A stretch of DNA of 64,000 nucleotides from Candidatus Sulfopaludibacter sp. SbA3. GTDB taxonomy: Bacteria; Acidobacteriota; Terriglobia; Bryobacterales; Bryobacteraceae. Within the stretch, counting starts at the first letter, position 1. Every line of letters starts with the position of its first letter. The notes below the pieces were generated by a model. That model searched no databases. It was not told the DNA's origin and saw only the letters and a list, made by a program, of their open reading frames with translations. Below are positions 1 to 64,000 of the stretch, in pieces. The position numbers and the translations under genes were made by a program. Location of the stretch: the NCBI GenBank assembly GCA_945890485.1, contig CAMDCN010000015.1:62001-126000 (forward strand). Reading direction: 5' to 3'.

Positions 1-326
1 AACCCAACACAGTCTGCGGACCCCTCCCGTGCGTGCAGAACAATTCTGCGACCTACTATTCCTTTCCACACGCCACTGACTTCAAGAGTCGCTAGGAATC
101 GACGGGGTCTCCAATCTGCCGTTCCCTTGAAGGGCTGGCTCGATTCACGATACGAACCTTCGAGGTAGTCAACGTTGGACAGCTTCCCTCGGAACACCGA
201 ACTCGCGTTGCGTAGGGCCTCCTGCGCCGTGGGAAATGAGCACATACAGGCATGCAGAGGCCCACTGGACCAAAATAGGACAGCGGTCATGCACAGTGTT
301 CGAGGAAGCGGCTCAAGTACCCTCAT
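1..326 (-). CDS. TIMP/NTR-like secreted Cys-x-Cys protein, C-terminus cut by window edge
   Basis: This minus-strand frame is open from an ATG at 324-326 to the left edge, so the C-terminal part is missing. The first ~26 residues form a signal peptide ending in PLHA. The predicted mature protein then starts with Cys-Met-Cys, followed by a stretch with VFRGK and later VWKGIVGRR and ADCVG. A mature N-terminal Cys-x-Cys followed by a 'VFxGKV' strand is the hallmark of TIMP/netrin-type (NTR) domains, where that N-terminal Cys coordinates the metalloprotease zinc. A longer in-frame start exists at 360-362, but the signal peptide is best with 326. It is divergent from the DUF4304-like gene at 391. 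The coding nature is clear from composition and signal peptide. The TIMP-like label is by eye, and the protease-inhibitor role is inference. Confidence 0.6.
   Translation of the reverse strand, partial: MRVLEPLPRTLCMTAVLFWSSGPLHACMCSFPTAQEALRNASSVFRGKLSNVDYLEGSYRESSQPFKGTADWRPRRFLATLEVSGVWKGIVGRRIVLHAREGSADCVG
35..49. repeat. Short inverted repeat inside the TIMP-like gene
   Basis: GCAGAA and TTCTGC flank a three-base centre. It lies within the coding frame of the partial minus-strand gene and probably has no regulatory meaning. Confidence 0.2.
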
Positions 327-390
327 AATTTCCATGAATAACACAGCTCGGTTGAACGCCATTGTGACCCACTGTTAGTCTTGGCGGGAG

Positions 391-1681
391 ATGAACAGTC
401 AGGTCATCAATAAGGTCATCCGCTCCGAAGTGTGGCCGGCGCTGCGGCGGCAAGGCTTTTCGTCGTTCGATAACCGGAATGTATGGCGGTATCGGGGGCC
501 GTTTGTCGATGTGGTGAAATTTCAGTCATTCAGTGCCTACCTGGCAGATGGGCTAGGCTGTACATCGTTCTCTTTTGCTCTGAACCTGGGCGTGTTCTTG
601 CGACATAGCACGCTGATCTGGCCCACTAGGAGCGACTCGGAGGGATTGCCTCGTCCTTCGGAGTCCGAGTGTCCCTTTCGGGCTCATCTGAAGAAGCGAT
701 CGACCGTTGATGGCTTCGGCCGGGCAGACATCTTCTTTGTCGACGAGGAGGGCCGCACCACGGCGGCCGTTTTCCGAGAGACCATAGCCCCTCCTGGAAG
801 AACAGGCTCTTCCCTGGTTCCAAGCCTTTACCAACCTCGACGCCGTCGCGCGGGTCTTGGCCGATCCAGGCGCTTGTGGGGGTGCCCTGGAAACGCTCGG
901 CTCGGGTTGCGCCCCTGCGAGCTCGTGGGCCGGCAAGAGCTTGTTCGCGATTGTTGAACTCGCTCGACAGTCGGAGACCTCTCTCGCCGCCATCGATGCA
1001 GTCGTGGGTGCGACGCTCGACTTTCGTCTGGCGCTGGGATCGCGGCCTGAGTCCATTGAGGGGAATACCGGAACGTTTGGCAAACTGCTGCGCCAGGTTT
1101 GGGACTCGGTTGTGGTGGAGCGCGATGCGCTGTCCATCCTTTCACCGGAGTGCGAGTTGTTGGGGGCGAATTGGAACGCCCATTCTGAGCCGGGGGCGGC
1201 GCCGTATCGGACTATCTCAACGCGCGAGCAACTCTGGCCTCAGTTGCGAGCGGCTGGCTTCACGAAGTTTGCCGCGCGGCAGGCCAGCCGAACGGCGGGA
1301 GACGCCGTCGAAACCGTCTCCTTCGTACCGATGGCGTCGTGGGAGCCACGGAGGACCGGGTACGCGGCGGGGTTGTTTCGGATTCGCTTAGCGGTTTCCG
1401 GGAAGATGCTAGCGGATAGCCCATTGGAGAGGTGGCTGATGCCGGCGCAGCCGGTGGCCGGAGGCGGGCCAGCATGCTTCGGATCGGCGGAGGCGGCTTT
1501 GGCCGCGCTGGCCAGTGACGCCGAGCGGTGGTTCTCACTTTGCCACGACAGAGAAATGCTGGCTCGATTGCTGGATGAGCCGGACTGGAAGATTGCGGTG
1601 CGGCTGCCGACGATGCGGGGGCACGGTTCGAGGGGCTCGGCGCTGCGGACGCAACTGCGGGAGTTTTGCCTCAACGGGTAG
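391..1681 (+). pseudogene. Tandem DUF4304-like protein interrupted by a +1 frameshift
   Basis: Two frames make one protein. The first (from ATG 391) carries a domain starting near residue 5 with VWPALRRQGFSSF and ending in FFVDEEGRTTAAVFRE. The second continues from about 788 with EEQALPWFQAFTNLDAV and runs to the TAG at 1679-1681. It contains a second copy of the same module (LWPQLRAAGFTKF, near 1230). Removing one C from the CCCC run at 788-791 joins the two frames seamlessly, giving about 429 codons. The layout (aromatic or basic residues, central FVDEE strand) resembles the DUF4304 family, whose function is unknown. The break is either a real frameshift mutation or a sequence error. The 3' end overlaps the convergent NUDIX gene by 11 bases. 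Confidence 0.6.
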
Positions 1682-2099
1682 CTGCGTAACGCTCGATGAC
1701 TTCGCGGGTTCCTTCGGTGAGCTTGATTTCTTTTAGTTCGTCGATCGGGAACCAGTTGACGGCGGCGGAGTCGTCGCCGGCTTGTAGCGTTCCTCCCGTG
1801 ATGCGGCACTCGTAGTCGATCAACACGTAGTGGTACTCGCAGCGGCCCTCGGCGTCGGGCATCAGGCGCTCGAAGATCGTTGCTACTTTTACGACCTCGA
1901 CCTCCAGGCCTGTCTCCTCCCGCACCTCCCGCTGAATCGCGGACTCCAGGCGCTCGCCGGTCTCTACCCCGCCTCCCGGCAGCGACCACCAACCCTTCAA
2001 CGGCTCGTGGCCCCGCTCGACGAGCAGGACTCGGTCGCCGTCGAAAATCAGCGCTCCTACCCCCAGCACGGGGCGGTCAGGGTACCGTCTACTGGACAA
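1671..2099 (-). CDS. NUDIX hydrolase
   Basis: 142-residue protein with a complete Nudix box, GGGVETGERLESAIQREV followed by REETGLEV. This matches GX5EX7REUXEEXGU, the Mg-binding loop that cleaves nucleoside diphosphates linked to another moiety. The N-terminal VGALIFDGDRVLLVERG and the following PLKGWWSLPGG are typical of ADP-ribose/NADH pyrophosphatase or MutT-like members. Substrate cannot be told from sequence. The start is TTG at 2097-2099, overlapping the last 11 bases of the gluconolactonase-like gene upstream, so the two are probably co-transcribed and translationally coupled. The 3' end overlaps the convergent DUF4304-like gene. Confidence 0.9.
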   Translation of the reverse strand: MSSRRYPDRPVLGVGALIFDGDRVLLVERGHEPLKGWWSLPGGGVETGERLESAIQREVREETGLEVEVVKVATIFERLMPDAEGRCEYHYVLIDYECRITGGTLQAGDDSAAVNWFPIDELKEIKLTEGTREVIERYAATR

Positions 2100-2952
2100 C
2101 GTTGCCCTTGATGTCGAGGCGGATGCGGTAGACGCTCTTCTGCGCCGTCAGATACAACGACTTGAAGTCCTGATCGCCAAATACCAGGTTCGCCGGTGAC
2201 TCGGGCATGTCTAACTTGGCCGTCAACTTTCCATCCTCCCCGTACACCAGAAGCGCTTTGGCCGCGACCCAAACGCCTCCCTTTTCATCCGTCTTGATGC
2301 CGTTGGGCGGGCCGTCGATGCCAGAAACAAAGACACGCTCGTTCGTCGCCTTGCCGGCGCGGTCGAGGTCCCAGAGGCGGATGAGGCGCTGGTCGGAGTC
2401 GGTGACGTACAGGCGGTCTCCCTTCGGCGAAATGGCGACTCCGTTGGGTCGGCCGGAGGTCTTGGCGACGAGGGCGAGCTCTCCCTTGGGGGAGACGTGA
2501 TAGACGCCGTAGAAATCGAGTTCGCGGGCGGTGGCTTGAGAGCCGAAGGCGGGGTCGGTGAAGTAGAGGTTGCCGTCCTTGCGGATGGCGACGTCGTTGG
2601 GGGCGTTGAGGCGTTTGCCTTCGAAACGCTCGGCGAGCACTTCGACCTTGCCGGCTTTGGTCGTGCGGGTGACGCGGCGGGCGGTGGCTTCACAGGTGAC
2701 GAGGCGGCCCTGCGCGTCGAACGCGCTGCCGTGGGCGCCGCCGGAGGCGGGGCGGAAGACAGCGGGCGGTTCGTTGGCGGCAAGCTTGATGATGCGGCCA
2801 GTGGGAACGTCAGCAAAGAGCAGAAAACCTTCGCGGCTCCAGGCCGGGCCTTCCGTGTATTGGTAGTTGCCGGCTACCTTCTCGATCTGGATTTTTGAGA
2901 AATCCTGAGCCGAGAGAACGGCCGCCCCGGCAATCACCCATAGCATCCGCAT
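2089..2952 (-). CDS. SMP-30/gluconolactonase-like secreted beta-propeller
   Basis: Six-bladed propeller protein of the SMP-30/gluconolaconase/LRE type. Seen in the sequence: YTEGPAW near the N-terminus, NAPNDVAIRKDGNLYFTDPA in the middle, GRPNGVAISPKGDRLYVTDS, and GPPNGIKTDEKGGVWVA. The conserved Asn/Asp residues in these blades hold the metal. I start it at the ATG at 2952, which gives a clean signal peptide (MRMLWVIAGAAVLSA); an ATG at 2970 adds six residues. It is probably periplasmic, hydrolysing lactones such as gluconolactone, but the substrate is inferred only from family. It is the first gene of a two-gene unit with the NUDIX hydrolase and is divergent from the DUF1684 gene, only about 23 bases away. 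Confidence 0.85.
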   Translation of the reverse strand: MRMLWVIAGAAVLSAQDFSKIQIEKVAGNYQYTEGPAWSREGFLLFADVPTGRIIKLAANEPPAVFRPASGGAHGSAFDAQGRLVTCEATARRVTRTTKAGKVEVLAERFEGKRLNAPNDVAIRKDGNLYFTDPAFGSQATARELDFYGVYHVSPKGELALVAKTSGRPNGVAISPKGDRLYVTDSDQRLIRLWDLDRAGKATNERVFVSGIDGPPNGIKTDEKGGVWVAAKALLVYGEDGKLTAKLDMPESPANLVFGDQDFKSLYLTAQKSVYRIRLDIKGNVVQ

Positions 2953-2964
2953 GTTTTTGCAAGA

Positions 2965-2970
2965 TATCAT
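2965..2970 (+). promoter_or_regulatory. -10-like hexamer TATCAT, leaderless start of DUF1684 gene
   Basis: TATCAT ends five bases before the ATG at 2976. No Shine-Dalgarno sequence lies between, consistent with transcription starting at or next to the start codon. Confidence 0.45.
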
Positions 2971-2975
2971 GTGCC

Positions 2976-3809
2976 ATGCGCGCCTGTGTCCTCTTTCTTT
3001 TTGTGCTGCCGTTGTTGGCGGCGGATCCGCTGACCGAGAAGGTGACCGAGTGGAGAACGAAGTACGAAGCAGGGCTGAAGAGCGACACCGGATGGCTTTC
3101 GGTGGCGGGGCTCTATTGGCTCGAAGAGGGAGTGAATCCAGCCGGTACGGCGGCTTCGAACAAGATCGTTTTGCCGGCGGGGCCGGCGATGGCGGGGACG
3201 TTTGAGCGGGTGAGAGAGCGAGTTACTTGGAAGCCGGTGAACGGGCCGGCGAAGACTCTGCAATCGGACAAAGACGGCGCCAAGGCGGACCTGTTGACGA
3301 TTGACCGGTTGACGCTGTTTGTCATTAACCGGAACGGGAAGATTGGGCTTCGGATGCGGGACCCGCAATCGAAAATGCGGCGGGAGTTTCACGGGACGAA
3401 GTGGTTTCCGATTCGGCCACAGTATTCGCTGACCGGGCAGTTTAAGCCGTATGCGCAGAAAAAGATCGTGATGGTTCCGGATGTGACGGGGAATACGTTG
3501 CAGTATGCAAGCCCGGGAGAGGTGGAGTTTGCCGTGAACGGGCAGAAGCTGAACCTGGAGCCGGTGATTGACGAGGGGCAGTTGTTCTTTGTGTTCAAGG
3601 ACAAGACGGCGGGGAAGCAGACCTATGGCGGAGGGCGGATGCTGTATGCGCCGCTGCCGGGGCCGGATAACAAGGTGGAGTTGGAGATGAATATCGCGAA
3701 GAATCCGCCGTGTGCGTTTACGCCGTATGCGACGTGCCCGATTCCGACGAAGCGGAATACTTTGAATGTGGCGATTGAGGCGGGGGAGTTGGTTCAGCCG
3801 GGGCACTGA
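2976..3809 (+). CDS. DUF1684 family secreted protein
   Basis: 277-residue protein starting with a signal peptide (MRACVLFLFVLPLLAA). It contains the features of DUF1684: TEKVTEWR near the start, GWLSVAGLYWLEEG, the LRMRDPQS segment, GTKWFPIRPQY, a later VFKDKTAGKQTYGGGRML, and the C-terminal NPPCAFTPYATCPIPTKRN with two cysteines. Function is unknown in general; the family fold suggests a periplasmic or secreted protein. The ATG at 2976 is chosen because it begins the signal peptide and follows a -10-like hexamer; an upstream in-frame ATG at 2895 would add a non-signal extension. It appears monocistronic and is followed by a 119-base gap with nothing recognisable except the promoter of the next gene. 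Confidence 0.88.
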   Translation: MRACVLFLFVLPLLAADPLTEKVTEWRTKYEAGLKSDTGWLSVAGLYWLEEGVNPAGTAASNKIVLPAGPAMAGTFERVRERVTWKPVNGPAKTLQSDKDGAKADLLTIDRLTLFVINRNGKIGLRMRDPQSKMRREFHGTKWFPIRPQYSLTGQFKPYAQKKIVMVPDVTGNTLQYASPGEVEFAVNGQKLNLEPVIDEGQLFFVFKDKTAGKQTYGGGRMLYAPLPGPDNKVELEMNIAKNPPCAFTPYATCPIPTKRNTLNVAIEAGELVQPGH

Positions 3810-3916
3810 AGGGCTAGCGTGCCGATGTCCTAATGGCCTATCTGCGGGATTGCGTCGAGCATGGTGATGCGTTCCGCAGGCGGCTTCGGTGAGCATCGTG
3901 CTGGGGCCTGGGTTGC

Positions 3917-3922
3917 TAAACT
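3917..3922 (+). promoter_or_regulatory. -10-like hexamer TAAACT before TTG start
   Basis: TAAACT ends six bases before the TTG start at 3929, the spacing expected when the transcription start coincides with the start codon. No Shine-Dalgarno sequence is visible. Confidence 0.4.
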
Positions 3923-3928
3923 AGCGTT

Positions 3929-5875
3929 TTGATCTGCATTAGCGCCACGTTTACCGCCGAGCCGATCCAGCCGGTGTTGGAATTCTGGGGTCGCCAACTG
4001 GGCGAGCCGTGGACGATTGAATTCGCTCCTTACAATCAGGTTCTGCAGACGGTGCTGGACCCTGGTGGCCTGTTTGCCCAGAACCGGACCGGGGCCAACG
4101 TTGTCTTGGTTCGCTCCTCCGACCTGGCTCAATTCGAAGGCGCGACAGCGGCCGATGAGCAGGCGCGGTTGGACGAGCTGCTCTCGACATTGGAAACGCA
4201 GCGGTTTGCTGTGCCGACTCTGCTGGCGGTGTGCCCGCCTCGGCACGTGCGGGTGGCGCCGCGGGCGAATTTGTTCGTCGTGGATACATCGCTGTATCCG
4301 GTGGCAGAGTGGGCGGACGACGCGGCGGACCGGCTGGGCCGGATCCCGTATACCCCGGCTTACTTCGCTGCGCTCGGGACGGCGATTGCTCGGCTGCTTC
4401 ATGCGTTAAAGCGGCCTCCGTTCAAAGTGATTTCGCTGGATTGCGACCATACGTTGTGGGCTGGCGTGTGTGGAGAGGACGGGCCAACCGGCGTGACCAT
4501 CGATGAGCCTCGGCGGGTGCTGCAGGAGTTCCTGCTCACACAGCGCGACGCGGGGATGCTGTTGGCGCTCTCGTCGAAGAACAATCCGGACGATGTGTGG
4601 CAGACGTTCGAGGCGCATCCGGAGATGGTGCTGCGGCGGGAACACATCACAGCGCATCGGCTTTCGTGGGCGCCCAAATCGGAAGGGCTGCGGCAGATGG
4701 CCGCGGAGCTATCGCTGGGGGCGGACTCGTTTATCCTGCTCGACGACAATCCAAAGGAGATTGCGGAACTGGGGGAAGGCGCGCCGGAGGTGTTGGGATT
4801 GACGCTGCCGGAGGCGGGGATTCCTCACTATCTCGACCACGTTTGGGCGTTTGACCATCCGGTGGTGACGGAGGCGGATCGGGGGCGGGCGGCGAGCTAC
4901 CAATTGCAGCAATCGTTTGCGGCGGCGGCAAGCCTAGAGCACTTCTACGAGACGCTGCAACTGCAGGTGGATGTGCATTTGCTGCATCCGCATGAGCTGG
5001 CGCGGGCGGCGCAGATTACCCAGCGGACGAACCAATTCAACTTCACGACACGGAGGCGGACGGAGGCGGAGCTGGCGGGGTTGCCGGTCTTCTCGATTCA
5101 CGTGTCGGACCGTTTTGGCGACTATGGGTTTACGGGTCTACTGGTGGTGCAGGACGGGATTGTCGATACGTTTCTGCTGAGCTGCCGGGTGCTGGGGCGG
5201 GGCGTGGAACATGCGGTGGTGCGGTGGTTGGGGGAGCACTTCGCGGCGTTAACGTTTGAGTTAGTCCCGACGGCGCGGAACGCTCCGGCGCAGACGTTCT
5301 TCCGAGAGTTGACGGGGCAGGCACAGGGCACGGCGACGCTGAGCGGGGGGGAGATGCAGATGGTCGAATTTGCGGCTCCGGCGGCGGCTCCCGTGGCGGC
5401 GGTGACGCCGGTGGTGGTGGCGGACCGGTTCCACGACTATCAGCGGATTGCTACGCACCTCGATACGGTGGAACGGATTCAGGCGGCGATGTTGGCGGAG
5501 CAGATGCAAGCCGCGCCGGCGCGACAGGTGGCGAACCCGCCGGTGACGGATGCGGAGCGCCGGTTGGCGGCGATCTGGGCGGAGTTGCTGGGGCAGCCGG
5601 CAATTTCGACGGAGGACAACTTCTTCGATCTGGGCGGGCACTCGTTGCTGGCGGTGCTGCTGGTGACGCGGGTGCATGATGAGTTCGGAATGGAGTTGTC
5701 GATGGACGATGTCTATTCGGCGGACACGACCTTGGCGAAGCTGGCGCAGATTGTAGAGACGCAACACTTAAGCACGTATGACCCGGCAGAGGTGGCCGCG
5801 GTGATTGGTGAGATTGAATCGTTGTCCGATGATGAGGTTCGTTCCGAGATATCCCGCTTATGCGCGTTCTCTTAA
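3929..5875 (+). CDS. FkbH-like HAD-IIIC phosphatase fused to a carrier (PCP/ACP) domain
   Basis: 648 residues. The N-terminal ISATFTAEP segment, present only if translation begins at the TTG at 3929, is typical of FkbH-family proteins. The HAD-IIIC core has LDCDHTLW with Asp171 and Asp173, SSKNN, and FILLDDNPKEI near 270. It is followed by the GNAT-like half with QRTNQFNFTTRR and DRFGDYGFTGLL. Near 540-610 is a thiolation domain with DNFFDLGGHSLLAV, Ser572 being the phosphopantetheine site. FkbH enzymes load a glyceryl unit from 1,3-bisphosphoglycerate onto a carrier protein; here enzyme and carrier are in one chain. The next gene starts inside its last 16 bases. No adenylation, condensation or ketosynthase domain lies nearby, so the loaded unit is probably not extended by a standard assembly line here. 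Confidence 0.9.
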   Translation: MICISATFTAEPIQPVLEFWGRQLGEPWTIEFAPYNQVLQTVLDPGGLFAQNRTGANVVLVRSSDLAQFEGATAADEQARLDELLSTLETQRFAVPTLLAVCPPRHVRVAPRANLFVVDTSLYPVAEWADDAADRLGRIPYTPAYFAALGTAIARLLHALKRPPFKVISLDCDHTLWAGVCGEDGPTGVTIDEPRRVLQEFLLTQRDAGMLLALSSKNNPDDVWQTFEAHPEMVLRREHITAHRLSWAPKSEGLRQMAAELSLGADSFILLDDNPKEIAELGEGAPEVLGLTLPEAGIPHYLDHVWAFDHPVVTEADRGRAASYQLQQSFAAAASLEHFYETLQLQVDVHLLHPHELARAAQITQRTNQFNFTTRRRTEAELAGLPVFSIHVSDRFGDYGFTGLLVVQDGIVDTFLLSCRVLGRGVEHAVVRWLGEHFAALTFELVPTARNAPAQTFFRELTGQAQGTATLSGGEMQMVEFAAPAAAPVAAVTPVVVADRFHDYQRIATHLDTVERIQAAMLAEQMQAAPARQVANPPVTDAERRLAAIWAELLGQPAISTEDNFFDLGGHSLLAVLLVTRVHDEFGMELSMDDVYSADTTLAKLAQIVETQHLSTYDPAEVAAVIGEIESLSDDEVRSEISRLCAFS

Positions 5876-8800
5876 CTTCTAACGCTTCGTATGAACCGCC
5901 GCGCGGAGGGTCGACGCGGAGCAACTTGATTTGGCTGGAGGCTCTGGCCGCGGCGGGGCACGCGGTGCGCGTGGTGTGCCCGGCGCATGATGAAGCGGGG
6001 GAAACTACGCGCCGGGGCATTTCGATTTTGCGGGTGCCGGAGTTGACGCGGCACGTGGACCGGTTGGCGGCCGAGATTGAACAGTGGAAGCCGGACTGGG
6101 TGCTCGTTTCGAGCGAAGACCTGAGCCATGTGTTGTTGCGGGAGGCGTTTCGGGTGGCTCCGGGACGGTTGATTTTTGTGGCGCATACGCCGCAGTTCAT
6201 GCCGTTCGGGCCGGAGAGTTGGTACCCGGACGCGGCGGCGTCGGCGCTGGTACGGCAGGCGCGGGGCGTGGTGGTGATTGGGCGGCACATGGCGGGTTAT
6301 GTGCGGGAGCATCTGGGCGTGCAGCCGGTGGTGATCCATCCACCGATTTATGGGACGGCGCCTTGGCGGAATTTGGGCCGGTTCGATAACCGGTATGTGT
6401 TGATGGTGAACCCTTGTGTGGTGAAGGGTGTGACGGTGCTGGCAAATCTGGCGAAGCGGATGCCCCACTTGGAGTTCGCTGCGCTGGCGGGATGGGGGAC
6501 GACATCGGCGGACCGGGCATTGTTGGGCTCGCTGCCGAACGTGACGGTGTTCGAGTCGGTGCCGGATATTGAGGATGTGCTGGGGCAGGCACGGCTGCTG
6601 CTGATGCCATCGCTTTGGTACGAAGGGTTTGGTCTGATCACGATGGAGGCGATGCTGCGGGGATTGCCCGTGGTGGCTTCGAACTCGGGGGGCTTGGCGG
6701 AGGCGAAAGCGGGAACGGGGTACGTGATTCCGGTGCAGCCGATCACGAAGTACTTGTCGGACTTTGACGAGAACCATATGCCGCGGCCCGTGGACGTGGA
6801 GCAGGACCTGACGTTGTGGACGGCGGCGTTGGACGAATTGACGACGAACGAGACGGCGTGGGAGGCCGAGGCGGCGAAGTCGCGGGCAGCGGCGGAGCGG
6901 TTCGTATCGGCGTTGGATGCGAATGATCTGGAGAGGTATCTGGTCTCGCGGCGGAAGCTGCGGGTGCTGCTGGCGCATAATTCGCTGTACTATCCGTCGG
7001 CGGGAGGCGGGGACAAGTCGAACCGGCTGTTGATGGAGGCGTTGGCGGCGCGGGGCCATCATGTGCGGGTGGTGACGCGGGTGGAATCGTTTGGCGAGCC
7101 GGACCATGCGACGTACTTGAATGCGCTGGCGACGCGGGGCGTTAGTCCGATGGTGGGGGAGACGGAGGTTACGTTTTCGCTGAAGGGCGTGGATGTGCGG
7201 ACGTTGACGCGGAGTCCATTGTGGCGCCCGTATTTTCAGCGGCAGATTGATGAGTTTGATCCGGACGTGATTGTGACGTCGACGGATGACCCGGCGCAGT
7301 TGTTGTTCGATTTAGCGGTGCGGGCTCCGCGGGCGCGCGTTGTGTACTTGATTCGGGCGACGATTGCGGTTCCATTTGGGCCAGACAGTTCGGGGGTCCA
7401 CGAAGAGCGGACGCAGTTGCTGGCGCAGGCGGATGGCGTGGTGGGGGTGTCGCACTACGTGGCGGGTTATGCGCGGGAGCACGGAGGATTGTCGCAGGCG
7501 ATCCACGTTCCGATTTCGCTACTGGAGCCGGGACCGGCTCCAGTGTTGGGGAGGTTCGACAACCCGTATGTGTTGATGGTGAACCCGTGCGCGGTGAAGG
7601 GGATCGCCATTTTGCTTGGGTTGGCGGATGCGATGCCGGAAGTGACGTTTGGGGCGGTGGCTTCGTGGGGGACGACGCACGAGGACATGGCGGAGTTGGA
7701 GAAGCGGCCGAACATTCGGATTTTGCCGCGGACGGACAACATCGACGAGTTGCTGGCGCAAAGCAGGGTGACGCTGGTGCCTTCAGTTTGGGCCGAGGCG
7801 CGGAGCCGGATGGTGCTGGAAAGTTTGTCGCGGGGCGTGCCGGTGCTGGGGGCAAACGTCGGCGGATTGCACGAGGCGATGCTGGGCGTTCCGTATCTGC
7901 TGCCGGTGAATCCGGTGACCGTGTACCGAGGGTCGGTGGATGAGCATATGGTTCCGGTGGCCGAGGTGCCGCCGCAGAATCTGGAGCCCTGGATTGAGGC
8001 ATTGCGGCGGTTGACGACGGACCGGCGGCATTGGGAGAAGCTGTCGGCGTTGTCTCGCGAGAAGGCGCTGCACTATATGGAGAATTTGAACGTGCTGCCA
8101 TTTGAGGCCTACTGCGAGAGCTTGCAGCATCAGCCGAAGCGGGGGGTGGCGGCGCGCGAGACTGGTGCGGGGCCGTTGGCGCGGCTGAGTTCGGAGCGGC
8201 GCCGGCTGCTGGAATTGCGCCTGAAGGAACGGGCAGCTTGGATGCCGACGGTGCCGGCGCGGGGCCGGCGGGTGTTCTGTTTTCCGTGGGCGGGCGCGGG
8301 GCCGTTGGCGTATCGGGGATGGCAGGAGCGGTTGGGGGCGGAGTTAGCCTTGATTCCGATTCGGTTGCCGCAGCGGGAGTGGTCGGGAATCGGGGAACTG
8401 GTGGAGCAGTTGGCCCGGCAGGTGAAGCCGTTGTTGACGGAAGATGCCGTGTTCTTCGGGCACTCGATGGGGGCGGGGTTGGCGTTCGAAGTAGCTCGGC
8501 GGGTGGCGCCGTCGGCGCTGGTGGTTTCGGCGGCGCGGGCGCCGAAGTTCCGGATTGGGTATGTGCCGCCGGCGGAGCCGACTGATGAAGAGTTGTTGGC
8601 GCAGTTGGATCGGCTGGGCGGGGCACCGCGGGAACGGCTGGAGGCTTTGTTGCCGGCGTTCCGGCGGGATACGCGGCTGTTCCGGCGCTGGGTCTATGAG
8701 CCGGGGGAGCTGTTGACGGCCCCAGTGGTGGCGTTGGGCGGGGCGGAGGATCCGCAGGTGACGGCGGAGCATCTGGCTCCTTGGGCTGAGGTCACAGCGG

Positions 8801-8925
8801 GTTCGTTTTCGCAGCGGACGTTTGCTGGGGGGCACTTTTACTTCCAGACGAATGGCTCGTTTTTTGAGGAGTTGGTGGCTATACTCCACTCATGCGCGCT
8901 TCCTGTTTCGGCCTCTTTTTCCTGA
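5860..8925 (+). CDS. Trifunctional fusion: GT4 - GT4 - type II thioesterase
   Basis: 1021 residues in one frame. Residues 1-360 and 365-745 are two GT4-type glycosyltransferases related by internal duplication: both have RFDNxYVLMVNPCxVKG, xWGTT, a GYxREH motif and a GT4 E-x7-E pair (Glu255 in EGFGLITMEA; Glu646/Glu654 in EARSRMVLE). Residues 760-785 (LSSERRRLLELRLKERA) look like the linker found at the edge of NRPS modules. Residues 790-1010 are a type II (RifR-like) thioesterase with FCFPWAGAG, GHSMGA (Ser869), Asp964 in GGAEDP and His992 in GGHFYF, so the catalytic triad is intact. It overlaps the FkbH-carrier gene by 16 bases and is presumably made with it. Inference: it glycosylates a carrier-bound unit twice and releases or edits it. 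Confidence 0.9.
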   Translation: MRVLLTSNASYEPPRGGSTRSNLIWLEALAAAGHAVRVVCPAHDEAGETTRRGISILRVPELTRHVDRLAAEIEQWKPDWVLVSSEDLSHVLLREAFRVAPGRLIFVAHTPQFMPFGPESWYPDAAASALVRQARGVVVIGRHMAGYVREHLGVQPVVIHPPIYGTAPWRNLGRFDNRYVLMVNPCVVKGVTVLANLAKRMPHLEFAALAGWGTTSADRALLGSLPNVTVFESVPDIEDVLGQARLLLMPSLWYEGFGLITMEAMLRGLPVVASNSGGLAEAKAGTGYVIPVQPITKYLSDFDENHMPRPVDVEQDLTLWTAALDELTTNETAWEAEAAKSRAAAERFVSALDANDLERYLVSRRKLRVLLAHNSLYYPSAGGGDKSNRLLMEALAARGHHVRVVTRVESFGEPDHATYLNALATRGVSPMVGETEVTFSLKGVDVRTLTRSPLWRPYFQRQIDEFDPDVIVTSTDDPAQLLFDLAVRAPRARVVYLIRATIAVPFGPDSSGVHEERTQLLAQADGVVGVSHYVAGYAREHGGLSQAIHVPISLLEPGPAPVLGRFDNPYVLMVNPCAVKGIAILLGLADAMPEVTFGAVASWGTTHEDMAELEKRPNIRILPRTDNIDELLAQSRVTLVPSVWAEARSRMVLESLSRGVPVLGANVGGLHEAMLGVPYLLPVNPVTVYRGSVDEHMVPVAEVPPQNLEPWIEALRRLTTDRRHWEKLSALSREKALHYMENLNVLPFEAYCESLQHQPKRGVAARETGAGPLARLSSERRRLLELRLKERAAWMPTVPARGRRVFCFPWAGAGPLAYRGWQERLGAELALIPIRLPQREWSGIGELVEQLARQVKPLLTEDAVFFGHSMGAGLAFEVARRVAPSALVVSAARAPKFRIGYVPPAEPTDEELLAQLDRLGGAPRERLEALLPAFRRDTRLFRRWVYEPGELLTAPVVALGGAEDPQVTAEHLAPWAEVTAGSFSQRTFAGGHFYFQTNGSFFEELVAILHSCALPVSASFS
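8880..8885 (+). promoter_or_regulatory. -10-like hexamer TATACT, leaderless start of amidohydrolase
   Basis: TATACT lies inside the 3' end of the glycosyltransferase-thioesterase gene and ends six bases before the ATG at 8892. It would give the amidohydrolase its own leaderless transcript despite the 34-base gene overlap. Confidence 0.45.
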
Positions 8926-10181
8926 CGGTTTCGTCGTTTGCCCAAGTGGTGGTGTTGAAGGCTGACCGGTTGTTTGACGGGCAGTCGAACGCGGTGGTGT
9001 CGCCGGGGGTGGTGGTGATCAACGGGACGCGTATTGAGAGCGTGAATCCTTCGGGGCCGCTGCCGGTGGGGGCGCGGGTGATTGAGTTGGGCGATGCGAC
9101 ACTGCTGCCGGGATTCGTGGATGCGCATACGCATTTGCGTGGCGGGGCGCAGGGGGATAGCGCGGCACGGCAGCTATCGGGTTTGACGCAGTCGGTTCCG
9201 GAGCGGGCACTTTCGGCGGTGCCGATGGCGCGGATTACGCTGCGGGCCGGGTTCACGACGATTCGGGACTTGGGTGGGTCGCAGTTTCTGAACATTGGGC
9301 TGCGGGAGGGGATCAACAAGGGGTACGTGGAGGGGCCGCGGATGTTAACCGTGGTGAACTCGATTGGGACGACGGGCGGGCATTGCGATTCGACGAACGG
9401 TTACTTGCCGGGCGTGTTGGGGGAGGGGATGGAAAATCCGGCGGTGGCGAATGGGCCGGACGGAATGCGGGCGGCGGTGCGGTGGAATGTGAAGAACGGG
9501 GCGGACGTGATTAAGGTGTGCGCGACAGGAGGCGTGATGTCGCTGAACAACGATGTGGATTCACCGCAGTTGACACAGGTGGAGATGAACGCGCTGGTGG
9601 ACCAGGCGCACAGCATGGGGAAGAAGGCCGCGGCCCATGCGCACGGGCCGGAGGGAGCGAAGCGGGCGATCCGGGCGGGGATTGATTCGATTGAGCACGG
9701 GTCGTTTTTGGATGATGAGGGGCTGCGAATGATGGTGGAGAAGGGGACCTACTATGTGCCGACGCTGATGGCGTACGAGGGCGTGAAGGAGGGGATTGCC
9801 GGGGGACGGTTGGATCCGCGAGTGGTGCGGAAGGGGAAGTTGGCTTTGGACGCGATTGACTTGACGGTGCGGCGGGCGATTGCGGCGGGGGTGAAGATTG
9901 CATTCGGGACGGATGCGGGGGTGTATCCGCATGGGCGGAACGCAGGGGAGTTCCGGTTGCTGGTGGAGCACGGGATGACGCCGGCGGGGGCATTGCGCGC
10001 AGCGACGAGTGTGGCGGCGGATCTGTTGGGGGTGGCGGACAGGTTGGGGACGCTGACCGCGGGGAAGATTGCGGACGTGGTGGCGGTGCCGGGGGATCCG
10101 GTGGCGGACATTCGGCAGACGGAGAAGGTGTTCTTCGTGATGAAAGAGGGGACGGTGTACCGGAACGACCGGGCGCGTTAG
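8892..10181 (+). CDS. Secreted metal-dependent amidohydrolase (imidazolonepropionase/prolidase-like)
   Basis: 429 residues with an N-terminal signal peptide (MRASCFGLFFLTVSSFAQ). Amidohydrolase superfamily motifs are present: DAHTHLRGG (first metal pair), GADVIKVCATGG (the Lys that is carboxylated in this family), AAHAHGPEGAKRAIRAG and SIEHGSFLDDEG (His ligands), and FGTDAGVYPHG (Asp). It closes with the usual metal-independent strand, LGTLTAGKIADVVAVPGDP. Such exported enzymes are generally annotated as Xaa-Pro dipeptidase-like or imidazolonepropionase-like; the real substrate is not visible. It starts inside the preceding gene by 34 bases and ends with a 4-base convergent overlap with the TetR gene. 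The link to the upstream biosynthetic pair may be positional only. Confidence 0.9.
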   Translation: MRASCFGLFFLTVSSFAQVVVLKADRLFDGQSNAVVSPGVVVINGTRIESVNPSGPLPVGARVIELGDATLLPGFVDAHTHLRGGAQGDSAARQLSGLTQSVPERALSAVPMARITLRAGFTTIRDLGGSQFLNIGLREGINKGYVEGPRMLTVVNSIGTTGGHCDSTNGYLPGVLGEGMENPAVANGPDGMRAAVRWNVKNGADVIKVCATGGVMSLNNDVDSPQLTQVEMNALVDQAHSMGKKAAAHAHGPEGAKRAIRAGIDSIEHGSFLDDEGLRMMVEKGTYYVPTLMAYEGVKEGIAGGRLDPRVVRKGKLALDAIDLTVRRAIAAGVKIAFGTDAGVYPHGRNAGEFRLLVEHGMTPAGALRAATSVAADLLGVADRLGTLTAGKIADVVAVPGDPVADIRQTEKVFFVMKEGTVYRNDRAR

Positions 10182-10765
10182 GGGCGGGGGGCGATGCCGG
10201 CGAGGGCGAGTTGGAGGAGGCGGTCCGTGAAGGATTTCGAGAGCTCGGCGTGGCCCATCAGGAGGCGGAAGTAAAGGGGGCCGTAGATGAGGTCGAGGGT
10301 GAGTTCGAGGTCGAGGCGGGGGCGGAGCTGGCCCTGGGCGGCGGCTAGGGTGAGGAGGCGGCGGCCTTCGTGGCGGGCGGTCATGATGAAGTGATTGCGG
10401 AAGGCTTTGGTGAGTTCGGTTTCGCCCTGCGAGGCGGCGAGGAGGGCGGCGGCGGAACGGCCGGTGGGGCTGGCGAAGGCTTGGGCGAGTTTGCGAAGGT
10501 GGGCGGCGAGATCGGTGAGTGGGGCTCCGGTTGGCTTGGGTGGGCCGGAAGGGAGCGTGGCGGAGACGAAGGCCTCCATGGCGACGGCGGCGCTGTTGGG
10601 CCAGTGGCGGTAGATGGTGGGACGGGAGACGCCGGCGCGGGCGGCTAGGGCTTCGATGGTAACGGCGGGGAGGCCGCCAGCGGCGAGAAGTTCTCGGGCG
10701 GCATCGAGGACGGCGGCGCGGATGGCAGGGTTTCGAGGGCGGCCTGGAGATTTGGGGGTTGACAT
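10178..10765 (-). CDS. TetR/AcrR family transcriptional regulator
   Basis: 195 residues. The N-terminal HTH is clear: RAAVLDAARELLAAGG, then AVTIEALAARAGVSRPTIY and RHWPNSAAV, the standard TetR recognition helix region. The C-terminal ligand domain (residues 70-195) contains helices such as LRKLAQAF and LDLELTLDLIYGPLYFRLL, as in the TetR_C_11-type groups. It faces the VOC gene divergently across 29 bases that contain a perfect 20-bp palindrome, its likely operator, so it probably represses itself and the VOC gene. A -10-like TAATCT (revcomp of 10773-10778) sits seven bases before its ATG and overlaps the operator. Inducer unknown. Confidence 0.92.
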   Translation of the reverse strand: MSTPKSPGRPRNPAIRAAVLDAARELLAAGGLPAVTIEALAARAGVSRPTIYRHWPNSAAVAMEAFVSATLPSGPPKPTGAPLTDLAAHLRKLAQAFASPTGRSAAALLAASQGETELTKAFRNHFIMTARHEGRRLLTLAAAQGQLRPRLDLELTLDLIYGPLYFRLLMGHAELSKSFTDRLLQLALAGIAPRP

Positions 10766-10774
10766 CGCAATTAG

Positions 10775-10794
10775 ATTACATTACGTAATGTAAT
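10775..10794. promoter_or_regulatory. Perfect 20-bp palindrome, probable TetR operator
   Basis: ATTACATTACGTAATGTAAT is its own reverse complement. It ends exactly at the base before the VOC ATG (10795) and lies ten bases from the TetR ATG (10765). It overlaps the predicted -10 of the TetR gene. Position and symmetry are those of an operator controlling both divergent genes. Confidence 0.8.
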
Positions 10795-11238
10795 ATGAAC
10801 AATGTTACTCCGTTAGTCTACCTGACCGTGAAGGGCGCCGCAGAGGCGATTGCATTTTATGAGAAGGCGCTGGGGGCGAAGGAGAAGTATCGATTGGTGG
10901 GTCCGGACGGGAAGATTGGGCATGCGGAGTTGGCGCTGGGGACCTCGGTGATTATGTTGTCGGACGAGTATCCGGACTTTGGGGCGTTGAGCCCGCATTC
11001 GGTGGGGGGATGCCCGATGAAGATGCACTTGGTGGTAGCGGATGCGGATGCGGCAGTGGCGCGGGCGGTGGATGCGGGGGCGATGTTGATCCGGCCGGTG
11101 AAGGTGGAGTTTTATGGGGAGAAGACCGGGATGGTGACGGATCCGTTTGGGTTCTCGTGGTTTTTGGCCGAGGCGGTGGAGGAGGTGACGCCGGAGGAGA
11201 TGCAGCGGCGTTGGGATGCGATGATGGCCGGGAGTTAG
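10795..11238 (+). CDS. VOC family (PhnB/glyoxalase-like) protein
   Basis: 147 residues with the vicinal-oxygen-chelate fold signature of PhnB-like proteins: TPLVYLTVKGAAEAIAFYEK at the start, GHAELALG with a strand-end metal-site position, MKMHLVVADADAAVARAVDA starting the second half, and MVTDPFGFSWFLA near the end. Members include bleomycin-type resistance proteins and 3-demethylubiquinone-like enzymes; activity cannot be assigned. The ATG immediately follows the palindromic operator, leaving no room for a Shine-Dalgarno sequence, so the transcript is probably leaderless and the repressor would cover its start site. Divergent from, and presumably controlled by, the TetR regulator. Confidence 0.9.
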   Translation: MNNVTPLVYLTVKGAAEAIAFYEKALGAKEKYRLVGPDGKIGHAELALGTSVIMLSDEYPDFGALSPHSVGGCPMKMHLVVADADAAVARAVDAGAMLIRPVKVEFYGEKTGMVTDPFGFSWFLAEAVEEVTPEEMQRRWDAMMAGS

Positions 11239-11241
11239 GAT
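11236..11241 (+). promoter_or_regulatory. -10-like hexamer TAGGAT before GTG start
   Basis: TAGGAT overlaps the VOC stop codon (11236-11238) and ends six bases before the GTG at 11248. The intervening bases (GGGAGG) could also serve as a Shine-Dalgarno in a read-through transcript, but are too close to the GTG. Confidence 0.35.
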
Positions 11242-11247
11242 GGGAGG

Positions 11248-12177
11248 GTGCGGGTACTCGTAACCGGGGTCAGCGGGTTCGTCGGCGGGGCGCTCGGGAG
11301 GTATCTACGGGCCCAGGGGTATTCCGTGACTGGGGTTAGCCGGAGCGCGCCGCGCGAAGGGGCTTGCTGTGAGTTTTTGCCTTTTGATTTAACGTCTGGG
11401 GCCGTGCCGGGGAGTTATGACGCAGTGGTGCATTGCGCGGCGCGGTCGTCGCCTTGGGGCCGCCGGAAAGAATTCTGGCGGCAGAATGTTTGGGCGACGG
11501 TGAACACGCTGCGAGTGGACGCCGGCCATTTCGTGTTCGTCTCGTCGAGCAGCGTGTACTACCGGTGGGGAGACCAACTGGGTCTAACAGAGGAGTCGCC
11601 TTTGGCGCAGACTCCATTGAACGAGTACGCCTGGACCAAGATCGTGGCAGAGCGGAATGTGCGGGCCTCGCGGCGGCCGACGGCCATTGTGCGGCCGCGG
11701 GCGGTGTTTGGGCCGGAGGATACGGTGCTGTTTCCGCGACTGCTGCGGGCGGCGAAGAAGGGGATGCTGCCGCGATTCGGGGATCGGGAACCGGTTGGGG
11801 ATTTGATCTACATCGAGAATCTTTGCTTCTTGTTGGAGCGGGTGCTGGCGGTGGGGGCGACAGGGGATTTCAACGTGACGAACGGTACACCGGTGGGTTT
11901 GTGGACGTTCTTGAACGAAGTGTTTACGGGGTTGGGATATCCAGCTTTGGGGCGGCGAGTGCCGGTGGGGTTGGCGATGCGGTTGGCGCGGGGGATGGAG
12001 ATGTTGTCGTCGGCGACGGGTTGGTGGGAGCCGCCGATTACGCGGTTTGGCGTGGAGGTGATGGCGCATTCGAAGACGTTCGATGTGGGGAAGGCGAATG
12101 CGGTGTTGGGGCGGCCGCCGGTGTCGAACGAGGAGAGCTTGCGGAGGTTTGTCGAATGGCAGTCGCGGTTTATCTAG
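11248..12177 (+). CDS. NAD-dependent epimerase/dehydratase (SDR family)
   Basis: 309 residues from a GTG start. The extended-SDR nucleotide motif VTGVSGFVGGALGRYL is at the N-terminus. VVHCAARSSPWG follows, then FVSSSSVYY with the catalytic Ser region, and NEYAWTKIVAE carries the YxxxK pair. The later FGPEDTVLFPRLLRAA and NVTNGTPVGLW are typical of sugar-nucleotide or sterol/hopanoid-type epimerases. It is the first of four genes that overlap head to tail with three glycosyltransferase-related genes, so it probably supplies or modifies a sugar or lipid headgroup. The exact substrate is not evident. The next gene begins 22 bases before its stop. Confidence 0.88.
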   Translation: MRVLVTGVSGFVGGALGRYLRAQGYSVTGVSRSAPREGACCEFLPFDLTSGAVPGSYDAVVHCAARSSPWGRRKEFWRQNVWATVNTLRVDAGHFVFVSSSSVYYRWGDQLGLTEESPLAQTPLNEYAWTKIVAERNVRASRRPTAIVRPRAVFGPEDTVLFPRLLRAAKKGMLPRFGDREPVGDLIYIENLCFLLERVLAVGATGDFNVTNGTPVGLWTFLNEVFTGLGYPALGRRVPVGLAMRLARGMEMLSSATGWWEPPITRFGVEVMAHSKTFDVGKANAVLGRPPVSNEESLRRFVEWQSRFI

Positions 12178-13208
12178 CGCTGCTGGTGGTGCGGGTCGGA
12201 TTGGCTTGGTGGATGGTGCGGCGAGGGGCGGCGGAGGCTTGGCAGGGACCGGTGACTGTCTTGCAGCCGATCCTGGCGGGGGATCCGAAGTTGGAAGGCT
12301 GCTTGGCGGCGAACCTGGCGGGGAATCCGGGGGTTCGGTTCGTTTGGTTGGTGGATGAGGATGACGCGTTGGGGTGCGAGATCGTGGGGCGCCTGGCGAA
12401 TGATCGGGTGACCGTGATCGTGGGCCCTCCGCCGGCGCAGGGGGAGAATCCAAAGATCGCAAAGTTGGCTCGGGTTGATCTGAATGCTGGCGTCGTCGTG
12501 GTTTTGGACGATGACACCTCCATCGAGGAGGCTTCGTTGCGGCAGTTGACGGGGGCGGATCTGGTCACCGGGTTGCCCGTGTTCGTCGATGCGGGGACCG
12601 TGTGGGAACGGTTGGTGGGCGGGTTTGTGAATGGGTCGGCTATCCTGACGTATCTCCCGGCGGCGGCCGTGGGGGCGCAGCGTACGATCAACGGGATGAT
12701 CTACGCAACCCCGGCGGCGACATTGTGGGAGGTAGGCGGGTTTGGGGCTGTAGTCGATTGCCTGACCGATGACTATGCCATGGCGAAGCTGTATGAGGGC
12801 AACGGAAAGAGCCTCCGGCAGGCACCAGTGTTTGCGCGGGTGACAATGACGATCGCCTCGGCGGGGCACTGCGGGCGGGTGATGCGGCGGTGGCTTATTT
12901 TTGCGAACCGGTATCTCGCAGAGAATTTGACTGTGGGTTCGTTCTGTCTGGTGGTGCTGCCTGCTCTGCTGCCTTGGGTATTGGTCAGCACGGGATGGGG
13001 CTGGGTACTGTTGGTGAAGGCCGTGGTGAACCGGGTCTGCTTGTGGCGGTGGGCGGGGGTGCGGAGCGGAATCGGGGATCTCTTGTTTGAAGTCGTGGCG
13101 GATTTGGCTTTGCCGCTTCTGTACCTGAGTTCGTTGGTACGGCCGGGCCAAATGAGCTGGCGGAGCCGGCAGATCGATGTTTCGGACGGGAGGATCCGGT
13201 ACCGGTGA
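12156..13208 (+). CDS. GT21-like (ceramide glucosyltransferase/HpnI-like) membrane glycosyltransferase
   Basis: 350 residues from the ATG at 12156; the same frame is open far upstream, but only as an overlap with the epimerase. An N-terminal membrane helix (MAVAVYLALLVVRVGLAWWM) is followed by a GT-A domain with TVLQPILAGD, FVWLVDEDDA, VVVLDDDTSI (DxD-type metal site), VDCLTDDYAMA (catalytic Asp) and RVMRRW, matching the (Q/R)xxRW signature of ceramide glucosyltransferase-like enzymes. Two or more helices follow (LVVLPALLPWVLVSTGW; LLFEVVADLALPLLYL). The family transfers a hexose or HexNAc from UDP-sugar to a lipid at the cytoplasmic face. It overlaps its neighbours by 22 and 4 bases, within a coupled operon. 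Confidence 0.88.
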   Translation: MAVAVYLALLVVRVGLAWWMVRRGAAEAWQGPVTVLQPILAGDPKLEGCLAANLAGNPGVRFVWLVDEDDALGCEIVGRLANDRVTVIVGPPPAQGENPKIAKLARVDLNAGVVVVLDDDTSIEEASLRQLTGADLVTGLPVFVDAGTVWERLVGGFVNGSAILTYLPAAAVGAQRTINGMIYATPAATLWEVGGFGAVVDCLTDDYAMAKLYEGNGKSLRQAPVFARVTMTIASAGHCGRVMRRWLIFANRYLAENLTVGSFCLVVLPALLPWVLVSTGWGWVLLVKAVVNRVCLWRWAGVRSGIGDLLFEVVADLALPLLYLSSLVRPGQMSWRSRQIDVSDGRIRYR

Positions 13209-13780
13209 CGTACTTTGAGCGGCTGAGGGCGTTGGATGAAGCAGGGACCCTGCTGACGCCGGTAGACCGGCGGGTGATGATTTTGACCGGGCAGAGTTCG
13301 TGGAGGTCGGCGCGGTTGAGTCCAGAGCAAGAGGCGTTTCTGGACGCCGTGACGCCGGCCGGGTGGACAGCGGTGCGGGCGGGATTTCCTTATCATTCCT
13401 CGATGATGGGGGAAACGTTTGAGGAGGCCTCCGTAATTGCGGCTGGCTGGCGGAATGCGGCGCAGGTGGCGATGTCCTTGGGATCGCGCCCGTATCGGGA
13501 GGTAGTGCGGTGGGTGCTGCAGCGAGCGATGGATACGACGCGGGTCCAACTGCGGATCGTGACGGGGAGTTGCGGGCTGCAGTTGTTGAACTGCGTCTGG
13601 GGTGAATTGCGGGGGGAGGCAGAGGTTATGGCGTTGGGGCCGGCTTGCTTCGGCAAGCTGCGGGTTCCTGCGAAGGTGGTAATGGGCGACAGGGACGGGT
13701 GGAGCCGGCTATTTTACTGGGGCCGGGTGGACCAGCGGGTACCCTGCGGGCATTTGGACTATTGGCGGGTGGTGCGATGA
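13205..13780 (+). CDS. Unknown protein in glycolipid operon
   Basis: 191 residues from GTG at 13205, which overlaps the previous stop as GTGA. I do not recognise a family. Visible features: MILTGQSSW and later VTGSCGLQLLN, which read like beta-strand/turn segments of an alpha/beta fold; VAMSLGSRPYREVVRWVLQRA as a helix; and a C-terminal GHLDYWRVVR. There is no signal peptide and no obvious membrane span. The stop (TGA 13778-13780) overlaps the ATG of the GT1-like gene as ATGA. Being locked by overlaps between two glycosyltransferases suggests it acts in the same pathway, perhaps as a small hydrolase or lipid-handling protein; that is inference only. Confidence 0.75.
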   Translation: MTYFERLRALDEAGTLLTPVDRRVMILTGQSSWRSARLSPEQEAFLDAVTPAGWTAVRAGFPYHSSMMGETFEEASVIAAGWRNAAQVAMSLGSRPYREVVRWVLQRAMDTTRVQLRIVTGSCGLQLLNCVWGELRGEAEVMALGPACFGKLRVPAKVVMGDRDGWSRLFYWGRVDQRVPCGHLDYWRVVR

Positions 13781-14910
13781 GGATCGTGTTTGTGGCTCCT
13801 CCGTTCGCGGGGCATCTGTATCCGCAGGTTCCGTTGGCGCAGGCGGCTCGAGAGGCGGGGCATACGGTGGCGTTCGTGACGGGGGAGCGGAAGCGGGCGG
13901 TGTTGGCGGCACGGGGATTCGAAACTTTGCCGCTAGCAAGCGTCCCGGAGGGAGCGATGGAGGCGATTGCAAATCCGCCTCATCGGGTGGGGAGTAACCC
14001 ACGATTATTGATGCAGCAGTTGCGGGCGAATTTGGGTTTGATGCCCGGGATTCGAGGGGACCTTCGACGGTTGTTCGCGGCCTGGCGGCCGGACGTTGTG
14101 GTAGCGGATTTCGTGGCTCCGGTGGGCGGTTTCGTAGCGCAGGAGATGGGGCTTCCTTGGGTGACGACGATTCCGAGTCCTTGCGTAATTGAGAGCAAGC
14201 GAGGGACGCCGGTCTACTGCGGCGGGTGGACTCCGGGATGGCGTTTGCGGGATTGGCTAGGGCGAATGGCGATTCGTGGATTCAAGCGGGGTGTGAAAGC
14301 GTGGTTGGGTGCGGAGTTCCGGTCGGCGGGGGTTCCGGAGCTGTGGCGGGCGGACGGATCAGAGGTGGTGTATTCGCCGGAGGCAATCTTAGGGCTGGGG
14401 ATCCGGGAGTTGGAGTTCGAACGCGATTGGCCGGCGTGTTTCGAGATGATCGGGCCGCTAGTGGAAGACCCCGAGGATTGGCCCGCGATGGAGTACCCGG
14501 CGGGGAAAAAGGTTTTGGTGACGCTGGGAACGCATCTGTTCTGGGCGAAGGAACGGCTGCGGGTGCCGGTGGCGGACGGAGTATCGATGGTGGTGGCGGG
14601 TTCGAAGGAGTATCCGTTTGTGCCCTATGCGCGGGACTTGGGGGAATTCGATGCCGTCGTGCATCATGGCGGTACGGGAATTAGTTATGCCGCGATTCTG
14701 GCGGGGAAGCCAAGCTTAGTTTGGCCGCAGGATTTCGACCAGTTTGACTACGCGGCTCGGGTGGAGTGGTTTGGGGCGGGGACGCGGCGCGGGACGGTGG
14801 AGGAGTTGCTGGCACGGGATTGGCCCCGGCTCAGGCTGTTACAGGCCGCGGCGCGGGCGTACCGGCCTCGGGAAGTGTTTGTGGCGCGGATAGAGACGAT
14901 AGTTCGATAA
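13777..14910 (+). CDS. GT1-like (MGT/UGT type) glycosyltransferase
   Basis: 377 residues from the ATG at 13777. The N-terminal Rossmann half starts FVAPPFAGHLYPQVPLA, with the conserved 'GHLYP' motif of glycosyltransferase family 1. The donor half has KKVLVTLGTHLF and the family signature VVHHGGTGISYAA followed by GKPSLVWPQDFDQFDYA, the UDP-sugar-binding region with its D/Q pair. These enzymes glycosylate lipids or small molecules. Fourth and last gene of the overlapping cluster that begins with the epimerase. With the GT21-like enzyme it suggests stepwise assembly of a glycolipid. The final acceptor is not evident from sequence. Confidence 0.9.
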   Translation: MRIVFVAPPFAGHLYPQVPLAQAAREAGHTVAFVTGERKRAVLAARGFETLPLASVPEGAMEAIANPPHRVGSNPRLLMQQLRANLGLMPGIRGDLRRLFAAWRPDVVVADFVAPVGGFVAQEMGLPWVTTIPSPCVIESKRGTPVYCGGWTPGWRLRDWLGRMAIRGFKRGVKAWLGAEFRSAGVPELWRADGSEVVYSPEAILGLGIRELEFERDWPACFEMIGPLVEDPEDWPAMEYPAGKKVLVTLGTHLFWAKERLRVPVADGVSMVVAGSKEYPFVPYARDLGEFDAVVHHGGTGISYAAILAGKPSLVWPQDFDQFDYAARVEWFGAGTRRGTVEELLARDWPRLRLLQAAARAYRPREVFVARIETIVR

Positions 14911-15035
14911 GGGTGCGTATGACGCGGCGCATTTTGTAACACAAATATGCCGCAGCCGTTACTCGCCAAAGGCTGGCGATGAGTACCTGTGTTACTCTGT
15001 TACCTTCCCAATCGAAATTAGAAGCAGGTTACTCA
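14911..15035 (+). other. Short intergenic gap before GT-C gene
   Basis: 125 bases without a recognised gene. An in-frame ATG at 14979 could extend the next gene by 19 residues. I prefer 15036, which has a purine-rich AGCAGG about eight bases upstream. No clear terminator was seen. Confidence 0.4.
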
Positions 15036-16973
15036 ATGACGGATACTTCTCCGCCCAGCCGGCCGGATGACGCCTTGTCACGTTATACCGCGCGGGCCAT
15101 TGATGCAATGGATCGCCATGCCTTCCTGGGTTTGTTGGTGGCAATTGCCTTTTGGGCCGGCTATTCTCTTTATCACTGGGTCGCCGATCTGAAGTTTCCG
15201 CTCGCGATGTATTTCCATTTGAGTTGGGACGAGTTTCAATATATTCGAATAGTGCGGATGTACCAGGAGGCACTTCGGCAAAACGGCTGGGCGTCGTTCC
15301 TTTCTTTTTCGGAGCCATTCGGATATGGGACGTTGTTCTGGCAAATCTATTCGCTGCTGTCGTATCCGTTCCTTGGTGACCCGAATGACCCGAGCGCCGG
15401 ATTCCTTCTCTCGCTGCGGACAATTACTCTGTTCCTTCAGGCGGGATGCCTGGTTCTGACATGGAAGATTCTGGGCGCGCTGGGATACGCTGGGCGAGGA
15501 CAAAGCATTGCGATGGCCTTGCTGGCGCCGATGAGCGGCTTGCTCTTGCTGTACAAGCCATTCAGCCCAGACTATCTGGCCGTCTTTCTGATCCTGCTGG
15601 CTGGGTGGATTGCTCTGCGCAGTCCCCGGCCAGTCTGGCTCGTGTTTTTGCTGATTGGAGCTGGATGTGCCACGAAGCTAACAAATTTACTACTCTTGCC
15701 GGCGGTCGTGACGATGATGCTTTTATACCGTCGCGAATCCCGTAACCTGGCGGTGGCGGTGCCGGCGTTTCTTTTGGGATTTCTGCTGGCCAATACGGAT
15801 GTTGCCATGGCGGGAACAATGCAGCCGTACGTTGAACGCTTGCGCGGATTGTCGGCCCAGATGAACGATCCAGCCTACATGCACGCGATCAAACCTGCTT
15901 CCCGGTTCAACTATGTTCTGACCTGGCTGACGAATTCGAATGGCCGTTTTGTGGATATCAACAGCCCTGGGATTGCGCGCGAGTTCCTCTCCTATCCGGT
16001 CCTCTTATTCTCTGTTGGAACGATCCTTGCATTTTGGCGCACCCGAGCAATTCTCTTGATTGGCGGGACGGGGTTGGCCGCGCTTTTCGCCATGATGGTG
16101 ACGACAAACAGGGTATGGACCTGGTACGTGATCTTGCCGGTATTCCTGGTGGCGATGGGAGCAGCCATGGGGCTGGAACGATTGAGCCGAACTCGCGCGG
16201 CGATCGCAGTTGTCGGTGTGGTTTGCTGTCACTTATTGGTCTCGGGAATCAGTTTGATCCAGAAATCCCAAGCGTTCGCTGAGAGCAGAACGGCGGTGGA
16301 GGTGGCCGAGCGGGTGCACTTTTATGAGGAGTGCGTGTTGCCCAACCGAAGTTTGATACAGGCCCTGCGACCGGACGGACTGGTCGTGCAGTTTGGCGTT
16401 CCGATAGAGCCGGTTCTGAACCCGCAGACGGTTTGCTGGGAGTCCCGTTCGATTCTGCCGTGCGTAACGCCAAGAATAAAGACGCTATTGCTGTACAAGC
16501 CTTCGCCATCCGACCATGCCGTCCTGGAGAAGGAGTTTTCGGTGAGTTCTTGTGGAAATGTGGGAAGGCTTTACCATCGCAAAGACGTTCCGGAGAAGGG
16601 GTGCCAAGGGCGATTTGAAGAGGGGTGGTATGACCGGGAGGGCGGCGCCGGCGAATGGTGGCACTGGTCCTCCAAGTTAGGGAAGATCGTCCTGGCGAGC
16701 AGCGTTCGAGAGAAGCTCACCATCAAAGGCGCAGTGGGCAGCGTGATGCCGGGAAATGTTTTGGAGGTTCGTCTAGATGGGAAGCGATGGCGGGAGATTC
16801 CGCTGGATGGTCTCGTTAACCTGACTGTCGAACTAACTGGAACTCCCCGGCAGTTGGAACTGCGGAGCCGGAAAGACGGAATCTCGTTGCCGCCAGACAC
16901 CAGGACGTTCGCCGTGCGCGCCAGAAACTTTGTAATTTCCGGAGAGAATTCCGGTGCCTGTGAAGTTCGGTAG
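15036..16973 (+). CDS. Polytopic GT-C (GT39/PMT-like) glycosyltransferase
   Basis: 645 residues from ATG 15036. After a short cytoplasmic N-terminus, the first membrane helix (HAFLGLLVAIAFWAGYSLY) leads to an external loop with FHLSWDEFQYIRIVRM. The acidic Asp-Glu there is the expected catalytic or metal site of GT-C enzymes. About nine to eleven hydrophobic segments follow up to residue ~410 (for example LFLQAGCLVLTWKILGALGY, LAVFLILLAGWIAL, WYVILPVFLVAMGAAMGL). The remaining ~230 residues form a soluble, probably periplasmic domain with several cysteines. Likely transfers a sugar from a polyprenyl-phosphate donor to a lipid, glycan or protein. Its base composition is less G-rich than the upstream cluster, so it may be a separate unit. 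Confidence 0.75.
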   Translation: MTDTSPPSRPDDALSRYTARAIDAMDRHAFLGLLVAIAFWAGYSLYHWVADLKFPLAMYFHLSWDEFQYIRIVRMYQEALRQNGWASFLSFSEPFGYGTLFWQIYSLLSYPFLGDPNDPSAGFLLSLRTITLFLQAGCLVLTWKILGALGYAGRGQSIAMALLAPMSGLLLLYKPFSPDYLAVFLILLAGWIALRSPRPVWLVFLLIGAGCATKLTNLLLLPAVVTMMLLYRRESRNLAVAVPAFLLGFLLANTDVAMAGTMQPYVERLRGLSAQMNDPAYMHAIKPASRFNYVLTWLTNSNGRFVDINSPGIAREFLSYPVLLFSVGTILAFWRTRAILLIGGTGLAALFAMMVTTNRVWTWYVILPVFLVAMGAAMGLERLSRTRAAIAVVGVVCCHLLVSGISLIQKSQAFAESRTAVEVAERVHFYEECVLPNRSLIQALRPDGLVVQFGVPIEPVLNPQTVCWESRSILPCVTPRIKTLLLYKPSPSDHAVLEKEFSVSSCGNVGRLYHRKDVPEKGCQGRFEEGWYDREGGAGEWWHWSSKLGKIVLASSVREKLTIKGAVGSVMPGNVLEVRLDGKRWREIPLDGLVNLTVELTGTPRQLELRSRKDGISLPPDTRTFAVRARNFVISGENSGACEVR

Positions 16974-16980
16974 AGCAGTT

Positions 16981-18000
16981 CTAGCGTAGGACAACGGCTG
17001 GCGGAGCAGAAGGCGGATCCGTCAGCCAGGGTGCGATGAGGGTGTTCTGTGGGTCGAAGAGGCGCTGGAAGCGGCGGTGCTTTTGCCCGGGGGGCGGGGC
17101 GTAATCGAACTGGACAGTGAAGTCGTCGTAGTCGTTCTGGAGGAGGGCGGCGCCGGGGGGGAGCAGGGGGTCGAGTTCGAGGGGGAACTTGGGAGGACGG
17201 TCTTTGAAGATCATCAGATCCTGCAGGCGGCCTTCGATAGTCTCGACCGCGGTGAAGGGGCTTCGACAAGGGCAACGCGGGGCTAGAATCAGGACGTCGT
17301 TGACTCTTTGGCTGGACTGAGGTTGGGTCTGGCGGACGAGGTCCGTGACGATGGGGAGGACGCGGCGGGGATCATGCTGGAACGGTCGGAACTGGAAGGT
17401 GAGGAGATCTTCGTTGAGATGGTAGCGGCCTTGAGGGCAGCCGTAAGCAAGGAAGCCCTCGCGGGCTTGGTAGAGGCCTCGGGGGGCGACGTTGAACTTT
17501 TGAGTTAAGGTTTGGCGATCGGCCGGGAAGAGCGGTTCGGCGCCGGCTAGAACCGTATGGGGGCGCAGACCGTCGGGGAGCTTGAGGAGGACGCTGGGCG
17601 GGCCGACGAGTACGTTGGGTTGCCAGGCGAGCAGATCGGGGTACGGCGGCGTGAGGCTGTAGTAGCGGAGACCGCGGACGCCGGCATAGAGACGGTTGTT
17701 GTGTTTAAGAAACAGCGCGACGCGGAGGCCCAGGAGCCGGTGCGGCGGGATGTATTTGCCGAGGATGTTGCCGGCCCAGCGGGCGCGTTCGGCGGGAGTG
17801 GTGATGAAGACGCCGGGGGCGCCGGTGGTGCCGGAGGAGAGGCCGAAGCTGTAAGGCGGAAGGGGCGAGACGCCGGTGGCGAGTTCCTGTTCGGCGAAGG
17901 CGCGGGCCTGGGCGTCCGTTATGGCGAGGGGTGGGGCAGGCGGGACGCGGAGGGTCCGGAGCCGGCGGGCGGCGAGGTAGGCGCGGAGGAGGTCAAGCAT
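16981..18000 (-). CDS. F390 synthetase-like adenylate-forming enzyme
   Basis: 339 residues. The adenylate-forming P-loop is present as SFGLSSGTTGAPGVFITTP at about residues 51-69. It is followed by NNRLYAGVRGLRYYSL and the VLAGAEPLFPADRQTLTQ segment characteristic of PaaK/CapK/F390-synthetase relatives, and ends with a short DLMIFKDRPPKFPLELDP region. The protein is shorter than phenylacetate-CoA ligase (about 430 residues), lacking part of the C-terminal subdomain, as in the 'putative adenylate-forming enzyme' clade. Activates a carboxylate with ATP; substrate unknown. It overlaps the upstream MBL-fold hydrolase by eight bases, so the two are probably functionally paired. It is convergent with the GT-C gene, with a 7-base gap. 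Confidence 0.82.
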   Translation of the reverse strand: MLDLLRAYLAARRLRTLRVPPAPPLAITDAQARAFAEQELATGVSPLPPYSFGLSSGTTGAPGVFITTPAERARWAGNILGKYIPPHRLLGLRVALFLKHNNRLYAGVRGLRYYSLTPPYPDLLAWQPNVLVGPPSVLLKLPDGLRPHTVLAGAEPLFPADRQTLTQKFNVAPRGLYQAREGFLAYGCPQGRYHLNEDLLTFQFRPFQHDPRRVLPIVTDLVRQTQPQSSQRVNDVLILAPRCPCRSPFTAVETIEGRLQDLMIFKDRPPKFPLELDPLLPPGAALLQNDYDDFTVQFDYAPPPGQKHRRFQRLFDPQNTLIAPWLTDPPSAPPAVVLR

Positions 18001-18760
18001 GGGAGGGGAGGAGCGGGAGATCCGGGCGGCGGCGGTGGAGAGCGTGCAGCTTTTCGAGGGTGGCGAGGATGGTGGGGCGGTGCCCGAGGATGCGGAGTGC
18101 GGGTTCAGCGGGTAGAGAGAGTTCGGTGATGTTAGTGAGGACCCAGGCGGCGTCGGCGACGAGGAACGTCTCGGTGCCGTCGTGGTGGCGGCAGAGAAGA
18201 CCGTGTTGCCCTAGCGCGTGGCCGGGCAGAGGAACGGCCAGTAGGGAGCCGTCGTTCAGAATGTCATAGGCTTCGGTGAAAGGGGCGAGATTGGGCGGAG
18301 TGACGCGCGGGCAATCTTCGATGGCTCGGGAGGTGAAGGATGGGGGCAGGAGTTCGGGGAGGAAGGCATGGCGGGAACGTTGGCAGGGCGACAGGGCGCG
18401 GAGCTGGTGGAGCGCTTCGCGGGAGTGATAGAGCGGAACGGCGGGGAGCCCGCGGAGGCCGCCGATGTGATCGGGGTGGAAGTGGGAGAGGAAGATGGCG
18501 GAGAGGCCGTCGGTAGGGAGGGGGTCTGGCGAGAGTGTGAAGGGGAGTAGGCAGCGGTAGAGGCGGGCGGGCAGGCTACGCGATTCCGCGAGGTGGGTGC
18601 CGTAGCCGGTATCAAACAGAATGAGTCCGGCCTTGGGGTGGCGGAGAGCGGCAACCAGCGCGGGCAGAGTGATCTTCCCGAAGCCGCGGGCGCGATCGAC
18701 GAACCAAGCGCGCTCGCGGCAGTGGCCACCGGAGTGGAGCGTGAGGTCGACGTAGGGCAT
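17993..18760 (-). CDS. Metallo-beta-lactamase-fold hydrolase
   Basis: 255 residues. The HxHxDH metal motif is present as FLSHFHPDHIGGL near residue 91. GLILFDTGYG precedes it, and PGHALGQHGLL and FLVADAAWV supply further ligands (His and Asp). The C-terminal HALHRRRPDLPLLPSHA gives the last His. Typical of quorum-lactonase-like or glyoxalase II-like hydrolases. First gene of a two-gene minus-strand unit with the adenylate-forming enzyme. Pairing with an acyl-activating enzyme suggests a thioester or lactone substrate, but this is inference. A -10-like TAGCCT (revcomp of 18768-18773) lies seven bases upstream of the ATG. Confidence 0.9.
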   Translation of the reverse strand: MPYVDLTLHSGGHCRERAWFVDRARGFGKITLPALVAALRHPKAGLILFDTGYGTHLAESRSLPARLYRCLLPFTLSPDPLPTDGLSAIFLSHFHPDHIGGLRGLPAVPLYHSREALHQLRALSPCQRSRHAFLPELLPPSFTSRAIEDCPRVTPPNLAPFTEAYDILNDGSLLAVPLPGHALGQHGLLCRHHDGTETFLVADAAWVLTNITELSLPAEPALRILGHRPTILATLEKLHALHRRRPDLPLLPSHA

Positions 18761-18767
18761 CGACTTC

Positions 18768-18773
18768 AGGCTA
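18768..18773 (-). promoter_or_regulatory. -10-like hexamer TAGCCT, leaderless start of MBL gene
   Basis: On the minus strand TAGCCT ends seven bases before the ATG at 18760. The same hexamer at the same distance precedes the thioredoxin-like gene at 58131. Confidence 0.4.
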
Positions 18774-18781
18774 CAACGGCA

Positions 18782-19319
18782 TCAGGAGTTGGAGAGATCG
18801 AGGTTCGGCAGGACCCGCGGGCAGCGACTTTTGGTCCAGGCGACCAGGAGGCTGGCGAGGCTCTGCGTTTCAACCGCGAAATGCTTCAGCTTCACCATGC
18901 TGATTTTGAGGCCCCGCGCGGGGCAGCCGGAGATGATGTCTTGCGGGCCACGGGCCGGGCATTGCCTCAGACGTTGGCGGAGCAGGCCGGGCCGTTTGGG
19001 GAGACGAGTTTGCCGGAGTCCTTGACTAGCGTCTCGCGCTCGGCCGCGGAGAACTTGTAGGTGCCCTGTTGGGCCACTTCGAGGAGATGGGCCCGAGGTT
19101 TTGCTTGCCGGCGGGATTGGCCGCCGCGACTGGAGAAGCCGCGTAGGCCGAGGCCGAAGTCGTTCTCGCTAGGGCCTTTCGAGCGAAAGCTGTTGCCTTC
19201 GATGAGGCGGTACGGGTGCCGGTAACGGTAGTTTTGACGGGGCCCATGTCCTGCGCGGCGACGAAGATGGGTATACGGAGACAGCTAAGTACCGGAGCAT
19301 TGCTTGATCGCGATAGCAC
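18782..19319 (-). pseudogene. Possible decayed coding region, unassigned
   Basis: The ~600-base gap between the MBL gene and the pseudoprotease gene has no intact gene. On the minus strand, two frames show protein-like composition: one near 18912-19080 (TYKFSAAERETLVKDSG, ending in SPNGPACSANV), and a second, ending at the TGA 18782-18784, with CPARGLKISMVKLKHFAV and SLASLLVAW. They would need at least one frameshift to be joined. No family is recognised. It may be a broken gene or chance reading of GC-rich sequence. Confidence 0.25.
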
Positions 19320-19359
19320 GTTATCGTTCGATTTCTGCCATCGATCTAACGGAGGACGG

Positions 19360-19365
19360 TATATT
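19360..19365 (+). promoter_or_regulatory. -10-like hexamer TATATT, leaderless start of pseudoprotease operon
   Basis: TATATT ends six bases before the ATG at 19372, with no Shine-Dalgarno between. It would drive the five-gene unit 19372-24700. Confidence 0.5.
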
Positions 19366-19371
19366 TCTTAG

Positions 19372-20460
19372 ATGGCTGAGAGCATCAATCGCAAGTACGT
19401 GATCTGGCTCACGGGAATTGCCGTTGTAATTTTGGGAGTTGGAGTTCTCCTCCGTCCGAAGAAACCGGCGCCGAAGCCGCCTTCGTCGTCGGAGACGGCG
19501 AACCTGCAGCGCTTGGTGCGGCGGGATGAGTTACGGAACATGGGCAAGTACTTCGCTGAGCGCGCGAGTGCGGTGGCGGAGCATCTTCGATACTTGCCAG
19601 AGACTCAGGCCAGCGGTGTTTACTGGGAGAAGGCGGGCCAAGTGCTTTCGTCGAGCAGCCAGCTTCCGGTGCGGGCGGTACAGACTGATTCGTCGGCGGT
19701 GCCGCCGCTTGCGTCACTGGTAGAGTCGACGGGAGGGCGTTGGGTGCTGCTGGCGTGGAAAGAGCCCGGGCAGTCGCAACCGGAATGGATCACAGCAATT
19801 GATGGTGGGCGGCGCGAGTCGACCTGCGACGGGGAGAAGTACCGGGAACTGATCGTGAACTCGGCATTGACGGGGGATATGCTGGGAGCGGGTGTGTTCG
19901 ATCTGGACGGGGTGTTGATTGGAATGGTGGCGAAGTGTGGATCGACCATGCATGTGATCTCGTCGATGAGTTTCGGGGATCTGTTGACGACCTTTTCTGA
20001 CGCCGAACACCGGCTCCATGCGGTGCAAGGGGTGGCGGTGCGGAAGGAAGGGGAGAACTTATTTATCGCGGAAACGAAGACGACGGGGACGGGGTTCGCG
20101 GCTGGGCTCCGGCCAGGCGATGTGGTTCCGGGGGGCGGCGAGGCGGCGCAGTTGCTGGCATGGTTGGAGGGTTCGAGGGAAACTCCGCTTCCTGTGTTGC
20201 GGGGCGGCCGCAAGGTGAGCCTGACCAAGGGCCCGGCGGAGGGACTGGATGTCTTGCCGCAGTCGCCGCCCGCTCTTTATGTGGAAGCTGGCAGCGCGGC
20301 CCATCGGGCAGGACTCCGGACGGGGGATCGGCTGGTGCAGCCATCGTTGGGTGAGCTACGCCGTTTGCTTGGGCCCGCGGCAAAGAGCCCGCCGCCGGTG
20401 CTGCTGGTATACGAGCGTGACGATGTGCGGTTTGCCCGGATGCTGGAGGCGGCCCAATGA
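19372..20460 (+). CDS. HtrA-like pseudoprotease with C-terminal PDZ-like domains, membrane anchored
   Basis: 362 residues. One N-terminal membrane helix (YVIWLTGIAVVILGVGVLL) is followed by a proline linker. The region at about 90-215 has the shape of the second half of a trypsin-like HtrA domain: NSALTGDMLGAGVFDLDG followed by VLIGMVAKCG aligns with the usual GNSGGPxFNxxGxVIGI, but the nucleophile Ser and its GNSGG context are gone (GDMLGAG). No His-Asp pair is visible. Two PDZ-like segments follow (GFAAGLRPGDVV near 240, and AAHRAGLRTGDRLV near 310). It is therefore probably a non-catalytic, envelope-located scaffold or sensor. Its stop overlaps the next ATG by four bases. Confidence 0.7.
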   Translation: MAESINRKYVIWLTGIAVVILGVGVLLRPKKPAPKPPSSSETANLQRLVRRDELRNMGKYFAERASAVAEHLRYLPETQASGVYWEKAGQVLSSSSQLPVRAVQTDSSAVPPLASLVESTGGRWVLLAWKEPGQSQPEWITAIDGGRRESTCDGEKYRELIVNSALTGDMLGAGVFDLDGVLIGMVAKCGSTMHVISSMSFGDLLTTFSDAEHRLHAVQGVAVRKEGENLFIAETKTTGTGFAAGLRPGDVVPGGGEAAQLLAWLEGSRETPLPVLRGGRKVSLTKGPAEGLDVLPQSPPALYVEAGSAAHRAGLRTGDRLVQPSLGELRRLLGPAAKSPPPVLLVYERDDVRFARMLEAAQ

Positions 20461-21671
20461 ACGAGCTCGCTTCGCTGGGTATCATTCTGTTTTTTGCGCT
20501 GCTGGCCGGCCACTTGGTGAAGTTTATCCGCGTACCCGAGGTCACGGGCTATATCCTGGCCGGGGTTGCCGTGGGTCCTTCGTTTCTCGGATGGATCACG
20601 CACGACAATCTTTCGAGTCTCGAAGTGTTTTCGGAAGTGGCCCTGGGGCTGATTCTGTTCTCGATCGGGTCCGTGTTTGAGTTCACTTCGTTCCGTCTGA
20701 TCGCCCGCCGCGCGGTGTTGGTGACCGTGGTGGAGTCGTTTCTGACCGCCGCCGTGGTGACGGCCGGCATGCTGGCGATGGGCCAACCTTGGACAATCGC
20801 CGTTTTGCTGGGCGCCATCTCGATGGAGACGGCGGCCGCCACGTCATTAATGGTCCTGCGGGAAATGAATGCGAAGGGGGAGATGTCGGACATGCTGAAG
20901 GGTGTGATCGCGATGAACAATATTTGCTGCCTCGTTGGATTCAGCTTCGCCGCGGCGGTCGTAGACCTTTCGATCAAGTCGCAGATGCCCGACGCTTCGA
21001 TGGGGCAGGCATTCTATGAGGCGGTGTACCCGTTGGTCTGGCAAATCGTGGGATCGGCGGCGCTTGGATTCCTGGTGGGAGGGTTGCTGAGCATCTGGTC
21101 CGGCCACATTGAAGAGCAGGGCGAGACCCTAATCCTGATGGCGGGCGGCGTCCTGCTGTGCGTGGGAATGGCCGATTGGATGGAGCTTTCGCCGCTGGTT
21201 TCGAGCTTGGCCGTTGGTGCGACCATGGTGAACCTGACAACACATAGCCGGAACCTTTTTGGAGCGCTGTCGCGCACGGACCCGCCGCTCTATGCGATCT
21301 TTTTCGTGATCGCGGGCGCCGATATGAATTTGAGCGCGCTGCCGGCGGTGGGTCTGCTGGGGGTCGTCTACGTGGCAGGCCGCGTGGCCGGAAAGGTGGT
21401 TGGCGTCAAGGCGGGGGCCAAGTATGCAGGTGCCAGCGTGACGGTGCAGAAGTACCTGGGATACACCACCTTGGCCCAGGCTGGTTTGGCGATCGGCCTG
21501 GTGCTGGCCACGAACCAGCGCTTCCCCGATCTGGGTCCGCAGGTGGCGACCATCGTGCTGGCCGCCGTGGCGATCTTCGAACTTGTGGGGCCGCTTAGCG
21601 CGAAGTTTGCGTTTATCAAGAGCGGGGAGAGCCAACCGCAGGACCACGCTCCGGCGGTGTTGCTGGACTAG
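20457..21671 (+). CDS. CPA2-type cation/proton antiporter homologue with Asp-Asp replaced by Asn-Asn
   Basis: 404 residues, almost wholly hydrophobic with about 12 membrane segments. It opens with GIILFFALLAGHLVKFIRVP and VTGYILAGVAVGPS, the classical monovalent cation:proton antiporter-2 start. ISMETAAATSLMVLREMNAKG corresponds to the family's 'AxATAPAATxxVxxExxAxG' segment. The following helix, expected to read VAxDD, reads VIAMNNICCLVGF, so both proton-binding aspartates are asparagines. A charge-neutral core would not be expected to exchange protons in the usual way. It is coupled by a 4-base overlap to the pseudoprotease upstream. Inference: a sensor or non-canonical channel. Confidence 0.8.
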   Translation: MNELASLGIILFFALLAGHLVKFIRVPEVTGYILAGVAVGPSFLGWITHDNLSSLEVFSEVALGLILFSIGSVFEFTSFRLIARRAVLVTVVESFLTAAVVTAGMLAMGQPWTIAVLLGAISMETAAATSLMVLREMNAKGEMSDMLKGVIAMNNICCLVGFSFAAAVVDLSIKSQMPDASMGQAFYEAVYPLVWQIVGSAALGFLVGGLLSIWSGHIEEQGETLILMAGGVLLCVGMADWMELSPLVSSLAVGATMVNLTTHSRNLFGALSRTDPPLYAIFFVIAGADMNLSALPAVGLLGVVYVAGRVAGKVVGVKAGAKYAGASVTVQKYLGYTTLAQAGLAIGLVLATNQRFPDLGPQVATIVLAAVAIFELVGPLSAKFAFIKSGESQPQDHAPAVLLD

Positions 21672-21674
21672 TGA

Positions 21675-21680
21675 TAGTCT
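21675..21680 (+). promoter_or_regulatory. -10-like hexamer TAGTCT before propeller gene
   Basis: TAGTCT ends seven bases before the ATG at 21688, just after the antiporter stop codon. It could provide an internal leaderless start within the operon. Confidence 0.35.
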
Positions 21681-21687
21681 GAGCAAC

Positions 21688-23082
21688 ATGCTGGCGCTGT
21701 TGCCGTTGCTGTTATGGACCGGGCCCGAGGTAACGCTGCTGGGGGGACCATCGCGGGATGGGCGGGTGATCTCGAACGTGCAGGCCCCTTCGCGGGATTT
21801 GGTGCTGTTCGACTTTGCCGCGAAGACGGTGAAGGCGGTGGCGCCGTCGAGCGGCGGAGAGTTCGCTTACTTTTCGATTGTTTCAGCGGATGGAAAGCGG
21901 GTGGCGTACGCGTGGAAGAACGCTGATGGATTCTATGAGCTGCGCGTGGATGGGCGTACGGTGTATCGAAACGAAGAGGCTGGGTTCGTACAGCCTTGCG
22001 CCTGGACTCCTGATGGGAAATTCGTTCTGACGCTGTTGTTCCGGAAGGACAATACCAGCCAGATCGCGATGGCGCCGCTGGACGGTGGCCGGCCGCGGGT
22101 GCTGAAGTCGCTGGCCTGGGTGTATCCGAAGCGGATGGATCTTTCGGCGGATGGGAAATGGATCGTCTATGACTCGCTGGTGGGGGGAGAGCGGAAGTTA
22201 TATGTGTTGGCGGCGGACGGGTCGGGCGAGCGGGTGGTGGGGGAGGGGGTCTTTCCGCTGTGGCGGGGGGATGGCAAGCGGGTGGTGTATGCACTGGGCG
22301 AGGAGTTGTGGGAACTGACCGTGGCGAGCGGAGAGCGGCGGAAGTTGCGGGGTGGGTTAGGGCGGTTTCTGCCCATGGGGATGGTGGCGGGAGATGTGTT
22401 GGTTTATGGGGTGCGGGCGGGCGGGACGGAGGTCTACTACGGGAATCGGCAGCCGGCGTCGCTGCGGTATCCGGGCAGAAACTCGTCGCCCGGTTGGAGT
22501 GTCGATGGGAAGTGGCTAGCGTATGTGTCGCGGCGAGGGGAGGAAAACTTCGGAGAAGAGGCGAGGGTGATTGTGGTGCGGGAAGTGGCGTCGACGGTGG
22601 AGCGGGAGATTGATCCGGGGTTGGCGCTGGTGGATGCGCCGGTGTGGAGCAATGATGGGAAGCGGCTGCTAGTCAGGGGGGCGGACCGGCAGGGGCGGGC
22701 CGGGGTGTTCGTCGTAGACGTTGCTTCGGGGAAGGTGACTCCGGTGGAGCGGGAACCGGGTTCGGAGCCGGGGCGGTTCCGAGCGGCCTGGGGGGAGGGA
22801 GATTCGATTTGGGTGCAGCGAGGAGCGGAGTTGCGAAACGGGGAGCGGGCGCTGCAGGGCGTACGCAGCTTCGCCGTCAGGGGAGCGCGGCTGGCAGTGC
22901 TCTATAGCACTGGGACGCTGGAAGTGGATGGGGAGGAGCGGGGGAAGAGTGAGGCGAAGGAGATCGTTTGGCGGGGCGAGAAGCTGGTGGGCGGCGGGGC
23001 GTACGACTACAGCGGGGAGCGTGAGGCCTGGACGGAGTCGAACGCCCGGAATGAGATTTGGAAATGGGAGTTGCCGCAATGA
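21688..23082 (+). CDS. TolB/PD40-type beta-propeller protein
   Basis: 464 residues from ATG 21688, chosen because it begins a short signal peptide (MLALLPLLLWTG); the frame upstream overlaps the antiporter. Repeated blades carry the PD40/TolB pattern: FSIVSADGKRVAYAWKNADG, PCAWTPDGKFVLTLL, MDLSADGKWIVYDS, PGWSVDGKWLAYVSRRGE and APVWSNDGKRLLVRGADRQG. Such propellers act as periplasmic interaction or sensor modules. Third gene of the operon; its TGA overlaps the ATG of the MauG-like cytochrome as ATGA. No catalytic motif was seen. Confidence 0.85.
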   Translation: MLALLPLLLWTGPEVTLLGGPSRDGRVISNVQAPSRDLVLFDFAAKTVKAVAPSSGGEFAYFSIVSADGKRVAYAWKNADGFYELRVDGRTVYRNEEAGFVQPCAWTPDGKFVLTLLFRKDNTSQIAMAPLDGGRPRVLKSLAWVYPKRMDLSADGKWIVYDSLVGGERKLYVLAADGSGERVVGEGVFPLWRGDGKRVVYALGEELWELTVASGERRKLRGGLGRFLPMGMVAGDVLVYGVRAGGTEVYYGNRQPASLRYPGRNSSPGWSVDGKWLAYVSRRGEENFGEEARVIVVREVASTVEREIDPGLALVDAPVWSNDGKRLLVRGADRQGRAGVFVVDVASGKVTPVEREPGSEPGRFRAAWGEGDSIWVQRGAELRNGERALQGVRSFAVRGARLAVLYSTGTLEVDGEERGKSEAKEIVWRGEKLVGGGAYDYSGEREAWTESNARNEIWKWELPQ

Positions 23083-23948
23083 GTTGGTGGTGGCTGGCGG
23101 CGATTGTGGCGGTGCCATTGGGACTGGATCAGCTCATACCGGCGCCGGTGGAGAACCCGTTGGAGGCGGGTCGGGTGAAGTTAGGACGGGAACTGTTCTT
23201 CGACAAGCGCCTGTCGCGGGATGGAACGGTGGCTTGTGCGACTTGCCATGATCCGGCGCGCGGGTTCTCCGATACGGCGCCGCGGGCGGTGGGGATCGGT
23301 AAGCAAGTAGGGCCGAGGCGGAGTCCGCGCATTGTGAACCGGGCCTATGGGAAGACGTTCTTTTGGGACGGACGGGCTGCCACGCTGGAAGAGCAGGTGG
23401 TGCAGCCGATTGCGAATCCGCTAGAGATGGGGATGCGCGTGGAGGATGCCGCGGTCCGGGTAGGGCTGACGCGGGAAGAGTTGACCCGGGCGCTGGCGAG
23501 TTATGTGCGGACGATTCTGGCGGGGGATAGTCCGTATGACCGGTTCATCGCGGGGGATCGGGAAGCGTTGACGGCGGAGCAGCAGGCGGGATTGAATCTG
23601 TTCCGGGGGAAGGCGAATTGCGTGGCTTGTCATCTGGGCCCGAACTTAACGGACGAGGAGTTTCACGCGACGGGGCCGGTGGGGGTGGACCTGGGGCGGT
23701 TTGAAGTTAGCCGGCGCGATGAGGATAAGGGCGCATTCAAGACGCCGTCGCTGCGGCAGGTGGCGGAGACTCCGCCCTACTTGCACGACGGGTCGAAGGG
23801 GACGCTCGAAGAAGTGGTGGAGTTCTATGACCAAGGAAAGGGGAACGATCCGGAAATCCGGCCGTTGAAACTCACGGCAGAGGAGAAGCGGCAGTTGGTG
23901 GCCCTGATGGGAGCCTTTACGGGTAGGGTACAGGAGGGGTTGCCTTGA
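23079..23948 (+). CDS. Di-haem cytochrome c peroxidase / MauG-like protein
   Basis: 289 residues from ATG 23079 (ATGA overlap with the propeller gene). A short N-terminal hydrophobic segment is followed by LGRELFFDKRLSRDGTVAC. Two haem c sites are present: CATCH near residue 56 and CVACH near residue 188. The MauG/CcpA features include RSPRIVNRAYGKTFFWDGRA, PIANPLEMGM, GAFKTPSLRQVAETPPYLHDG and GTLEEVVEFYDQG. Such periplasmic enzymes reduce peroxide or use high-valent haem to oxidise protein residues. Fourth gene of the operon; the TPR gene starts on its TGA. Confidence 0.92.
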   Translation: MSWWWLAAIVAVPLGLDQLIPAPVENPLEAGRVKLGRELFFDKRLSRDGTVACATCHDPARGFSDTAPRAVGIGKQVGPRRSPRIVNRAYGKTFFWDGRAATLEEQVVQPIANPLEMGMRVEDAAVRVGLTREELTRALASYVRTILAGDSPYDRFIAGDREALTAEQQAGLNLFRGKANCVACHLGPNLTDEEFHATGPVGVDLGRFEVSRRDEDKGAFKTPSLRQVAETPPYLHDGSKGTLEEVVEFYDQGKGNDPEIRPLKLTAEEKRQLVALMGAFTGRVQEGLP

Positions 23949-24700
23949 TTGCTTTGCTGTTGGCGTTTCAATTGTGGCAGCCGGTGGATTGGCAGGCGTT
24001 GTTGCCGCTGTATGAGGCCCGCGCGACGAACGAGGCCGGGGTACGGGATGTTTCGATGTTTCTGATGCGGGAGCAGCAGTGGGCCATGGCGGAACCCTGG
24101 CTGCGAAAGTTGGGTGAGGCGGAGATGCTGGCAGATTGTCTGGCGGCGATGGGACGGAACGAGGAGGCCGTGGCGGAGTATGCCAAATCGCCGTCGACGC
24201 GGGCGTTGGCGCGGCGGACGGAGTTGACAGGGGATCCGCAATATCTGGAATCGGCGATCAAGCGGGAGCGGAAGCCGGGGTACTTAAACGATCTCGCTTT
24301 GATCCTGAAGGGTTCGGCGCGAGCGGAGGCGTTGTTGCGGGAGGCATTGACCGCGCAGGAGAAGTCGCTGGGGCCGAACCATCCGGAGGTGGGGACGACG
24401 TTGAACAACTTGGGGAGCGAGTTGTTGGGGAAGGGGAAGTTGCTTGAGGCCGAGGCGGTGCAACGCCGGAGCTTGCGGATTCTGGAAGCGACGCTGGGGC
24501 CGCGCCATGTGCGGACAGGGCTGAGCGCCAGCAATTTAGGCGACATCCTGGCGGCGGCCGGGAAACCGGCGGGAGCGTTCTACCAGCAAGCGTGGACGAT
24601 CTTCAACGCGCAGTTGGGCCCGCGGCACCCTTGGACCGAGGAAGCGGCAGCAGCGGCTTCAGCGGAGCGTAAACCCCGATCCAGTGGTTCGCAAAAGTAA
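23945..24700 (+). CDS. TPR repeat protein
   Basis: 251 residues from TTG 23945, overlapping the previous stop as TTGA. An N-terminal hydrophobic stretch (MIALLLAFQLWQPVDW) may be a signal peptide. Tetratricopeptide repeats of the kinesin-light-chain style occupy the second half: AEALLREALTAQEKSLGPNH, EVGTTLNNLGSELLGKGKLL, EAEAVQRRSLRILEATLGPR and the following TGLSASNLGDILAAAGKPAG. Protein-protein interaction role; partner unknown but probably another product of this operon. Its last 98 bases overlap the convergent multihaem cytochrome gene. Confidence 0.85.
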   Translation: MIALLLAFQLWQPVDWQALLPLYEARATNEAGVRDVSMFLMREQQWAMAEPWLRKLGEAEMLADCLAAMGRNEEAVAEYAKSPSTRALARRTELTGDPQYLESAIKRERKPGYLNDLALILKGSARAEALLREALTAQEKSLGPNHPEVGTTLNNLGSELLGKGKLLEAEAVQRRSLRILEATLGPRHVRTGLSASNLGDILAAAGKPAGAFYQQAWTIFNAQLGPRHPWTEEAAAAASAERKPRSSGSQK

Positions 24701-25481
24701 GTTGCGGGCTCGTGGCGACTTTGGGCATGTGGCAGGATTCGCAGGTCTGTCCGGCCGTGAGCTTGGTCTTATGCGGGACCGAGGGATGGCAGTTGGCGCA
24801 GGTGGATTTGACCTCGCCGGAGTGGGGGTCGTGGCACGTGGTGCAACTCACGCCGCCTTTCTGAAAACAGGCACTTTGCGAGAGGGAGACGGGCTGGTGC
24901 CGGACGTTCCAGGGATCCTGCCAATTGACGTCTTCGCCGGGCTTTGGAGGTTGGCGGTGACAGGCTCCGCAGAGGTCGTTGAGGCCGGCGGGATTTAGAA
25001 TCTTGGGCCGGAGAAGTTGGGTGTGGTCGGCGCCGGGGCCATGGCAGGCTTCGCACTGGACGCCGTTTTCGGCAGGTTGGATGCCGCGTTCGGGAGTGAA
25101 GCTGAGCTTGCCGGTGGAGTGGCACTGGAAGCAGCGGAGGATCTGGGCTCCGGGATCGAAGACACGGTATTTGACACCTTGCGGGTTTGTGTGGCCGGGC
25201 GTGAGGGCTTTGAGGTTTGGTGACGCGTACTGCGAGAGGCCGTGTTCGAGGTAGTGATCGGCGTCGAGGCGGGAGACGGGGGTCGTGGCTTGGCGACCGG
25301 CGCCGAATAGCCAGAGGTCGTTGCGGCGGGAGAGGGCATAAGAATGGGCCGAGCGTTTCTGCGCGGCCCATTGGGGTTGATGACATTCAGCACAGGCCGC
25401 CGACCCGGTGAACTGGGCGGCGGCCGGCGAGAGGATCAGGCTAGAAAATAATACGGCCCGAGTACTGAAGCTGACGGCCAA
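24603..25481 (-). CDS. Heptahaem cytochrome c
   Basis: Seven CxxCH haem-binding motifs: CAECH, CFQCH, CEACH, CGACH, CTTCH, CANCH and CESCH, with context such as GVQCEACHGPGADH and VSCTTCHDPHSGEV as in doubly-CxxCH / cytochrome c554-type proteins. I prefer the TTG start at 25481 (about 292 residues), which gives a proper signal peptide (AVSFSTRAVLFSSLILSPAAAQ) and has GGAGG upstream; ATG at 25505 adds eight residues. Periplasmic electron carrier. It overlaps the end of the TonB-dependent gene by about 41 bases, so is likely translated from the same message, and its 3' end overlaps the convergent TPR gene by 98 bases. Confidence 0.9.
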   Translation of the reverse strand: MAVSFSTRAVLFSSLILSPAAAQFTGSAACAECHQPQWAAQKRSAHSYALSRRNDLWLFGAGRQATTPVSRLDADHYLEHGLSQYASPNLKALTPGHTNPQGVKYRVFDPGAQILRCFQCHSTGKLSFTPERGIQPAENGVQCEACHGPGADHTQLLRPKILNPAGLNDLCGACHRQPPKPGEDVNWQDPWNVRHQPVSLSQSACFQKGGVSCTTCHDPHSGEVKSTCANCHPSVPHKTKLTAGQTCESCHMPKVATSPQLTFANHWIGVYAPLKPLLPLPRSKGAAGPTAR

Positions 25482-28400
25482 ACATACCTCCACGTTGCGT
25501 GACAACCCGCCCGAAGTTGGGAGAGTTCACATTCACATCCGGATCGGCTCCGAAGAATGTATTGGCCACATTGTACGCTTCCATGCGGAGTTCAAACTTC
25601 ACCTTCTCGGTGATGGGGAACTCTTTGGCGAGCGTAGCATCGAGGTTGAGCGTATTCGGACCGACCAGATTTGAATACTGGAGGGGGTTGGTGCGGCGGG
25701 TAAACGCGGGGAGGATCGAGAACTTGGAAGTATCGAACCAACGGCTGCGATCCGGGTCGTCGAGAGTGGGATCGCCATTGACGACCATGCCGCCGAAGCG
25801 AAGGAAGAGCCCGGTGTTGTAGGTGAACAACGGAGCTACCGACCAGCCTCCGAAGGCGAGATCGACCGCCTTGGGTGCGCCGGACATGAAGCGGCGGCCC
25901 TTGCCGAAGGGTAGTTCGTAGATGGCTGCGCCGGTCAACCGATGACGAGCGTTGCGAGCGGGTTGATACGTGAAGGTGCGGGTGAAGTAGTCCTGCTCGT
26001 CGTAGAACTCTTCGTTGCGCTCGCGGTTGTAGTTGTAGCCGATGGTGAAGTTGAAACCATTGGCGAAGGGACGCTGGAATTGCATCTGCAGGGAGCGGTA
26101 GCGATTCCGAATACCGCTGTTCAGGGTTTCGGTGAGCGCGCCGTACTGCGGATAGGGACGGAGCAGTTGATTAACCTGAATGTTCCGTTGAGTCCGCAAC
26201 TGGCCGGGGAACTTGTCAGCGCCGAGGACGTTGAAGAACGGATTCGGGACCGATTGTGTGACCCCGGTCTTCACGTTGTAGCCGATACGCGGGTCGATTT
26301 GGTTGAGATCGTACGTATAGGGCTGGCTGCGGCCAGTGTTCATGAAGAACGTGATATCGGCAAGGATCTGTCCAGGCAATTGACGCTGCAGGGAGACGTT
26401 GAAGCGGTCGTTAACGCCAGGGGTGAAGTCCTGTTGATACCAAGTGGCCGGGCCGCCGAGGTTGGTGTAGCGACCCAGGGTCTTTCCGCTGACCGGGACG
26501 AGCCCGCCGGGGAATGGGTTTGATAGGCGCTGTTGAGGAACACCCTGGATTTCGGGGACGGAGGTGCTGGTCGCATCAAAGCCGGGCAGAGGAACCGAGC
26601 CGAGGATGCCCAGGCCATCGGTAAGGGTGGCGGGTACAATATAGCGGGCCCAGCCGATGCGCAGCGCCGATTTATCGTTGATCCGGTAGGCAAGGCCGGC
26701 GCGCGGCATCAGTAGCGTCTTCGGGGCGTTCCAGCTGCCGCGGTTTTCAGAATCCGTAAATACCCAGGCGCCGTTGTAGATGGGCGCACCGGCGCGCAGA
26801 GCAGTGACGGCGGCCGGCATCTGCGGCGCATTGGCGCCCTGGAATTCCGGGATGGGGCTATTGAGGTCGAGGAAGCGGGAGAAGCGGTCCTCCGGGTCAG
26901 TCATCGGGCCAAAGTACTCGTAGCGGATGCCGAGGTTGAGGGTGAGCCGTTGCGTGAGCTTGTAGTCGTCCTGAACAAAGAACGACATGAAGTTGACGCG
27001 GGGGCGTTGGATGGGAATGGAGCTGAAGTCCGAGTTACCGGCCATAGCGCCGAGGAGCATGGTGGCCCAGCCATCGCCGGAGAGGTTGACGTTGGGATTG
27101 AGGAATGTATTTGCGGTTAGCGCAGGCGTAAAACGGAAGACAGGCGGGCGCGGCCGGGAGGCGACAACGTTCTCGCGCCGGTATTCGCCACCAACCTTTA
27201 CATAGTGGCTGCCGATGTTCTTGGACATCTTGGCGTCGATATTCCAGGATTTCGGTTCCTGATACCAATAGCCGGTGCGGCCAAGGGTGGTGTTGGAACC
27301 CTGGGTGACAATCATGCCGGGATAGTAGATATCGGGAAGGCCGCCAAGATAAGGTTTGTACCAGGAATTGCCGGGCCAGAACTTTTCGAGGTCGGCTTCT
27401 TTCAGCGTGGCGGAAGGTACGCCAAAGGAGTCGACAATGGCGTTGGAGGCGCCGCGAATATTGAGCACGGTGCTGGAGTTCAGGGCGTAGACCATGTCGC
27501 CGGAGAAGCTAAGGGAGTGGCGCTTAGAGCCATCGGGCGGCTGAGCGAGAGAGCCACCGGTGTAGTCGTCCTGGGCCGTAAAGGTGCGGAACTGGTTGTA
27601 GCGGCCGAAGAATTTGAGTTTGTCGGTAGCGTTGTAGTCGACGCGGTCGCTGAGGTTCCAGTAGCGGAAGCGATTGGCGAAGCCAGTGATGAAGTTATTC
27701 ACCTGGGTGGGGCCGGTGCCGGGACCGTTTGCTTTCCACAGGTCGTTCATGATGATACGAGATGTGGGGTCAATGCGATTCGACGGGATGACGTTGCCGG
27801 CGAAGGGCATGCGGCTGGCGACACCGTTAGTAACCGTCGTGGTGTAAGGATCGTAGATCGTGCGGAGGGCGCCGGCTGTGTTGAGCGAACGGGAGAAGTC
27901 GCCTGTGCGTTCGAGGTCCGTAGGGAGTGTGTTGAAGGCGCTACGGGGCTCGATGGTTCGCCAGCCTTCGTACGAAACGAAGTTGAAGAGCTTGTTCTTG
28001 ATGATCGGGCTGCCGAGCGTCGCGCCCCAGGTGTTCTGCCGGGTGAGGTTGGCGCGTTGCGTGATGCGGTCGGCCAAGGCGTTGAACACCGGGTTGCGGC
28101 CGAGATAGTACGCGGTGCCGTGATAGTTGTTCGTGCCGGATTTCATGGAGACGCTGAGTACGCCTCCGGCCGAGTGGCCGAACTCGGCGTCGACTGCGTT
28201 CTGCTGGAGGTTCACTTCCTGCACGGCGTCCATGGGAGGTGTGTAGGAGGACTTCTGGCCGGTCATCGACGGGGAGCCATCAAGGATGATGTCGTTCTTT
28301 GTGCTCGTGTTGCCGCCGACGTCAAATTGTGAGGCGGCCCAGTGGTGAAACGGGCTCTGTTCGGTGGAAGAGCGGATGACCGTGGCGGGGTTGAGGCTGA

Positions 28401-28863
28401 CCAGTAGGAAGGGGTTCCGGTGGATGATCGGAAGATTGTTCGTCATCTTCGTGTCGAGGGTGAGGCCCATGGTGGACGTGTTGAACTGCACCGCGACGGG
28501 CGTGGCTTCAACCGTGATGGAATCTTTGGTGGAGCCGGTTTCGAGACGGGAGTCGACGGTGACGTCGGCGCGGGCTTGCACGAGGATGTTCTTCTGCACG
28601 TACTTTCGGAATCCGGCTAGTTCGACGGACAGCGTGTATTTGCCCGGTAGCACCAAGTCGAAAATGTACTGGCCGGCCGCGCTCGAGATCTGCGTGGACT
28701 GGATGTTGGTATTGTCGTTCTGAAGAACGACGGTGGCGCCGACGATGACGGCGTCGGTAGCATCAGTAACTCGGCCTTGTACCCTGCCGCGAGTGTCTTG
28801 CGCTAACAGGGGAAGCGTGGAAAAGAGAGACAGCGCGATCAAGGCGCTTCGGTTCATTAACAT
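25441..28863 (-). CDS. Oar-like TonB-dependent outer-membrane protein with carboxypeptidase-regulatory domain
   Basis: About 1140 residues from ATG 28863, which has GGGAGGG five bases upstream and begins the signal peptide (MLMNRSALIALSLFSTLPLLA). Residues ~25-115 form the carboxypeptidase regulatory-like beta-sandwich (GRVQGRVTDATDAVIVGATV, GQYIFDLVLPGKYTLSVEL). A plug follows (QEVNLQQNAVDAEFGHSAGG, LSVSMKSGTNNYHGTAYYLG), then a long beta-barrel with many aromatic strands, ending YSGRIIF with the terminal Phe expected for BAM-assembled proteins. These are abundant in Acidobacteria and are thought to bind and import polymers or peptides; the ligand is unknown. Confidence 0.92.
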   Translation of the reverse strand: MLMNRSALIALSLFSTLPLLAQDTRGRVQGRVTDATDAVIVGATVVLQNDNTNIQSTQISSAAGQYIFDLVLPGKYTLSVELAGFRKYVQKNILVQARADVTVDSRLETGSTKDSITVEATPVAVQFNTSTMGLTLDTKMTNNLPIIHRNPFLLVSLNPATVIRSSTEQSPFHHWAASQFDVGGNTSTKNDIILDGSPSMTGQKSSYTPPMDAVQEVNLQQNAVDAEFGHSAGGVLSVSMKSGTNNYHGTAYYLGRNPVFNALADRITQRANLTRQNTWGATLGSPIIKNKLFNFVSYEGWRTIEPRSAFNTLPTDLERTGDFSRSLNTAGALRTIYDPYTTTVTNGVASRMPFAGNVIPSNRIDPTSRIIMNDLWKANGPGTGPTQVNNFITGFANRFRYWNLSDRVDYNATDKLKFFGRYNQFRTFTAQDDYTGGSLAQPPDGSKRHSLSFSGDMVYALNSSTVLNIRGASNAIVDSFGVPSATLKEADLEKFWPGNSWYKPYLGGLPDIYYPGMIVTQGSNTTLGRTGYWYQEPKSWNIDAKMSKNIGSHYVKVGGEYRRENVVASRPRPPVFRFTPALTANTFLNPNVNLSGDGWATMLLGAMAGNSDFSSIPIQRPRVNFMSFFVQDDYKLTQRLTLNLGIRYEYFGPMTDPEDRFSRFLDLNSPIPEFQGANAPQMPAAVTALRAGAPIYNGAWVFTDSENRGSWNAPKTLLMPRAGLAYRINDKSALRIGWARYIVPATLTDGLGILGSVPLPGFDATSTSVPEIQGVPQQRLSNPFPGGLVPVSGKTLGRYTNLGGPATWYQQDFTPGVNDRFNVSLQRQLPGQILADITFFMNTGRSQPYTYDLNQIDPRIGYNVKTGVTQSVPNPFFNVLGADKFPGQLRTQRNIQVNQLLRPYPQYGALTETLNSGIRNRYRSLQMQFQRPFANGFNFTIGYNYNRERNEEFYDEQDYFTRTFTYQPARNARHRLTGAAIYELPFGKGRRFMSGAPKAVDLAFGGWSVAPLFTYNTGLFLRFGGMVVNGDPTLDDPDRSRWFDTSKFSILPAFTRRTNPLQYSNLVGPNTLNLDATLAKEFPITEKVKFELRMEAYNVANTFFGADPDVNVNSPNFGRVVTQRGGMFGRQLQYSGRIIF

Positions 28864-28943
28864 GTTTTCCCTCCCATTGGGTTGGCGGATTACATCACAG
28901 ATTGATGTCGGCAACAACCGTGGGGAAAGTTAATGAATGGAAC

Positions 28944-29999
28944 TTAAGGCCGGCGAGGAGGACGGCGGCGGGGCATGTCGCAACCGGAAATATGCATGGG
29001 GTTCGGCATTGCTGGAAGCCCGTCGTCGAGCTCCCAAAGCGTAATCTGCTGGAGCGCTTTTGCTACAGTTTGCACGGCTCCACAGGGAATTCCGGCTGCC
29101 GTGAGGCGCTGTTGCCAGTCGGCCTTGGAGCGGGCTGCGAAGAGCGGGACGAGGAGGCCGATGAGTTCATCTCGATGGCGAATGCGGGCAGCGTTGCCTT
29201 CGAACTGGGGGTAGGTTTTCCAGTATGGCCGATCGAGCGCATCGCAGAATCGGAGCCAAAGACGTTCGTTAGGAACCCCAACGGCGAGTTGGCCGTCAGC
29301 ACAATCGAAAACTTGATAGGGGACGATGTTGGCGAGGCCGAGTCCGGCGGGTTTGGGGTCCACGCCGGCAAGCAGTGCGGCCGACGTGAGCGGCGACATG
29401 CCGGCGAGAAGGCTTTCGAAAAGCGATACGTGGATCCGGGCGCCTTCGCCGGTGCGTTGACGGCGAAAAAGCGCGGCGAGGATGGCTTGGCTGGTGAAAA
29501 GCGACGCAAGAATGTCGGCGACCGGGAAAGACGTCTTGCCGACGGCCGCACCGGGAAGCGCGCTCGAATACATCAGGCCGCTGAGGGCCTGGATCATCAG
29601 GTCGTACCCGGGTTGGGTGGAGTCCGGGCCGAAGCCACTGACCGAGGCGTAGATCAGGGAAGGTTGGGCGAGTTGCTCGTATCCGTAGCCGAGTCGGTCC
29701 ATCACGCCGGGCCGGAAGTTCTCCACAAGGACGTCGGCTTGGGCGATGTGCGCGTGGGCCTGGGCCTGATCGGCCTTGAGGTCGAGGGCAATGCTGGATT
29801 TGTTGCGATTGAGGCCGAGCCAGTAGGTGCTATCGTCCCCGTGGAAAGGCGGGCCCCATTGGCGGGTCTCGTCGCCGGCGCCTGGCTCCTCGATCTTGGT
29901 GACTTCGGCGCCGAGGTCACCAAGCATCATCGTGCAAAAAGGGCCTGCGACCGCGCGAGTGAAATCGAGGACCCGGATGCCGGCGAGCGGTAGGCTCAC
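28944..29999 (-). CDS. CaiB/BaiF family CoA-transferase (class III)
   Basis: 351 residues from GTG 29999. The family opening PLAGIRVLDFTRAVAGPFCT, MLGDLGAEVTKIEEPGAGDE and the LALNRNKSSIALDLK-like segment (here LGLNRNKSSIALDLK) are clear. VENFRPGVMDRLGYGYE and FPVADILASLF follow; the Asp in the latter is the expected catalytic acylation residue. Transfers CoA between organic acids. It is somewhat shorter than the usual ~390-400 residues, with a reduced C-terminal part. The GTG overlaps the upstream methyltransferase stop as GTGA, so translation is coupled. The frame continues upstream of GTG without family-like sequence. Substrate unknown. Confidence 0.9.
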   Translation of the reverse strand: MSLPLAGIRVLDFTRAVAGPFCTMMLGDLGAEVTKIEEPGAGDETRQWGPPFHGDDSTYWLGLNRNKSSIALDLKADQAQAHAHIAQADVLVENFRPGVMDRLGYGYEQLAQPSLIYASVSGFGPDSTQPGYDLMIQALSGLMYSSALPGAAVGKTSFPVADILASLFTSQAILAALFRRQRTGEGARIHVSLFESLLAGMSPLTSAALLAGVDPKPAGLGLANIVPYQVFDCADGQLAVGVPNERLWLRFCDALDRPYWKTYPQFEGNAARIRHRDELIGLLVPLFAARSKADWQQRLTAAGIPCGAVQTVAKALQQITLWELDDGLPAMPNPMHISGCDMPRRRPPRRP

Positions 30000-31528
30000 G
30001 CTTGGGGCGCCTCCGGATCGGGGGGAAGGAGCGAAACCGGAATAAGATAGCCGCGTTGCATGAGACCACGGAGAATGGGCATGGCCGCTTCGACAATTTC
30101 GGGGAACGTGACGCCTACCGCCTCCCCCATGCCGGCGACCAGTTGCCGGAGGGGAACGGTGCCGTCGCACCGGGCGCAGAGGCCGGCGGTGTACTGGTCA
30201 ACACGACCACTGTAGGGCAACGGTTCGACCAGGAAAATGTCGGCCTCCGAAGATGCCCAACGGTTCCCCACCTGCTCGTAGATGTGGCGCATGCGGGCCG
30301 CGCTGGCGAGCTTAAACCGTTGGTCGAGAAGTTCATCAACGGTGGCGGTGTGGAGCAGTGTGTGAATGTCGATCAGTTGCAGCAGGGATTCGCCCCAGCG
30401 GCCACGAATGACGGATGGCGCCTCGTCGATGAAAAGCCAGTTGTTACCAGTCCGCTTGCGCATGACAACCAAGCCGGTCTGGATCCCTTCCATGTTGAGA
30501 CTTTCGTAGTAGTCCATCCAGCGATCAAAGGTTTGGCGGAACTCTTCGGGCGAGAGGTGCGCCCGATAGGAGCGAAGCCAGGACATGGCGTAGGAGACCA
30601 GGTCGTCTTCTTTGCTGGTGGAGACCCAGACATCACAATTGCTGCCGCTCAACCACTCTTTAAGGCGTCCATGCGGGTCGCCTCCGTGGAGGGATGCCCA
30701 TTCGCAGATAATTACGGCGAGGCCACCCTCCGCGAGATGGTCCGGGGCGTTGCGGATCACTGTCTCCGTGACCCGGTCGGCGCCGAGACCGCCATCGCGG
30801 TAGTGGAACTCCGATTCCGGGGAGATCACGAAGGGTGGGTTGGAAACGATGAGATCGAACGTCTCGCCTTCTACCGCCGAATAGAAGTCCGAGAGGCGGA
30901 AGTCGATATTGTCGGCCCGATTGAGAATGGCGGCGGCCCGGCCCAGATTTAAAGCGCGCGGATTGATGTCGAGCGCAACGACTTTGTCGCAGTGCGTCGC
31001 GAGGTGGAAGGCTTGGAAGCCCCCGCCGCAGCCCACGTCAAGAGCACGCCGGTAGTGGCGGCGCGGTGTGGCATTTGCCGGCGTGAGCGAACTCGTGCCC
31101 ACACCCATGACCAGATGCCGGCTGAAGTCGGCGACTCTGGCCGAGATCGTGTCGTGGATGATGTAAAAACCACGAAGGGGGTTCACGATCAGCGGGCAGG
31201 CAAACCCGCCCGGTGTGGGACCGAGCAATCCGCCAGCGACAAGCCCGGAAAACAATCGGTCACCAAACACTTCCCGCAGCGGCCCTTCCGGGATTGATGC
31301 GTTGACCAGGAAGAGGCGGATCAGCAGATTTAAAGGATTCTCTTCACGAAGGGCCCGCAGCACGATCGGGGCCGCGCCGTTACTAGTGGGGTTCCCATTC
31401 AGGCACGCTGGCAGGACATCGCCAACCGACTTTTCAGTGAAGCTGTGGCGATCAAAAACCCTTCGCAGGCTGACGATGTCGGCTGGGTCCAGGTTTGCGA
31501 ATGGGTTCAGAATCGGGTCTATAGTCAT
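29996..31528 (-). CDS. SAM-dependent methyltransferase (HemK/N6-type, with N-terminal HTH-like domain)
   Basis: 510 residues. Residues ~25-125 are helical (DIVSLRRVFDRHSFTEKSVG, LNLLIRLFLVNASIPEGPLR) and look like a wHTH-type extension. A class I methyltransferase domain follows with ALDVGCGGGFQAFHLATH (SAM motif I), VVALDINPRALNLGR, and FDLIVSNPPFVISPESEFHY. The NPPF tetrapeptide marks enzymes that methylate an amide or amino nitrogen (HemK/PrmC, RsmC, DNA N6-adenine). The remaining ~170 residues are not recognised. The target is uncertain; protein or RNA is more likely than DNA. First gene of a minus-strand pair with the CoA-transferase, divergent from the TssBC gene. Confidence 0.85.
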   Translation of the reverse strand: MTIDPILNPFANLDPADIVSLRRVFDRHSFTEKSVGDVLPACLNGNPTSNGAAPIVLRALREENPLNLLIRLFLVNASIPEGPLREVFGDRLFSGLVAGGLLGPTPGGFACPLIVNPLRGFYIIHDTISARVADFSRHLVMGVGTSSLTPANATPRRHYRRALDVGCGGGFQAFHLATHCDKVVALDINPRALNLGRAAAILNRADNIDFRLSDFYSAVEGETFDLIVSNPPFVISPESEFHYRDGGLGADRVTETVIRNAPDHLAEGGLAVIICEWASLHGGDPHGRLKEWLSGSNCDVWVSTSKEDDLVSYAMSWLRSYRAHLSPEEFRQTFDRWMDYYESLNMEGIQTGLVVMRKRTGNNWLFIDEAPSVIRGRWGESLLQLIDIHTLLHTATVDELLDQRFKLASAARMRHIYEQVGNRWASSEADIFLVEPLPYSGRVDQYTAGLCARCDGTVPLRQLVAGMGEAVGVTFPEIVEAAMPILRGLMQRGYLIPVSLLPPDPEAPQA

Positions 31529-31561
31529 TAAGTTACACTGCCTTACCTTACCCCGCGCGAG

Positions 31562-31579
31562 AATGGAAAGAAAATTCCA
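31562..31579. repeat. Small inverted repeat in divergent promoter region
   Basis: ATGGAA and TTCCAT flank AGAAAA between the methyltransferase and the sheath gene. It could be an operator half-pair for either gene. Confidence 0.3.
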
Positions 31580-31621
31580 TCAAGGGAAACGGTTATGGGG
31601 TCATGTTACACCTCCCCCGTG

Positions 31622-31627
31622 TATAAT
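31622..31627 (+). promoter_or_regulatory. Consensus -10 TATAAT close to TssBC start
   Basis: A perfect TATAAT ends ten bases before the ATG at 31638. GGGAG lies between, so the leader would be only about three bases if this box is used. No good -35 is seen at the standard distance. Confidence 0.4.
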
Positions 31628-31637
31628 CGGGAGCGAA

Positions 31638-33137
31638 ATGGCAAATAATCCGCTGGCAGAAGTGTTTCTTGACGTCGATCCGCAGCAGCGCACGACGGCG
31701 CGTCCAGAGCCCGACTCGCCCTTTCATGTGCTGATTTTGGGCGACTTTTCAGGGAGGACCAGCCGGGGCGTCGTGGAACCGTTGGCCGGGCGCCGCCCCA
31801 TTGCCGTCGATCGAGACGAGATTGATGCTGTGATGCGGAGTTTGCAGATTCAGTTGCGGTTACCTCTGGGGTCGGATGGTGCCACGGCGGAAATTGCGAT
31901 CAGCGAATTGGACGATTTTCATCCGGATCGCATCCTGGATACGCAGCCATTGTTCCGGGCGTTGAAGCAGATGCGGAAGCGGCTTGAGAATCCGGCCACA
32001 TTGAAGGCAACGACGGACGAGATTTTGGGTGGGCTGGCGCGGGCTCCCGAGGCTCCGGCCGCGCGTGCGGGGGCGGATATTGTTACCGGCAGTCTGCTCG
32101 ACTCGATTGTGGACGGCGGGGAACCCGCGGCGCAGGCTTCCGCAAAACGAAAGCCTGCCGATGCGTTGCTGGCCTACGTTCACGATCTTGTGGCGCCGCA
32201 CTTGGAGAAGACGAACGATCCTCAGCAAAAGGAACTCCTGGCGGAGCTGGACGAGACGATTGCTGGACAAATGCGGGCAGTATTGCATCAGCCGCAGTTC
32301 CAGGCGCTTGAAAGTTCGTGGCGGGCCCTCGACTGGCTCGTGCGGAATACAGAAACGGATGCGCAGTTACAGCTCTATATATTCGATGTGAGCAAGGCCG
32401 AACTGTTTGCCGACTTGGCCATGGCGAGCGACTTGCGAACGACGGGGCTCTTCCGGCTTCTGGTCTCGCAACCCGTCAAAGGCGAGCCGTGGGCGTTGCT
32501 GGGGGCGGACTTGTACTTCCGGCCCTGGATTGAAGAGATCGAATTGTTGGCCCGGTTGGCGATGATTGCGGATCAAGCGGGCGCGCCTTTGCTCTCGGGG
32601 GCGGACCCGTCAATCCTTGGGGTAAAAAATCCCGAGGATCTGAGGCATACCGAAGAGTGGGAGGAGGGCAATCCGATCTGGAGTGAGATGCGCCAGTTGC
32701 CGGAGGCGCGGCGCATCGGGCTGGCTCTGCCGCGCTTTCTGATTCGCCTGCCCTACGGAAAGCTATCGAATCCGGTGGAGCGCTTTTCGTTTGAGGAGAT
32801 GCCGAAGCGCACGTCGGTCCACGCCGGGTATTTGTGGGCGAATCCCATGTATGCATGCGTGCAGCTAACGGCTCATTCGTTCGCCGTGAATCGGTGGCAC
32901 ATGCGGCCAGGGCAGTTTCAGAATATTGAGAGCCTGCCGCTGCATTCCTATGTGGAATATGGAAGTCCGGAAGTGAAGCCGTGCGCGGAGGTGCTATTGA
33001 CCTTGCAGGCCGCCGAGCGGATGATTGCGCAGGGTTTGATGCCGCTGTTGACGATGAAAGGAACCGATACGGTTCGGGTGGGCATGTTCCAGTCGATCGC
33101 CGATCCGCCGACGCCGCTTGAAGGGCGATGGCGGTAA
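31638..33137 (+). CDS. TssB-TssC fusion, type VI secretion contractile sheath-like protein
   Basis: 499 residues from ATG 31638. Residues ~25-165 match the small sheath subunit TssB/VipA (SPFHVLILGDFSGR near 27, FHPDRILDTQPLFRALKQM, then LRKRLENP-like helix). From ~200 the large subunit TssC/VipB appears: QFQALESSWRALDWLVRNTE and TDAQLQLYIFDVSKAELFAD, then EPWALLGADLYF, LARLAMIADQAGAPLLSGAD, ARRIGLALPRFLIRLPYGK, GYLWANPMYA and a final GLMPLLTMKGTDTVRVGMFQS. The chain ends there, without the ~90-residue C-terminal part of TssC that normally follows. No other T6SS genes are present. It may be a sheath-like protein of another contractile apparatus or a repurposed one. Confidence 0.8.
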   Translation: MANNPLAEVFLDVDPQQRTTARPEPDSPFHVLILGDFSGRTSRGVVEPLAGRRPIAVDRDEIDAVMRSLQIQLRLPLGSDGATAEIAISELDDFHPDRILDTQPLFRALKQMRKRLENPATLKATTDEILGGLARAPEAPAARAGADIVTGSLLDSIVDGGEPAAQASAKRKPADALLAYVHDLVAPHLEKTNDPQQKELLAELDETIAGQMRAVLHQPQFQALESSWRALDWLVRNTETDAQLQLYIFDVSKAELFADLAMASDLRTTGLFRLLVSQPVKGEPWALLGADLYFRPWIEEIELLARLAMIADQAGAPLLSGADPSILGVKNPEDLRHTEEWEEGNPIWSEMRQLPEARRIGLALPRFLIRLPYGKLSNPVERFSFEEMPKRTSVHAGYLWANPMYACVQLTAHSFAVNRWHMRPGQFQNIESLPLHSYVEYGSPEVKPCAEVLLTLQAAERMIAQGLMPLLTMKGTDTVRVGMFQSIADPPTPLEGRWR

Positions 33138-33184
33138 CCGGTGAGCGTTCCGTTTCGCCGTACAATGGGGAAGTACCCTTTTCA

Positions 33185-33571
33185 ATGAATCAATCTGACA
33201 GAAAAAAATTCCACGAGATGTTGCTTGCGAAGCAAACGGAACTGCAGAACCGTCTGGCTCGTCGTGACGACCTGGAGGTCCAGGTATCACCGGATGAGTT
33301 TGACGCGCGGCTGCAGTTGGTGGATCGGGAGTTCCAGAGCGGCTTACTGCATCAAACGGCGTTGGACCTTCGAGAGGTCCGGGCGGCTCTTGTGCGGATT
33401 GAGAACGAGAGTTATGGCGTCTGCGGCGAATGCGACGAAGACATTTCCCCCGCTCGTCTGCAGGTGATTCCTTGGGCCAATTATTGCGTCAAGTGTCAGG
33501 AGCGGATCGAGGTCGAGAAGCAACAAGAAAACCTCGACGAACGATCCCAAGAACTAGTTCCGAGCGAGTAG
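33185..33571 (+). CDS. DksA/TraR family zinc-finger protein
   Basis: 128 residues from ATG 33185; an upstream in-frame ATG at 33128 would overlap the sheath gene and is not favoured. The N-terminal coiled coil (SDRKKFHEMLLAKQTELQNR) is followed by a C4 zinc finger: GVCGECDEDISPARLQVIPW ending in YCVKCQ, with CxxC-x17-CxxC spacing. The family enters the RNA polymerase secondary channel to modify initiation, with ppGpp in DksA. A TACAAT box at 33161-33166 could be its promoter. The gene is followed by a perfect 12-bp stem-loop. Confidence 0.9.
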   Translation: MNQSDRKKFHEMLLAKQTELQNRLARRDDLEVQVSPDEFDARLQLVDREFQSGLLHQTALDLREVRAALVRIENESYGVCGECDEDISPARLQVIPWANYCVKCQERIEVEKQQENLDERSQELVPSE

Positions 33572-33586
33572 ACTCTCGGAACTAGT
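33553..33586 (+). terminator. Perfect 12-bp stem-loop spanning the DksA-like stop codon
   Basis: ACTAGTTCCGAG pairs with CTCGGAACTAGT around a ten-base loop that contains the TAG stop (33569-33571). It is followed by CTTT. Probably a terminator, and symmetrical enough to serve the convergent membrane-fusion gene at 33600 too. Confidence 0.65.
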
Positions 33587-33599
33587 CTTTAGCCGATGG

Positions 33600-34931
33600 C
33601 TAACGGCTGAGGCGGATCTCTTCCGCCTCCTTAAGCCCACTAAGGATGGAGGCGTGAGTATCGTTGCTCATGCCTACCTGAACTTCACGTGACGTGAAAC
33701 CCTTGGGCGATTTTACGTCGACGAACATCTTGCCATCTTGCGCATATACTGCCTGCTTGGGCACGATCAACGTGTTCTCGACTTTGTCCAGAACCACGTC
33801 GCCCGAACCGGATAAATCCGGAATCAGCCGGGGATCGGACCCGTCGATCGCGAGCTTTAGCGGGATGCTGCGAATAAAGGGGCTTTGGCGGGATGCGCTG
33901 GTGGCGATCGCGCCAATACTAAATACCTTGGCCTGCATCACCATGCCCGGGAAGGCATCGAGGCGGACCTCAGCGGTCTGACCCAACCGGAAATCATCGC
34001 TTTCGGCCTGATTGATCTTGGCGTCGAGCATCATACTGCTCGGATTGACCACTTTCATGAACGGTTGACCTGGCGTAATCTGGTCACCCTGCTCAATCGT
34101 CCGCATCGAGCTACCGCCCCACACGGACTGGAGTACCGCAAGTCCATCCATGGGTGCCGTGATGACAAAACGCTTCACGTCTGCAACGTGACGGCCGAGA
34201 TGGCGTTTATGGCGTTCGAGGGTGAAGTTGAGAATTGCCAAGTCGGCAGCCTGCAGCTTCTTCGTGTTCTCGAAGTCGGACTGTAGCTGTTTAAACCGAG
34301 CTTGCGCTTCTTCATAGGAGAGCTGGAGGAGTTGGCGCTCCACTTCCGTGCGAACTTCGGCTGCCGAAGCTTCGAGACGGGCTTTGTCTAGGTCGCCCTT
34401 GGCGACAAGAACCGTCTGTTCCAGGTTTTTCCAGTCGATTTCCAGCTCGGCTTTCCGCTTCCGGACATCGGCAATCGCCGCTTCGACGGTGTCTTGCACG
34501 TCGTCAATGTGATCCTGGAGACTCTGGCCGTCAATCCGGGCAATCACTTGACCTTGTTTAACAATTGCGCCCGACTCAACCATGCTGAGGAGAACCATCG
34601 GACGGTTGCCCTCGGGTCCTTGAATCTTCGGGGCGGTGATCGTTGCGAAGTTCTTTGCAGCCGTGGTCCCGGAGATGCGGGAGCGCTTCTCAAGCGTTCC
34701 CCGTTTGACCTGAGCGGTGGGAATCACCACGGCAACCGATTCTGCTTTCTGGGCTTCGAGCGGTTTATAGCCGAATTCGTATCCAGCCCAAGCCGCGCCG
34801 GCGACTAGGGCGAGAATCAAAAAGGGTTTCCATTTGCCTCGAACGGGTGCCTCGGGCGGAAGAGCCGGAGCTAGCCGTCCAGGTTGGCTAGGCGGGGTCG
34901 GTTGCGGAGTGGGGTTAAGAATCGCCGACAT
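33600..34931 (-). CDS. HlyD/RND-type membrane fusion protein
   Basis: 443 residues. A proline-rich cytoplasmic N-terminus is followed by one membrane helix (WKPFLILALVAGAAWAGYEF). The lipoyl half-motifs GAIVKQGQVIARIDGQSL and VITAPMDGLAVL flank a long coiled coil at about 140-245. Beta-barrel and membrane-proximal domains follow (DQITPGQPFMKVVNPSSMML, AEVRLDAFPGMVMQAKVFSI, NTLIVPKQAVYAQDGKMFVD). It would bridge an inner-membrane ABC or RND pump to an outer-membrane channel, but no pump gene is adjacent; the partner genes must lie elsewhere. Convergent with the DksA-like gene across a shared stem-loop. Confidence 0.9.
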   Translation of the reverse strand: MSAILNPTPQPTPPSQPGRLAPALPPEAPVRGKWKPFLILALVAGAAWAGYEFGYKPLEAQKAESVAVVIPTAQVKRGTLEKRSRISGTTAAKNFATITAPKIQGPEGNRPMVLLSMVESGAIVKQGQVIARIDGQSLQDHIDDVQDTVEAAIADVRKRKAELEIDWKNLEQTVLVAKGDLDKARLEASAAEVRTEVERQLLQLSYEEAQARFKQLQSDFENTKKLQAADLAILNFTLERHKRHLGRHVADVKRFVITAPMDGLAVLQSVWGGSSMRTIEQGDQITPGQPFMKVVNPSSMMLDAKINQAESDDFRLGQTAEVRLDAFPGMVMQAKVFSIGAIATSASRQSPFIRSIPLKLAIDGSDPRLIPDLSGSGDVVLDKVENTLIVPKQAVYAQDGKMFVDVKSPKGFTSREVQVGMSNDTHASILSGLKEAEEIRLSR

Positions 34932-35123
34932 AGTGTATGACCAAGGCCTCGAATGCAGGATAAGCAGAGACGAGCTGCCTCAGCGGAGAAGGCGCACGGA
35001 GCCCGTCTGAGGTTACGCCTCCTTTAATTTATCACTCGGACGGCGTTGTCGCGAAGGGGGGTAAAGTTTCTCGTTCCGTTGGTCGATTTAGCTGTAGGGG
35101 CAAGCGTCCCTGGAGGATCATCC
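34932..35123. promoter_or_regulatory. Divergent intergenic region
   Basis: 192 bases between two divergent genes, must hold both promoters. GGAGGA sits six bases before the ATG at 35124. AGGG(GCAAGCG)TCCCT-type complementarity just upstream could form a small hairpin. No confident -35/-10 pair was identified. Confidence 0.4.
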
Positions 35124-36032
35124 ATGCGCCATCTCTCTGCCGGAATTCTGCTGAGTTGCAGTCTCGCCTGTTGGGCGGGGAGTCCCCGCGTTTCGCCACC
35201 AGCTGCGGTGGGTGTCGCGGTGCATCCGGTTGATGGCCGATTGGTTGTGGTTGAGGGCGTGGCGGGACGGCTAAGCTTGGGGCGTCAAATATGGGACGGA
35301 GCGGTGGATGGCGTTTGGCCTGCGGCTTCAAGCGCGATTATACGCTTGGGAACCACTTGGCATCTTCTTGAATTTAATCAGGATTGGTCGGTGAGCCGCG
35401 TGTTGGACCTGGGTGAAAAAGACTGGACTGCGCCGGTGTGGAATGCTCGAGGGTCCGCATGGTTGGCGTGCAGTGAGTCCACCGACCGGTGTGGCATCTA
35501 CCGGGCGGAGGATGGTTCGCAAGTTAGGGAAATCCGGGCGACAAGCGGATTGCGCGCATTAAGTTTGTCCGATGCCGGATTCGAGGCACTCCTGCGGCAA
35601 AACGACCACGCAGTCCTCTGGAGTGCGAACGATGAGTTGGTGCCGGTGGCCGAAGGCGAAGGCATTTTGGGGGCATTTGCACCCGGAGGTGCCCGGCTCG
35701 CGGTTATTGATAGCTCCGGAGTGCTGCGGCTGGTGGATGTGCCGGGCGTCAATTCGAAGCAAGTGGAGGCCCCGGCTGATGCCGTAGGGCTCCTGTGGAA
35801 GGGCGAACTTCTGTTGACGGTCCACCGTTCAGGGGAAATCCGCCGTTGGAACGAGCGGGGAGAGACGGTATCGGCTGTGCATTGTGAGTGTCAACCCGGG
35901 GGGGTGTGGGGTGCGGGCCAAGGCATGGTGCGGCTGCACGATTCCTTGAAACAAATTTCACACTATCTCGATTTTGAGCGAGGAGACGGATCGTTTACGA
36001 TGCTGCCCGCTGTGGTTCCGGAGATTCAATAA
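35124..36032 (+). CDS. Secreted propeller-like protein of unknown function
   Basis: 302 residues from ATG 35124, which has GGAGGA six bases upstream and opens a signal peptide (MRHLSAGILLSCSLACWAG). Residues after this show beta-rich repeats with WD/YVTN-like character: GVAVHPVDGRLVVVEGVAGR, PVWNARGSAWLACSES, LSLSDAGFEALLRQNDHAVL, GAFAPGGARLAVIDSSGVLR and LLWKGELLLTVHRSGEIRRW. It has no catalytic motif. Its TAA stop shares one base with the ATG of the large NIDO/He_PIG protein (TAATG), so the pair is translationally coupled and probably acts together at the cell surface. Confidence 0.75.
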   Translation: MRHLSAGILLSCSLACWAGSPRVSPPAAVGVAVHPVDGRLVVVEGVAGRLSLGRQIWDGAVDGVWPAASSAIIRLGTTWHLLEFNQDWSVSRVLDLGEKDWTAPVWNARGSAWLACSESTDRCGIYRAEDGSQVREIRATSGLRALSLSDAGFEALLRQNDHAVLWSANDELVPVAEGEGILGAFAPGGARLAVIDSSGVLRLVDVPGVNSKQVEAPADAVGLLWKGELLLTVHRSGEIRRWNERGETVSAVHCECQPGGVWGAGQGMVRLHDSLKQISHYLDFERGDGSFTMLPAVVPEIQ

Positions 36033-39000
36033 TGTCGATCAATCGTTGCGAAGAACCATTGAGGGGTGAATTGGATTTCACGGAGAGTCTGCTCGCGCTC
36101 TCCCGAGCTGTCGAGAGTAGTCAAGCGGCAGCGGTCAAGCAGCGTGCCGACGCAGCAAGAGTTGAGCGGAAGCCGTCCGGGTTTCTACTGTCGTTGATCG
36201 CACTCTTGACGGGAAGCTTGCTTTTCCCTCAGCCCGTGGCTGGTCAAGCCATCCGGGATCTGCCGGGCTTCAAGAAGCAAAGTGTGCCGCGTAACGATGA
36301 TGGTTCTGGTCCTTTTGTTGCGCTGCCGTTTCCGATCAACTTTTTCGGCCGCATACGGAATGGTTGTTGGGTCAACAATAATGGCAACATCACGTTTGAC
36401 CGGGCGCTGTCGACGTTCACACCTTTTGGACTGGAGAACACCCAGACAGAGATTATTGCCCCGTTTTTCGCCGATGTGGATACGCGTGGCGAGCGGTCGC
36501 AGCTTGTCACTTTCGGCGAAGATACCGTGAATGGACGGCGTGCTTTCGGCGCCAACTTTATCAATGTTGGCTACTTCTCCAGCTATGACGACAAACTGAA
36601 CAGTTTTCAAGTGATTCTGATCGACCGTTCGGACACAGGATCTGGAAACTTCGACGTTGAGTTCAACTACGCCCGGATCGTTTGGGAGACCGGTGATGCG
36701 TCCGGCGGAACAGGCGGCTTTGGCGGCGTCCCTGCCGCGGTCGGCTGGTCGAACGGATCGGGACAACCCGGTACCAGCTTTCAGTTGCCGGGATCGCTAG
36801 TCGTGGGAGCATTCCTCGACGGCGGGCCGCAGGCTTTGGCGCGGCGCCGGTTAAATTCACCCGTAATCGGTCGCTATCTGTTTAGAGCGCGCGATGGGCA
36901 GTTGAGCCCGGGATTGACGATTACGTCGAGCAACCTGCTGCCGGACGCCACGATTGGTACCACCTATTCTTCAGTGCTGACGGCGGAGGGAGGATCTGGT
37001 TATCAGTGGAGTTTGTTGCCCGATCCGGGGCAAACGCTGCCTGGGGTTTCGCTTTCGCCGAGCGGTGTATTGAGCGGAGTTCCGACGGCCCTGGGGACAT
37101 TTGAGTTTACGGCTCGCGTAACGAGCCGAATAGATGGGGCGGAGGAGACCGTGGCGCAGCGGCTGGCTCTGCGAGTTCTTCCGGTCAGCTTGCAGATCCT
37201 AAGTGGAACGTGTCCGCTGCCAGAGGCTACCGAAGGGACTCCCTACCGGCAGGCGCTGCGCGCCGCTGGAGGTCCCGGTCCCTACCTATGGTCCTGGGGT
37301 GAGAACGGAGCGAGTCCGGTGGCCGGCCTGCAACTCAGTGAAGAGGGCGTGCTTTCCGGTGCTCCGACGAAGGCAGGCTCCTATAATTTCCTTCTGCGCG
37401 TCGCTGGAAGTGCACGATCCAATCTCGAGCCCGCATCGCGGAGTTGCACGCTGAACGTTCGGCCGAGACTGACACAATTGACCGTGGCCGCCTGTCCCTC
37501 CGAATGGGGTACGCAAGGCGTTGGCTATGAGGAACTTATCCAGGCGGGCGGGGGACTCATGCCCTATCGTTGGACCGCTTTAGGGGCACTTCCGCCGGGT
37601 GTCCGGCTTTCCGGCGATGGCCGACTGACGGGGATCCCGACTGCGACGGGACATTTTACATATTCGTTGGAAGTTGGGGATGTGGCGGGTCGCACTCACC
37701 GGCTGCTGTGCAACCTGACAGTCGGCGCTCCTGGCCTGAACCTTATGACGGCGTGTCCGCTGCCATCGGTCGAGACGGGGCAGTCGGTCCGGATGAGTCT
37801 GCAGGCATCGGGAGGAGTCTCGCCCTATCATTGGGGCGCGATTGGCACGTTGCCTCCTGGCCTGACGTTAAGCCCGGATGGCGAACTTCGTGGATCCGCC
37901 AACGCGGCTGGCGCCTATCAATTTCAGGTCGTAGTGAGGGATCGGGAGGGGTTGAGCGCCGGGAAGCCTTGTGCTCTGAGTGTGCGCCGGGCGCCTCTGA
38001 GCATCTCCTCCTGCCCGCTTCCTCCCGCGCAACTGGGTCAAACTTATGAGACTAGCCTGAGCGCCGTCGGAGGTACACCGCCGTACGTCTGGACGTTCAG
38101 CGGGGCTGTACCGGCGGGTCTGACGGTGACTTCGGAGGGCCGCTTGAGTGGCATCCCTACCGCCTCGGGCGGCTCAACATTTACTGTGGCGGTCCGAGAT
38201 GGCAGCGGCTTGGTGGCTACTCAGCAGTGCGATCATTTTGTGACGCCGAAGCCCCTGCGAATCCTGGGCGACTGTCCCCTGCCTGATGCCACGGTGGGCT
38301 CGTTCTATCGGGCGCACGCGCTACCGGACGGTGGCGTGCCGCCGTACCGGTTTGCACTGGAAGGGCAACTGCCGAGTGGCCTTACGTTGGGTTCCGACGG
38401 CTGGTTCTCGGGGACTCCTGACGGTCCTCGACAGGGCGACGTTACGATCATTCTGGAAGACGCTCGCCGAGCTGGAGTACGGCGCACGTGTTCCATTGCG
38501 GCCGAGCTGCCGTCATTGAGTGATCTCCGGCTGACTGGGGCGCCACCGTTAGTATTGCCCGCGGGGGGCGCGATTCCGGTTGCTTTGCAGTTGGACCGCC
38601 CTTATCCCCTGCCGATCAGTGGGGTTTTGTCGCTGGAAATGCAAGCGGATACTGGCGTCGCGGATGATCGGCTGAATCAGCCCGATCCAGCTGTGGTTTT
38701 TGCCGCCAATGGGCGGCGGCAGCTGGACTTCTCGATCCCCGCCGGGCAGCGACGATTCGCCGCGACGATTGCCGGACCAGGTACCGTGGCGGGATATCTA
38801 TCGGTGAGCGTTAGCCGGATGGAAATCGCCGGTCAATCGCAATCGGCTTTGCCGGGCGCCGTCAGGACTACTGTGCCGCGGACCGCCCCGGTATTGACGG
38901 ACGCTTGCTATTCGGTGAATGGGAGCGAGCTGGCGTTAAGAATGACGGGATTCAGCTCCACGCGGGACTTGACGGACGTCGATGCGTTCCTTAACGGTGC

Positions 39001-39205
39001 TGAGGTGCAGGATCTGAACGTTGCTACCTACGCCACCGACTACTTCGCAAACGAACTGAGCATTCGGACCGGAGGAGCGTTCCAGATCGAAGTGCCCATC
39101 GCTGTACCGCCATCAGCTAATGCAATTCGTGTGGAATCCCTGCGAGTTACCTTACGAAACAGGATGGGATCCTCGGTGGAAAGGACCGCCCGGGCCTGCA
39201 ACTAG
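36032..39205 (+). CDS. Large NIDO-domain plus He_PIG repeat surface protein
   Basis: 1057 residues. A 50-residue polar N-terminus precedes a hydrophobic signal segment (GFLLSLIALLTGSLLFPQPVAG). Residues ~85-290 match a nidogen-like (NIDO) domain: PFPINFFGRIRNGCWVNNNG, ITFDRALSTFTP, EIIAPFFADVDTRG, and VGWSNGSGQPGTSF. Six He_PIG (putative Ig) repeats follow at ~300-815, each with a 'PxGLxLxxxGxLxGxPTxxG' core, for example PPGVRLSGDGRLTGIPTATG and PAGLTVTSEGRLSGIPTASG, and several with CPLP near the start. The C-terminal ~240 residues are beta-rich. NIDO plus Ig repeats suggests adhesion or matrix binding; the partner is unknown. Confidence 0.82.
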   Translation: MSINRCEEPLRGELDFTESLLALSRAVESSQAAAVKQRADAARVERKPSGFLLSLIALLTGSLLFPQPVAGQAIRDLPGFKKQSVPRNDDGSGPFVALPFPINFFGRIRNGCWVNNNGNITFDRALSTFTPFGLENTQTEIIAPFFADVDTRGERSQLVTFGEDTVNGRRAFGANFINVGYFSSYDDKLNSFQVILIDRSDTGSGNFDVEFNYARIVWETGDASGGTGGFGGVPAAVGWSNGSGQPGTSFQLPGSLVVGAFLDGGPQALARRRLNSPVIGRYLFRARDGQLSPGLTITSSNLLPDATIGTTYSSVLTAEGGSGYQWSLLPDPGQTLPGVSLSPSGVLSGVPTALGTFEFTARVTSRIDGAEETVAQRLALRVLPVSLQILSGTCPLPEATEGTPYRQALRAAGGPGPYLWSWGENGASPVAGLQLSEEGVLSGAPTKAGSYNFLLRVAGSARSNLEPASRSCTLNVRPRLTQLTVAACPSEWGTQGVGYEELIQAGGGLMPYRWTALGALPPGVRLSGDGRLTGIPTATGHFTYSLEVGDVAGRTHRLLCNLTVGAPGLNLMTACPLPSVETGQSVRMSLQASGGVSPYHWGAIGTLPPGLTLSPDGELRGSANAAGAYQFQVVVRDREGLSAGKPCALSVRRAPLSISSCPLPPAQLGQTYETSLSAVGGTPPYVWTFSGAVPAGLTVTSEGRLSGIPTASGGSTFTVAVRDGSGLVATQQCDHFVTPKPLRILGDCPLPDATVGSFYRAHALPDGGVPPYRFALEGQLPSGLTLGSDGWFSGTPDGPRQGDVTIILEDARRAGVRRTCSIAAELPSLSDLRLTGAPPLVLPAGGAIPVALQLDRPYPLPISGVLSLEMQADTGVADDRLNQPDPAVVFAANGRRQLDFSIPAGQRRFAATIAGPGTVAGYLSVSVSRMEIAGQSQSALPGAVRTTVPRTAPVLTDACYSVNGSELALRMTGFSSTRDLTDVDAFLNGAEVQDLNVATYATDYFANELSIRTGGAFQIEVPIAVPPSANAIRVESLRVTLRNRMGSSVERTARACN

Positions 39206-39217
39206 TCAGGAAAAAAC

Positions 39218-39234
39218 GTCCCTTATCTAGGGAC
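39218..39234 (+). terminator. Stem-loop after NIDO/He_PIG gene
   Basis: GTCCCT pairs perfectly with AGGGAC around a five-base loop 13 bases after the stop codon, preceded by a run of A and followed by TCTTGC. Terminator-like, though the T-run is weak. Confidence 0.5.
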
Positions 39235-39243
39235 TCTTGCTGA

Positions 39244-39272
39244 TTGGGTACTGGCCGCTTGCTCTCTAGAAT
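39244..39272 (+). promoter_or_regulatory. Predicted sigma-70 promoter for small HTH gene
   Basis: TTGGGT (39244-39249), a 17-base spacer, and TAGAAT (39267-39272). The expected start site lies near 39279, about 25 bases before the ATG at 39305. Confidence 0.5.
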
Positions 39273-39304
39273 TAGAGATAGATCAGCGGCAAGGAACCAA
39301 ATCA

Positions 39305-39502
39305 ATGCTAGCCACCCGAGCGTCGAAATCTTATTATTCTGAATCTGAAGCGGCCGAAGCCTTGGGCGTTTCGATCGATCAATTCCGATCCCTCGTCCGA
39401 ACCCACATTGTCCACGCCGAAGAGGAACAACTCATGATCCCTTCGACGACCTTTCAGCCATCCGATCTAGTTGTGCTGCGTCTTCTCGGCAACCTGAGAT
39501 AG
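39305..39502 (+). CDS. Small MerR/excisionase-like HTH protein
   Basis: 65 residues. The N-terminal YYSESEAAEALGVSIDQFRS reads as a winged-helix MerR-like or excisionase-type helix-turn-helix (helix, AAEALGV turn, recognition helix IDQFRSLVRTH). The rest (ILHAEEEQLM-like region, here IVHAEEEQLMIPSTTFQPSD, then LVVLRLLGNL) would complete the wing and dimer helix. It is probably a DNA-binding adaptor or regulator. It has its own predicted promoter, and the next gene follows 18 bases later. No phage or integrase genes are near, so an excisionase role is unlikely. Confidence 0.7.
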   Translation: MLATRASKSYYSESEAAEALGVSIDQFRSLVRTHIVHAEEEQLMIPSTTFQPSDLVVLRLLGNLR

Positions 39503-39505
39503 CGA

Positions 39506-39511
39506 TACAAT
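39506..39511 (+). promoter_or_regulatory. -10-like TACAAT before dehydrogenase gene
   Basis: TACAAT ends nine bases before the ATG at 39521. Confidence 0.35.
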
Positions 39512-39520
39512 AGCCGGGTT

Positions 39521-40426
39521 ATGGCGAAACTAGGCTTTCTCGGACTGGGCATCATGGGCTACCCCATGGCCCGACATCTTCTCGACGCGGGTCACGAAGT
39601 GGCTCTCTGGTCGCACTCGGCAAACAAGGCCACGGAGTTGGCGGCGGGACGGCCAAACGGCCGCGCCTGCGCGACACCGAAGGAGGTCGCCGAGAATGCG
39701 GACTGCATCTTCCTTATCGTCGGAGATACGGCGATGTCGGAAGAGGTAGTCTTCGGAGAGAACGGCCTGCTAGCGGGAGCCAAGCCGGGTTCGGTAATCG
39801 TTGATGCCTCAACGGTGGCTCCGGCGTATAGCCGGTCGGCGGCGGAACGCTGCAAGGCTAAAGGTGTCGAGTTCCTCGACGCACCTTGCACGGGATCGAA
39901 GCCCGGAGCGGAAGGCGGAACGCTAACCTTTATGATCGGCGGCGACCAAGCCGTTTTCGAGTCGGTGAAGCCCTACTTCGAGCCGATGGGAAAGCAATTG
40001 TATTTCTGCGGCGGTCCGGGTTTAGGAATGAACGCGAAGCTGACGCAGAACCTGATCCTCTCCAATCTACTGCAGGCCTTCAATGAGGGAATGGTGCTGG
40101 CGACCAAGGCCGGCGTTGATCCGGACCTGATGGTCGACATCCTCAGCAATTCGGCGGCTCGCAGTGGGTTAATTTCCTTTAAGGCTCCGTACGTCTTCCG
40201 CCGGGATTTCTCGACGAACTTCTCCGTAAAATGGATGCACAAGGACATCGGACTGATGTTGGACTCCGCAAAAGACATCGGCGTGCCTCTTCCGCTGACC
40301 GCTTTAACGCATCAAATGTTCCAGGCCGCGATCTCGCAGGGAACTGGCGATGAGGATATCTGTAGCACTATCAAGGTGTTAGAAGGAATTGCGGGCGTGG
40401 AAGTGAAAAGCAAGACGACGGCCTAG
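39521..40426 (+). CDS. 3-hydroxyisobutyrate dehydrogenase / tartronate semialdehyde reductase-like enzyme
   Basis: 301 residues. The Rossmann motif LGFLGLGIMGYPMARHLLDA opens the chain, matching the beta-hydroxyacid dehydrogenase signature. DAPCTGSKPGAEGGTLTFMI carries the substrate-binding segment (usually DAPVSGG), and GLGMNAKLTQNLILSNLLQA contains the catalytic Lys of the family (GxGxxxKxxxN). KWMHKDIGLMLDSAKDIGVP is the typical C-terminal NADP-domain helix. Oxidises or reduces short 3-hydroxyacids with NAD(P); the specific substrate is not evident. Its stop codon lies in the loop of a strong terminator, so this is the end of a transcription unit. Confidence 0.9.
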   Translation: MAKLGFLGLGIMGYPMARHLLDAGHEVALWSHSANKATELAAGRPNGRACATPKEVAENADCIFLIVGDTAMSEEVVFGENGLLAGAKPGSVIVDASTVAPAYSRSAAERCKAKGVEFLDAPCTGSKPGAEGGTLTFMIGGDQAVFESVKPYFEPMGKQLYFCGGPGLGMNAKLTQNLILSNLLQAFNEGMVLATKAGVDPDLMVDILSNSAARSGLISFKAPYVFRRDFSTNFSVKWMHKDIGLMLDSAKDIGVPLPLTALTHQMFQAAISQGTGDEDICSTIKVLEGIAGVEVKSKTTA

Positions 40427-40437
40427 CCCGTCGTCTT
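40412..40437 (+). terminator. Rho-independent terminator with stop codon in the loop
   Basis: AAGACGACGG pairs perfectly with CCGTCGTCTT around CCTAGC, whose TAG is the dehydrogenase stop (40424-40426). It is followed by CAATTTTTC, a T-run typical of intrinsic terminators. Confidence 0.85.
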
Positions 40438-40458
40438 CAATTTTTCACAAAAAAAGTC

Positions 40459-40487
40459 TTGCGATTCCAAAAATCATATTCTAATAT
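40459..40487 (+). promoter_or_regulatory. Strong predicted sigma-70 promoter
   Basis: TTGCGA (40459-40464), a 17-base AT-rich spacer, then TAATAT (40482-40487). Predicted start near 40494. It drives either dxr with a ~155-base leader or a separate RNA. Confidence 0.65.
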
Positions 40488-40493
40488 TGAAAG

Positions 40494-40648
40494 TAAGACG
40501 GGGGGGCAACTCCCACCAAAGCGAGACTAACCTCAATATAGACCCCTGAAGCATCCCTCCCGTCGCCCTTCGGGGTTTCCTGTCTCCGGCTGCTTCCTTC
40601 CTCTAAAGATCCCCAAACCGAGTGATATCATAGGCTTGTCTGATTTGG
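40494..40648 (+). ncRNA. Candidate structured leader or small RNA upstream of dxr
   Basis: The segment following the promoter at 40459-40487 contains a long-range stem: GACGGGGGGG (40497-40506) pairs with CCCTCCCGTC (40555-40564) over ten base pairs with one G-U. It encloses 48 bases that are mostly unpaired by eye. Directly after is a CCC-UUCG-GGG tetraloop hairpin (40566-40575), then a pyrimidine-rich tail. It encodes no credible peptide. It could be a small RNA (a 6S-like overall shape is possible), or a regulatory leader for dxr. I could not match it to a known riboswitch class. Confidence 0.35.
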
Positions 40649-41806
40649 ATGAAGACACTGACCTTACTTGGATCAACTGGTTCCATTGGTACCAGCACGC
40701 TGGACGTCGTTAGACGCCGCCTGGATGAGTTTTCTGTTTATGCTCTGGTTGCCGGAAGCAATCTGGACCTCCTCGTAGAGCAGATTCGCGAGTTTTCTCC
40801 CTCTGTCGCGGTAGTCGCCACGCCAGAGCTCTGCGATCAGTTGGCGCGGAAGTTGTCTGACGCCGGCATTCGATTGCCAGAGTTGGCGTCAGGTCCGGCT
40901 GGCCGGTTGGCCGTGGCCACGGCGCCGGAAGTGGAAATTGTCATGTCCGCCATCGTCGGCGTAGCCGGTCTCGAGGCTACCTATGAGGCCGTCCGGAAGC
41001 GCAAAGTGATTGCTCTCGCAAACAAGGAAGTCCTTGTCGCGAGCGGCAAGCTGGTGATGGATGCCTGCCGGGAAGCTGGCACGGAGATGATTCCCGTCGA
41101 CAGCGAGCACAATGGCGCGCATCAATGCCTGCGGGCGGGCCGTCGCGACGAAGTGACGAAATTGATTCTAACGGCCTCGGGCGGTCCGTTTCGCCGCACC
41201 TCGAAAGATGATCTTGAAAAAGTAACCGTCGCGCAGGCGCTGAATCATCCAACCTGGAAGATGGGCCAAAGGATCACGATTGATTCGGCGACGATGATGA
41301 ACAAAGGTTTCGAGGTGATTGAAGCCTGCTGGCTCTTCGATTTCGCCCCGGCCGATGTCGAAGTGGTCGTTCATCCGCAATCTTCCATCCACGCGATGGT
41401 CGAGTATAACGACGGTTCTGTGATTGCCCAGGTCTCGGCCACCGATATGCGGATGCCGATTCAATACGCGCTGACCTATCCGGTGCGGGAAACGGCTCCG
41501 GTGCCCCGGATGGACTGGACTAAAGCCCGCACTTGGGAGTTTGAGCCGCCTGACCTTGACCGATTCCCCTTGCTTCGGCTTGCCTACGAGGCGCAGGCGG
41601 CGGGTGGTTCCGCCACCTGCACCCTGAATGCCGCCGACGAGGTTGCTGTCGAGGCCTTTTTGGCCGGGAGAATCTCTTTCCCGGGAATTGCGCGCGTCGT
41701 CGGAGAGACATTAGAAAAAGTACCCAATCGAGCGCCGCGCTCCGTCGAAGAGGTACTGGAGATTGATCGCGCGAGCCGCGAGACGGCACGGGCGCTTGTA
41801 GGATAG
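40649..41806 (+). CDS. dxr: 1-deoxy-D-xylulose 5-phosphate reductoisomerase
   Basis: 385 residues. LLGSTGSIGTSTLDVVRRR is the NADPH-binding start; ALANKEVLVASGKLVM and PVDSEHNGAHQC hold the metal and substrate residues (Asp and Glu of DSEH). LTASGGPFR and NHPTWKMGQRITIDSATMMN with GFEVIEACWLF complete the active site and flexible-loop regions. Catalyses the committed step of the non-mevalonate isoprenoid pathway (DXP to MEP). The DSEHNGAHQC variant, in place of the common DSEHSAIFQC, is probably lineage-typical. It lies eight bases before rseP, a linkage common in bacteria. Confidence 0.96.
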   Translation: MKTLTLLGSTGSIGTSTLDVVRRRLDEFSVYALVAGSNLDLLVEQIREFSPSVAVVATPELCDQLARKLSDAGIRLPELASGPAGRLAVATAPEVEIVMSAIVGVAGLEATYEAVRKRKVIALANKEVLVASGKLVMDACREAGTEMIPVDSEHNGAHQCLRAGRRDEVTKLILTASGGPFRRTSKDDLEKVTVAQALNHPTWKMGQRITIDSATMMNKGFEVIEACWLFDFAPADVEVVVHPQSSIHAMVEYNDGSVIAQVSATDMRMPIQYALTYPVRETAPVPRMDWTKARTWEFEPPDLDRFPLLRLAYEAQAAGGSATCTLNAADEVAVEAFLAGRISFPGIARVVGETLEKVPNRAPRSVEEVLEIDRASRETARALVG

Positions 41807-41814
41807 TCGCATCT

Positions 41815-43149
41815 ATGGTTCTTTTTCAAAACGTTTGGTGGGTCCTGGTCCTGATTGGCATCATGATCCTAATCCACGAACTGGGTCACTTTTGGGCGGC
41901 GCGATACTTTGATGTCCGCGTCGAGGCCTTCTCTTTCGGCTTCGGGCCACGACTATTCGGCTTTCGACGGGGAGAAACCGATTTCCGCGTTTCGCTAATC
42001 CTGTTCGGTGGTTATGTCAAGATGACGGGCGAGCAAACGGCCGAGGATGGCACGCCCGATCCTTCGGCAGCCGAGGACCCGCGAAGTTTCCTGGCCAAGC
42101 CTCGATGGCAGCGCATGATTATCGCGTTTGCGGGGCCGGCGATGAACATCATCCTCGCGCTAGTGCTCCTGACGGGCCTCTTCATGTACCGTTACCCAAA
42201 GGTTGTCGGTTCGGACGGTCCGGCGGTGGTCGGTTTTGTGGCCAAAGACTCGGTCGCCGCGAAGTCGGGGATCCGCGCGGGTGACCGGATCGTCCGTTTT
42301 GACGATATTGCGGATCCGACTTGGGAAGACGTTACCTTGGCCGAGGTCGCCGCGGCCAACCGTCCTGTGCCAGTGGTGCTCAAGCGGGACGCCGAACAGG
42401 TAGTGGTGACGGTAACCCCTGCGCTGCATGAGCAAAACGGTATCGGCACGATTGGATGGGGCGAGCAGCACGAGATCCAGTTGGGCGGGGTCAGCCCCGA
42501 TATGGAAGCGGCGAGGGTGGGTTTGAAGGCTGGCGATCTTCTCGTCGCGTTGGATGGCATCGCACTGCGGTCCACGCAGATGCTCCTGACGATGCTCAAG
42601 GAAGGTCAGGGTAAGCCGGTTGAGCTGACTTACAACCGGGATGGCGAAATCCGCAAGGTGCAAATGACGCCCAGCGTGGTTGGAGAAGGGGATGCCAAGC
42701 GGTACATGCTCGGGGTGCAGTTGTCGGCCCGGGTGACCTTCGTCCAGCTGCCGTTTGTCGAGGCCCTGCGGGAGTCCACCCGCCAGAATACCCGAAGCGC
42801 GGGTCTGATCCTCCAGTTCTTGCGCGGCCTCGTAGAGCGCCGTATGTCGGCTAAGAGTCTGGAGGGCCCAATCGGCATTGCCCGCCTCAGTGGTGATGCG
42901 GCGCGCGAGGGTGCTGCCTCCTTTGTTGGCCTGATGGCGGCGGTGAGCCTCAACCTGGCAATTTTCAACCTGCTTCCGATCCCGATTCTCGACGGCGGGA
43001 CGATCTTGATGCTAGCTGTCGAGATGATCATGCGCCGGGATCTGAGCCTCCACGTGAAGGAGACGGTTTTCAAGCTAGGCTTTGTTTTCCTAATGATGGT
43101 GGTGGTGTTCGTGCTGTACAACGACATTAGCAAGCTGCTCCCAGGCTAG
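41815..43149 (+). CDS. rseP: RIP metalloprotease RseP (site-2 protease)
   Basis: 444 residues. The first helix carries the zinc motif ILIHELGHFWAARYF (HExxH). FGFGPRLFGFRRGETDFRVS and GGYVKMTGE follow, typical of the family. A second helix is at MIIAFAGPAMNIILALVLLT. Two periplasmic PDZ domains lie at ~130-280 (AAKSGIRAGDRIVRFDDI; AARVGLKAGDLLVALDGI). NLAIFNLLPIPILDGG, the third zinc-ligand (LDG) motif, is followed by C-terminal helices. It cleaves membrane-embedded substrates such as anti-sigma factors. Co-transcribed with dxr, eight bases upstream. Confidence 0.96.
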   Translation: MVLFQNVWWVLVLIGIMILIHELGHFWAARYFDVRVEAFSFGFGPRLFGFRRGETDFRVSLILFGGYVKMTGEQTAEDGTPDPSAAEDPRSFLAKPRWQRMIIAFAGPAMNIILALVLLTGLFMYRYPKVVGSDGPAVVGFVAKDSVAAKSGIRAGDRIVRFDDIADPTWEDVTLAEVAAANRPVPVVLKRDAEQVVVTVTPALHEQNGIGTIGWGEQHEIQLGGVSPDMEAARVGLKAGDLLVALDGIALRSTQMLLTMLKEGQGKPVELTYNRDGEIRKVQMTPSVVGEGDAKRYMLGVQLSARVTFVQLPFVEALRESTRQNTRSAGLILQFLRGLVERRMSAKSLEGPIGIARLSGDAAREGAASFVGLMAAVSLNLAIFNLLPIPILDGGTILMLAVEMIMRRDLSLHVKETVFKLGFVFLMMVVVFVLYNDISKLLPG

Positions 43150-43178
43150 AACCTGAGTCTCTCCTGCTAAAATATTAC

Positions 43179-43207
43179 TTGATAGTGAGTCGCGCAGATT
43201 CAATACT
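43179..43207 (+). promoter_or_regulatory. Predicted dnaK promoter
   Basis: TTGATA (43179-43184), 17-base spacer, AATACT (43202-43207), giving a start near 43214 and a ~30-base leader. AGGAGG (43224-43229) lies 14 bases before the ATG, longer than ideal. Confidence 0.5.
43184..43204. promoter_or_regulatory. HAIR-like operator (probable HspR site) in the dnaK promoter
   Basis: AGTGAGT, seven bases, then ATTCAAT. This matches 10 of 14 half-site positions of the HspR-associated inverted repeat (CTTGAGT-N7-ACTCAAG) with the correct spacing. It sits across the spacer and -10 of the predicted dnaK promoter. The hspR-like gene is the third gene of this operon. Confidence 0.55.
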
Positions 43208-43243
43208 TGTAGTAGACTAAAGCAGGAGGCAAAAGTTCTAGTC

Positions 43244-45157
43244 ATGAGCAGAATCATCGGTATTGACCTTGGTACCACCAATTCCGTCGTCGCAGTGATG
43301 GAAGCGGGGTCGCCGGTCGTAATCCCCAACCAGGAAGGGGCGCGTACGACGCCGTCCGTGGTCGGTTTCACTAAGGGTGGAGAACGGTTGGTGGGTCAGG
43401 TCGCCAAGCGGCAGGCCGTCACGAATCCGGAAAACACGATCTATTCGATCAAGCGCTTCATGGGACGCCGTTTCGATGAAGTCGATGCGGAAAAGAAGCT
43501 CGTTCCCTACAAGGTCCTTCCGGGTGACAACGGGGACGCTCGCGTAGAATCGCAGGGCAAAAAGCTTTCGGCGCCCGAAATCTCCTCGATGGTGTTGACC
43601 AAGTTGAAGGAAGCCGCCGAGTCGTATCTCGGTGAGAAGGTCACGAAAGCGGTCATCACGGTTCCGGCGTACTTCAATGACGCCCAGCGGCAGGCGACGA
43701 AAGACGCCGGCCAAATTGCCGGTCTCGAAGTGATGCGCATCATCAACGAGCCGACGGCAGCGGCATTAGCCTACGGTCTCGACAAGAAGAAGAACGAAAC
43801 CATCGCGGTGTTTGACTTCGGCGGCGGCACGTTCGACGTCTCGATCCTCGAAGTGGGTGATGGCGTCGTTGAAGTGAAGTCCACCGATGGCGACACGCAT
43901 CTGGGCGGCGACAACATCGACGACCGGATCATGGAATGGATCGTAGCCGAGTTCAAAAAAGAGAACGGCATCGATCTGATGAACGACAATATGGCTCGGC
44001 AGCGTCTGAAGGAAGCCGCCGAAAAAGCCAAAATTGAGTTATCGACCACGCTCGAAACCGAAATCAACCTACCGTTCATCACGGCGGATGCCGGCGGCCC
44101 GAAGCACCTCGTCATGAAGCTGACGCGGACCCGCTTCGAGCAGATGATCGACGACATTCTGCGCAGCACGCTTTCGCCTTGCGAACGGGCGCTCAAGAAT
44201 GCCAAGCTGTCCCCGTCGCAGATCGACGAAGTGGTGCTGGTCGGCGGCTCCACCCGTATTCCCAAGATCCAGCAAATCGTCCGCGATATGTTCGGCAAGG
44301 AGCCGAATCGCTCCGTGAACCCGGATGAAGTCGTCGCCATCGGCGCGGCTGTCCAGGGTGGCGTGCTCGGCGGCGAAGTGAAGGACGTTCTCCTGCTCGA
44401 TGTCACCCCGCTTTCGCTCGGCATTGAAACGCTGGGCGGGGTGTTCACGAAGCTGATCGAGAGCAACACGACGATTCCTACCCGGAAGAGCGAAACGTTC
44501 TCGACCGCCTCGGACAACCAGACCTCGGTGGAGATCAAGGTGTTCCAGGGTGAACGCGCGATGGCGGCGGACAACCGGCAGCTTGGCGTGTTCCAGTTGG
44601 GCAACATTCCGCCGGCGCCGCGAGGCGTGCCGCAGGTGGAAGTGACCTTCGATATCGACGCCAACGGCATTCTGCACGTAACGGCGAAAGACAAGGCGAC
44701 CAACAATGAGCAGAAGATCACGATCAGCGGCTCGTCGGGCCTAAGCAAGGACGAAGTGGAGAAGATGGCGCGGGAGGCGAAGGAAAACGCCGCCGGTGAC
44801 CAGAAACGCCGCGATAGCGTCGAAGCTCGCAACAAGGCCGACGGCATGATCTACTCGGTCGAAAAGACCCTGAAAGATCATCGCGACAAGGTGAGCGAGG
44901 CCGAAGCGAAGTCGGTGGAAACCGCTCTGGACGAAGCCAAAAAGGCGGTTCAGGATGGCGATGCCGACAAGATCAACGCTGCCATCGACAAACTCACCCA
45001 GGCAAGCCACAAGCTCGCCGAGGTGATGTACAAGTCTCCGGCCGGCGACGGCGCCGCCGGTGGCCCCGCCCCGGGAGCCGAACCGAAGGCCGAAGCGCCG
45101 ACGGATTCGGTGGTGGACGCGGAGTTTGTTGACGTCGACGACAAAAACAAGAAGTAG
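43244..45157 (+). CDS. dnaK: Molecular chaperone DnaK (Hsp70)
   Basis: 637 residues, the usual length. ATPase domain: [19 protein letters not shown] at the start, [58 protein letters not shown] and [19 protein letters not shown]. The substrate-binding domain begins after the linker [17 protein letters not shown], and the lid is helical to the acidic C-terminus ([11 protein letters not shown]). ATP-driven folding chaperone working with DnaJ and GrpE. First gene of dnaK-dnaJ-hspR; no grpE is present in the window. Confidence 0.98.
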
Positions 45158-45175
45158 TCAGCAGTGAGGCGCTCG

Positions 45176-45199
45176 AAGGGCCGCTTTTCGGCGGCTCTT
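45176..45199 (+). terminator. Stem-loop between dnaK and dnaJ
   Basis: AAGGGCCGC pairs with GCGGCTCTT (one G-U) around TTTTCG. It could lower dnaJ-hspR expression relative to dnaK, as an attenuator or RNA-stability element. Confidence 0.45.
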
Positions 45200-45215
45200 T
45201 CGGGCGAGGTATGCC

Positions 45216-46391
45216 ATGCCGGAACGCAAAGACTATTACGGCACCCTGGGTGTCGAAAAAAAAGCATCGGACGACGAGATCCGCAAGGCTTATCGCCGCT
45301 TGGCGCGCAAGTATCATCCCGACCTCAATCCGGGAGACAAGGCCGCCGAGGATAAGTTCAAAACGGTGCAGGAAGCCTATGACGTTTTGAGCGAACCCAA
45401 GAAACGGGCGATGTTCGACCAGTACGGCTTCTATTCCGACAGCGGGTTCCCGCAGGGTGGACCTCCTCCCGGCGGCGGCCCGGGCATGGGCTTTGAAGGG
45501 TTCGATTTTTCCGATTTCATCAACCAACAAGGCGGTCGCCGTCCGCCGCCGGGCGCGGGCGCTCCGGGTGGAGACGCCAGCGGCCGGTTCAGCGATATTT
45601 TCAGCCAGTTCTTCGGCGGACGCCAAGCAGCACAGACTCAGCAGCCTGAGAAAGGCGCGGATCTGGAATACACCTTAAACATCGACTTCTGGCAGGCCAT
45701 TCGCGGAACGCAGGTCCGCCTGAGCATCTCGCGGCAAGAAGGTTGTAGCACTTGCCAAGGCTCCGGCTCGGCCGGAGGCAGTGTCGCGTCCTGCCCGGAG
45801 TGCAATGGAACAGGACAGGTGAGCCAGACGGCCGGCGCGATGAAGTTCAACCTCACCTGCACGCGCTGCAACGGCTCGGGCCGGCTGCGCAATGTCTGTC
45901 CAACGTGCCGCGGAGAGGGTCGCACGGCGCACATGGACTCCGTTGAGGTCCGTCTGCCGGCCGGTGTAGCCGGTGGATCAAGGCTCCGTGTGGCAGGGAA
46001 GGGCAATGCCGGACGGATGGGCGGATCGGCTGGCGACCTGTACATCACCGTGCGGGTCGAAGAGCATGCGTTCTTCAAGCGCGACGGCGACACGATTGAA
46101 ATCAAGGTAGCTGTGACGGTGCCGGAAGCGGTGCTGGGCGCCAAGATTGAAGTGCCAACGATCGACGGCCGGGCGATTTTAAAGATCCCGCAAGGAACGC
46201 AGAACGGGCAGAAGTTTCGCCTGCGCGAGAAAGGCGTGACGAACTCGCGAAAAGAGACTCGTGGGGATCAGATCGTCGAAGTGGTGCTGCAGGCGCCGCC
46301 GGCCAACGACGAACGGACTCGAGAGCTGTTGCGGGAACTGGCCGAGCAATATCCGCCAGATCCGCGAAGTGAGTTGTGGAGCAAGGTATAA
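45216..46391 (+). CDS. dnaJ: Co-chaperone DnaJ
   Basis: 391 residues. J domain with [20 protein letters not shown], the HPD tripeptide in [11 protein letters not shown], and FDQYG at the end. A Gly/Phe-rich segment covers ~75-130. Four CxxCxGxG zinc repeats ([32 protein letters not shown]) are followed by the C-terminal substrate domain ([20 protein letters not shown]). GCGAGG before the ATG at 45216 favours this start over the out-of-frame ATG at 45211. Stimulates DnaK ATPase and delivers clients. Lies 58 bases after dnaK, separated by a stem-loop. Confidence 0.96.
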
Positions 46392-46409
46392 CGGTAGAGG
46401 GACGCGCGG

Positions 46410-46844
<435 letters not shown>

Positions 46845-46850
46845 CGCCGC

Positions 46851-46856
46851 TACAAT
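46851..46856 (+). promoter_or_regulatory. -10-like TACAAT before nadE
   Basis: TACAAT ends ten bases before the ATG at 46867, shortly after the hspR stop. Confidence 0.35.
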
Positions 46857-46866
46857 AGTAGTCTTC

Positions 46867-48516
46867 ATGCGGATTGCCCTGGGGCAGATCAATACCACGG
46901 TAGGCGACCTCGTCGGGAACGCCGGTTTAATGATGCGCTTTGCGCGGCGCGCGGCCGAAGGAGGGGCGGAGGCGATTGTCTTCCCCGAATTGGCCCTAAC
47001 GGGCTATCCGCCGCAGGACCTCTTGGAACGTCCAGCGTTTCTCGAAGCGGCGGAAGCGGAACTGCAACGCCTCGCGGTGGAGGCGGCTCCTTTGCGCATC
47101 GCCATCGTCTGCGGTACCGCCGAAGTGGCGGACTTCAACGAAGGCAAACGGGTCTGGAACACGGCGGCGATGTTGCAGCGCGGAAAGGTTGCCTTCCGCC
47201 AACACAAGATGCTGTTGCCCACCTACGACGTCTTCGATGAGCAACGCTATTTCCGGGCTGCCGAGAGCCAGTCGATTGCGTGTATCGGTTCCACTCCGGT
47301 GGCCATCACGATTTGCGAAGATGCCTGGAACGATCAGCATTTTTGGGAAAAGCGTCTCTACGAGCGAGACCCGGTGCAGGAATTGATCGGCGCCGGCGCC
47401 AAGGCGATTCTCTCGATCAATGCCTCGCCCTACCACATCGGGAAGCGCGCTTTGCGGGAACAGATTTTCACTGCGACGGCGCGCCGGCACAAGCTCCCGC
47501 TCGTTTACGTGAATCAGGTCGGCGGCAACGATCAATTGGTCTTCGATGGGTCCAGCTTCGCTATGGACGCGACGGGTAAAGTGATCGCCTCCGCCTCCAG
47601 CTTTGCCGAAGAACTGGTGTTCGCGAACTTCCATACGGGCACCGGCGACCTGCGCGCGAGCCATCCGGAAGAGATCGAAGCGGTCTACGAAGCACTCGTG
47701 TTGGGCACGCGGGACTACTTCCGCAAGACCGGATTCCGCAAGGCGCTACTCGGGCTTTCGGGAGGCATCGACTCGGCCCTGGTTGCCTGCATCGCCGTCG
47801 AGGCCTTGGGTAAGGAAAACGTGACCGGCGTTGCCATGCCAGGGCCCTATTCGTCGGACCATTCGCTCACCGACGCGCTCGCGATGGCCGAAGTGCTCGG
47901 CATGCAGTGCCCGACGGTGTCGATCAACGGTGCCTATGCCGCCATGATCGACACGCTGCAGCCTGTGTTCGCCGGCGCCAAGCCTGACGTTACCGAAGAG
48001 AACCTGCAGTCGCGTCTCCGCGGCATGACGCTGATGGCGCTCTCGAACAAGACGGGCGCGCTCGTGCTAACGACTGGCAACAAAAGCGAAACCGCGGTTG
48101 GCTACGCGACGCTCTATGGCGATATGTGCGGTGGGCTTGCCGTCATCAGCGACGTGGCCAAAATGCAGGTCTATGCGCTTTGCCGCGTGGCGAATCGGCG
48201 GTTAGGTAACCCGATCCCCGAATCCGTTTTTGTGAAACCCCCGTCGGCCGAACTCCGGCCCGACCAGAAAGACTCTGACTCTCTTCCCGAATACCCGGTG
48301 CTCGATGCCATCCTCGAACTGTATGTCGAGCAGATGGTGGCGCCCGACCGGATCGCCGAGAAGCTGAACCTGCCGCTGGCGCTGGTGCGCGATGTGGCTC
48401 GCAAGGTGGACCGCAATGAGTACAAGCGCCAGCAAGCGGCGCCTGGGCTTAAGGTGACAACCAAGGCGTTCGGCTTCGGTCGCCGCCTTCCGATCGCACA
48501 GGGTTACAGCGAATGA
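46867..48516 (+). CDS. nadE: Glutamine-dependent NAD+ synthetase
   Basis: 549 residues in two domains. The N-terminal nitrilase-like glutaminase (1-~265) has VFPELALTGYPPQDLLERPA (Glu), RQHKMLLPTYDVFDEQRYF (Lys) and AITICEDAWND (Cys) as the catalytic triad. The C-terminal synthetase domain has the PP-loop LLGLSGGIDSALVACIAVEA, MPGPYSSDHSLTDALAMAE and LVLTTGNKSETAVGYATLYG. It converts deamido-NAD, ATP and glutamine to NAD+, with ammonia channelled between domains. The following gene starts within its last four bases (ATGA). Confidence 0.97.
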   Translation: MRIALGQINTTVGDLVGNAGLMMRFARRAAEGGAEAIVFPELALTGYPPQDLLERPAFLEAAEAELQRLAVEAAPLRIAIVCGTAEVADFNEGKRVWNTAAMLQRGKVAFRQHKMLLPTYDVFDEQRYFRAAESQSIACIGSTPVAITICEDAWNDQHFWEKRLYERDPVQELIGAGAKAILSINASPYHIGKRALREQIFTATARRHKLPLVYVNQVGGNDQLVFDGSSFAMDATGKVIASASSFAEELVFANFHTGTGDLRASHPEEIEAVYEALVLGTRDYFRKTGFRKALLGLSGGIDSALVACIAVEALGKENVTGVAMPGPYSSDHSLTDALAMAEVLGMQCPTVSINGAYAAMIDTLQPVFAGAKPDVTEENLQSRLRGMTLMALSNKTGALVLTTGNKSETAVGYATLYGDMCGGLAVISDVAKMQVYALCRVANRRLGNPIPESVFVKPPSAELRPDQKDSDSLPEYPVLDAILELYVEQMVAPDRIAEKLNLPLALVRDVARKVDRNEYKRQQAAPGLKVTTKAFGFGRRLPIAQGYSE

Positions 48517-51008
48517 AGACACTTATATTGGCTGGCGGCGGAACGCTGCTGGCCGCGGTCCTGCTTGTTTCGCAAGCCGGTATTACGGAGCGGGTTGGCC
48601 CTCGGCCCGATGGCGCATTTCTGCTCAACAGCGGCGCACTGCTGACCCCTGCGGGACGGCAGCAGGGAATGGATACCTTCCCGATGGCCTCCGCGCTGTC
48701 GCCGGATAAGCGCTGGTTACTGGTGCTGCACGGTGGGTACAATCCGCCGGCTGTGGTTGTCCTGGATGCGAAGACGATGGCCGAGAAGAGCCGGTTGAAT
48801 CTGCCGGACGCGTGGCTGGGTCTGGCGTTCGCGCCGAGCGGGAAGATGGTCTACGTCGGCGGCGGGAGCCAGGCGAACGTCCATGAGTTGAGCTTCGACG
48901 ATGCGGCCGGGGCGTTGCGCCTGGTGCGCTCCATGCCAATCGTGCCGCCGGCCGACCGAAAGCACACGGACTTCATCGGCGACGTGGCCGTGTCTCCGGA
49001 CGGCCGCTTGGTCTATGCCGCAGGACTGTTCCATGACGCCGTTCATGTCATCAATCCGCAGTCGGGGCGTGTTATTGAGAAGTTGAAAACTGGTCGCCGA
49101 CCGTATCGCATTCTCTTCCACCCGGACGGCAAGAGCTACTTTGTCTCGCACTGGGCCGATGCTTCCGTAGGCCACTACGCCGCCGAGACCGGCAACCGTC
49201 TGGGGCTCATCCGCGCGGGCCAGCATCCAACCGACATGCTCTGGAGCGACCGCCAGCCCGACGCGGCCGAAGGCGACGCCCCGAAATTTAAAGGGCGTAT
49301 CTTTGTCACGAATGGCAACACGAACTCCGTTTCGGTGATCGGCGTCAGCGAGGCCAACACCGCTGCTGCGCTTGAATCAATCAACGTCTCGCTCTACGCC
49401 GAGCAACCGGCCGGCATGACGCCTAGCGCACTGGCGCTAAGCCCGGACCAGAAGCAACTCTACATTGTCTGCTCCGACGCCAACGCCGTCGCCGTGGCCG
49501 ACGTCAGCGAGACACGCAGCAAAGTCCGCGGGTTCATTCCGACCGGCTGGTATCCCATCGCTGCCCGGGCACTCGATTCGCAACTGCTCGTCTTTAACGG
49601 CCGCGGACCACGCAGCTATCCCAATCCGAAGGGGCCGAATCCGGCGCAGCGCCCCGCGCCAATACACGAAGGTAACGCGGCGGTTGAGTATGTGGGCCGC
49701 ATTCAGCGTGGCTCCGTCTCCATCATCGATCCATTCGATGAAGAGCAACTCGACAAGTGGACCGCTGCCGTTCGCCGCAATACTCCCTATGAAGACAAGC
49801 GGCTGTTCCTCGCGCACTCCGACGCGGTAGCTCCCATCATTCCGGTTCGCCCGGGCGAGCCCTCGCGTATTGAACACGTCATCTACATCGTCAAGGAGAA
49901 CCGCACCTACGACCAGGTTCTCGGTGACCTCGGTAAAGGCAATGGCGACCCATCACTAACGCTCTTCCCGGAGAAGGTCAGCCCGAACCATCACAAGCTG
50001 GCGCGCGAGTTTGTTCTGCTCGATAACTTCTACGTTTCGGCGGACGTTTCGGCCGACGGGCACAACTGGACGACAGCCGCCATCGCGCCGGATTACGTGC
50101 AGAAGATGTGGCCCAACAGCTACGCCGGCCGCCGGAAGCACTATGACTATGAGGGCGGGGAACCGGCCGCGATCCCGCCGGCGGGCTACATCTGGAACAA
50201 CGCGTTGGCCAAAGGGCTCACGCTCCGCAACTACGGCTACTTCGTCGACAACGCTCCGCTCAAGGACGTTACCGCATCCACCCCGCACGTGAAGTCTGTC
50301 CGTGACCTCGCATTGTTGCCGCATACCAATCGGCAGTATCGCGGTTTCGACATGGACTACCCGGACGTAGAACGCGCCAAAGCCTTCATCGCCGATCTCG
50401 CCCGCATGGAGGCCGAAGGGAAGTTTCCGAACCTCTCTGTCGTGCGCCTCGGCAACGATCATACGAGCGGACTGGCCGCCGGAAAAATCTCGCCGCTGGC
50501 CGCGATGGCGGACAACGACTACGCCCTCGGCCTGTTGGTCGAAGCGCTATCCAAAAGCAAGTTCTGGGAGAAGATGGCGATCTTCGTCATTCAGGACGAT
50601 GCCCAGAATGGGCCCGACCACGTTGATTCCCATCGTGCGCCTGCCTATGTCATCTCGCCTTATGCCAAGCGCGGGTTGATTGATAGCTCCTTCTACAACA
50701 CGACTTCGATGCTCCGGACGATGGAGCTGATGCTGGGCATCCGGCCGATGACGATGTTCGACGCTGGGGCCCGGCCGATGGTCGGTGCTTTCCAGTTGAC
50801 GCCGAACGTGAATGCGTACACGGCGGAGAAACCGCGCCACCCGCTCGACGAGCGGAACCCAGGCCAGGGGCCTCTCGCGGCCCGCTCCGCGCGGATGGCC
50901 TTTGCAGAGGCGGATGAGATCGACGACGACGAGCTCAACGCAGTCCTCTGGCTCGCCATCAAGAAGACACCGCCGCCCGTGCCCGTGCGTAGCTATTTCG
51001 GAAGATAA
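48513..51008 (+). CDS. YVTN beta-propeller fused to phosphoesterase (acid phosphatase/PLC-like)
   Basis: 831 residues. An N-terminal signal-like segment (LILAGGGTLLAAVLLVSQAG) is followed by a seven-bladed propeller at ~50-430: FPMASALSPDKRWLLVLHGG, LGLAFAPSGKMVYVGGGSQA, DVAVSPDGRLVYAAGLFHDA and ALALSPDQKQLYIVCSDANA. The C-terminal half belongs to the phosphoesterase family of phospholipase C and acid phosphatases: IEHVIYIVKENRTYDQVLGD near 450, HNWTTAAIAPDYVQKMWPNS, and VIQDDAQNGPDHVDSHRAPA near 690, which carry metal ligands. Probably periplasmic or secreted, acting on phosphate esters. Starts on the nadE stop (ATGA). Confidence 0.85.
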   Translation: MKTLILAGGGTLLAAVLLVSQAGITERVGPRPDGAFLLNSGALLTPAGRQQGMDTFPMASALSPDKRWLLVLHGGYNPPAVVVLDAKTMAEKSRLNLPDAWLGLAFAPSGKMVYVGGGSQANVHELSFDDAAGALRLVRSMPIVPPADRKHTDFIGDVAVSPDGRLVYAAGLFHDAVHVINPQSGRVIEKLKTGRRPYRILFHPDGKSYFVSHWADASVGHYAAETGNRLGLIRAGQHPTDMLWSDRQPDAAEGDAPKFKGRIFVTNGNTNSVSVIGVSEANTAAALESINVSLYAEQPAGMTPSALALSPDQKQLYIVCSDANAVAVADVSETRSKVRGFIPTGWYPIAARALDSQLLVFNGRGPRSYPNPKGPNPAQRPAPIHEGNAAVEYVGRIQRGSVSIIDPFDEEQLDKWTAAVRRNTPYEDKRLFLAHSDAVAPIIPVRPGEPSRIEHVIYIVKENRTYDQVLGDLGKGNGDPSLTLFPEKVSPNHHKLAREFVLLDNFYVSADVSADGHNWTTAAIAPDYVQKMWPNSYAGRRKHYDYEGGEPAAIPPAGYIWNNALAKGLTLRNYGYFVDNAPLKDVTASTPHVKSVRDLALLPHTNRQYRGFDMDYPDVERAKAFIADLARMEAEGKFPNLSVVRLGNDHTSGLAAGKISPLAAMADNDYALGLLVEALSKSKFWEKMAIFVIQDDAQNGPDHVDSHRAPAYVISPYAKRGLIDSSFYNTTSMLRTMELMLGIRPMTMFDAGARPMVGAFQLTPNVNAYTAEKPRHPLDERNPGQGPLAARSARMAFAEADEIDDDELNAVLWLAIKKTPPPVPVRSYFGR

Positions 51009-51013
51009 CATTC

Positions 51014-53029
51014 ATGGCTCGTATTGATCTTTGCTTCGTTTGGCACATGCACCAGCCCTTCTACAAGGACCTGGTGACGGGAGAGTACAAGCTCCCGTGG
51101 ACCCGGTTGCATGGCCTGAAAGACTACTACGGCATGGTGCAGGTGCTGGCCGAATTCCCGACTGTGCGGCAGACCTTCAATCTTGTGCCGTCGATGATCG
51201 CGCAGCTCGATGAGTACGCCAGCGGAACGGCGCAGGACACGTTTCTGCGGTTGGCCCTGAAGCCGGCCGAAGAGTTAACCGACTTTGAGCAGCAGTTCAT
51301 CCTGCGGTACTTCTTCCAGGCGAACGTGGGTCGCATGGTGTATCGCTATCCGCGCTATGGAGAGTTGTATGAGCTCCATTCGAAGGCGGGCCGCTTCTTC
51401 GGAACCCAGGATTACCGGGACCTGCAAGTGTTGTCCCAAGTAGCCTGGTTCGACGAACTCTTCCTCGCCTCGGACCCGGAGATCAAGGCCCTCGTCGAGA
51501 AGGGCCGCGGCTTCTCGCTGGCCGACCAGAGGCTGATGGGCCGGAAGCAATTGGAGATCCTCGGCCACGTGGTGCCGGTGTACGAGAAGTTCGCCGCGGC
51601 GGGGCAGATTGAAGTGTCAACGACACCCTACTACCACCCGATTCTGCCGCTGCTTTGCGATTCCGACGTCGCGGGCGTTTCCCATCCCCACGTACCTCTC
51701 CCGACCCGCTACCGCTATCCGGAAGATGCCAAGCATCAACTGGTGACCGCCCGTGAGTATATGCAGAAGCGGCTAAACCTGACGCCGAATGGCCTCTGGC
51801 CTTCGGAGGGTTCGGTTTCCGACGAGGCATTGATGCTGGCCGCCGACTGCGGCTTCAAGTGGTTCGCCACCGACAACGGTGTGTTGGCCCGTACGCTAGG
51901 ACGTGCGGCGGGTGCGGCCGAGACCTACCGGCCCTACTTGTGGGATCACCAAGGTCGCAAACTACACTGTCTGTTCCGCGATCATTATCTCAGCGACCTG
52001 GTTGGCTTCGTCTATTCGAAGATGGGCCCGGAGGAAGCGGCCGAGCATTTCCTGGGCCGCATTCGCGAAAACTGCAACGGCCGCGACTCGCTGGTGCCCA
52101 TCATCCTCGACGGCGAAAACGCCTGGGAGTACTTTCCCGAAAGCGGCCGCGAGTTTCTCCGCCAACTCTATGCGCGCATCGCGGCAGACCCGCAGATGGA
52201 AGCGGTCACCGTCAGCGAGGGTATCGAGCGGCATCCCGCGCAGACGCTTGAACGGATCTTCCCCGGTTCGTGGATCAACGCGAACTTTGATATCTGGATC
52301 GGAGCCGAGGAAGACAACCGGGCGTGGGAGTATCTGCTGCGGGCGCGCCAGGCGTTCGACCAGCACAAGGACAAGGTTTCCGCGGAACAGAGAGCGCTGG
52401 CTTATGAAGAGATCCTGATCTCGGAAGGCAGTGATTGGTGCTGGTGGTATGGCCCGGAGCATGAGTCGGCCAACCGGATTGAGTTCGACCAGTTGTTCCG
52501 CGACCATCTGGCGAATGTGTACCGCGCACTCGACCTTGTTCCGCCGGATGAACTCTCCCGGCCAATCCTCCGCGCTTCGTTCGCCGAGCATCACCTGCGG
52601 CCCACTGGCCGCATCGCGCCGAAGATCGACGGCGAGATCAGCAGCTACTTTGAGTGGATGGGCGCCGGGGAATACCGGGTTGACCAGCGGCAAGGCGCGA
52701 TGCACGGCGGCCGTGTGGGCCTGCAGGAGTTGTTCTACGGCACGGACGGAAAGCAGATTTTTCTCCGCTTGGACTTTGATCCGTTGCCGGACTGCACGCA
52801 CTTGGAAGTGCGGGTGAAGTCCGAGCACGGAGAGGTCTCGCTGAAGGGCGGACAGTTCGCGGTGGGCCGGATTGTCGAAGCCGCGGTGAATCTGAGTGAC
52901 CTTCATATTCCGGTCGGCGAGTTGGCGCACTTTCAGGTTTCGCTTTGGCAATCGGGTTTACCACTCGAATCCCTGCCGCGCCAAGGCGCGTTTGAATTGG
53001 ATACCCTAACCCACAAAGATTGGCTGTAA
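51014..53029 (+). CDS. Glycoside hydrolase family 57 protein
   Basis: 671 residues. The family start FVWHMHQPFYKDLVTGEYKL carries the HxHQP motif of GH57. The region near 260 (GLWPSEGSVSDEALMLAADC) has the position of the nucleophile Glu; VPIILDGENAWEYFPESGRE near 360 holds the acidic partner. EILISEGSDWCWWYGPEHES is also typical. The last ~130 residues form a beta-rich C-terminal domain (IAPKIDGEISSYFEWMGAGE). GH57 enzymes cleave or branch alpha-glucans such as glycogen or starch. No signal peptide, so the substrate is probably cytoplasmic glycogen. Begins five bases after the phosphoesterase gene. Confidence 0.88.
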   Translation: MARIDLCFVWHMHQPFYKDLVTGEYKLPWTRLHGLKDYYGMVQVLAEFPTVRQTFNLVPSMIAQLDEYASGTAQDTFLRLALKPAEELTDFEQQFILRYFFQANVGRMVYRYPRYGELYELHSKAGRFFGTQDYRDLQVLSQVAWFDELFLASDPEIKALVEKGRGFSLADQRLMGRKQLEILGHVVPVYEKFAAAGQIEVSTTPYYHPILPLLCDSDVAGVSHPHVPLPTRYRYPEDAKHQLVTAREYMQKRLNLTPNGLWPSEGSVSDEALMLAADCGFKWFATDNGVLARTLGRAAGAAETYRPYLWDHQGRKLHCLFRDHYLSDLVGFVYSKMGPEEAAEHFLGRIRENCNGRDSLVPIILDGENAWEYFPESGREFLRQLYARIAADPQMEAVTVSEGIERHPAQTLERIFPGSWINANFDIWIGAEEDNRAWEYLLRARQAFDQHKDKVSAEQRALAYEEILISEGSDWCWWYGPEHESANRIEFDQLFRDHLANVYRALDLVPPDELSRPILRASFAEHHLRPTGRIAPKIDGEISSYFEWMGAGEYRVDQRQGAMHGGRVGLQELFYGTDGKQIFLRLDFDPLPDCTHLEVRVKSEHGEVSLKGGQFAVGRIVEAAVNLSDLHIPVGELAHFQVSLWQSGLPLESLPRQGAFELDTLTHKDWL

Positions 53030-53052
53030 AAGAGAGTGGATCGAGCGAACTT

Positions 53053-53967
53053 ATGAACGTTAACTGGCACGGCGTCTATCCGGCGCTCACAACGCAGTAT
53101 CATCCGGACCTTTCCGTAGACTTGGATGCGACCGCTGCGCACCTGGAGAAGATGATCGCCTCGGGCATCCACGGCGTCATTCTGCTCGGCAGCGTCGGAG
53201 AGAATACAGCGCATGAATACGAGGAGAAACTCACGATTCTGCGCGAGCTGAAGAGCGTCGTCAACGGCCGCGTCCCCGTGCTTTCGGGCGTGGCGGAGAA
53301 CACGACGATGGTCGCCTCGCGTTTTGCCCGCGACTGCGAGAAGCTCGGCCTGGATGGGCTGATGGTGCTGCCGGCGATGATCTACAAGGCGGACCGCCGG
53401 GAAGCAATTGCCCACTTCCGCACTGTGGCGCAGGCGAGCGGTTTGCCCGTGATGATCTATAACAATCCTCCGGCCTATTACGTCGACATGCCTCCGGAGG
53501 CGTTCGTCGAACTGGCCGAAGAACCGACGATTGTCGCCATCAAAGAATCTTCGGATAACGTCCGCCGAATCACCGATCTGCGCAATGCGGTGGGCCGCCG
53601 GTTCATTCTGTTCAGCGGGGTGGACGATCTGGTGCTCGAGAGCGCGCTGCTCGGGGCCGAAGGTTGGATCTCTGGCCTGGTCAACGCGTTCCCGGACGAG
53701 AACCGCGTGCTGTGGGAGTTGGCGATGGCCGGCCGCTGGGCCGAAGCCCGAGAGTTGTACCAGTGGTACACGCCGCTACTGCACCTCGATACGAAGATCA
53801 AGCTGGTGCAGTACATCAAGCTCTGCATGGCCGAGGTCGGGTTGGGTTCGGAGTTGACGCGTCCGCCCCGCCTGCCGATCGCGGGAGCGGAGCGGGAAGA
53901 AGTGTTGGGCATCATCCGGCACGCCTTGGCGACCCGGCCGAACCTCAGCCGTTATGCGGGCGATTGA
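53053..53967 (+). CDS. DapA/HpcH-type aldolase-dehydratase, probable hydroxyproline-pathway deaminase
   Basis: 304 residues from ATG 53053; an upstream in-frame start at 53020 overlaps the GH57 gene and adds a non-family extension. DHDPS-family features: [73 protein letters not shown] (Tyr), [20 protein letters not shown] (Schiff-base Lys), and [20 protein letters not shown]. The neighbouring epimerase and dehydrogenase indicate 1-pyrroline-4-hydroxy-2-carboxylate deaminase, giving 2-oxoglutarate semialdehyde. This assignment rests on context. Overlaps the epimerase start by 14 bases. Confidence 0.82.
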
Positions 53968-54844
53968 CGTAGTCGATTCCCACACCGGCGGCGAGCCGAC
54001 GCGGATCGTCGTCGCCGGAGGGCCGGATCTCGGCACCGGGTCGATGGCGGAGCGATTGGCTTCGTTTCGTAATTTGCATGATCGGTTCCGCTCGGCGGTC
54101 GTAAACGAGCCGCGCGGTTCCGATGTCCTGGTCGGTGCGCTCCTTTGCGATCCGGTGGACCCGGCGTGCGCCGCCGGAGTCATATTTTTCAACAACGTAG
54201 GCTATTTGGGTATGTGCGGCCACGGCACCATCGGCCTGATCGTCTCGCTGGCGCACCTGGGCCGGATCGGCTCCGGCGAGCATCGCCTGGAGACGCCGGT
54301 GGGAGAAATCTCGGCGCGTCTGCACGAGGACGGGTCGGTGACTATAGCCAACGTGCCCAGTTACCGTGCCGCGCAGGCCGTAGTTCAGGTGCCGGGCTTC
54401 GGGCCCGTCGCGGGCGATGTCGCTTGGGGCGGGAACTGGTTCTTCCTCTCGCACCATCCAGGCATGGGCGATATCGAGTTGCTGACGAACTACGCTTGGG
54501 CCATCCGGAAAGCCGTGAATGCGCAGGGCTATCCGGAGGTGGACCACGTCGAACTCTTCGACGGCAACCGGAACTTCGTGTTGTGTCCCGGCAAGGCGTA
54601 CGACCGTTCACCATGCGGGACGGGCACGAGCGCCAAACTCGCTTGTCTGGCCGCCGACGGCCATCTGGAGCCAGGCGAGGTCTGGGTGCAGGAGAGCATC
54701 ATCGGCAGCCAGTTTCAGGCAACCTACATCCGCGACGGCGACCGCATTCTGCCTTCGATTACAGGCACGGCGTACATCACCGCCGAGGCCCGGCTCTTGA
54801 TTGACGACCGCGATCCATTCGCCTGGGGTTTCCAGCAGCCGTGA
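53954..54844 (+). CDS. 4-hydroxyproline 2-epimerase (proline racemase family)
   Basis: 296 residues. The proline racemase fold is marked by [20 protein letters not shown] at the start. The two catalytic Cys sites are both present: [15 protein letters not shown] near residue 90 and [20 protein letters not shown] near residue 220. Two Cys residues indicate a racemase or epimerase rather than the Ser/Cys or Thr/Cys dehydratases. It would convert trans-4-hydroxy-L-proline to cis-4-hydroxy-D-proline, feeding the dehydrogenase encoded next. Overlaps the deaminase by 14 bases and the next gene by GTGA. Confidence 0.9.
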
Positions 54845-55902
54845 CCACCGATGTCCTGATCGCGGGCGCGGGAATTGTCGGTGCGGCGATCGCTGCGGCG
54901 TTCCGCGAGGCTGGTGGCAAGTGTCTGGTGGTCGAACCGAAGATCGTCGGCGGCGGGGCGACGGCCGCAGGCATGGGCCATGTCGTCGTGATGGACGATT
55001 CGCCAGCGCAGTTAGCCTTGACCGAGTACTCCCGGCGCTTGTGGGATGCGCTGCCCGTGCCCCCCAACGTGGAGCGAGAGCAGCGGGGCACACTATGGGT
55101 AGCGGCCGACGGCGAGGAGATGGCCGAGGTCGCCCGGAAACATGCGTTGTTTCCGGCGAGCGAGATCCTGGACGAACGGGCGCTCTATGAGGCCGAGCCG
55201 GAACTGCGGCCGGGCTTGGCGGGGGGACTCCTCGTACCAGGGGATAGCGTTCTCTACGCGCCCTGTGCGGCCGCGTGGCTGCTACGGCTGAGTCCAGTGC
55301 GCTACACGGCGATCGACTCTCTGACCGCCGATGGAGCGCGGCTGGCCGATGGCACGATGGTGTCGGCCGGGTTGACGATCTTGGCCTGCGGCACGGGGAT
55401 TACGCGGTTGCTGCCGGAGTTGCCAATTAAACCGCGCAAAGGGCACTTGGCAATTACAGACCGGTATCCCGGTTTTCTGCGGCATCAGCTCGTGGAACTG
55501 GGCTATCTGAAAAGCGCCCATGGGCACTCGAACGAGAGTGTGGCGTTCAATGTGCAGCCCCGTTCGACGGGGCAGATTCTGATTGGCAGTTCACGGCAAT
55601 ACGGCGACGAGAGCCCGGACGTCCGGCCCGAGTTGCTATCGCGCATGTTACGCCGGGCGGTGGAGTATATGCCGCGCTTAGTCGACCTACAGGTGATCCG
55701 GACCTGGACCGGCTTCCGCGCGGCGACGCCGGATAGCCTGCCGCTGATCGGACCGGTACGCGATCGAGTCTGGGTGGCCGCCGGGCATGAAGGGCTGGGC
55801 ATTACGACGTCGTTGGGGACGGCGGCGCTGCTGGTGGACCGGTTGCTGGGCGACACCCCGGCCATCGCGCCGGAGCCGTATCTGCCGGAGCGATTCCTAT
55901 GA
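54841..55902 (+). CDS. FAD-dependent D-hydroxyproline dehydrogenase subunit (DAO/HcnC-like)
   Basis: 353 residues from GTG 54841. The FAD-binding motif [20 protein letters not shown] opens the chain, followed by DAO-family segments: [54 protein letters not shown], and the C-terminal [20 protein letters not shown] with [20 protein letters not shown]. It is the catalytic amine-oxidising subunit of a heterotrimeric dehydrogenase of the HcnABC type, with the two genes that follow. Likely oxidises cis-4-hydroxy-D-proline to the pyrroline. Confidence 0.88.
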
Positions 55903-56135
55903 TCGCCGTGACAGTCAACGGCCAGCGCGTGGACGTCGAGCCGAGCACGACAGTGGCCGCGGCGGTGATGCGGGTGCAGGCGGGCTTTCGCCGGTCGGTG
56001 GCGGGGGAACTACGCGGACCGCTGTGCGGCATGGGCATCTGCATGGAGTGCCGCGTGACGCTGAACGGACGGCCGCACGAACGCAGTTGCCAATTGCTCT
56101 GCGCCGACGGAATGGATATCGCGACCGATGCCTAG
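55899..56135 (+). CDS. (2Fe-2S) ferredoxin-like subunit (HcnA-like)
   Basis: 78 residues. A [2Fe-2S] plant-type ferredoxin core: GPLCGMGICMECRVTLNGRP has the C-G-x3-C-x2-C arrangement, and RSCQLLCADGMDI the fourth Cys. The N-terminal strand VTVNGQRVDVEPSTTVAAAV is typical of the HcnA/SoxX-like small subunit of amine dehydrogenases. Transfers electrons between the two flavoprotein subunits. ATGA overlap with the previous gene, and an 8-base overlap with the next. Confidence 0.9.
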   Translation: MIAVTVNGQRVDVEPSTTVAAAVMRVQAGFRRSVAGELRGPLCGMGICMECRVTLNGRPHERSCQLLCADGMDIATDA

Positions 56136-57255
56136 CACTCTTGTGATCGGCGGGGGCCCGGCAGGGTTGGCTGCCGCTTGGGCGGCGGCGCAGACGGGCG
56201 ATGCCGTCACGTTGCTCGACGACAACCCTGCACTTGGCGGGCAAATATGGCGCGGTGAGATTCCAACGCGGTATCGGCGGTTCCTCGATCCGCGAATCAC
56301 CGTGCGGACCGGCGTGCAGATCCACTCGGCGACGCAATTACCCGCGGCGGATCGCATCATTCTGTCGACGGGTACGCGGGAGCGCTTCCTGCCGTTTCCG
56401 GGCTGGACGCTGCCGCATGTACTGGGCGCGGGCGGTTTGCAGGCGATGGTGAAGAGCGGTCTGCCCATCGCGGGGAAGCGCGTGGTGGTCGCCGGTGCGG
56501 GGCCGCTGCTGCTGGCGGTCGGCGCGTACCTGCGGAAGCGCGGGGCGAACGTGGTTCTGGTGGCGGAGCAGGCTCCGTTTCAACGGGTCTCCGCGTTCAC
56601 GCGCAGTCTGTGGCGTCAGCCGGGCAAGCTGCTGCAAGCCGCGCAGTTGGGCGTGGGCCTGCGCTACCGGACCGATTCCTGGCCGTTGCGGGCAGACCCG
56701 GGGTCCGTGACGATTCAGGGGCACGGCGTGTTGAAGTGCGACTACCTGGCCTGCGGCTTCGGCCTGGTCACCAATACGGAACTGCCGGAGTTACTGGGCT
56801 GCAAGGTGGAAGCTGGTGCGGTGATCACCGATTCGAAGCAACGCACCACCGTGCCGCATATCTACTTCGCCGGAGCCGGGAGTGTGGACCGGTCGATTCT
56901 CGAAGGGCAGATCGCGGGGTTTGATCTGGAGCGCGCGAGGGCACTCTATCCCGCCCGGGACGCGGCCGTCCGGTTTGACCGGCGGATCGACGAGGCGTTT
57001 CAACTCCGCGCCGAACTGAGCAACCTCGCCACACCCGAAACAATCGTTTGCCGCTGCGAAGACGTGCCGTTCAGCGCCGTCTGGCAGCAGCGGGATTGGC
57101 GGTCGGCCAAGCTGCAAACGCGGTGCGGTATGGGGCCGTGCCAAGGCCGCATCTGCGGACCTGCCCTCGAACATCTTTGCGGCTGGCCGGCGGCCTCCGT
57201 TCGGCCACCGATCTTCCCAACGCGGCTAGAGAACCTTCTCGATCTCCGGGATTAG
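56128..57255 (+). CDS. NAD(P)/FAD oxidoreductase subunit (HcnB-like) with C-terminal BFD-type [2Fe-2S] domain
   Basis: 375 residues. Two dinucleotide-binding folds: LVIGGGPAGLAAAWAAAQTG at the start, and GKRVVVAGAGPLLLAVGAYL near 120. The C-terminal ~70 residues hold a BFD-like iron-sulphur domain with VCRCEDVPFSAVW and LQTRCGMGPCQGRICG, i.e. CxC and CxxxxC. Together with the DAO-like and ferredoxin subunits this makes a heterotrimeric dehydrogenase that passes electrons to the respiratory chain. Last gene of the hydroxyproline operon; its 3' end overlaps the convergent thioredoxin-like gene by 30 bases. Confidence 0.9.
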   Translation: MPSTLVIGGGPAGLAAAWAAAQTGDAVTLLDDNPALGGQIWRGEIPTRYRRFLDPRITVRTGVQIHSATQLPAADRIILSTGTRERFLPFPGWTLPHVLGAGGLQAMVKSGLPIAGKRVVVAGAGPLLLAVGAYLRKRGANVVLVAEQAPFQRVSAFTRSLWRQPGKLLQAAQLGVGLRYRTDSWPLRADPGSVTIQGHGVLKCDYLACGFGLVTNTELPELLGCKVEAGAVITDSKQRTTVPHIYFAGAGSVDRSILEGQIAGFDLERARALYPARDAAVRFDRRIDEAFQLRAELSNLATPETIVCRCEDVPFSAVWQQRDWRSAKLQTRCGMGPCQGRICGPALEHLCGWPAASVRPPIFPTRLENLLDLRD

Positions 57256-58131
57256 TTCCTCGGCGGTCATCTTTCCGGGGTGATACATACGGACAATGCC
57301 GGTCTTGTCGACGAGCACGAGGGTCGGGGAGGTGGAGCTGCCGTAGAGCTTGAAGTTCTCGTTGCTCAGTGGCGCGGCGACTTTCAGCAGGTCGGGATAA
57401 TACTGCGCCCGCACTTTCTCAATGTAGGGAACTTCGACGGCGGGGCCGGCTTCATCGCCGTTGGCGACGTAGCCATAAGTCTGCGTCGGCGCCACAATCT
57501 GTAGGGCGGGGTACTTGGCTTTGAGCGCGGTTAGCACCGGCCCCTGCTGCTTGCAGTCGCTGCACCAGTGCGCCCAGAAGAAAAGCACCACGGGCTTGCC
57601 TTTCAGTTGGGCTAGCGTCTGCATCTTCGGGCCGGTCAGAAAGCGCTTCAGGTCCAACGCCGGCGCGGGTTTGCCCACCAGACTGAGCAGATGGATGTTT
57701 TTTTGAATGCGGGTGCGGATGGAGGTGTTGTAGTACGTCTTCAGCTCCTGGTTGAGCATGGCGAGCGATTCGCTCAGGCGACCCGTTCCTGCGAGAGTAT
57801 GGCCCTCTACTTCAATCGCCGCTCCGAGCGCGAGCGGCACGCTGGGTTCGGCGTCGAGCGGGCGCTTTTTCAACTCGGCCTGCACCAGCTTGCGCGTTTG
57901 GGCGGAGTAGGCCGCAGCCTTGTCCCACAACTTGTTGGCCTGCGCGCCGCGGCCGAGCCAGGAGTAGGCTTCGATGTACTCAGGCGTAACTCCGTTCTGT
58001 TTCTGATAGGCGGCCAAAATCTTTTCGCCGGTCGCGAAATCCCTCGAGGCCAAGGCCCCGCGGACGGCGGTCACCAACTGCGCAGGCGCCAAAACAGACG
58101 CCGCCAACATCACCAGAACGAGACGCATCAT
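57226..58131 (-). CDS. TlpA/ResA-like secreted thioredoxin-fold protein
   Basis: 301 residues. Signal peptide MRLVLVMLAASVLAPAQ. Residues ~20-150 are helical and TPR-like. The thioredoxin domain begins at VGKPAPALDLKRFLTGPKM. The redox motif is FFWAHWCSDCKQQGPVLTAL (CxxC at about 190-193), and the cis-Pro is in STSPTLVLVDKTG. Periplasmic disulfide reductase or peroxiredoxin-like oxidoreductase; Acidobacteria encode several of these. First gene of a minus-strand unit, with a -10-like TAGCCT (revcomp of 58139-58144) seven bases before its first ATG. Confidence 0.9.
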   Translation of the reverse strand: MMRLVLVMLAASVLAPAQLVTAVRGALASRDFATGEKILAAYQKQNGVTPEYIEAYSWLGRGAQANKLWDKAAAYSAQTRKLVQAELKKRPLDAEPSVPLALGAAIEVEGHTLAGTGRLSESLAMLNQELKTYYNTSIRTRIQKNIHLLSLVGKPAPALDLKRFLTGPKMQTLAQLKGKPVVLFFWAHWCSDCKQQGPVLTALKAKYPALQIVAPTQTYGYVANGDEAGPAVEVPYIEKVRAQYYPDLLKVAAPLSNENFKLYGSSTSPTLVLVDKTGIVRMYHPGKMTAEELIPEIEKVL

Positions 58132-58138
58132 ACCCTAG

Positions 58139-58144
58139 AGGCTA
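58139..58144 (-). promoter_or_regulatory. -10-like hexamer TAGCCT, leaderless start of thioredoxin-like gene
   Basis: On the minus strand TAGCCT ends seven bases before the ATG at 58131, overlapping the stop of the upstream isomerase gene. Same hexamer and spacing as at 18768-18773. Confidence 0.4.
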
Positions 58145-59173
58145 ACTCAGATTGCGCAGCCATTGGATGGAAGCCTCGAGATCCTCCCGTTCCTTGGCGG
58201 CTGCGAGTTCCTTGGCCACGGCCGGGCGCGCCGGCATCGGCTTGCCCTTCTCAGCGATGGCGACAAAGCGCGCGAACTCCCAGGCCGGCATGCCGCGGAA
58301 AGCGTCCCAAAACTTGGGGTCAAGGTATGGAAACGGCCGCGTGCCGGTGACGATGATTTCGAGCGACAGCGCCTTGCCGGGACACAGTTGAGCGAACTTC
58401 TTCACCCAGCCGCCGATGTCGACGTTGCCTTCGCCCATGCGCGTCCATTGCATCGCCGCGCCTTCCGGAGTGCGCCAGACGGCGGAGTCCCGAACATGGC
58501 TGGTGAGGACGTACGGCGCGAGCGTTTCGAGAGTAACGTGCGGATCTTCGATGGCCCAGGTGGGATTGCCCGAGTCGATACAAGCGCCAACGACATCTTT
58601 GCCGGCCTCCTCGATCAACATCTTCAACTCCCGCGCCTGCAGGTCGCCGCCATGATTTTCGACGGCGATGCGTTTGCCCGCGTCCATGGCGCGGGTCCGC
58701 ACGGCGCGAAGTGTTTTCACCGTGTTCTCAATGCTTTGGGCCAGGGGCGTCTTGCTGGCGCGATCGCGCCAGTCGCCGAGCACGCACCGCACGAGCGGAG
58801 CTTGCACGACCTTCGAAGCCTCAATCATTTTGACTAACTGCTCTTCGGCCGTGCCTTGCGCGGCGTCGAAGCGGGCCGCTGTGGGGCAGATGGACAGCAT
58901 GCCGATTTCGAGTTCGATGCCGCGCCGCTTGGCGTGGTCGCGCACCTTTTCGAGATGCGCTTTTTCGAGGCCGCCGAGGAAGCGGATCTCCGAGAAATGG
59001 ACCACCTTCGCGCCTCGCATGGCGCAGTAGTCGAGCAGTTCAAACGGGCTCCAGCCCTGGGTCCGGAGACTGAAAAGATCGATGCCGAATTTCATGGGGA
59101 AAGCGCTACCTTGCGCCAAGAGCGGTGCGGCGGCCAAGCCAGCCATAAACGAACGTCGGGACACCATAAACAA
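58142..59173 (-). CDS. Tat-exported sugar phosphate isomerase/epimerase-like TIM-barrel protein
   Basis: 343 residues. The N-terminus has a Tat-type signal, SRRSFMAGLAAAPLLAQGSA. The rest is an AP endonuclease 2/xylose isomerase-like TIM barrel: FGIDLFSLRTQGWSPFELLD, HFSEIRFLGGLEKAHLEKVR, IAVENHGGDLQARELKMLIE (metal Glu and His), GACIDSGNPTWAIEDPHVTL, LTSHVRDSAVW and SLEIIVTGTRPFPYLDPKFW. Metal-dependent isomerase or epimerase on an unknown sugar in the periplasm. It begins directly after the stop of the upstream unknown gene (59174) and is probably co-transcribed with it. An ATG two codons downstream of 59173 is an equally possible start. Confidence 0.85.
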   Translation of the reverse strand: MFMVSRRSFMAGLAAAPLLAQGSAFPMKFGIDLFSLRTQGWSPFELLDYCAMRGAKVVHFSEIRFLGGLEKAHLEKVRDHAKRRGIELEIGMLSICPTAARFDAAQGTAEEQLVKMIEASKVVQAPLVRCVLGDWRDRASKTPLAQSIENTVKTLRAVRTRAMDAGKRIAVENHGGDLQARELKMLIEEAGKDVVGACIDSGNPTWAIEDPHVTLETLAPYVLTSHVRDSAVWRTPEGAAMQWTRMGEGNVDIGGWVKKFAQLCPGKALSLEIIVTGTRPFPYLDPKFWDAFRGMPAWEFARFVAIAEKGKPMPARPAVAKELAAAKEREDLEASIQWLRNLS

Positions 59174-60160
59174 CTAGCCTCGCAAGAATCCGGCGATCTC
59201 GGCAATCCGTTCCACCGGCTGCTCCGGATGCATTCGATAATATAGCCTTCCGGCGGCCGCCGCACCCAGGGCGGCGAGCCAGTCATCGGTGTGCTCCGGC
59301 GAACCTTCTATGCGGATCAATGCGCCGAACTGCCGGGCCATCTCCTGCATCTCACGCACCTCTGGGCCGGGTGTTGCCGCAAGCCGGACGGTAACGGCCT
59401 GCACGGCCACGTCGTCGTCGCGCAAACGGCGCAGGGCCACGCGGATCTCTTCCGCCGTACTGGGTCCTTGGCCGGGAAGTTGGAGGTTGATGTCTACAAG
59501 GCGAGACTCCTTCCGGGCGCTCAGCGCCGCGGCAAGATCGACCGCTGCAAGACGAGTGACGCCCAGAACGCTGTAGCCTTCGCGCCAGCCATTGCGGGCA
59601 GCGGCCCAAGTCAATTCCGGGCCAGCGTCCAACTCGAAGGCGGCCACGTTCAGACAGTATTTCCGGAGCGCCGCGCGAAACTGGACGAATGCGGCGTCCG
59701 GCTGCTGGACCGCGGCGAGTAGTAGTGCCTGGTTGCCTTGCGGACGGGGCTGAATGCCGCGGTCGAGCCGCTCCGCATAGGTGGCGATGGCGTCGATGTT
59801 GGTGGGACCGAAGGGCACCGCGTTGACGACGACTTCAGCGCCGAAGGGAGTACGCATGCGGCCGATCAGCGTTGGCTTCGGGAAGAGGCCGCTGGCGGGC
59901 GAGGACTCCGGGGCAATGTGGAGCAGCCATGGCTCCCTGGCGTCCACCGCGACGTAGAATGTCTGCGGTGCGCTGGGGTCGGCGGTGAGCGACCAGGGCC
60001 GGACCGTGAAACTGGCCATGCTGACCGAGCCGAGGCGCGCCGCTAGTTGGTGACGGGCCGCATCGGTCAACGGCCCGCGGCCTGTCACTTGCAGCACGAG
60101 ATCGGCCAGCGCCGCCGCGTCGGCGGCACGCACCGGCAAGGTCAGCGGAACAGGGTTCAT
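59174..60160 (-). CDS. Conserved protein of unknown function
   Basis: 328 residues, no signal peptide or membrane span, family not recognised. The sequence is alpha/beta with segments such as VVVNAVPFGPTNIDAIATYA, SRLVDINLQLPGQGPSTAEE and RLAATPGPEVREMQEMARQF, which read like strands and helices of a TIM barrel. Its ATG overlaps the galU stop (ATGA), so it is translationally coupled to galU and followed directly by the Tat-exported isomerase. A sugar-related role is suggested by both neighbours; it is inference. Confidence 0.7.
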   Translation of the reverse strand: MNPVPLTLPVRAADAAALADLVLQVTGRGPLTDAARHQLAARLGSVSMASFTVRPWSLTADPSAPQTFYVAVDAREPWLLHIAPESSPASGLFPKPTLIGRMRTPFGAEVVVNAVPFGPTNIDAIATYAERLDRGIQPRPQGNQALLLAAVQQPDAAFVQFRAALRKYCLNVAAFELDAGPELTWAAARNGWREGYSVLGVTRLAAVDLAAALSARKESRLVDINLQLPGQGPSTAEEIRVALRRLRDDDVAVQAVTVRLAATPGPEVREMQEMARQFGALIRIEGSPEHTDDWLAALGAAAAGRLYYRMHPEQPVERIAEIAGFLRG

Positions 60161-61041
60161 AGTTGCAGTGTTTTAAGGTAGTCGCGGAAGGGCCCGCCGA
60201 GGTCGAAGCGCTTCATGGCGAACTCAACGGTCGCTTGCAGGAAGCCCAGCTTATCTCCGGCGTCGAAACGCTTACCTTCGAACTTGAAGCCGTAGATGGG
60301 CCGGCTGCGGAGCAGGTGCTTCAGCGCGTCCGTTAACTGGATCTCTCCGCCTTTGCCGGGTTCAATCGACTCGATTGAGGTGAAGATTTCCGGCGTCAGA
60401 ATGTACCGTCCGATGATCGCCAGGTTTGAGGGGGCTTCGTCGGCCTTTGGCTTCTCCACGAGATTTCGAATGCGGAACAAGCGGCCGCTGACGCCCTGAT
60501 GGTCGATGGGCTCGGCGTCGACGACGCCATAGGCGGAGATGTTCTCGCGGGGAACCTCCATTAGCGCCACGACGGACGCGCCGTAGAACTCATACACGTC
60601 GCTCATCTGGCGGAGGCACGGAATTTCCGCGTCGATGATATCGTCGGAAAGAACGACCGAGAACGGTTCGTTACCAACCAACTCCTTTGCTCGGAGCACC
60701 GCATGGCCGAGGCCGAGTGCCTCCTTCTGCCGGACATAGCTGACGTCAATCATGTCCGAGATGCTGCGCACTTGGTGCAGCAGGTCTTTCTTGCCCTTCG
60801 ATTCCAGCAGATGTTCCAGCTCAAAGCTGACGTCGAAGTGGTCTTCGATCGCGCTCTTGCCGCGTCCGGTAACGATGATGATATTGCTCATCCCGGAGTG
60901 CATCGCCTCTTCGACGCCATACTGAATCAGCGGCTTGTCCACCAACGGCAACATTTCTTTGGGCATCGCCTTGGTGGCAGGCAGGAACCGAGTTCCCAGT
61001 CCCGCTGCGGGAAACACTGCTTTGCGTGGTTTCGCAATCAT
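60157..61041 (-). CDS. galU: UTP-glucose-1-phosphate uridylyltransferase
   Basis: 294 residues from ATG 61041; the frame is open to 61200, but only the ATG at 61041 gives the standard N-terminus (MIAKPRKAVFPAAGLGTRFL). The nucleotide-binding GLGTRFLPATKAMPKEMLPL is followed by VDKPLIQYGVEEAMHSG, RQKEALGLGHAVLRAKELVG, FSVVLSDDIIDAEIPCLRQM, and GEIQLTDALKHLLR with FEGKRFDAGDKLGFLQATVE. Makes UDP-glucose for glycan and glycolipid synthesis, possibly feeding the glycosyltransferase clusters in this window. GAGGAG lies 12 bases upstream. First gene of the minus-strand unit galU - unknown - isomerase. Confidence 0.95.
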   Translation of the reverse strand: MIAKPRKAVFPAAGLGTRFLPATKAMPKEMLPLVDKPLIQYGVEEAMHSGMSNIIIVTGRGKSAIEDHFDVSFELEHLLESKGKKDLLHQVRSISDMIDVSYVRQKEALGLGHAVLRAKELVGNEPFSVVLSDDIIDAEIPCLRQMSDVYEFYGASVVALMEVPRENISAYGVVDAEPIDHQGVSGRLFRIRNLVEKPKADEAPSNLAIIGRYILTPEIFTSIESIEPGKGGEIQLTDALKHLLRSRPIYGFKFEGKRFDAGDKLGFLQATVEFAMKRFDLGGPFRDYLKTLQL

Positions 61042-61163
61042 TCGATTTTGAATCTCCTCAACTCGGGGGCCATGACGTCCAATATATGTGCCCGGTACTG
61101 GTACCGACTGCCTTGAAGTACCCACTAAAGTGCAATTGCATCCGGACACTTGGCCCCGCACAC

Positions 61164-61169
61164 TATAGT
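61164..61169 (+). promoter_or_regulatory. -10-like TATAGT before PAS/receiver gene
   Basis: TATAGT ends 13 bases before the ATG at 61183 in the divergent region with galU. Confidence 0.3.
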
Positions 61170-61182
61170 AACTTCCCTGCGC

Positions 61183-62529
61183 ATGGAGAAATCGGAACAC
61201 TATACTTGGCGATCCCGTGAGGTCGCCCGCCTGCTCTCACTCGTCGAGTCGGAACGGCGTTACTACGAGGAGATTCTGACGATTCTGCCAGTTCCGGTGG
61301 CAATTGTGCAGGCCAGCGGCCAATTCATTTCGGCGAATCGGAGCTTCCTGCAATCGCAGAAGATTAGCATCGCGGAACTCAGTGCGCTGAATATGGCTCG
61401 GGTTCTGCCTGCGGTTCCAGTGGTGCCTGGCGCCCATGAGGGCTGGGATCTTTTGCGGATTCAGCGGTGGGACGATGAAGAATCGGATCTGGTGCTGGTG
61501 CAACATACGGCCGCCGTCGCGGCCGCGCCGCCGGATCCGGCGTTGGCGGAATTCGCCCTGCAGGAGGCGGCCACCGCGGCCTCGGCAAGGCTGGCGGGCC
61601 GAGTTCTGCATGAAGCGAACAACCTGCTCATGGTGCTCTCCGGATATGGGGAGGAGATCCTGGATGCGTTGCCGCCCGGTAGCCCGTTGCGGGAAGACAT
61701 GCGGGAGATCCTGCGGTCGACGGACCGGATCAAAGGCATGTCGACGCAGTTGCAGATGTTAGCGGCTCCCCCGAAAGCGGTTCGTACTTCTTTTGACCTT
61801 CTGACTTTCTTGCGGGCTCTGTCGGCCCGGGAGCCGGGCCTGAGTGTTACAAGCTCCGTGGCGGCAGTCGCGGTTACGGCCGACCGGGGCCAATTCGAAC
61901 AGGCGCTCTTGTCACTGTTACGCTATGCACAGCGGCCGCTCGTGGCAGCAGTCAACGGTCCTGCTGGGCTAGTGATCTCTGGCTTTACACGTTCCCTGAA
62001 GGATGATCTCGAACTGTTGAGCCCCGCCGCGCGAGCGTCGAATGGAGCTCTATCGGCTGTCCCGGCGTTGCTCCTCGAGTCGCGCGTGCAGTGGCGGGTC
62101 CTCTCGTCGGCGGACGGCGCGAGCCTGCACTTGCAGTTTGCCAATGATGCCGTACCGGCTGGGCCCGCCAGGCGGATTCTTGTCGTCGATGATGAGGAGG
62201 GAATTCGGACGCTGGTCCGCAAAGTACTGGAGCGGCAGGGCTTCCAAGTGAGCGAGGCGGAATCGGGTGATGCGGCGTTAGCCCTGCTTGAGCGCGACGG
62301 GGCATCGTACGACCTGCTGATCAGCGACATGATGATGCCCGGGTTGGATGGGCGGGCGCTGGCAAACCGGGTTGCCCAGATGCGGCCCGGAATTCGCATC
62401 CTATTTATATCTGGTTACACCGAAGACGCAGAAGTGCAATCGGGGCGACTGGCGCCAGGAACGGCATTTCTGCCTAAGCCATTTCCACACTCGGCATTAG
62501 TCGATGCCGTAAATCGATTACTGGCCTAG
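61183..62529 (+). CDS. PAS - histidine-phosphotransfer-like - receiver protein lacking ATPase motifs
   Basis: 448 residues from ATG 61183. Residues ~20-115 look like a PAS sensor (EILTILPVPVAIVQASGQFI, SANRSFLQ). At ~145-200 a HisKA-like helix pair has AGRVLHEANNLLMVLSGYGE, with a phospho-acceptor H-E-x-N-N box, then LREDMREILRSTDRIKGMST. The following ~100 residues should be an HATPase domain but show no N, G1 or G2 boxes (DxGxG, GxG). A receiver domain begins near 325: RRILVVDDEEGIRTLVRKVL, LLISDMMMPGLDGRALANRV (phospho-Asp) and AFLPKPFPHSALVDAVNRLL. Probably a degenerate hybrid kinase. 3' end overlaps purN by 12 bases (convergent). Confidence 0.75.
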   Translation: MEKSEHYTWRSREVARLLSLVESERRYYEEILTILPVPVAIVQASGQFISANRSFLQSQKISIAELSALNMARVLPAVPVVPGAHEGWDLLRIQRWDDEESDLVLVQHTAAVAAAPPDPALAEFALQEAATAASARLAGRVLHEANNLLMVLSGYGEEILDALPPGSPLREDMREILRSTDRIKGMSTQLQMLAAPPKAVRTSFDLLTFLRALSAREPGLSVTSSVAAVAVTADRGQFEQALLSLLRYAQRPLVAAVNGPAGLVISGFTRSLKDDLELLSPAARASNGALSAVPALLLESRVQWRVLSSADGASLHLQFANDAVPAGPARRILVVDDEEGIRTLVRKVLERQGFQVSEAESGDAALALLERDGASYDLLISDMMMPGLDGRALANRVAQMRPGIRILFISGYTEDAEVQSGRLAPGTAFLPKPFPHSALVDAVNRLLA

Positions 62530-63120
62530 CACCACTCGCCGGTTGTCAATGCGCCAAGGCTTCGTGAGCAGGGTTCGCAGCGCCTCGCTATAGATCCGAT
62601 GTTCTTCGCGAAGAATACGAGCCGAGAGGGCCTCGGGGGTGTCGGAATCTTCAACCGCGACGGCGGCCTGCAAGACTATCGGGCCGTTGTCGAGTTGTTC
62701 ATCGACGAAGTGGACCGTACATCCGGTGATTTTCACGCCGTAGTCGAAGGCCTGATGCTGGGCATCGAGTCCGGCAAAGGCGGGCAACAGCGACGGATGA
62801 ATATTCAGGATGCGCTGAGGGAACTCGCGAATGAAACCGGCGCTGAGGATGCGCATGTAGCCAGCCAGGATCACCCACTCAACCTGGTGCTCCTTGAGCG
62901 TGGCGGCAAGGCGTTGATCGTACTCCTCGCGGTCCACTCCCTTTGACGGCAGTGAGACCGTCGCTAAGCCGCGCTCCCGCGCCGCAGCGAGGCCAGGAGC
63001 GTCCGGCCGGTTCGAGATCACAACGGCGATTTCGGCCGGGAGATTGCCCTGCCGAATCTGATCGGCTATCGCCAGGAAGTTTGAGCCGCGGCCGGAGAGG
63101 ACGACCCCCAGCCGGGTCAT
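62518..63120 (-). CDS. purN: Phosphoribosylglycinamide formyltransferase
   Basis: 200 residues. LGVVLSGRGSNFLAIADQIR at the start, AVVISNRPDAPGLAAARERG, WVILAGYMRILSAGFIREFP (folate site), RILNIHPSLLPAFAGLDAQH with the catalytic His-Pro-Ser, and ITGCTVHFVDEQLDNGPIVL carrying the active-site Asp. Transfers a formyl group from 10-formyl-THF to GAR in purine synthesis. Its ATG overlaps the stop of purM (ATGA), so the two are translationally coupled. Confidence 0.97.
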   Translation of the reverse strand: MTRLGVVLSGRGSNFLAIADQIRQGNLPAEIAVVISNRPDAPGLAAARERGLATVSLPSKGVDREEYDQRLAATLKEHQVEWVILAGYMRILSAGFIREFPQRILNIHPSLLPAFAGLDAQHQAFDYGVKITGCTVHFVDEQLDNGPIVLQAAVAVEDSDTPEALSARILREEHRIYSEALRTLLTKPWRIDNRRVVLGQ

Positions 63121-64000
63121 ACGTAGCGGACTCGGACGCCCCGGCGCACCGGGACGACGGTTCCGATCTGGAAGTGGGGTTCGCCGATGCTCTTGAGCAT
63201 CGCCATGGCTTTGGGGGCTTGCTTTGCGCCGACGCAGAGGATCATGCCGACGCCAAGGTTGAACGTCCGGCGATAATCGTCATCGGGTACGTTGCCGAGT
63301 TCCCGCATGTGCTCGAAGAGCGCGGGCACTGTCCAGGAGCTGAGCGCGATCTCGGCGCCGAGGCCTTTGGGAAGCATGCGAGGCGTGTTGTCGCTGATGC
63401 CACCACCAGTGATGTGCGCAGCGCCCTTGAGCAGCTTGGCCTTCAGCAGCGTCTGAATCGCCTTCAGGTAGCTGCGGTGGACTTTGAGTAGGGCGTCGGC
63501 GACCGTACTGCCGAGAGCATCAACGTGCTGATCCGGGCGATAGCCCGCGACATCAAAGAGCAGCTTGCGGGCAAGCGAATAGCCGTTGGTATGCAGACCG
63601 GTGGACGGCAGGCCGATCAGGACATCCCCGGCCTCCACTGTCTTGCCGTCCAGCATCTTGTCGCGTTCGACGGCGCCAACGATGAAGCCGGCCAAGTCGT
63701 ATTCGCCTGGCAGATACATGCCGGGCATTTCAGCCGTCTCCCCGCCGATCAGCGCACAGCCGTTGGCCTTGCAGCCGCGGGCGATGCCTTTCACGACGTC
63801 GCCAGCGATGCGGGCTTCGAGCTTTCCGACCGCGAAGTAGTCGAGGAAAAAGAGCGGCACCGCACCCTGGACGGCGATATCGTTAACGCAGTGATTAACG
63901 AGATCCTCGCCCACCGTGTCATGCCGGCCGGTGACGAAGGCGACCTTTAACTTGGTCCCTACCCCGTCGGCCGAGCTGATCAGCACCGGTTTCTTCCAGC
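63117..64000 (-). CDS. purM: Phosphoribosylformylglycinamidine cyclo-ligase, 5' part beyond the window
   Basis: The C-terminal ~294 residues are present; the N-terminal ~50 lie beyond the right edge, since in-frame coding continues to base 64000 (WKKPVLISSADGVGTKLKVA). Other PurM features: VNHCVNDIAVQGAVPLFFLD, GGETAEMPGMYLPGEYDLAG, GLPSTGLHTNGYSLARKLLF and the C-terminal HITGGGISDNTPRMLPKGLG. Catalyses ATP-dependent ring closure of FGAM to AIR. It precedes purN with a 4-base overlap, in a purine biosynthesis operon that continues outside the window. Confidence 0.96.
   Translation of the reverse strand, partial: WKKPVLISSADGVGTKLKVAFVTGRHDTVGEDLVNHCVNDIAVQGAVPLFFLDYFAVGKLEARIAGDVVKGIARGCKANGCALIGGETAEMPGMYLPGEYDLAGFIVGAVERDKMLDGKTVEAGDVLIGLPSTGLHTNGYSLARKLLFDVAGYRPDQHVDALGSTVADALLKVHRSYLKAIQTLLKAKLLKGAAHITGGGISDNTPRMLPKGLGAEIALSSWTVPALFEHMRELGNVPDDDYRRTFNLGVGMILCVGAKQAPKAMAMLKSIGEPHFQIGTVVPVRRGVRVRYV

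Follow-up and report, generated by a model that had tools for sequence, protein, structure and literature searches.

A conserved FkbH-carrier and glycosyltransferase-thioesterase module in Bryobacteraceae, a possible glyco-assembly line

Two overlapping genes and their domains

The window analyzed here is a stretch of 64,000 nucleotides (bases 62001-126000 of contig C15) of a draft genome of 7.13 Mb that is 97.43% complete. It contains two genes on the same strand (Table 1). The second open reading frame (ORF) begins 16 bases inside the first one, and six relatives (L043-L046, L048 and L049) show an identical overlap between their called genes. ORFs and domain matches confirm the arrangement given by the original prediction, i.e. 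an FkbH-carrier ORF with Ser572 in its carrier, followed by an overlapping ORF that encodes two GT4 glycosyltransferases (GTs) fused to a thioesterase (TE).

Table 1. Features of the two genes, with their positions in the window
Feature	Position	Strand	Basis
FkbH (HAD-IIIC) + carrier protein, 648 aa, TTG start	3929..5875	+	ORF call and domain matches
FkbH domain (TIGR01686), residues 165-465; Cys181, Cys419	4421..5323	+	profile match, alignment
Carrier domain (PF00550), residues 544-608; Ser572 codon 5642-5644	5558..5752	+	profile match, alignment
C-terminal helices past carrier, residues 619-647, conserved motif near LSDEEVRxLL	5783..5869	+	
GT4-GT4-thioesterase fusion, 1021 aa, ATG start	5860..8925	+	ORF call and domain matches
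GTa, GT4-type glycosyltransferase, residues 1-365; E255-X7-E263	5860..6954	+	
GTb, GT4-type glycosyltransferase, residues 366-770; E646-X7-E654	6955..8169	+	
Helical linker before TE, pLDDT <50; by eye like GT-to-C linker of NRPS L148	8191..8223	+	
Type II-like thioesterase, residues 804-1009; Ser869, Asp964, His992	8269..8886	+	

The scan of public genome contigs yielded 118 relatives; the best 80 of them were retained, read and mapped for their domains by tblastn. Of these best 80, 78 are labelled Acidobacteriota, and the other two, L051 (Phycisphaerales) and L068 (Arcobacter), probably result from mis-binning. Counts of conserved residues include the window, except for the carrier, and omit short or broken rows (L085 for FkbH, L051 for GTa, L110 for GTb and L050, L051, L113, L114, L120 and L121 for the TE).

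The FkbH domain matches TIGR01686 with 229.9 bits (cut-off 146.65) and has both the HAD motif residues and the SCR cysteine of the FkbH glyceryl transferase family. The HAD aspartates (D171, D173, D272 and D273) are kept in 66/66 FkbHs of the module, as is Cys419, the conserved SCR cysteine, which is present in all FkbHs compared; Cys172 is kept in 63/66. By this profile score and these residues, the domain is a putative glyceryl transferase. Ser572 sits in the FFDLGGHSLL motif of the PP-binding domain, and the GGxS-type serine motif is kept in 67/67 carriers. The predicted model (mean pLDDT 85.1, 13 sequences) gives matches to 3slr for the FkbH part and to carrier domains of NRPSs for the carrier, and the helices that follow the carrier may have a docking role. 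The window genome also encodes a second FkbH next to a stand-alone carrier-like gene, in surroundings that resemble a polysaccharide cluster on visual inspection. Given these neighbors, this second FkbH was set aside as a member of the same pathway.

Cys181 is a signature of the module: of the 66 module FkbHs, 65 have it, and the five non-module FkbHs compared all lack it. Since it is confined to module FkbHs in this comparison, a shift in FkbH substrate is possible. The enzyme could load an acid other than glycerate, for instance a modified or different phosphoacid, and the remaining line would run on that acid. An HprA-like hydroxyacid dehydrogenase encoded downstream in 10 of the best 80 loci would suit such a substrate, but the full conservation of the HAD aspartates and Cys419 argues for the usual one, as does the link made in the available text of two papers between glycerate and a fatty acyl-AMP ligase (FAAL)-ACP-C-FkbH-T order (PMC8949500, PMC10099666). 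Taken together, we consider a different acid rather improbable.

Both GTs of the second protein match GT4-type Pfam models, and each has the glutamate pair of the EX7E motif of GT4 enzymes. These glutamates are kept in 71/71 and 70/71 rows for GTa and in 80/80 rows for GTb. The protein was modelled with a mean pLDDT of 79.0 (7 sequences), and Foldseek matches its GTs to retaining GT4 enzymes such as BshA, MshA and PimA; since these are generic retaining GT4s, we name no sugar donor.

The TE matches PF00975 with 103.2 bits (cut-off 26.4), and the catalytic triad that had been described as intact is so: in the window and 72 relatives, Ser and His are kept in 73/73 and Asp in 71/73, with Glu in the other two. 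Its closest solved relatives are the type II enzymes RedJ, RifR and BorB. Discrete type II thioesterases are often editing enzymes. The present one is not discrete and free-standing, being fused to GTb. It might nevertheless merely proofread misloaded carriers while the product exits to a separate acceptor or to another synthase; contig C23 of the window genome encodes a candidate, a 2395-aa protein with a C-terminal TE and a start that is KS-like by eye. This proofreading role appears very unlikely, because a single called gene encodes GTb and TE in 77 of 78 loci that have both (L047 was missed by the gene caller) and because the FAAL and condensation domains of the long forms described below, used as tblastn queries, are seen in only 4 of the best 80 loci. 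Of the NRPS core domains A, C and T, the window module has T alone in Pfam and NCBIfam searches.

Conservation and history of the module

A search for co-occurrence of FkbH-carrier with GT-GT-TE in other genomes had been proposed as a check, and such co-occurrence was found: FkbH-carrier, GTa, GTb and TE lie in this order and on one strand in 66 of the best 80 loci mapped by tblastn, including L076, which has an extra gene between GTa and GTb. In most relatives, GTa and GTb-TE are separate genes. Eight of the 14 loci without the full order begin less than 500 bases from a contig end (L072, L079, L080, L089, L103, L110, L111 and L120), GTa of L051 is cut on a 3-kb contig, and L122 begins 523 bases from a contig end, with no TE seen. 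Unlinked homologues, which had been named as grounds for refutation, do occur but are rare: four of the best 80 loci (L074, L098, L100 and L117) retain GT and/or TE parts but have no neighboring FkbH, although the contig leaves space for one upstream. The draft L100 genome has no FkbH match, and the sole FkbH match of the draft L098 genome is not of the module type.

Furthermore, 61 genomes were searched with the GT-GT-TE protein. GTa-GTb-TE was found in 20 of the 37 genomes of the same family, fused in 12 (one cut at 916/1021 residues) and split in eight, and in 0/24 of those searched outside the family; G033, which has a TE-only piece, is excluded from the 20. Twelve good-quality family genomes, each with an FkbH match, were also hand-picked. 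Nine of them hold GTb-TE and GTa (the TE being matched in part only in G112), and FkbH lies directly upstream on the same strand in 9/9. Among the others, G140 and G222 gave no GT-GT-TE match and G082 was matched in the TE part only. The module is compact and also occurs in single-contig genomes.

The dN/dS ratios of the window genes against two congeners (L049 and L044) are 0.10-0.15, and by this measure both genes are under purifying selection. Since these low ratios come with a gene order that recurs in 66 of 80 relatives, the locus is not a chance assembly; on sequence comparison, it is a conserved module that much of the family has retained, rather than a single odd locus. The absence of Condensation and FAAL C-terminal matches from the window genome (see below) might suggest that the module of this genus is a decaying, productless remnant of a long-form glycolipid line. 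Such decay is hardly credible given the dN/dS ratios, the intact active sites and the fact that the short form accounts for 62 of the 66 loci holding all five domains.

The GTs had been described as two duplicated GT4s. They are indeed paralogues, but the duplication is old: GTb of relatives match the window GTa at 33-38%, and GTa and GTb fall in separate clades (tree with 36 rows each), hence the duplication predates the fusion. Of the 72 scored rows, 18 have GTa and GTb fused and 54 have them split, and these states need at least seven changes on the best quick GTb tree, a number of fusion or split events that is rough because many branches are weak. Repeated joining of the same neighboring genes is a usual sign that they act together. 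By this sign, the repeated joining of GTa and GTb, and the unity of GTb and TE, would point to one pathway.

Across the phylum, three candidates were scored in each of 396 genomes, and 31 of these genomes matched at E-values up to 1e-40. As only three candidates per genome were scored, absence of the module outside the family is not firm. The match lies in the GT part for the window genome, G318 and G450, and in the TE part for the other 28. In G318, which belongs to another family of the phylum, a GTb-like domain leads a 2952-aa NRPS (GT-C-A-T-C-A-T-TE). The linker after this GT (LTPEQRALLLQRLRKK) resembles, by eye and unscored, the linker that precedes the window TE (LSSERRRLLELRLK). These resemblances support an NRPS origin of the GT-TE half.

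Long forms, neighboring genes and candidate pathway

In four of the best 80 loci, the FkbH protein is extended upstream to give FAAL-carrier-condensation (C)-FkbH-carrier, followed by GTa and GTb-TE. The vioprolide-type domain order is present in full in three of the 80 (L096/L130, L108/L132 and L115/L131, where the second name denotes the upstream sequence): each encodes a single protein of 1817-1857 aa (lengths from our own gene caller), with GTa and GTb-TE close behind. It is present in part in the fourth (L121/L133), in which carrier-C alone precedes FkbH and a contig end cuts the locus. L132 matches the Pfam AMP-binding and Condensation models with 209.8 and 262.4 bits. Its first part matches the NCBIfam fatty-acid--AMP ligase model with 423 bits, which is under the cut-off of 775 and the best score after a broad NRPS/PKS model. 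The HHxxxD motif of the condensation domain is kept in all four long forms. Since these relatives have FAAL-carrier-C ahead of FkbH, the module is tied to NRPS initiation of the vioprolide and corramycin type, and their domain content makes a glycolipid the likeliest product class in them.

In the 97% complete window genome, no FAAL and ester-forming C domain lie upstream of FkbH, and searches with Condensation (PF00668) and with PF23024 (the C-terminal family of the long-form FAALs) give no match. Therefore, the short form either acts here without a lipid arm or receives a lipid by other means. In GTb trees, the long forms are early branches (supports 80 and 85, and 86 in a second tree, where L078 is also basal), and in the FkbH tree the first split leaves all of them on the same side (support 14). 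Within the GTa half of the GTa/GTb tree, they form a well-supported clade nested among short forms. Neither loss nor gain of the lipid arm is demonstrated by these trees.

In 17 of the best 80 loci by tblastn (16 by called genes), the TE is followed by a PPTase-like gene. A representative protein scores above the Pfam cut-off for the PPTase N-terminal family and below the ACPS and NCBIfam cut-offs. Such neighbors fit a carrier-based pathway. PF22624 (PPTase N-terminal), the sole PPTase family sought in the window genome, gave no match there. An MFS transporter recurs near the module in 14 of the best 80 loci; neither this transporter nor the HprA-like dehydrogenase was adopted as a module member.

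The GTs might also act on a separate acceptor, making a glycan or glycolipid to which FkbH-carrier would donate a glyceryl (or acyl-glyceryl) ester via the TE-like domain, the carrier then being a donor and not a scaffold. Alpha/beta-hydrolase folds can work as acyltransferases, and the second FkbH of the genome, with its carrier-like gene, lies in an apparent polysaccharide cluster. However, the module itself stands alone, and among the 8 of 14 recurring non-module flank families that were viewed, none resembles a polysaccharide polymerase. Moreover, GTb and TE are almost always one called gene, the TE is like hydrolytic type II enzymes, and one NRPS carries a GTb relative as an in-line fusion. 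We regard the use of a separate acceptor as unlikely.

The reading that we prefer, and to which we give about an even chance, is that of a stripped-down NRPS-type line in which glycerate is loaded, glycosylated twice on the carrier and released, the long forms being acylated and the window form probably not. From 1,3-bisphosphoglycerate, the donor expected for its family, FkbH would transfer a glyceryl unit to the phosphopantetheine of its own carrier at Ser572. On docking of the GT-GT-TE protein, GTa and GTb would add two sugars from nucleotide donors to the tethered unit, and the TE would release the glycosylated glycerate by hydrolysis. In the long forms, the FAAL would load a fatty acid on the first carrier and, before the sugars are added, the C domain would esterify the carrier-bound glycerate, giving an acylated diglycosyl-glycerate, i.e. 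a glycolipid. The product in the window genome would probably be an unacylated diglycosyl-glycerate. The original prediction had likewise proposed a carrier-bound hydroxyacid, two glycosylations and release by the TE: this scheme still fits best, and the linkage across relatives, the conserved active sites and the PPTase-like neighbors strengthen it, although its chemistry is an inference. Several points weigh against this preferred reading: Cys181, which could mean another substrate, the resemblance of the TE to discrete type II thioesterases, the four loci without an adjoining FkbH, the lack of a PF22624 match in the window genome, and the fact that glycosylated lipopeptides with FkbH modules (cystomanamides) have been described before.

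Carrier proteins have an established role in the assembly of peptides, polyketides and fatty acids. Tentatively, and with somewhat less than an even chance, the module may be viewed as a glyco-assembly line in which GTs replace condensing modules and a diglycosyl-glycerate is built on a carrier, with or without an ester-linked fatty acid. It would be a thiotemplated route to glycolipids or sugar-glycerate solutes in Bryobacteraceae, derived from NRPS parts and, in the window genus, cut down to two genes. If this is true, thiotemplate logic would reach sugars through the glycosylation of a C3 acid bound to a carrier, and a new class of glycolipids or solutes would be predicted in abundant and poorly understood soil bacteria.

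Relation to known systems

No paper describing the whole FkbH-carrier/GT-GT-TE set was found in listings of open-licence literature. This agrees with the earlier statement that no described pathway with this set was known, but the four long forms tie the module to vioprolide and corramycin initiation. In the vioprolide line of Cystobacter, which has the domain order of the long forms (FAAL-ACP-C-FkbH-T), FkbH is held to load glycerate and the C domain to esterify a fatty acid to the carrier-bound glycerate, according to the available text (PMC8949500). This line continues into peptide modules, whereas two GT4s and a TE follow here, and the window form has neither the FAAL nor the first carrier nor the C domain. 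Corramycin initiation has the same architecture, and its FkbH is also held to load glycerate; it feeds a 12-module NRPS-PKS, and the available text mentions no GT-GT-TE partner (PMC10099666). Cystomanamides are already known as glycosylated lipopeptides with an FkbH module. In the part of the source at hand, they combine glycerate loading by FkbH with a lipidated and glycosylated product, as proposed for the long forms, but they come from a lipopeptide NRPS line, unlike the module (PMC8949500). In suomilide and banyaside synthesis, BslA uses FkbH and a carrier as starting module and glycosylation comes later; NRPS modules are present, and in the available text a separate GT is proposed to glycosylate the released peptide (PMC13122637).

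Other systems share parts of the proposed chemistry. In a tetronate operon, an FkbH-like protein and a stand-alone ACP make glyceryl-ACP from 1,3-bisphosphoglycerate, but a FabH-like enzyme then puts the glyceryl unit into the tetronate ring, and no GTs acting on the carrier appear in the available text (PMC7489565). BshA, a GlcNAc-malate synthase among the top structural matches, combines the GT4 fold with a small hydroxyacid acceptor and is the top NCBIfam match of the fusion (64.3 bits, far under the cut-off of 273.7). Its acceptor is free malate, whereas carrier-bound glycerate is proposed here. The closest published compounds that we found are diglucosylglycerate of mycobacteria and its octanoyl ester (OctT, MGLP primer), which belong to the proposed product class as a glycerate with two sugars that is then acylated (PMC4555173). 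As far as the available text goes, they arise from 3-phosphoglycerate by GpgS and GpgP with no carrier step (PMC4555173), whereas no GpgS-type GT with a phosphatase is found at the module, whose GTs are of the GT4 type. Furthermore, OctT acylates the second glucose, whereas the long forms would acylate glycerate (PMC4555173, available text).

Genes flanking the module

The gene coding for the two GT4-type glycosyltransferases (GTa and GTb) and the thioesterase (TE) overlaps at its end with an amidohydrolase gene (Table). The latter also neighbours the module in genome G001 (L037) and does not do so in G010 (L040). Further along the window lies a group of genes for an OleD-like reductase, two glycosyltransferases (one HpnI-like, the other macrolide-GT-like), an adenylate-forming protein related to F390 synthetase and a protein with a metallo-beta-lactamase fold; their NCBIfam matches fall below cut-off. 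These genes possibly constitute a separate lipid or natural-product cluster.

Among the 80 relatives (the best 80 of 118), ten loci (L079, L081, L085, L088, L090, L093, L094, L106, L109 and L120) carry downstream of the module a D-2-hydroxyacid dehydrogenase-like gene (309-318 aa), followed in several of them by oxidoreductases that look GFO/IDH-like by eye. Furthermore, an MFS transporter gene lies immediately past TE, in convergent orientation, in 14 of the 80 loci (L053 and 13 others).

Coordinates of the features discussed
Locus	Position	Feature
Window	2976-3809	Gene with a homologue in the L048 ORF
Window	8892-10181	Amidohydrolase gene; 34-base overlap
Window	11248-18760	Grouped genes
L048	2159-4927	922-aa called ORF
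L117	4121-6254	GTb without adjoining TE or FkbH
L122	553-2602	GTb without adjoining TE or FkbH
L076	4795-5997	Aldo/keto reductase-like gene (by eye)
L023 (contig C8)	9244-11130	Second FkbH gene
L137 (contig C23)	8382-15569, minus strand	2395-aa protein
L148	8203-17061	NRPS with GT4 domain

Other FkbH and PKS-like genes of the window genome

On another contig of the window genome, a second FkbH gene (36% identity within the matched part) adjoins a stand-alone carrier-like gene, and by eye the genes around them resemble a polysaccharide cluster. A third contig encodes, unlinked to the module, a large protein whose start is KS-like by eye and whose C-terminal part matches a thioesterase (27% identity).

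Variant loci and taxon names

Closely related module sequences were found in records titled Phycisphaerales (L051) and Arcobacter (L068), which are probably mis-binned MAG contigs. In L048, the homologue of the gene preceding FkbH in the window is apparently in frame with FkbH-carrier within one ORF, which was viewed in L036, from the same genome. In L076, an intervening gene separates GTa from GTb-TE, and in L117 and L122 the gene 3' of GTb is methyltransferase-like by eye. Lastly, L148, from genome G318 of another Acidobacteriota family, encodes a C-A-T-C-A-T-TE NRPS with a GT4 domain fused at its front.
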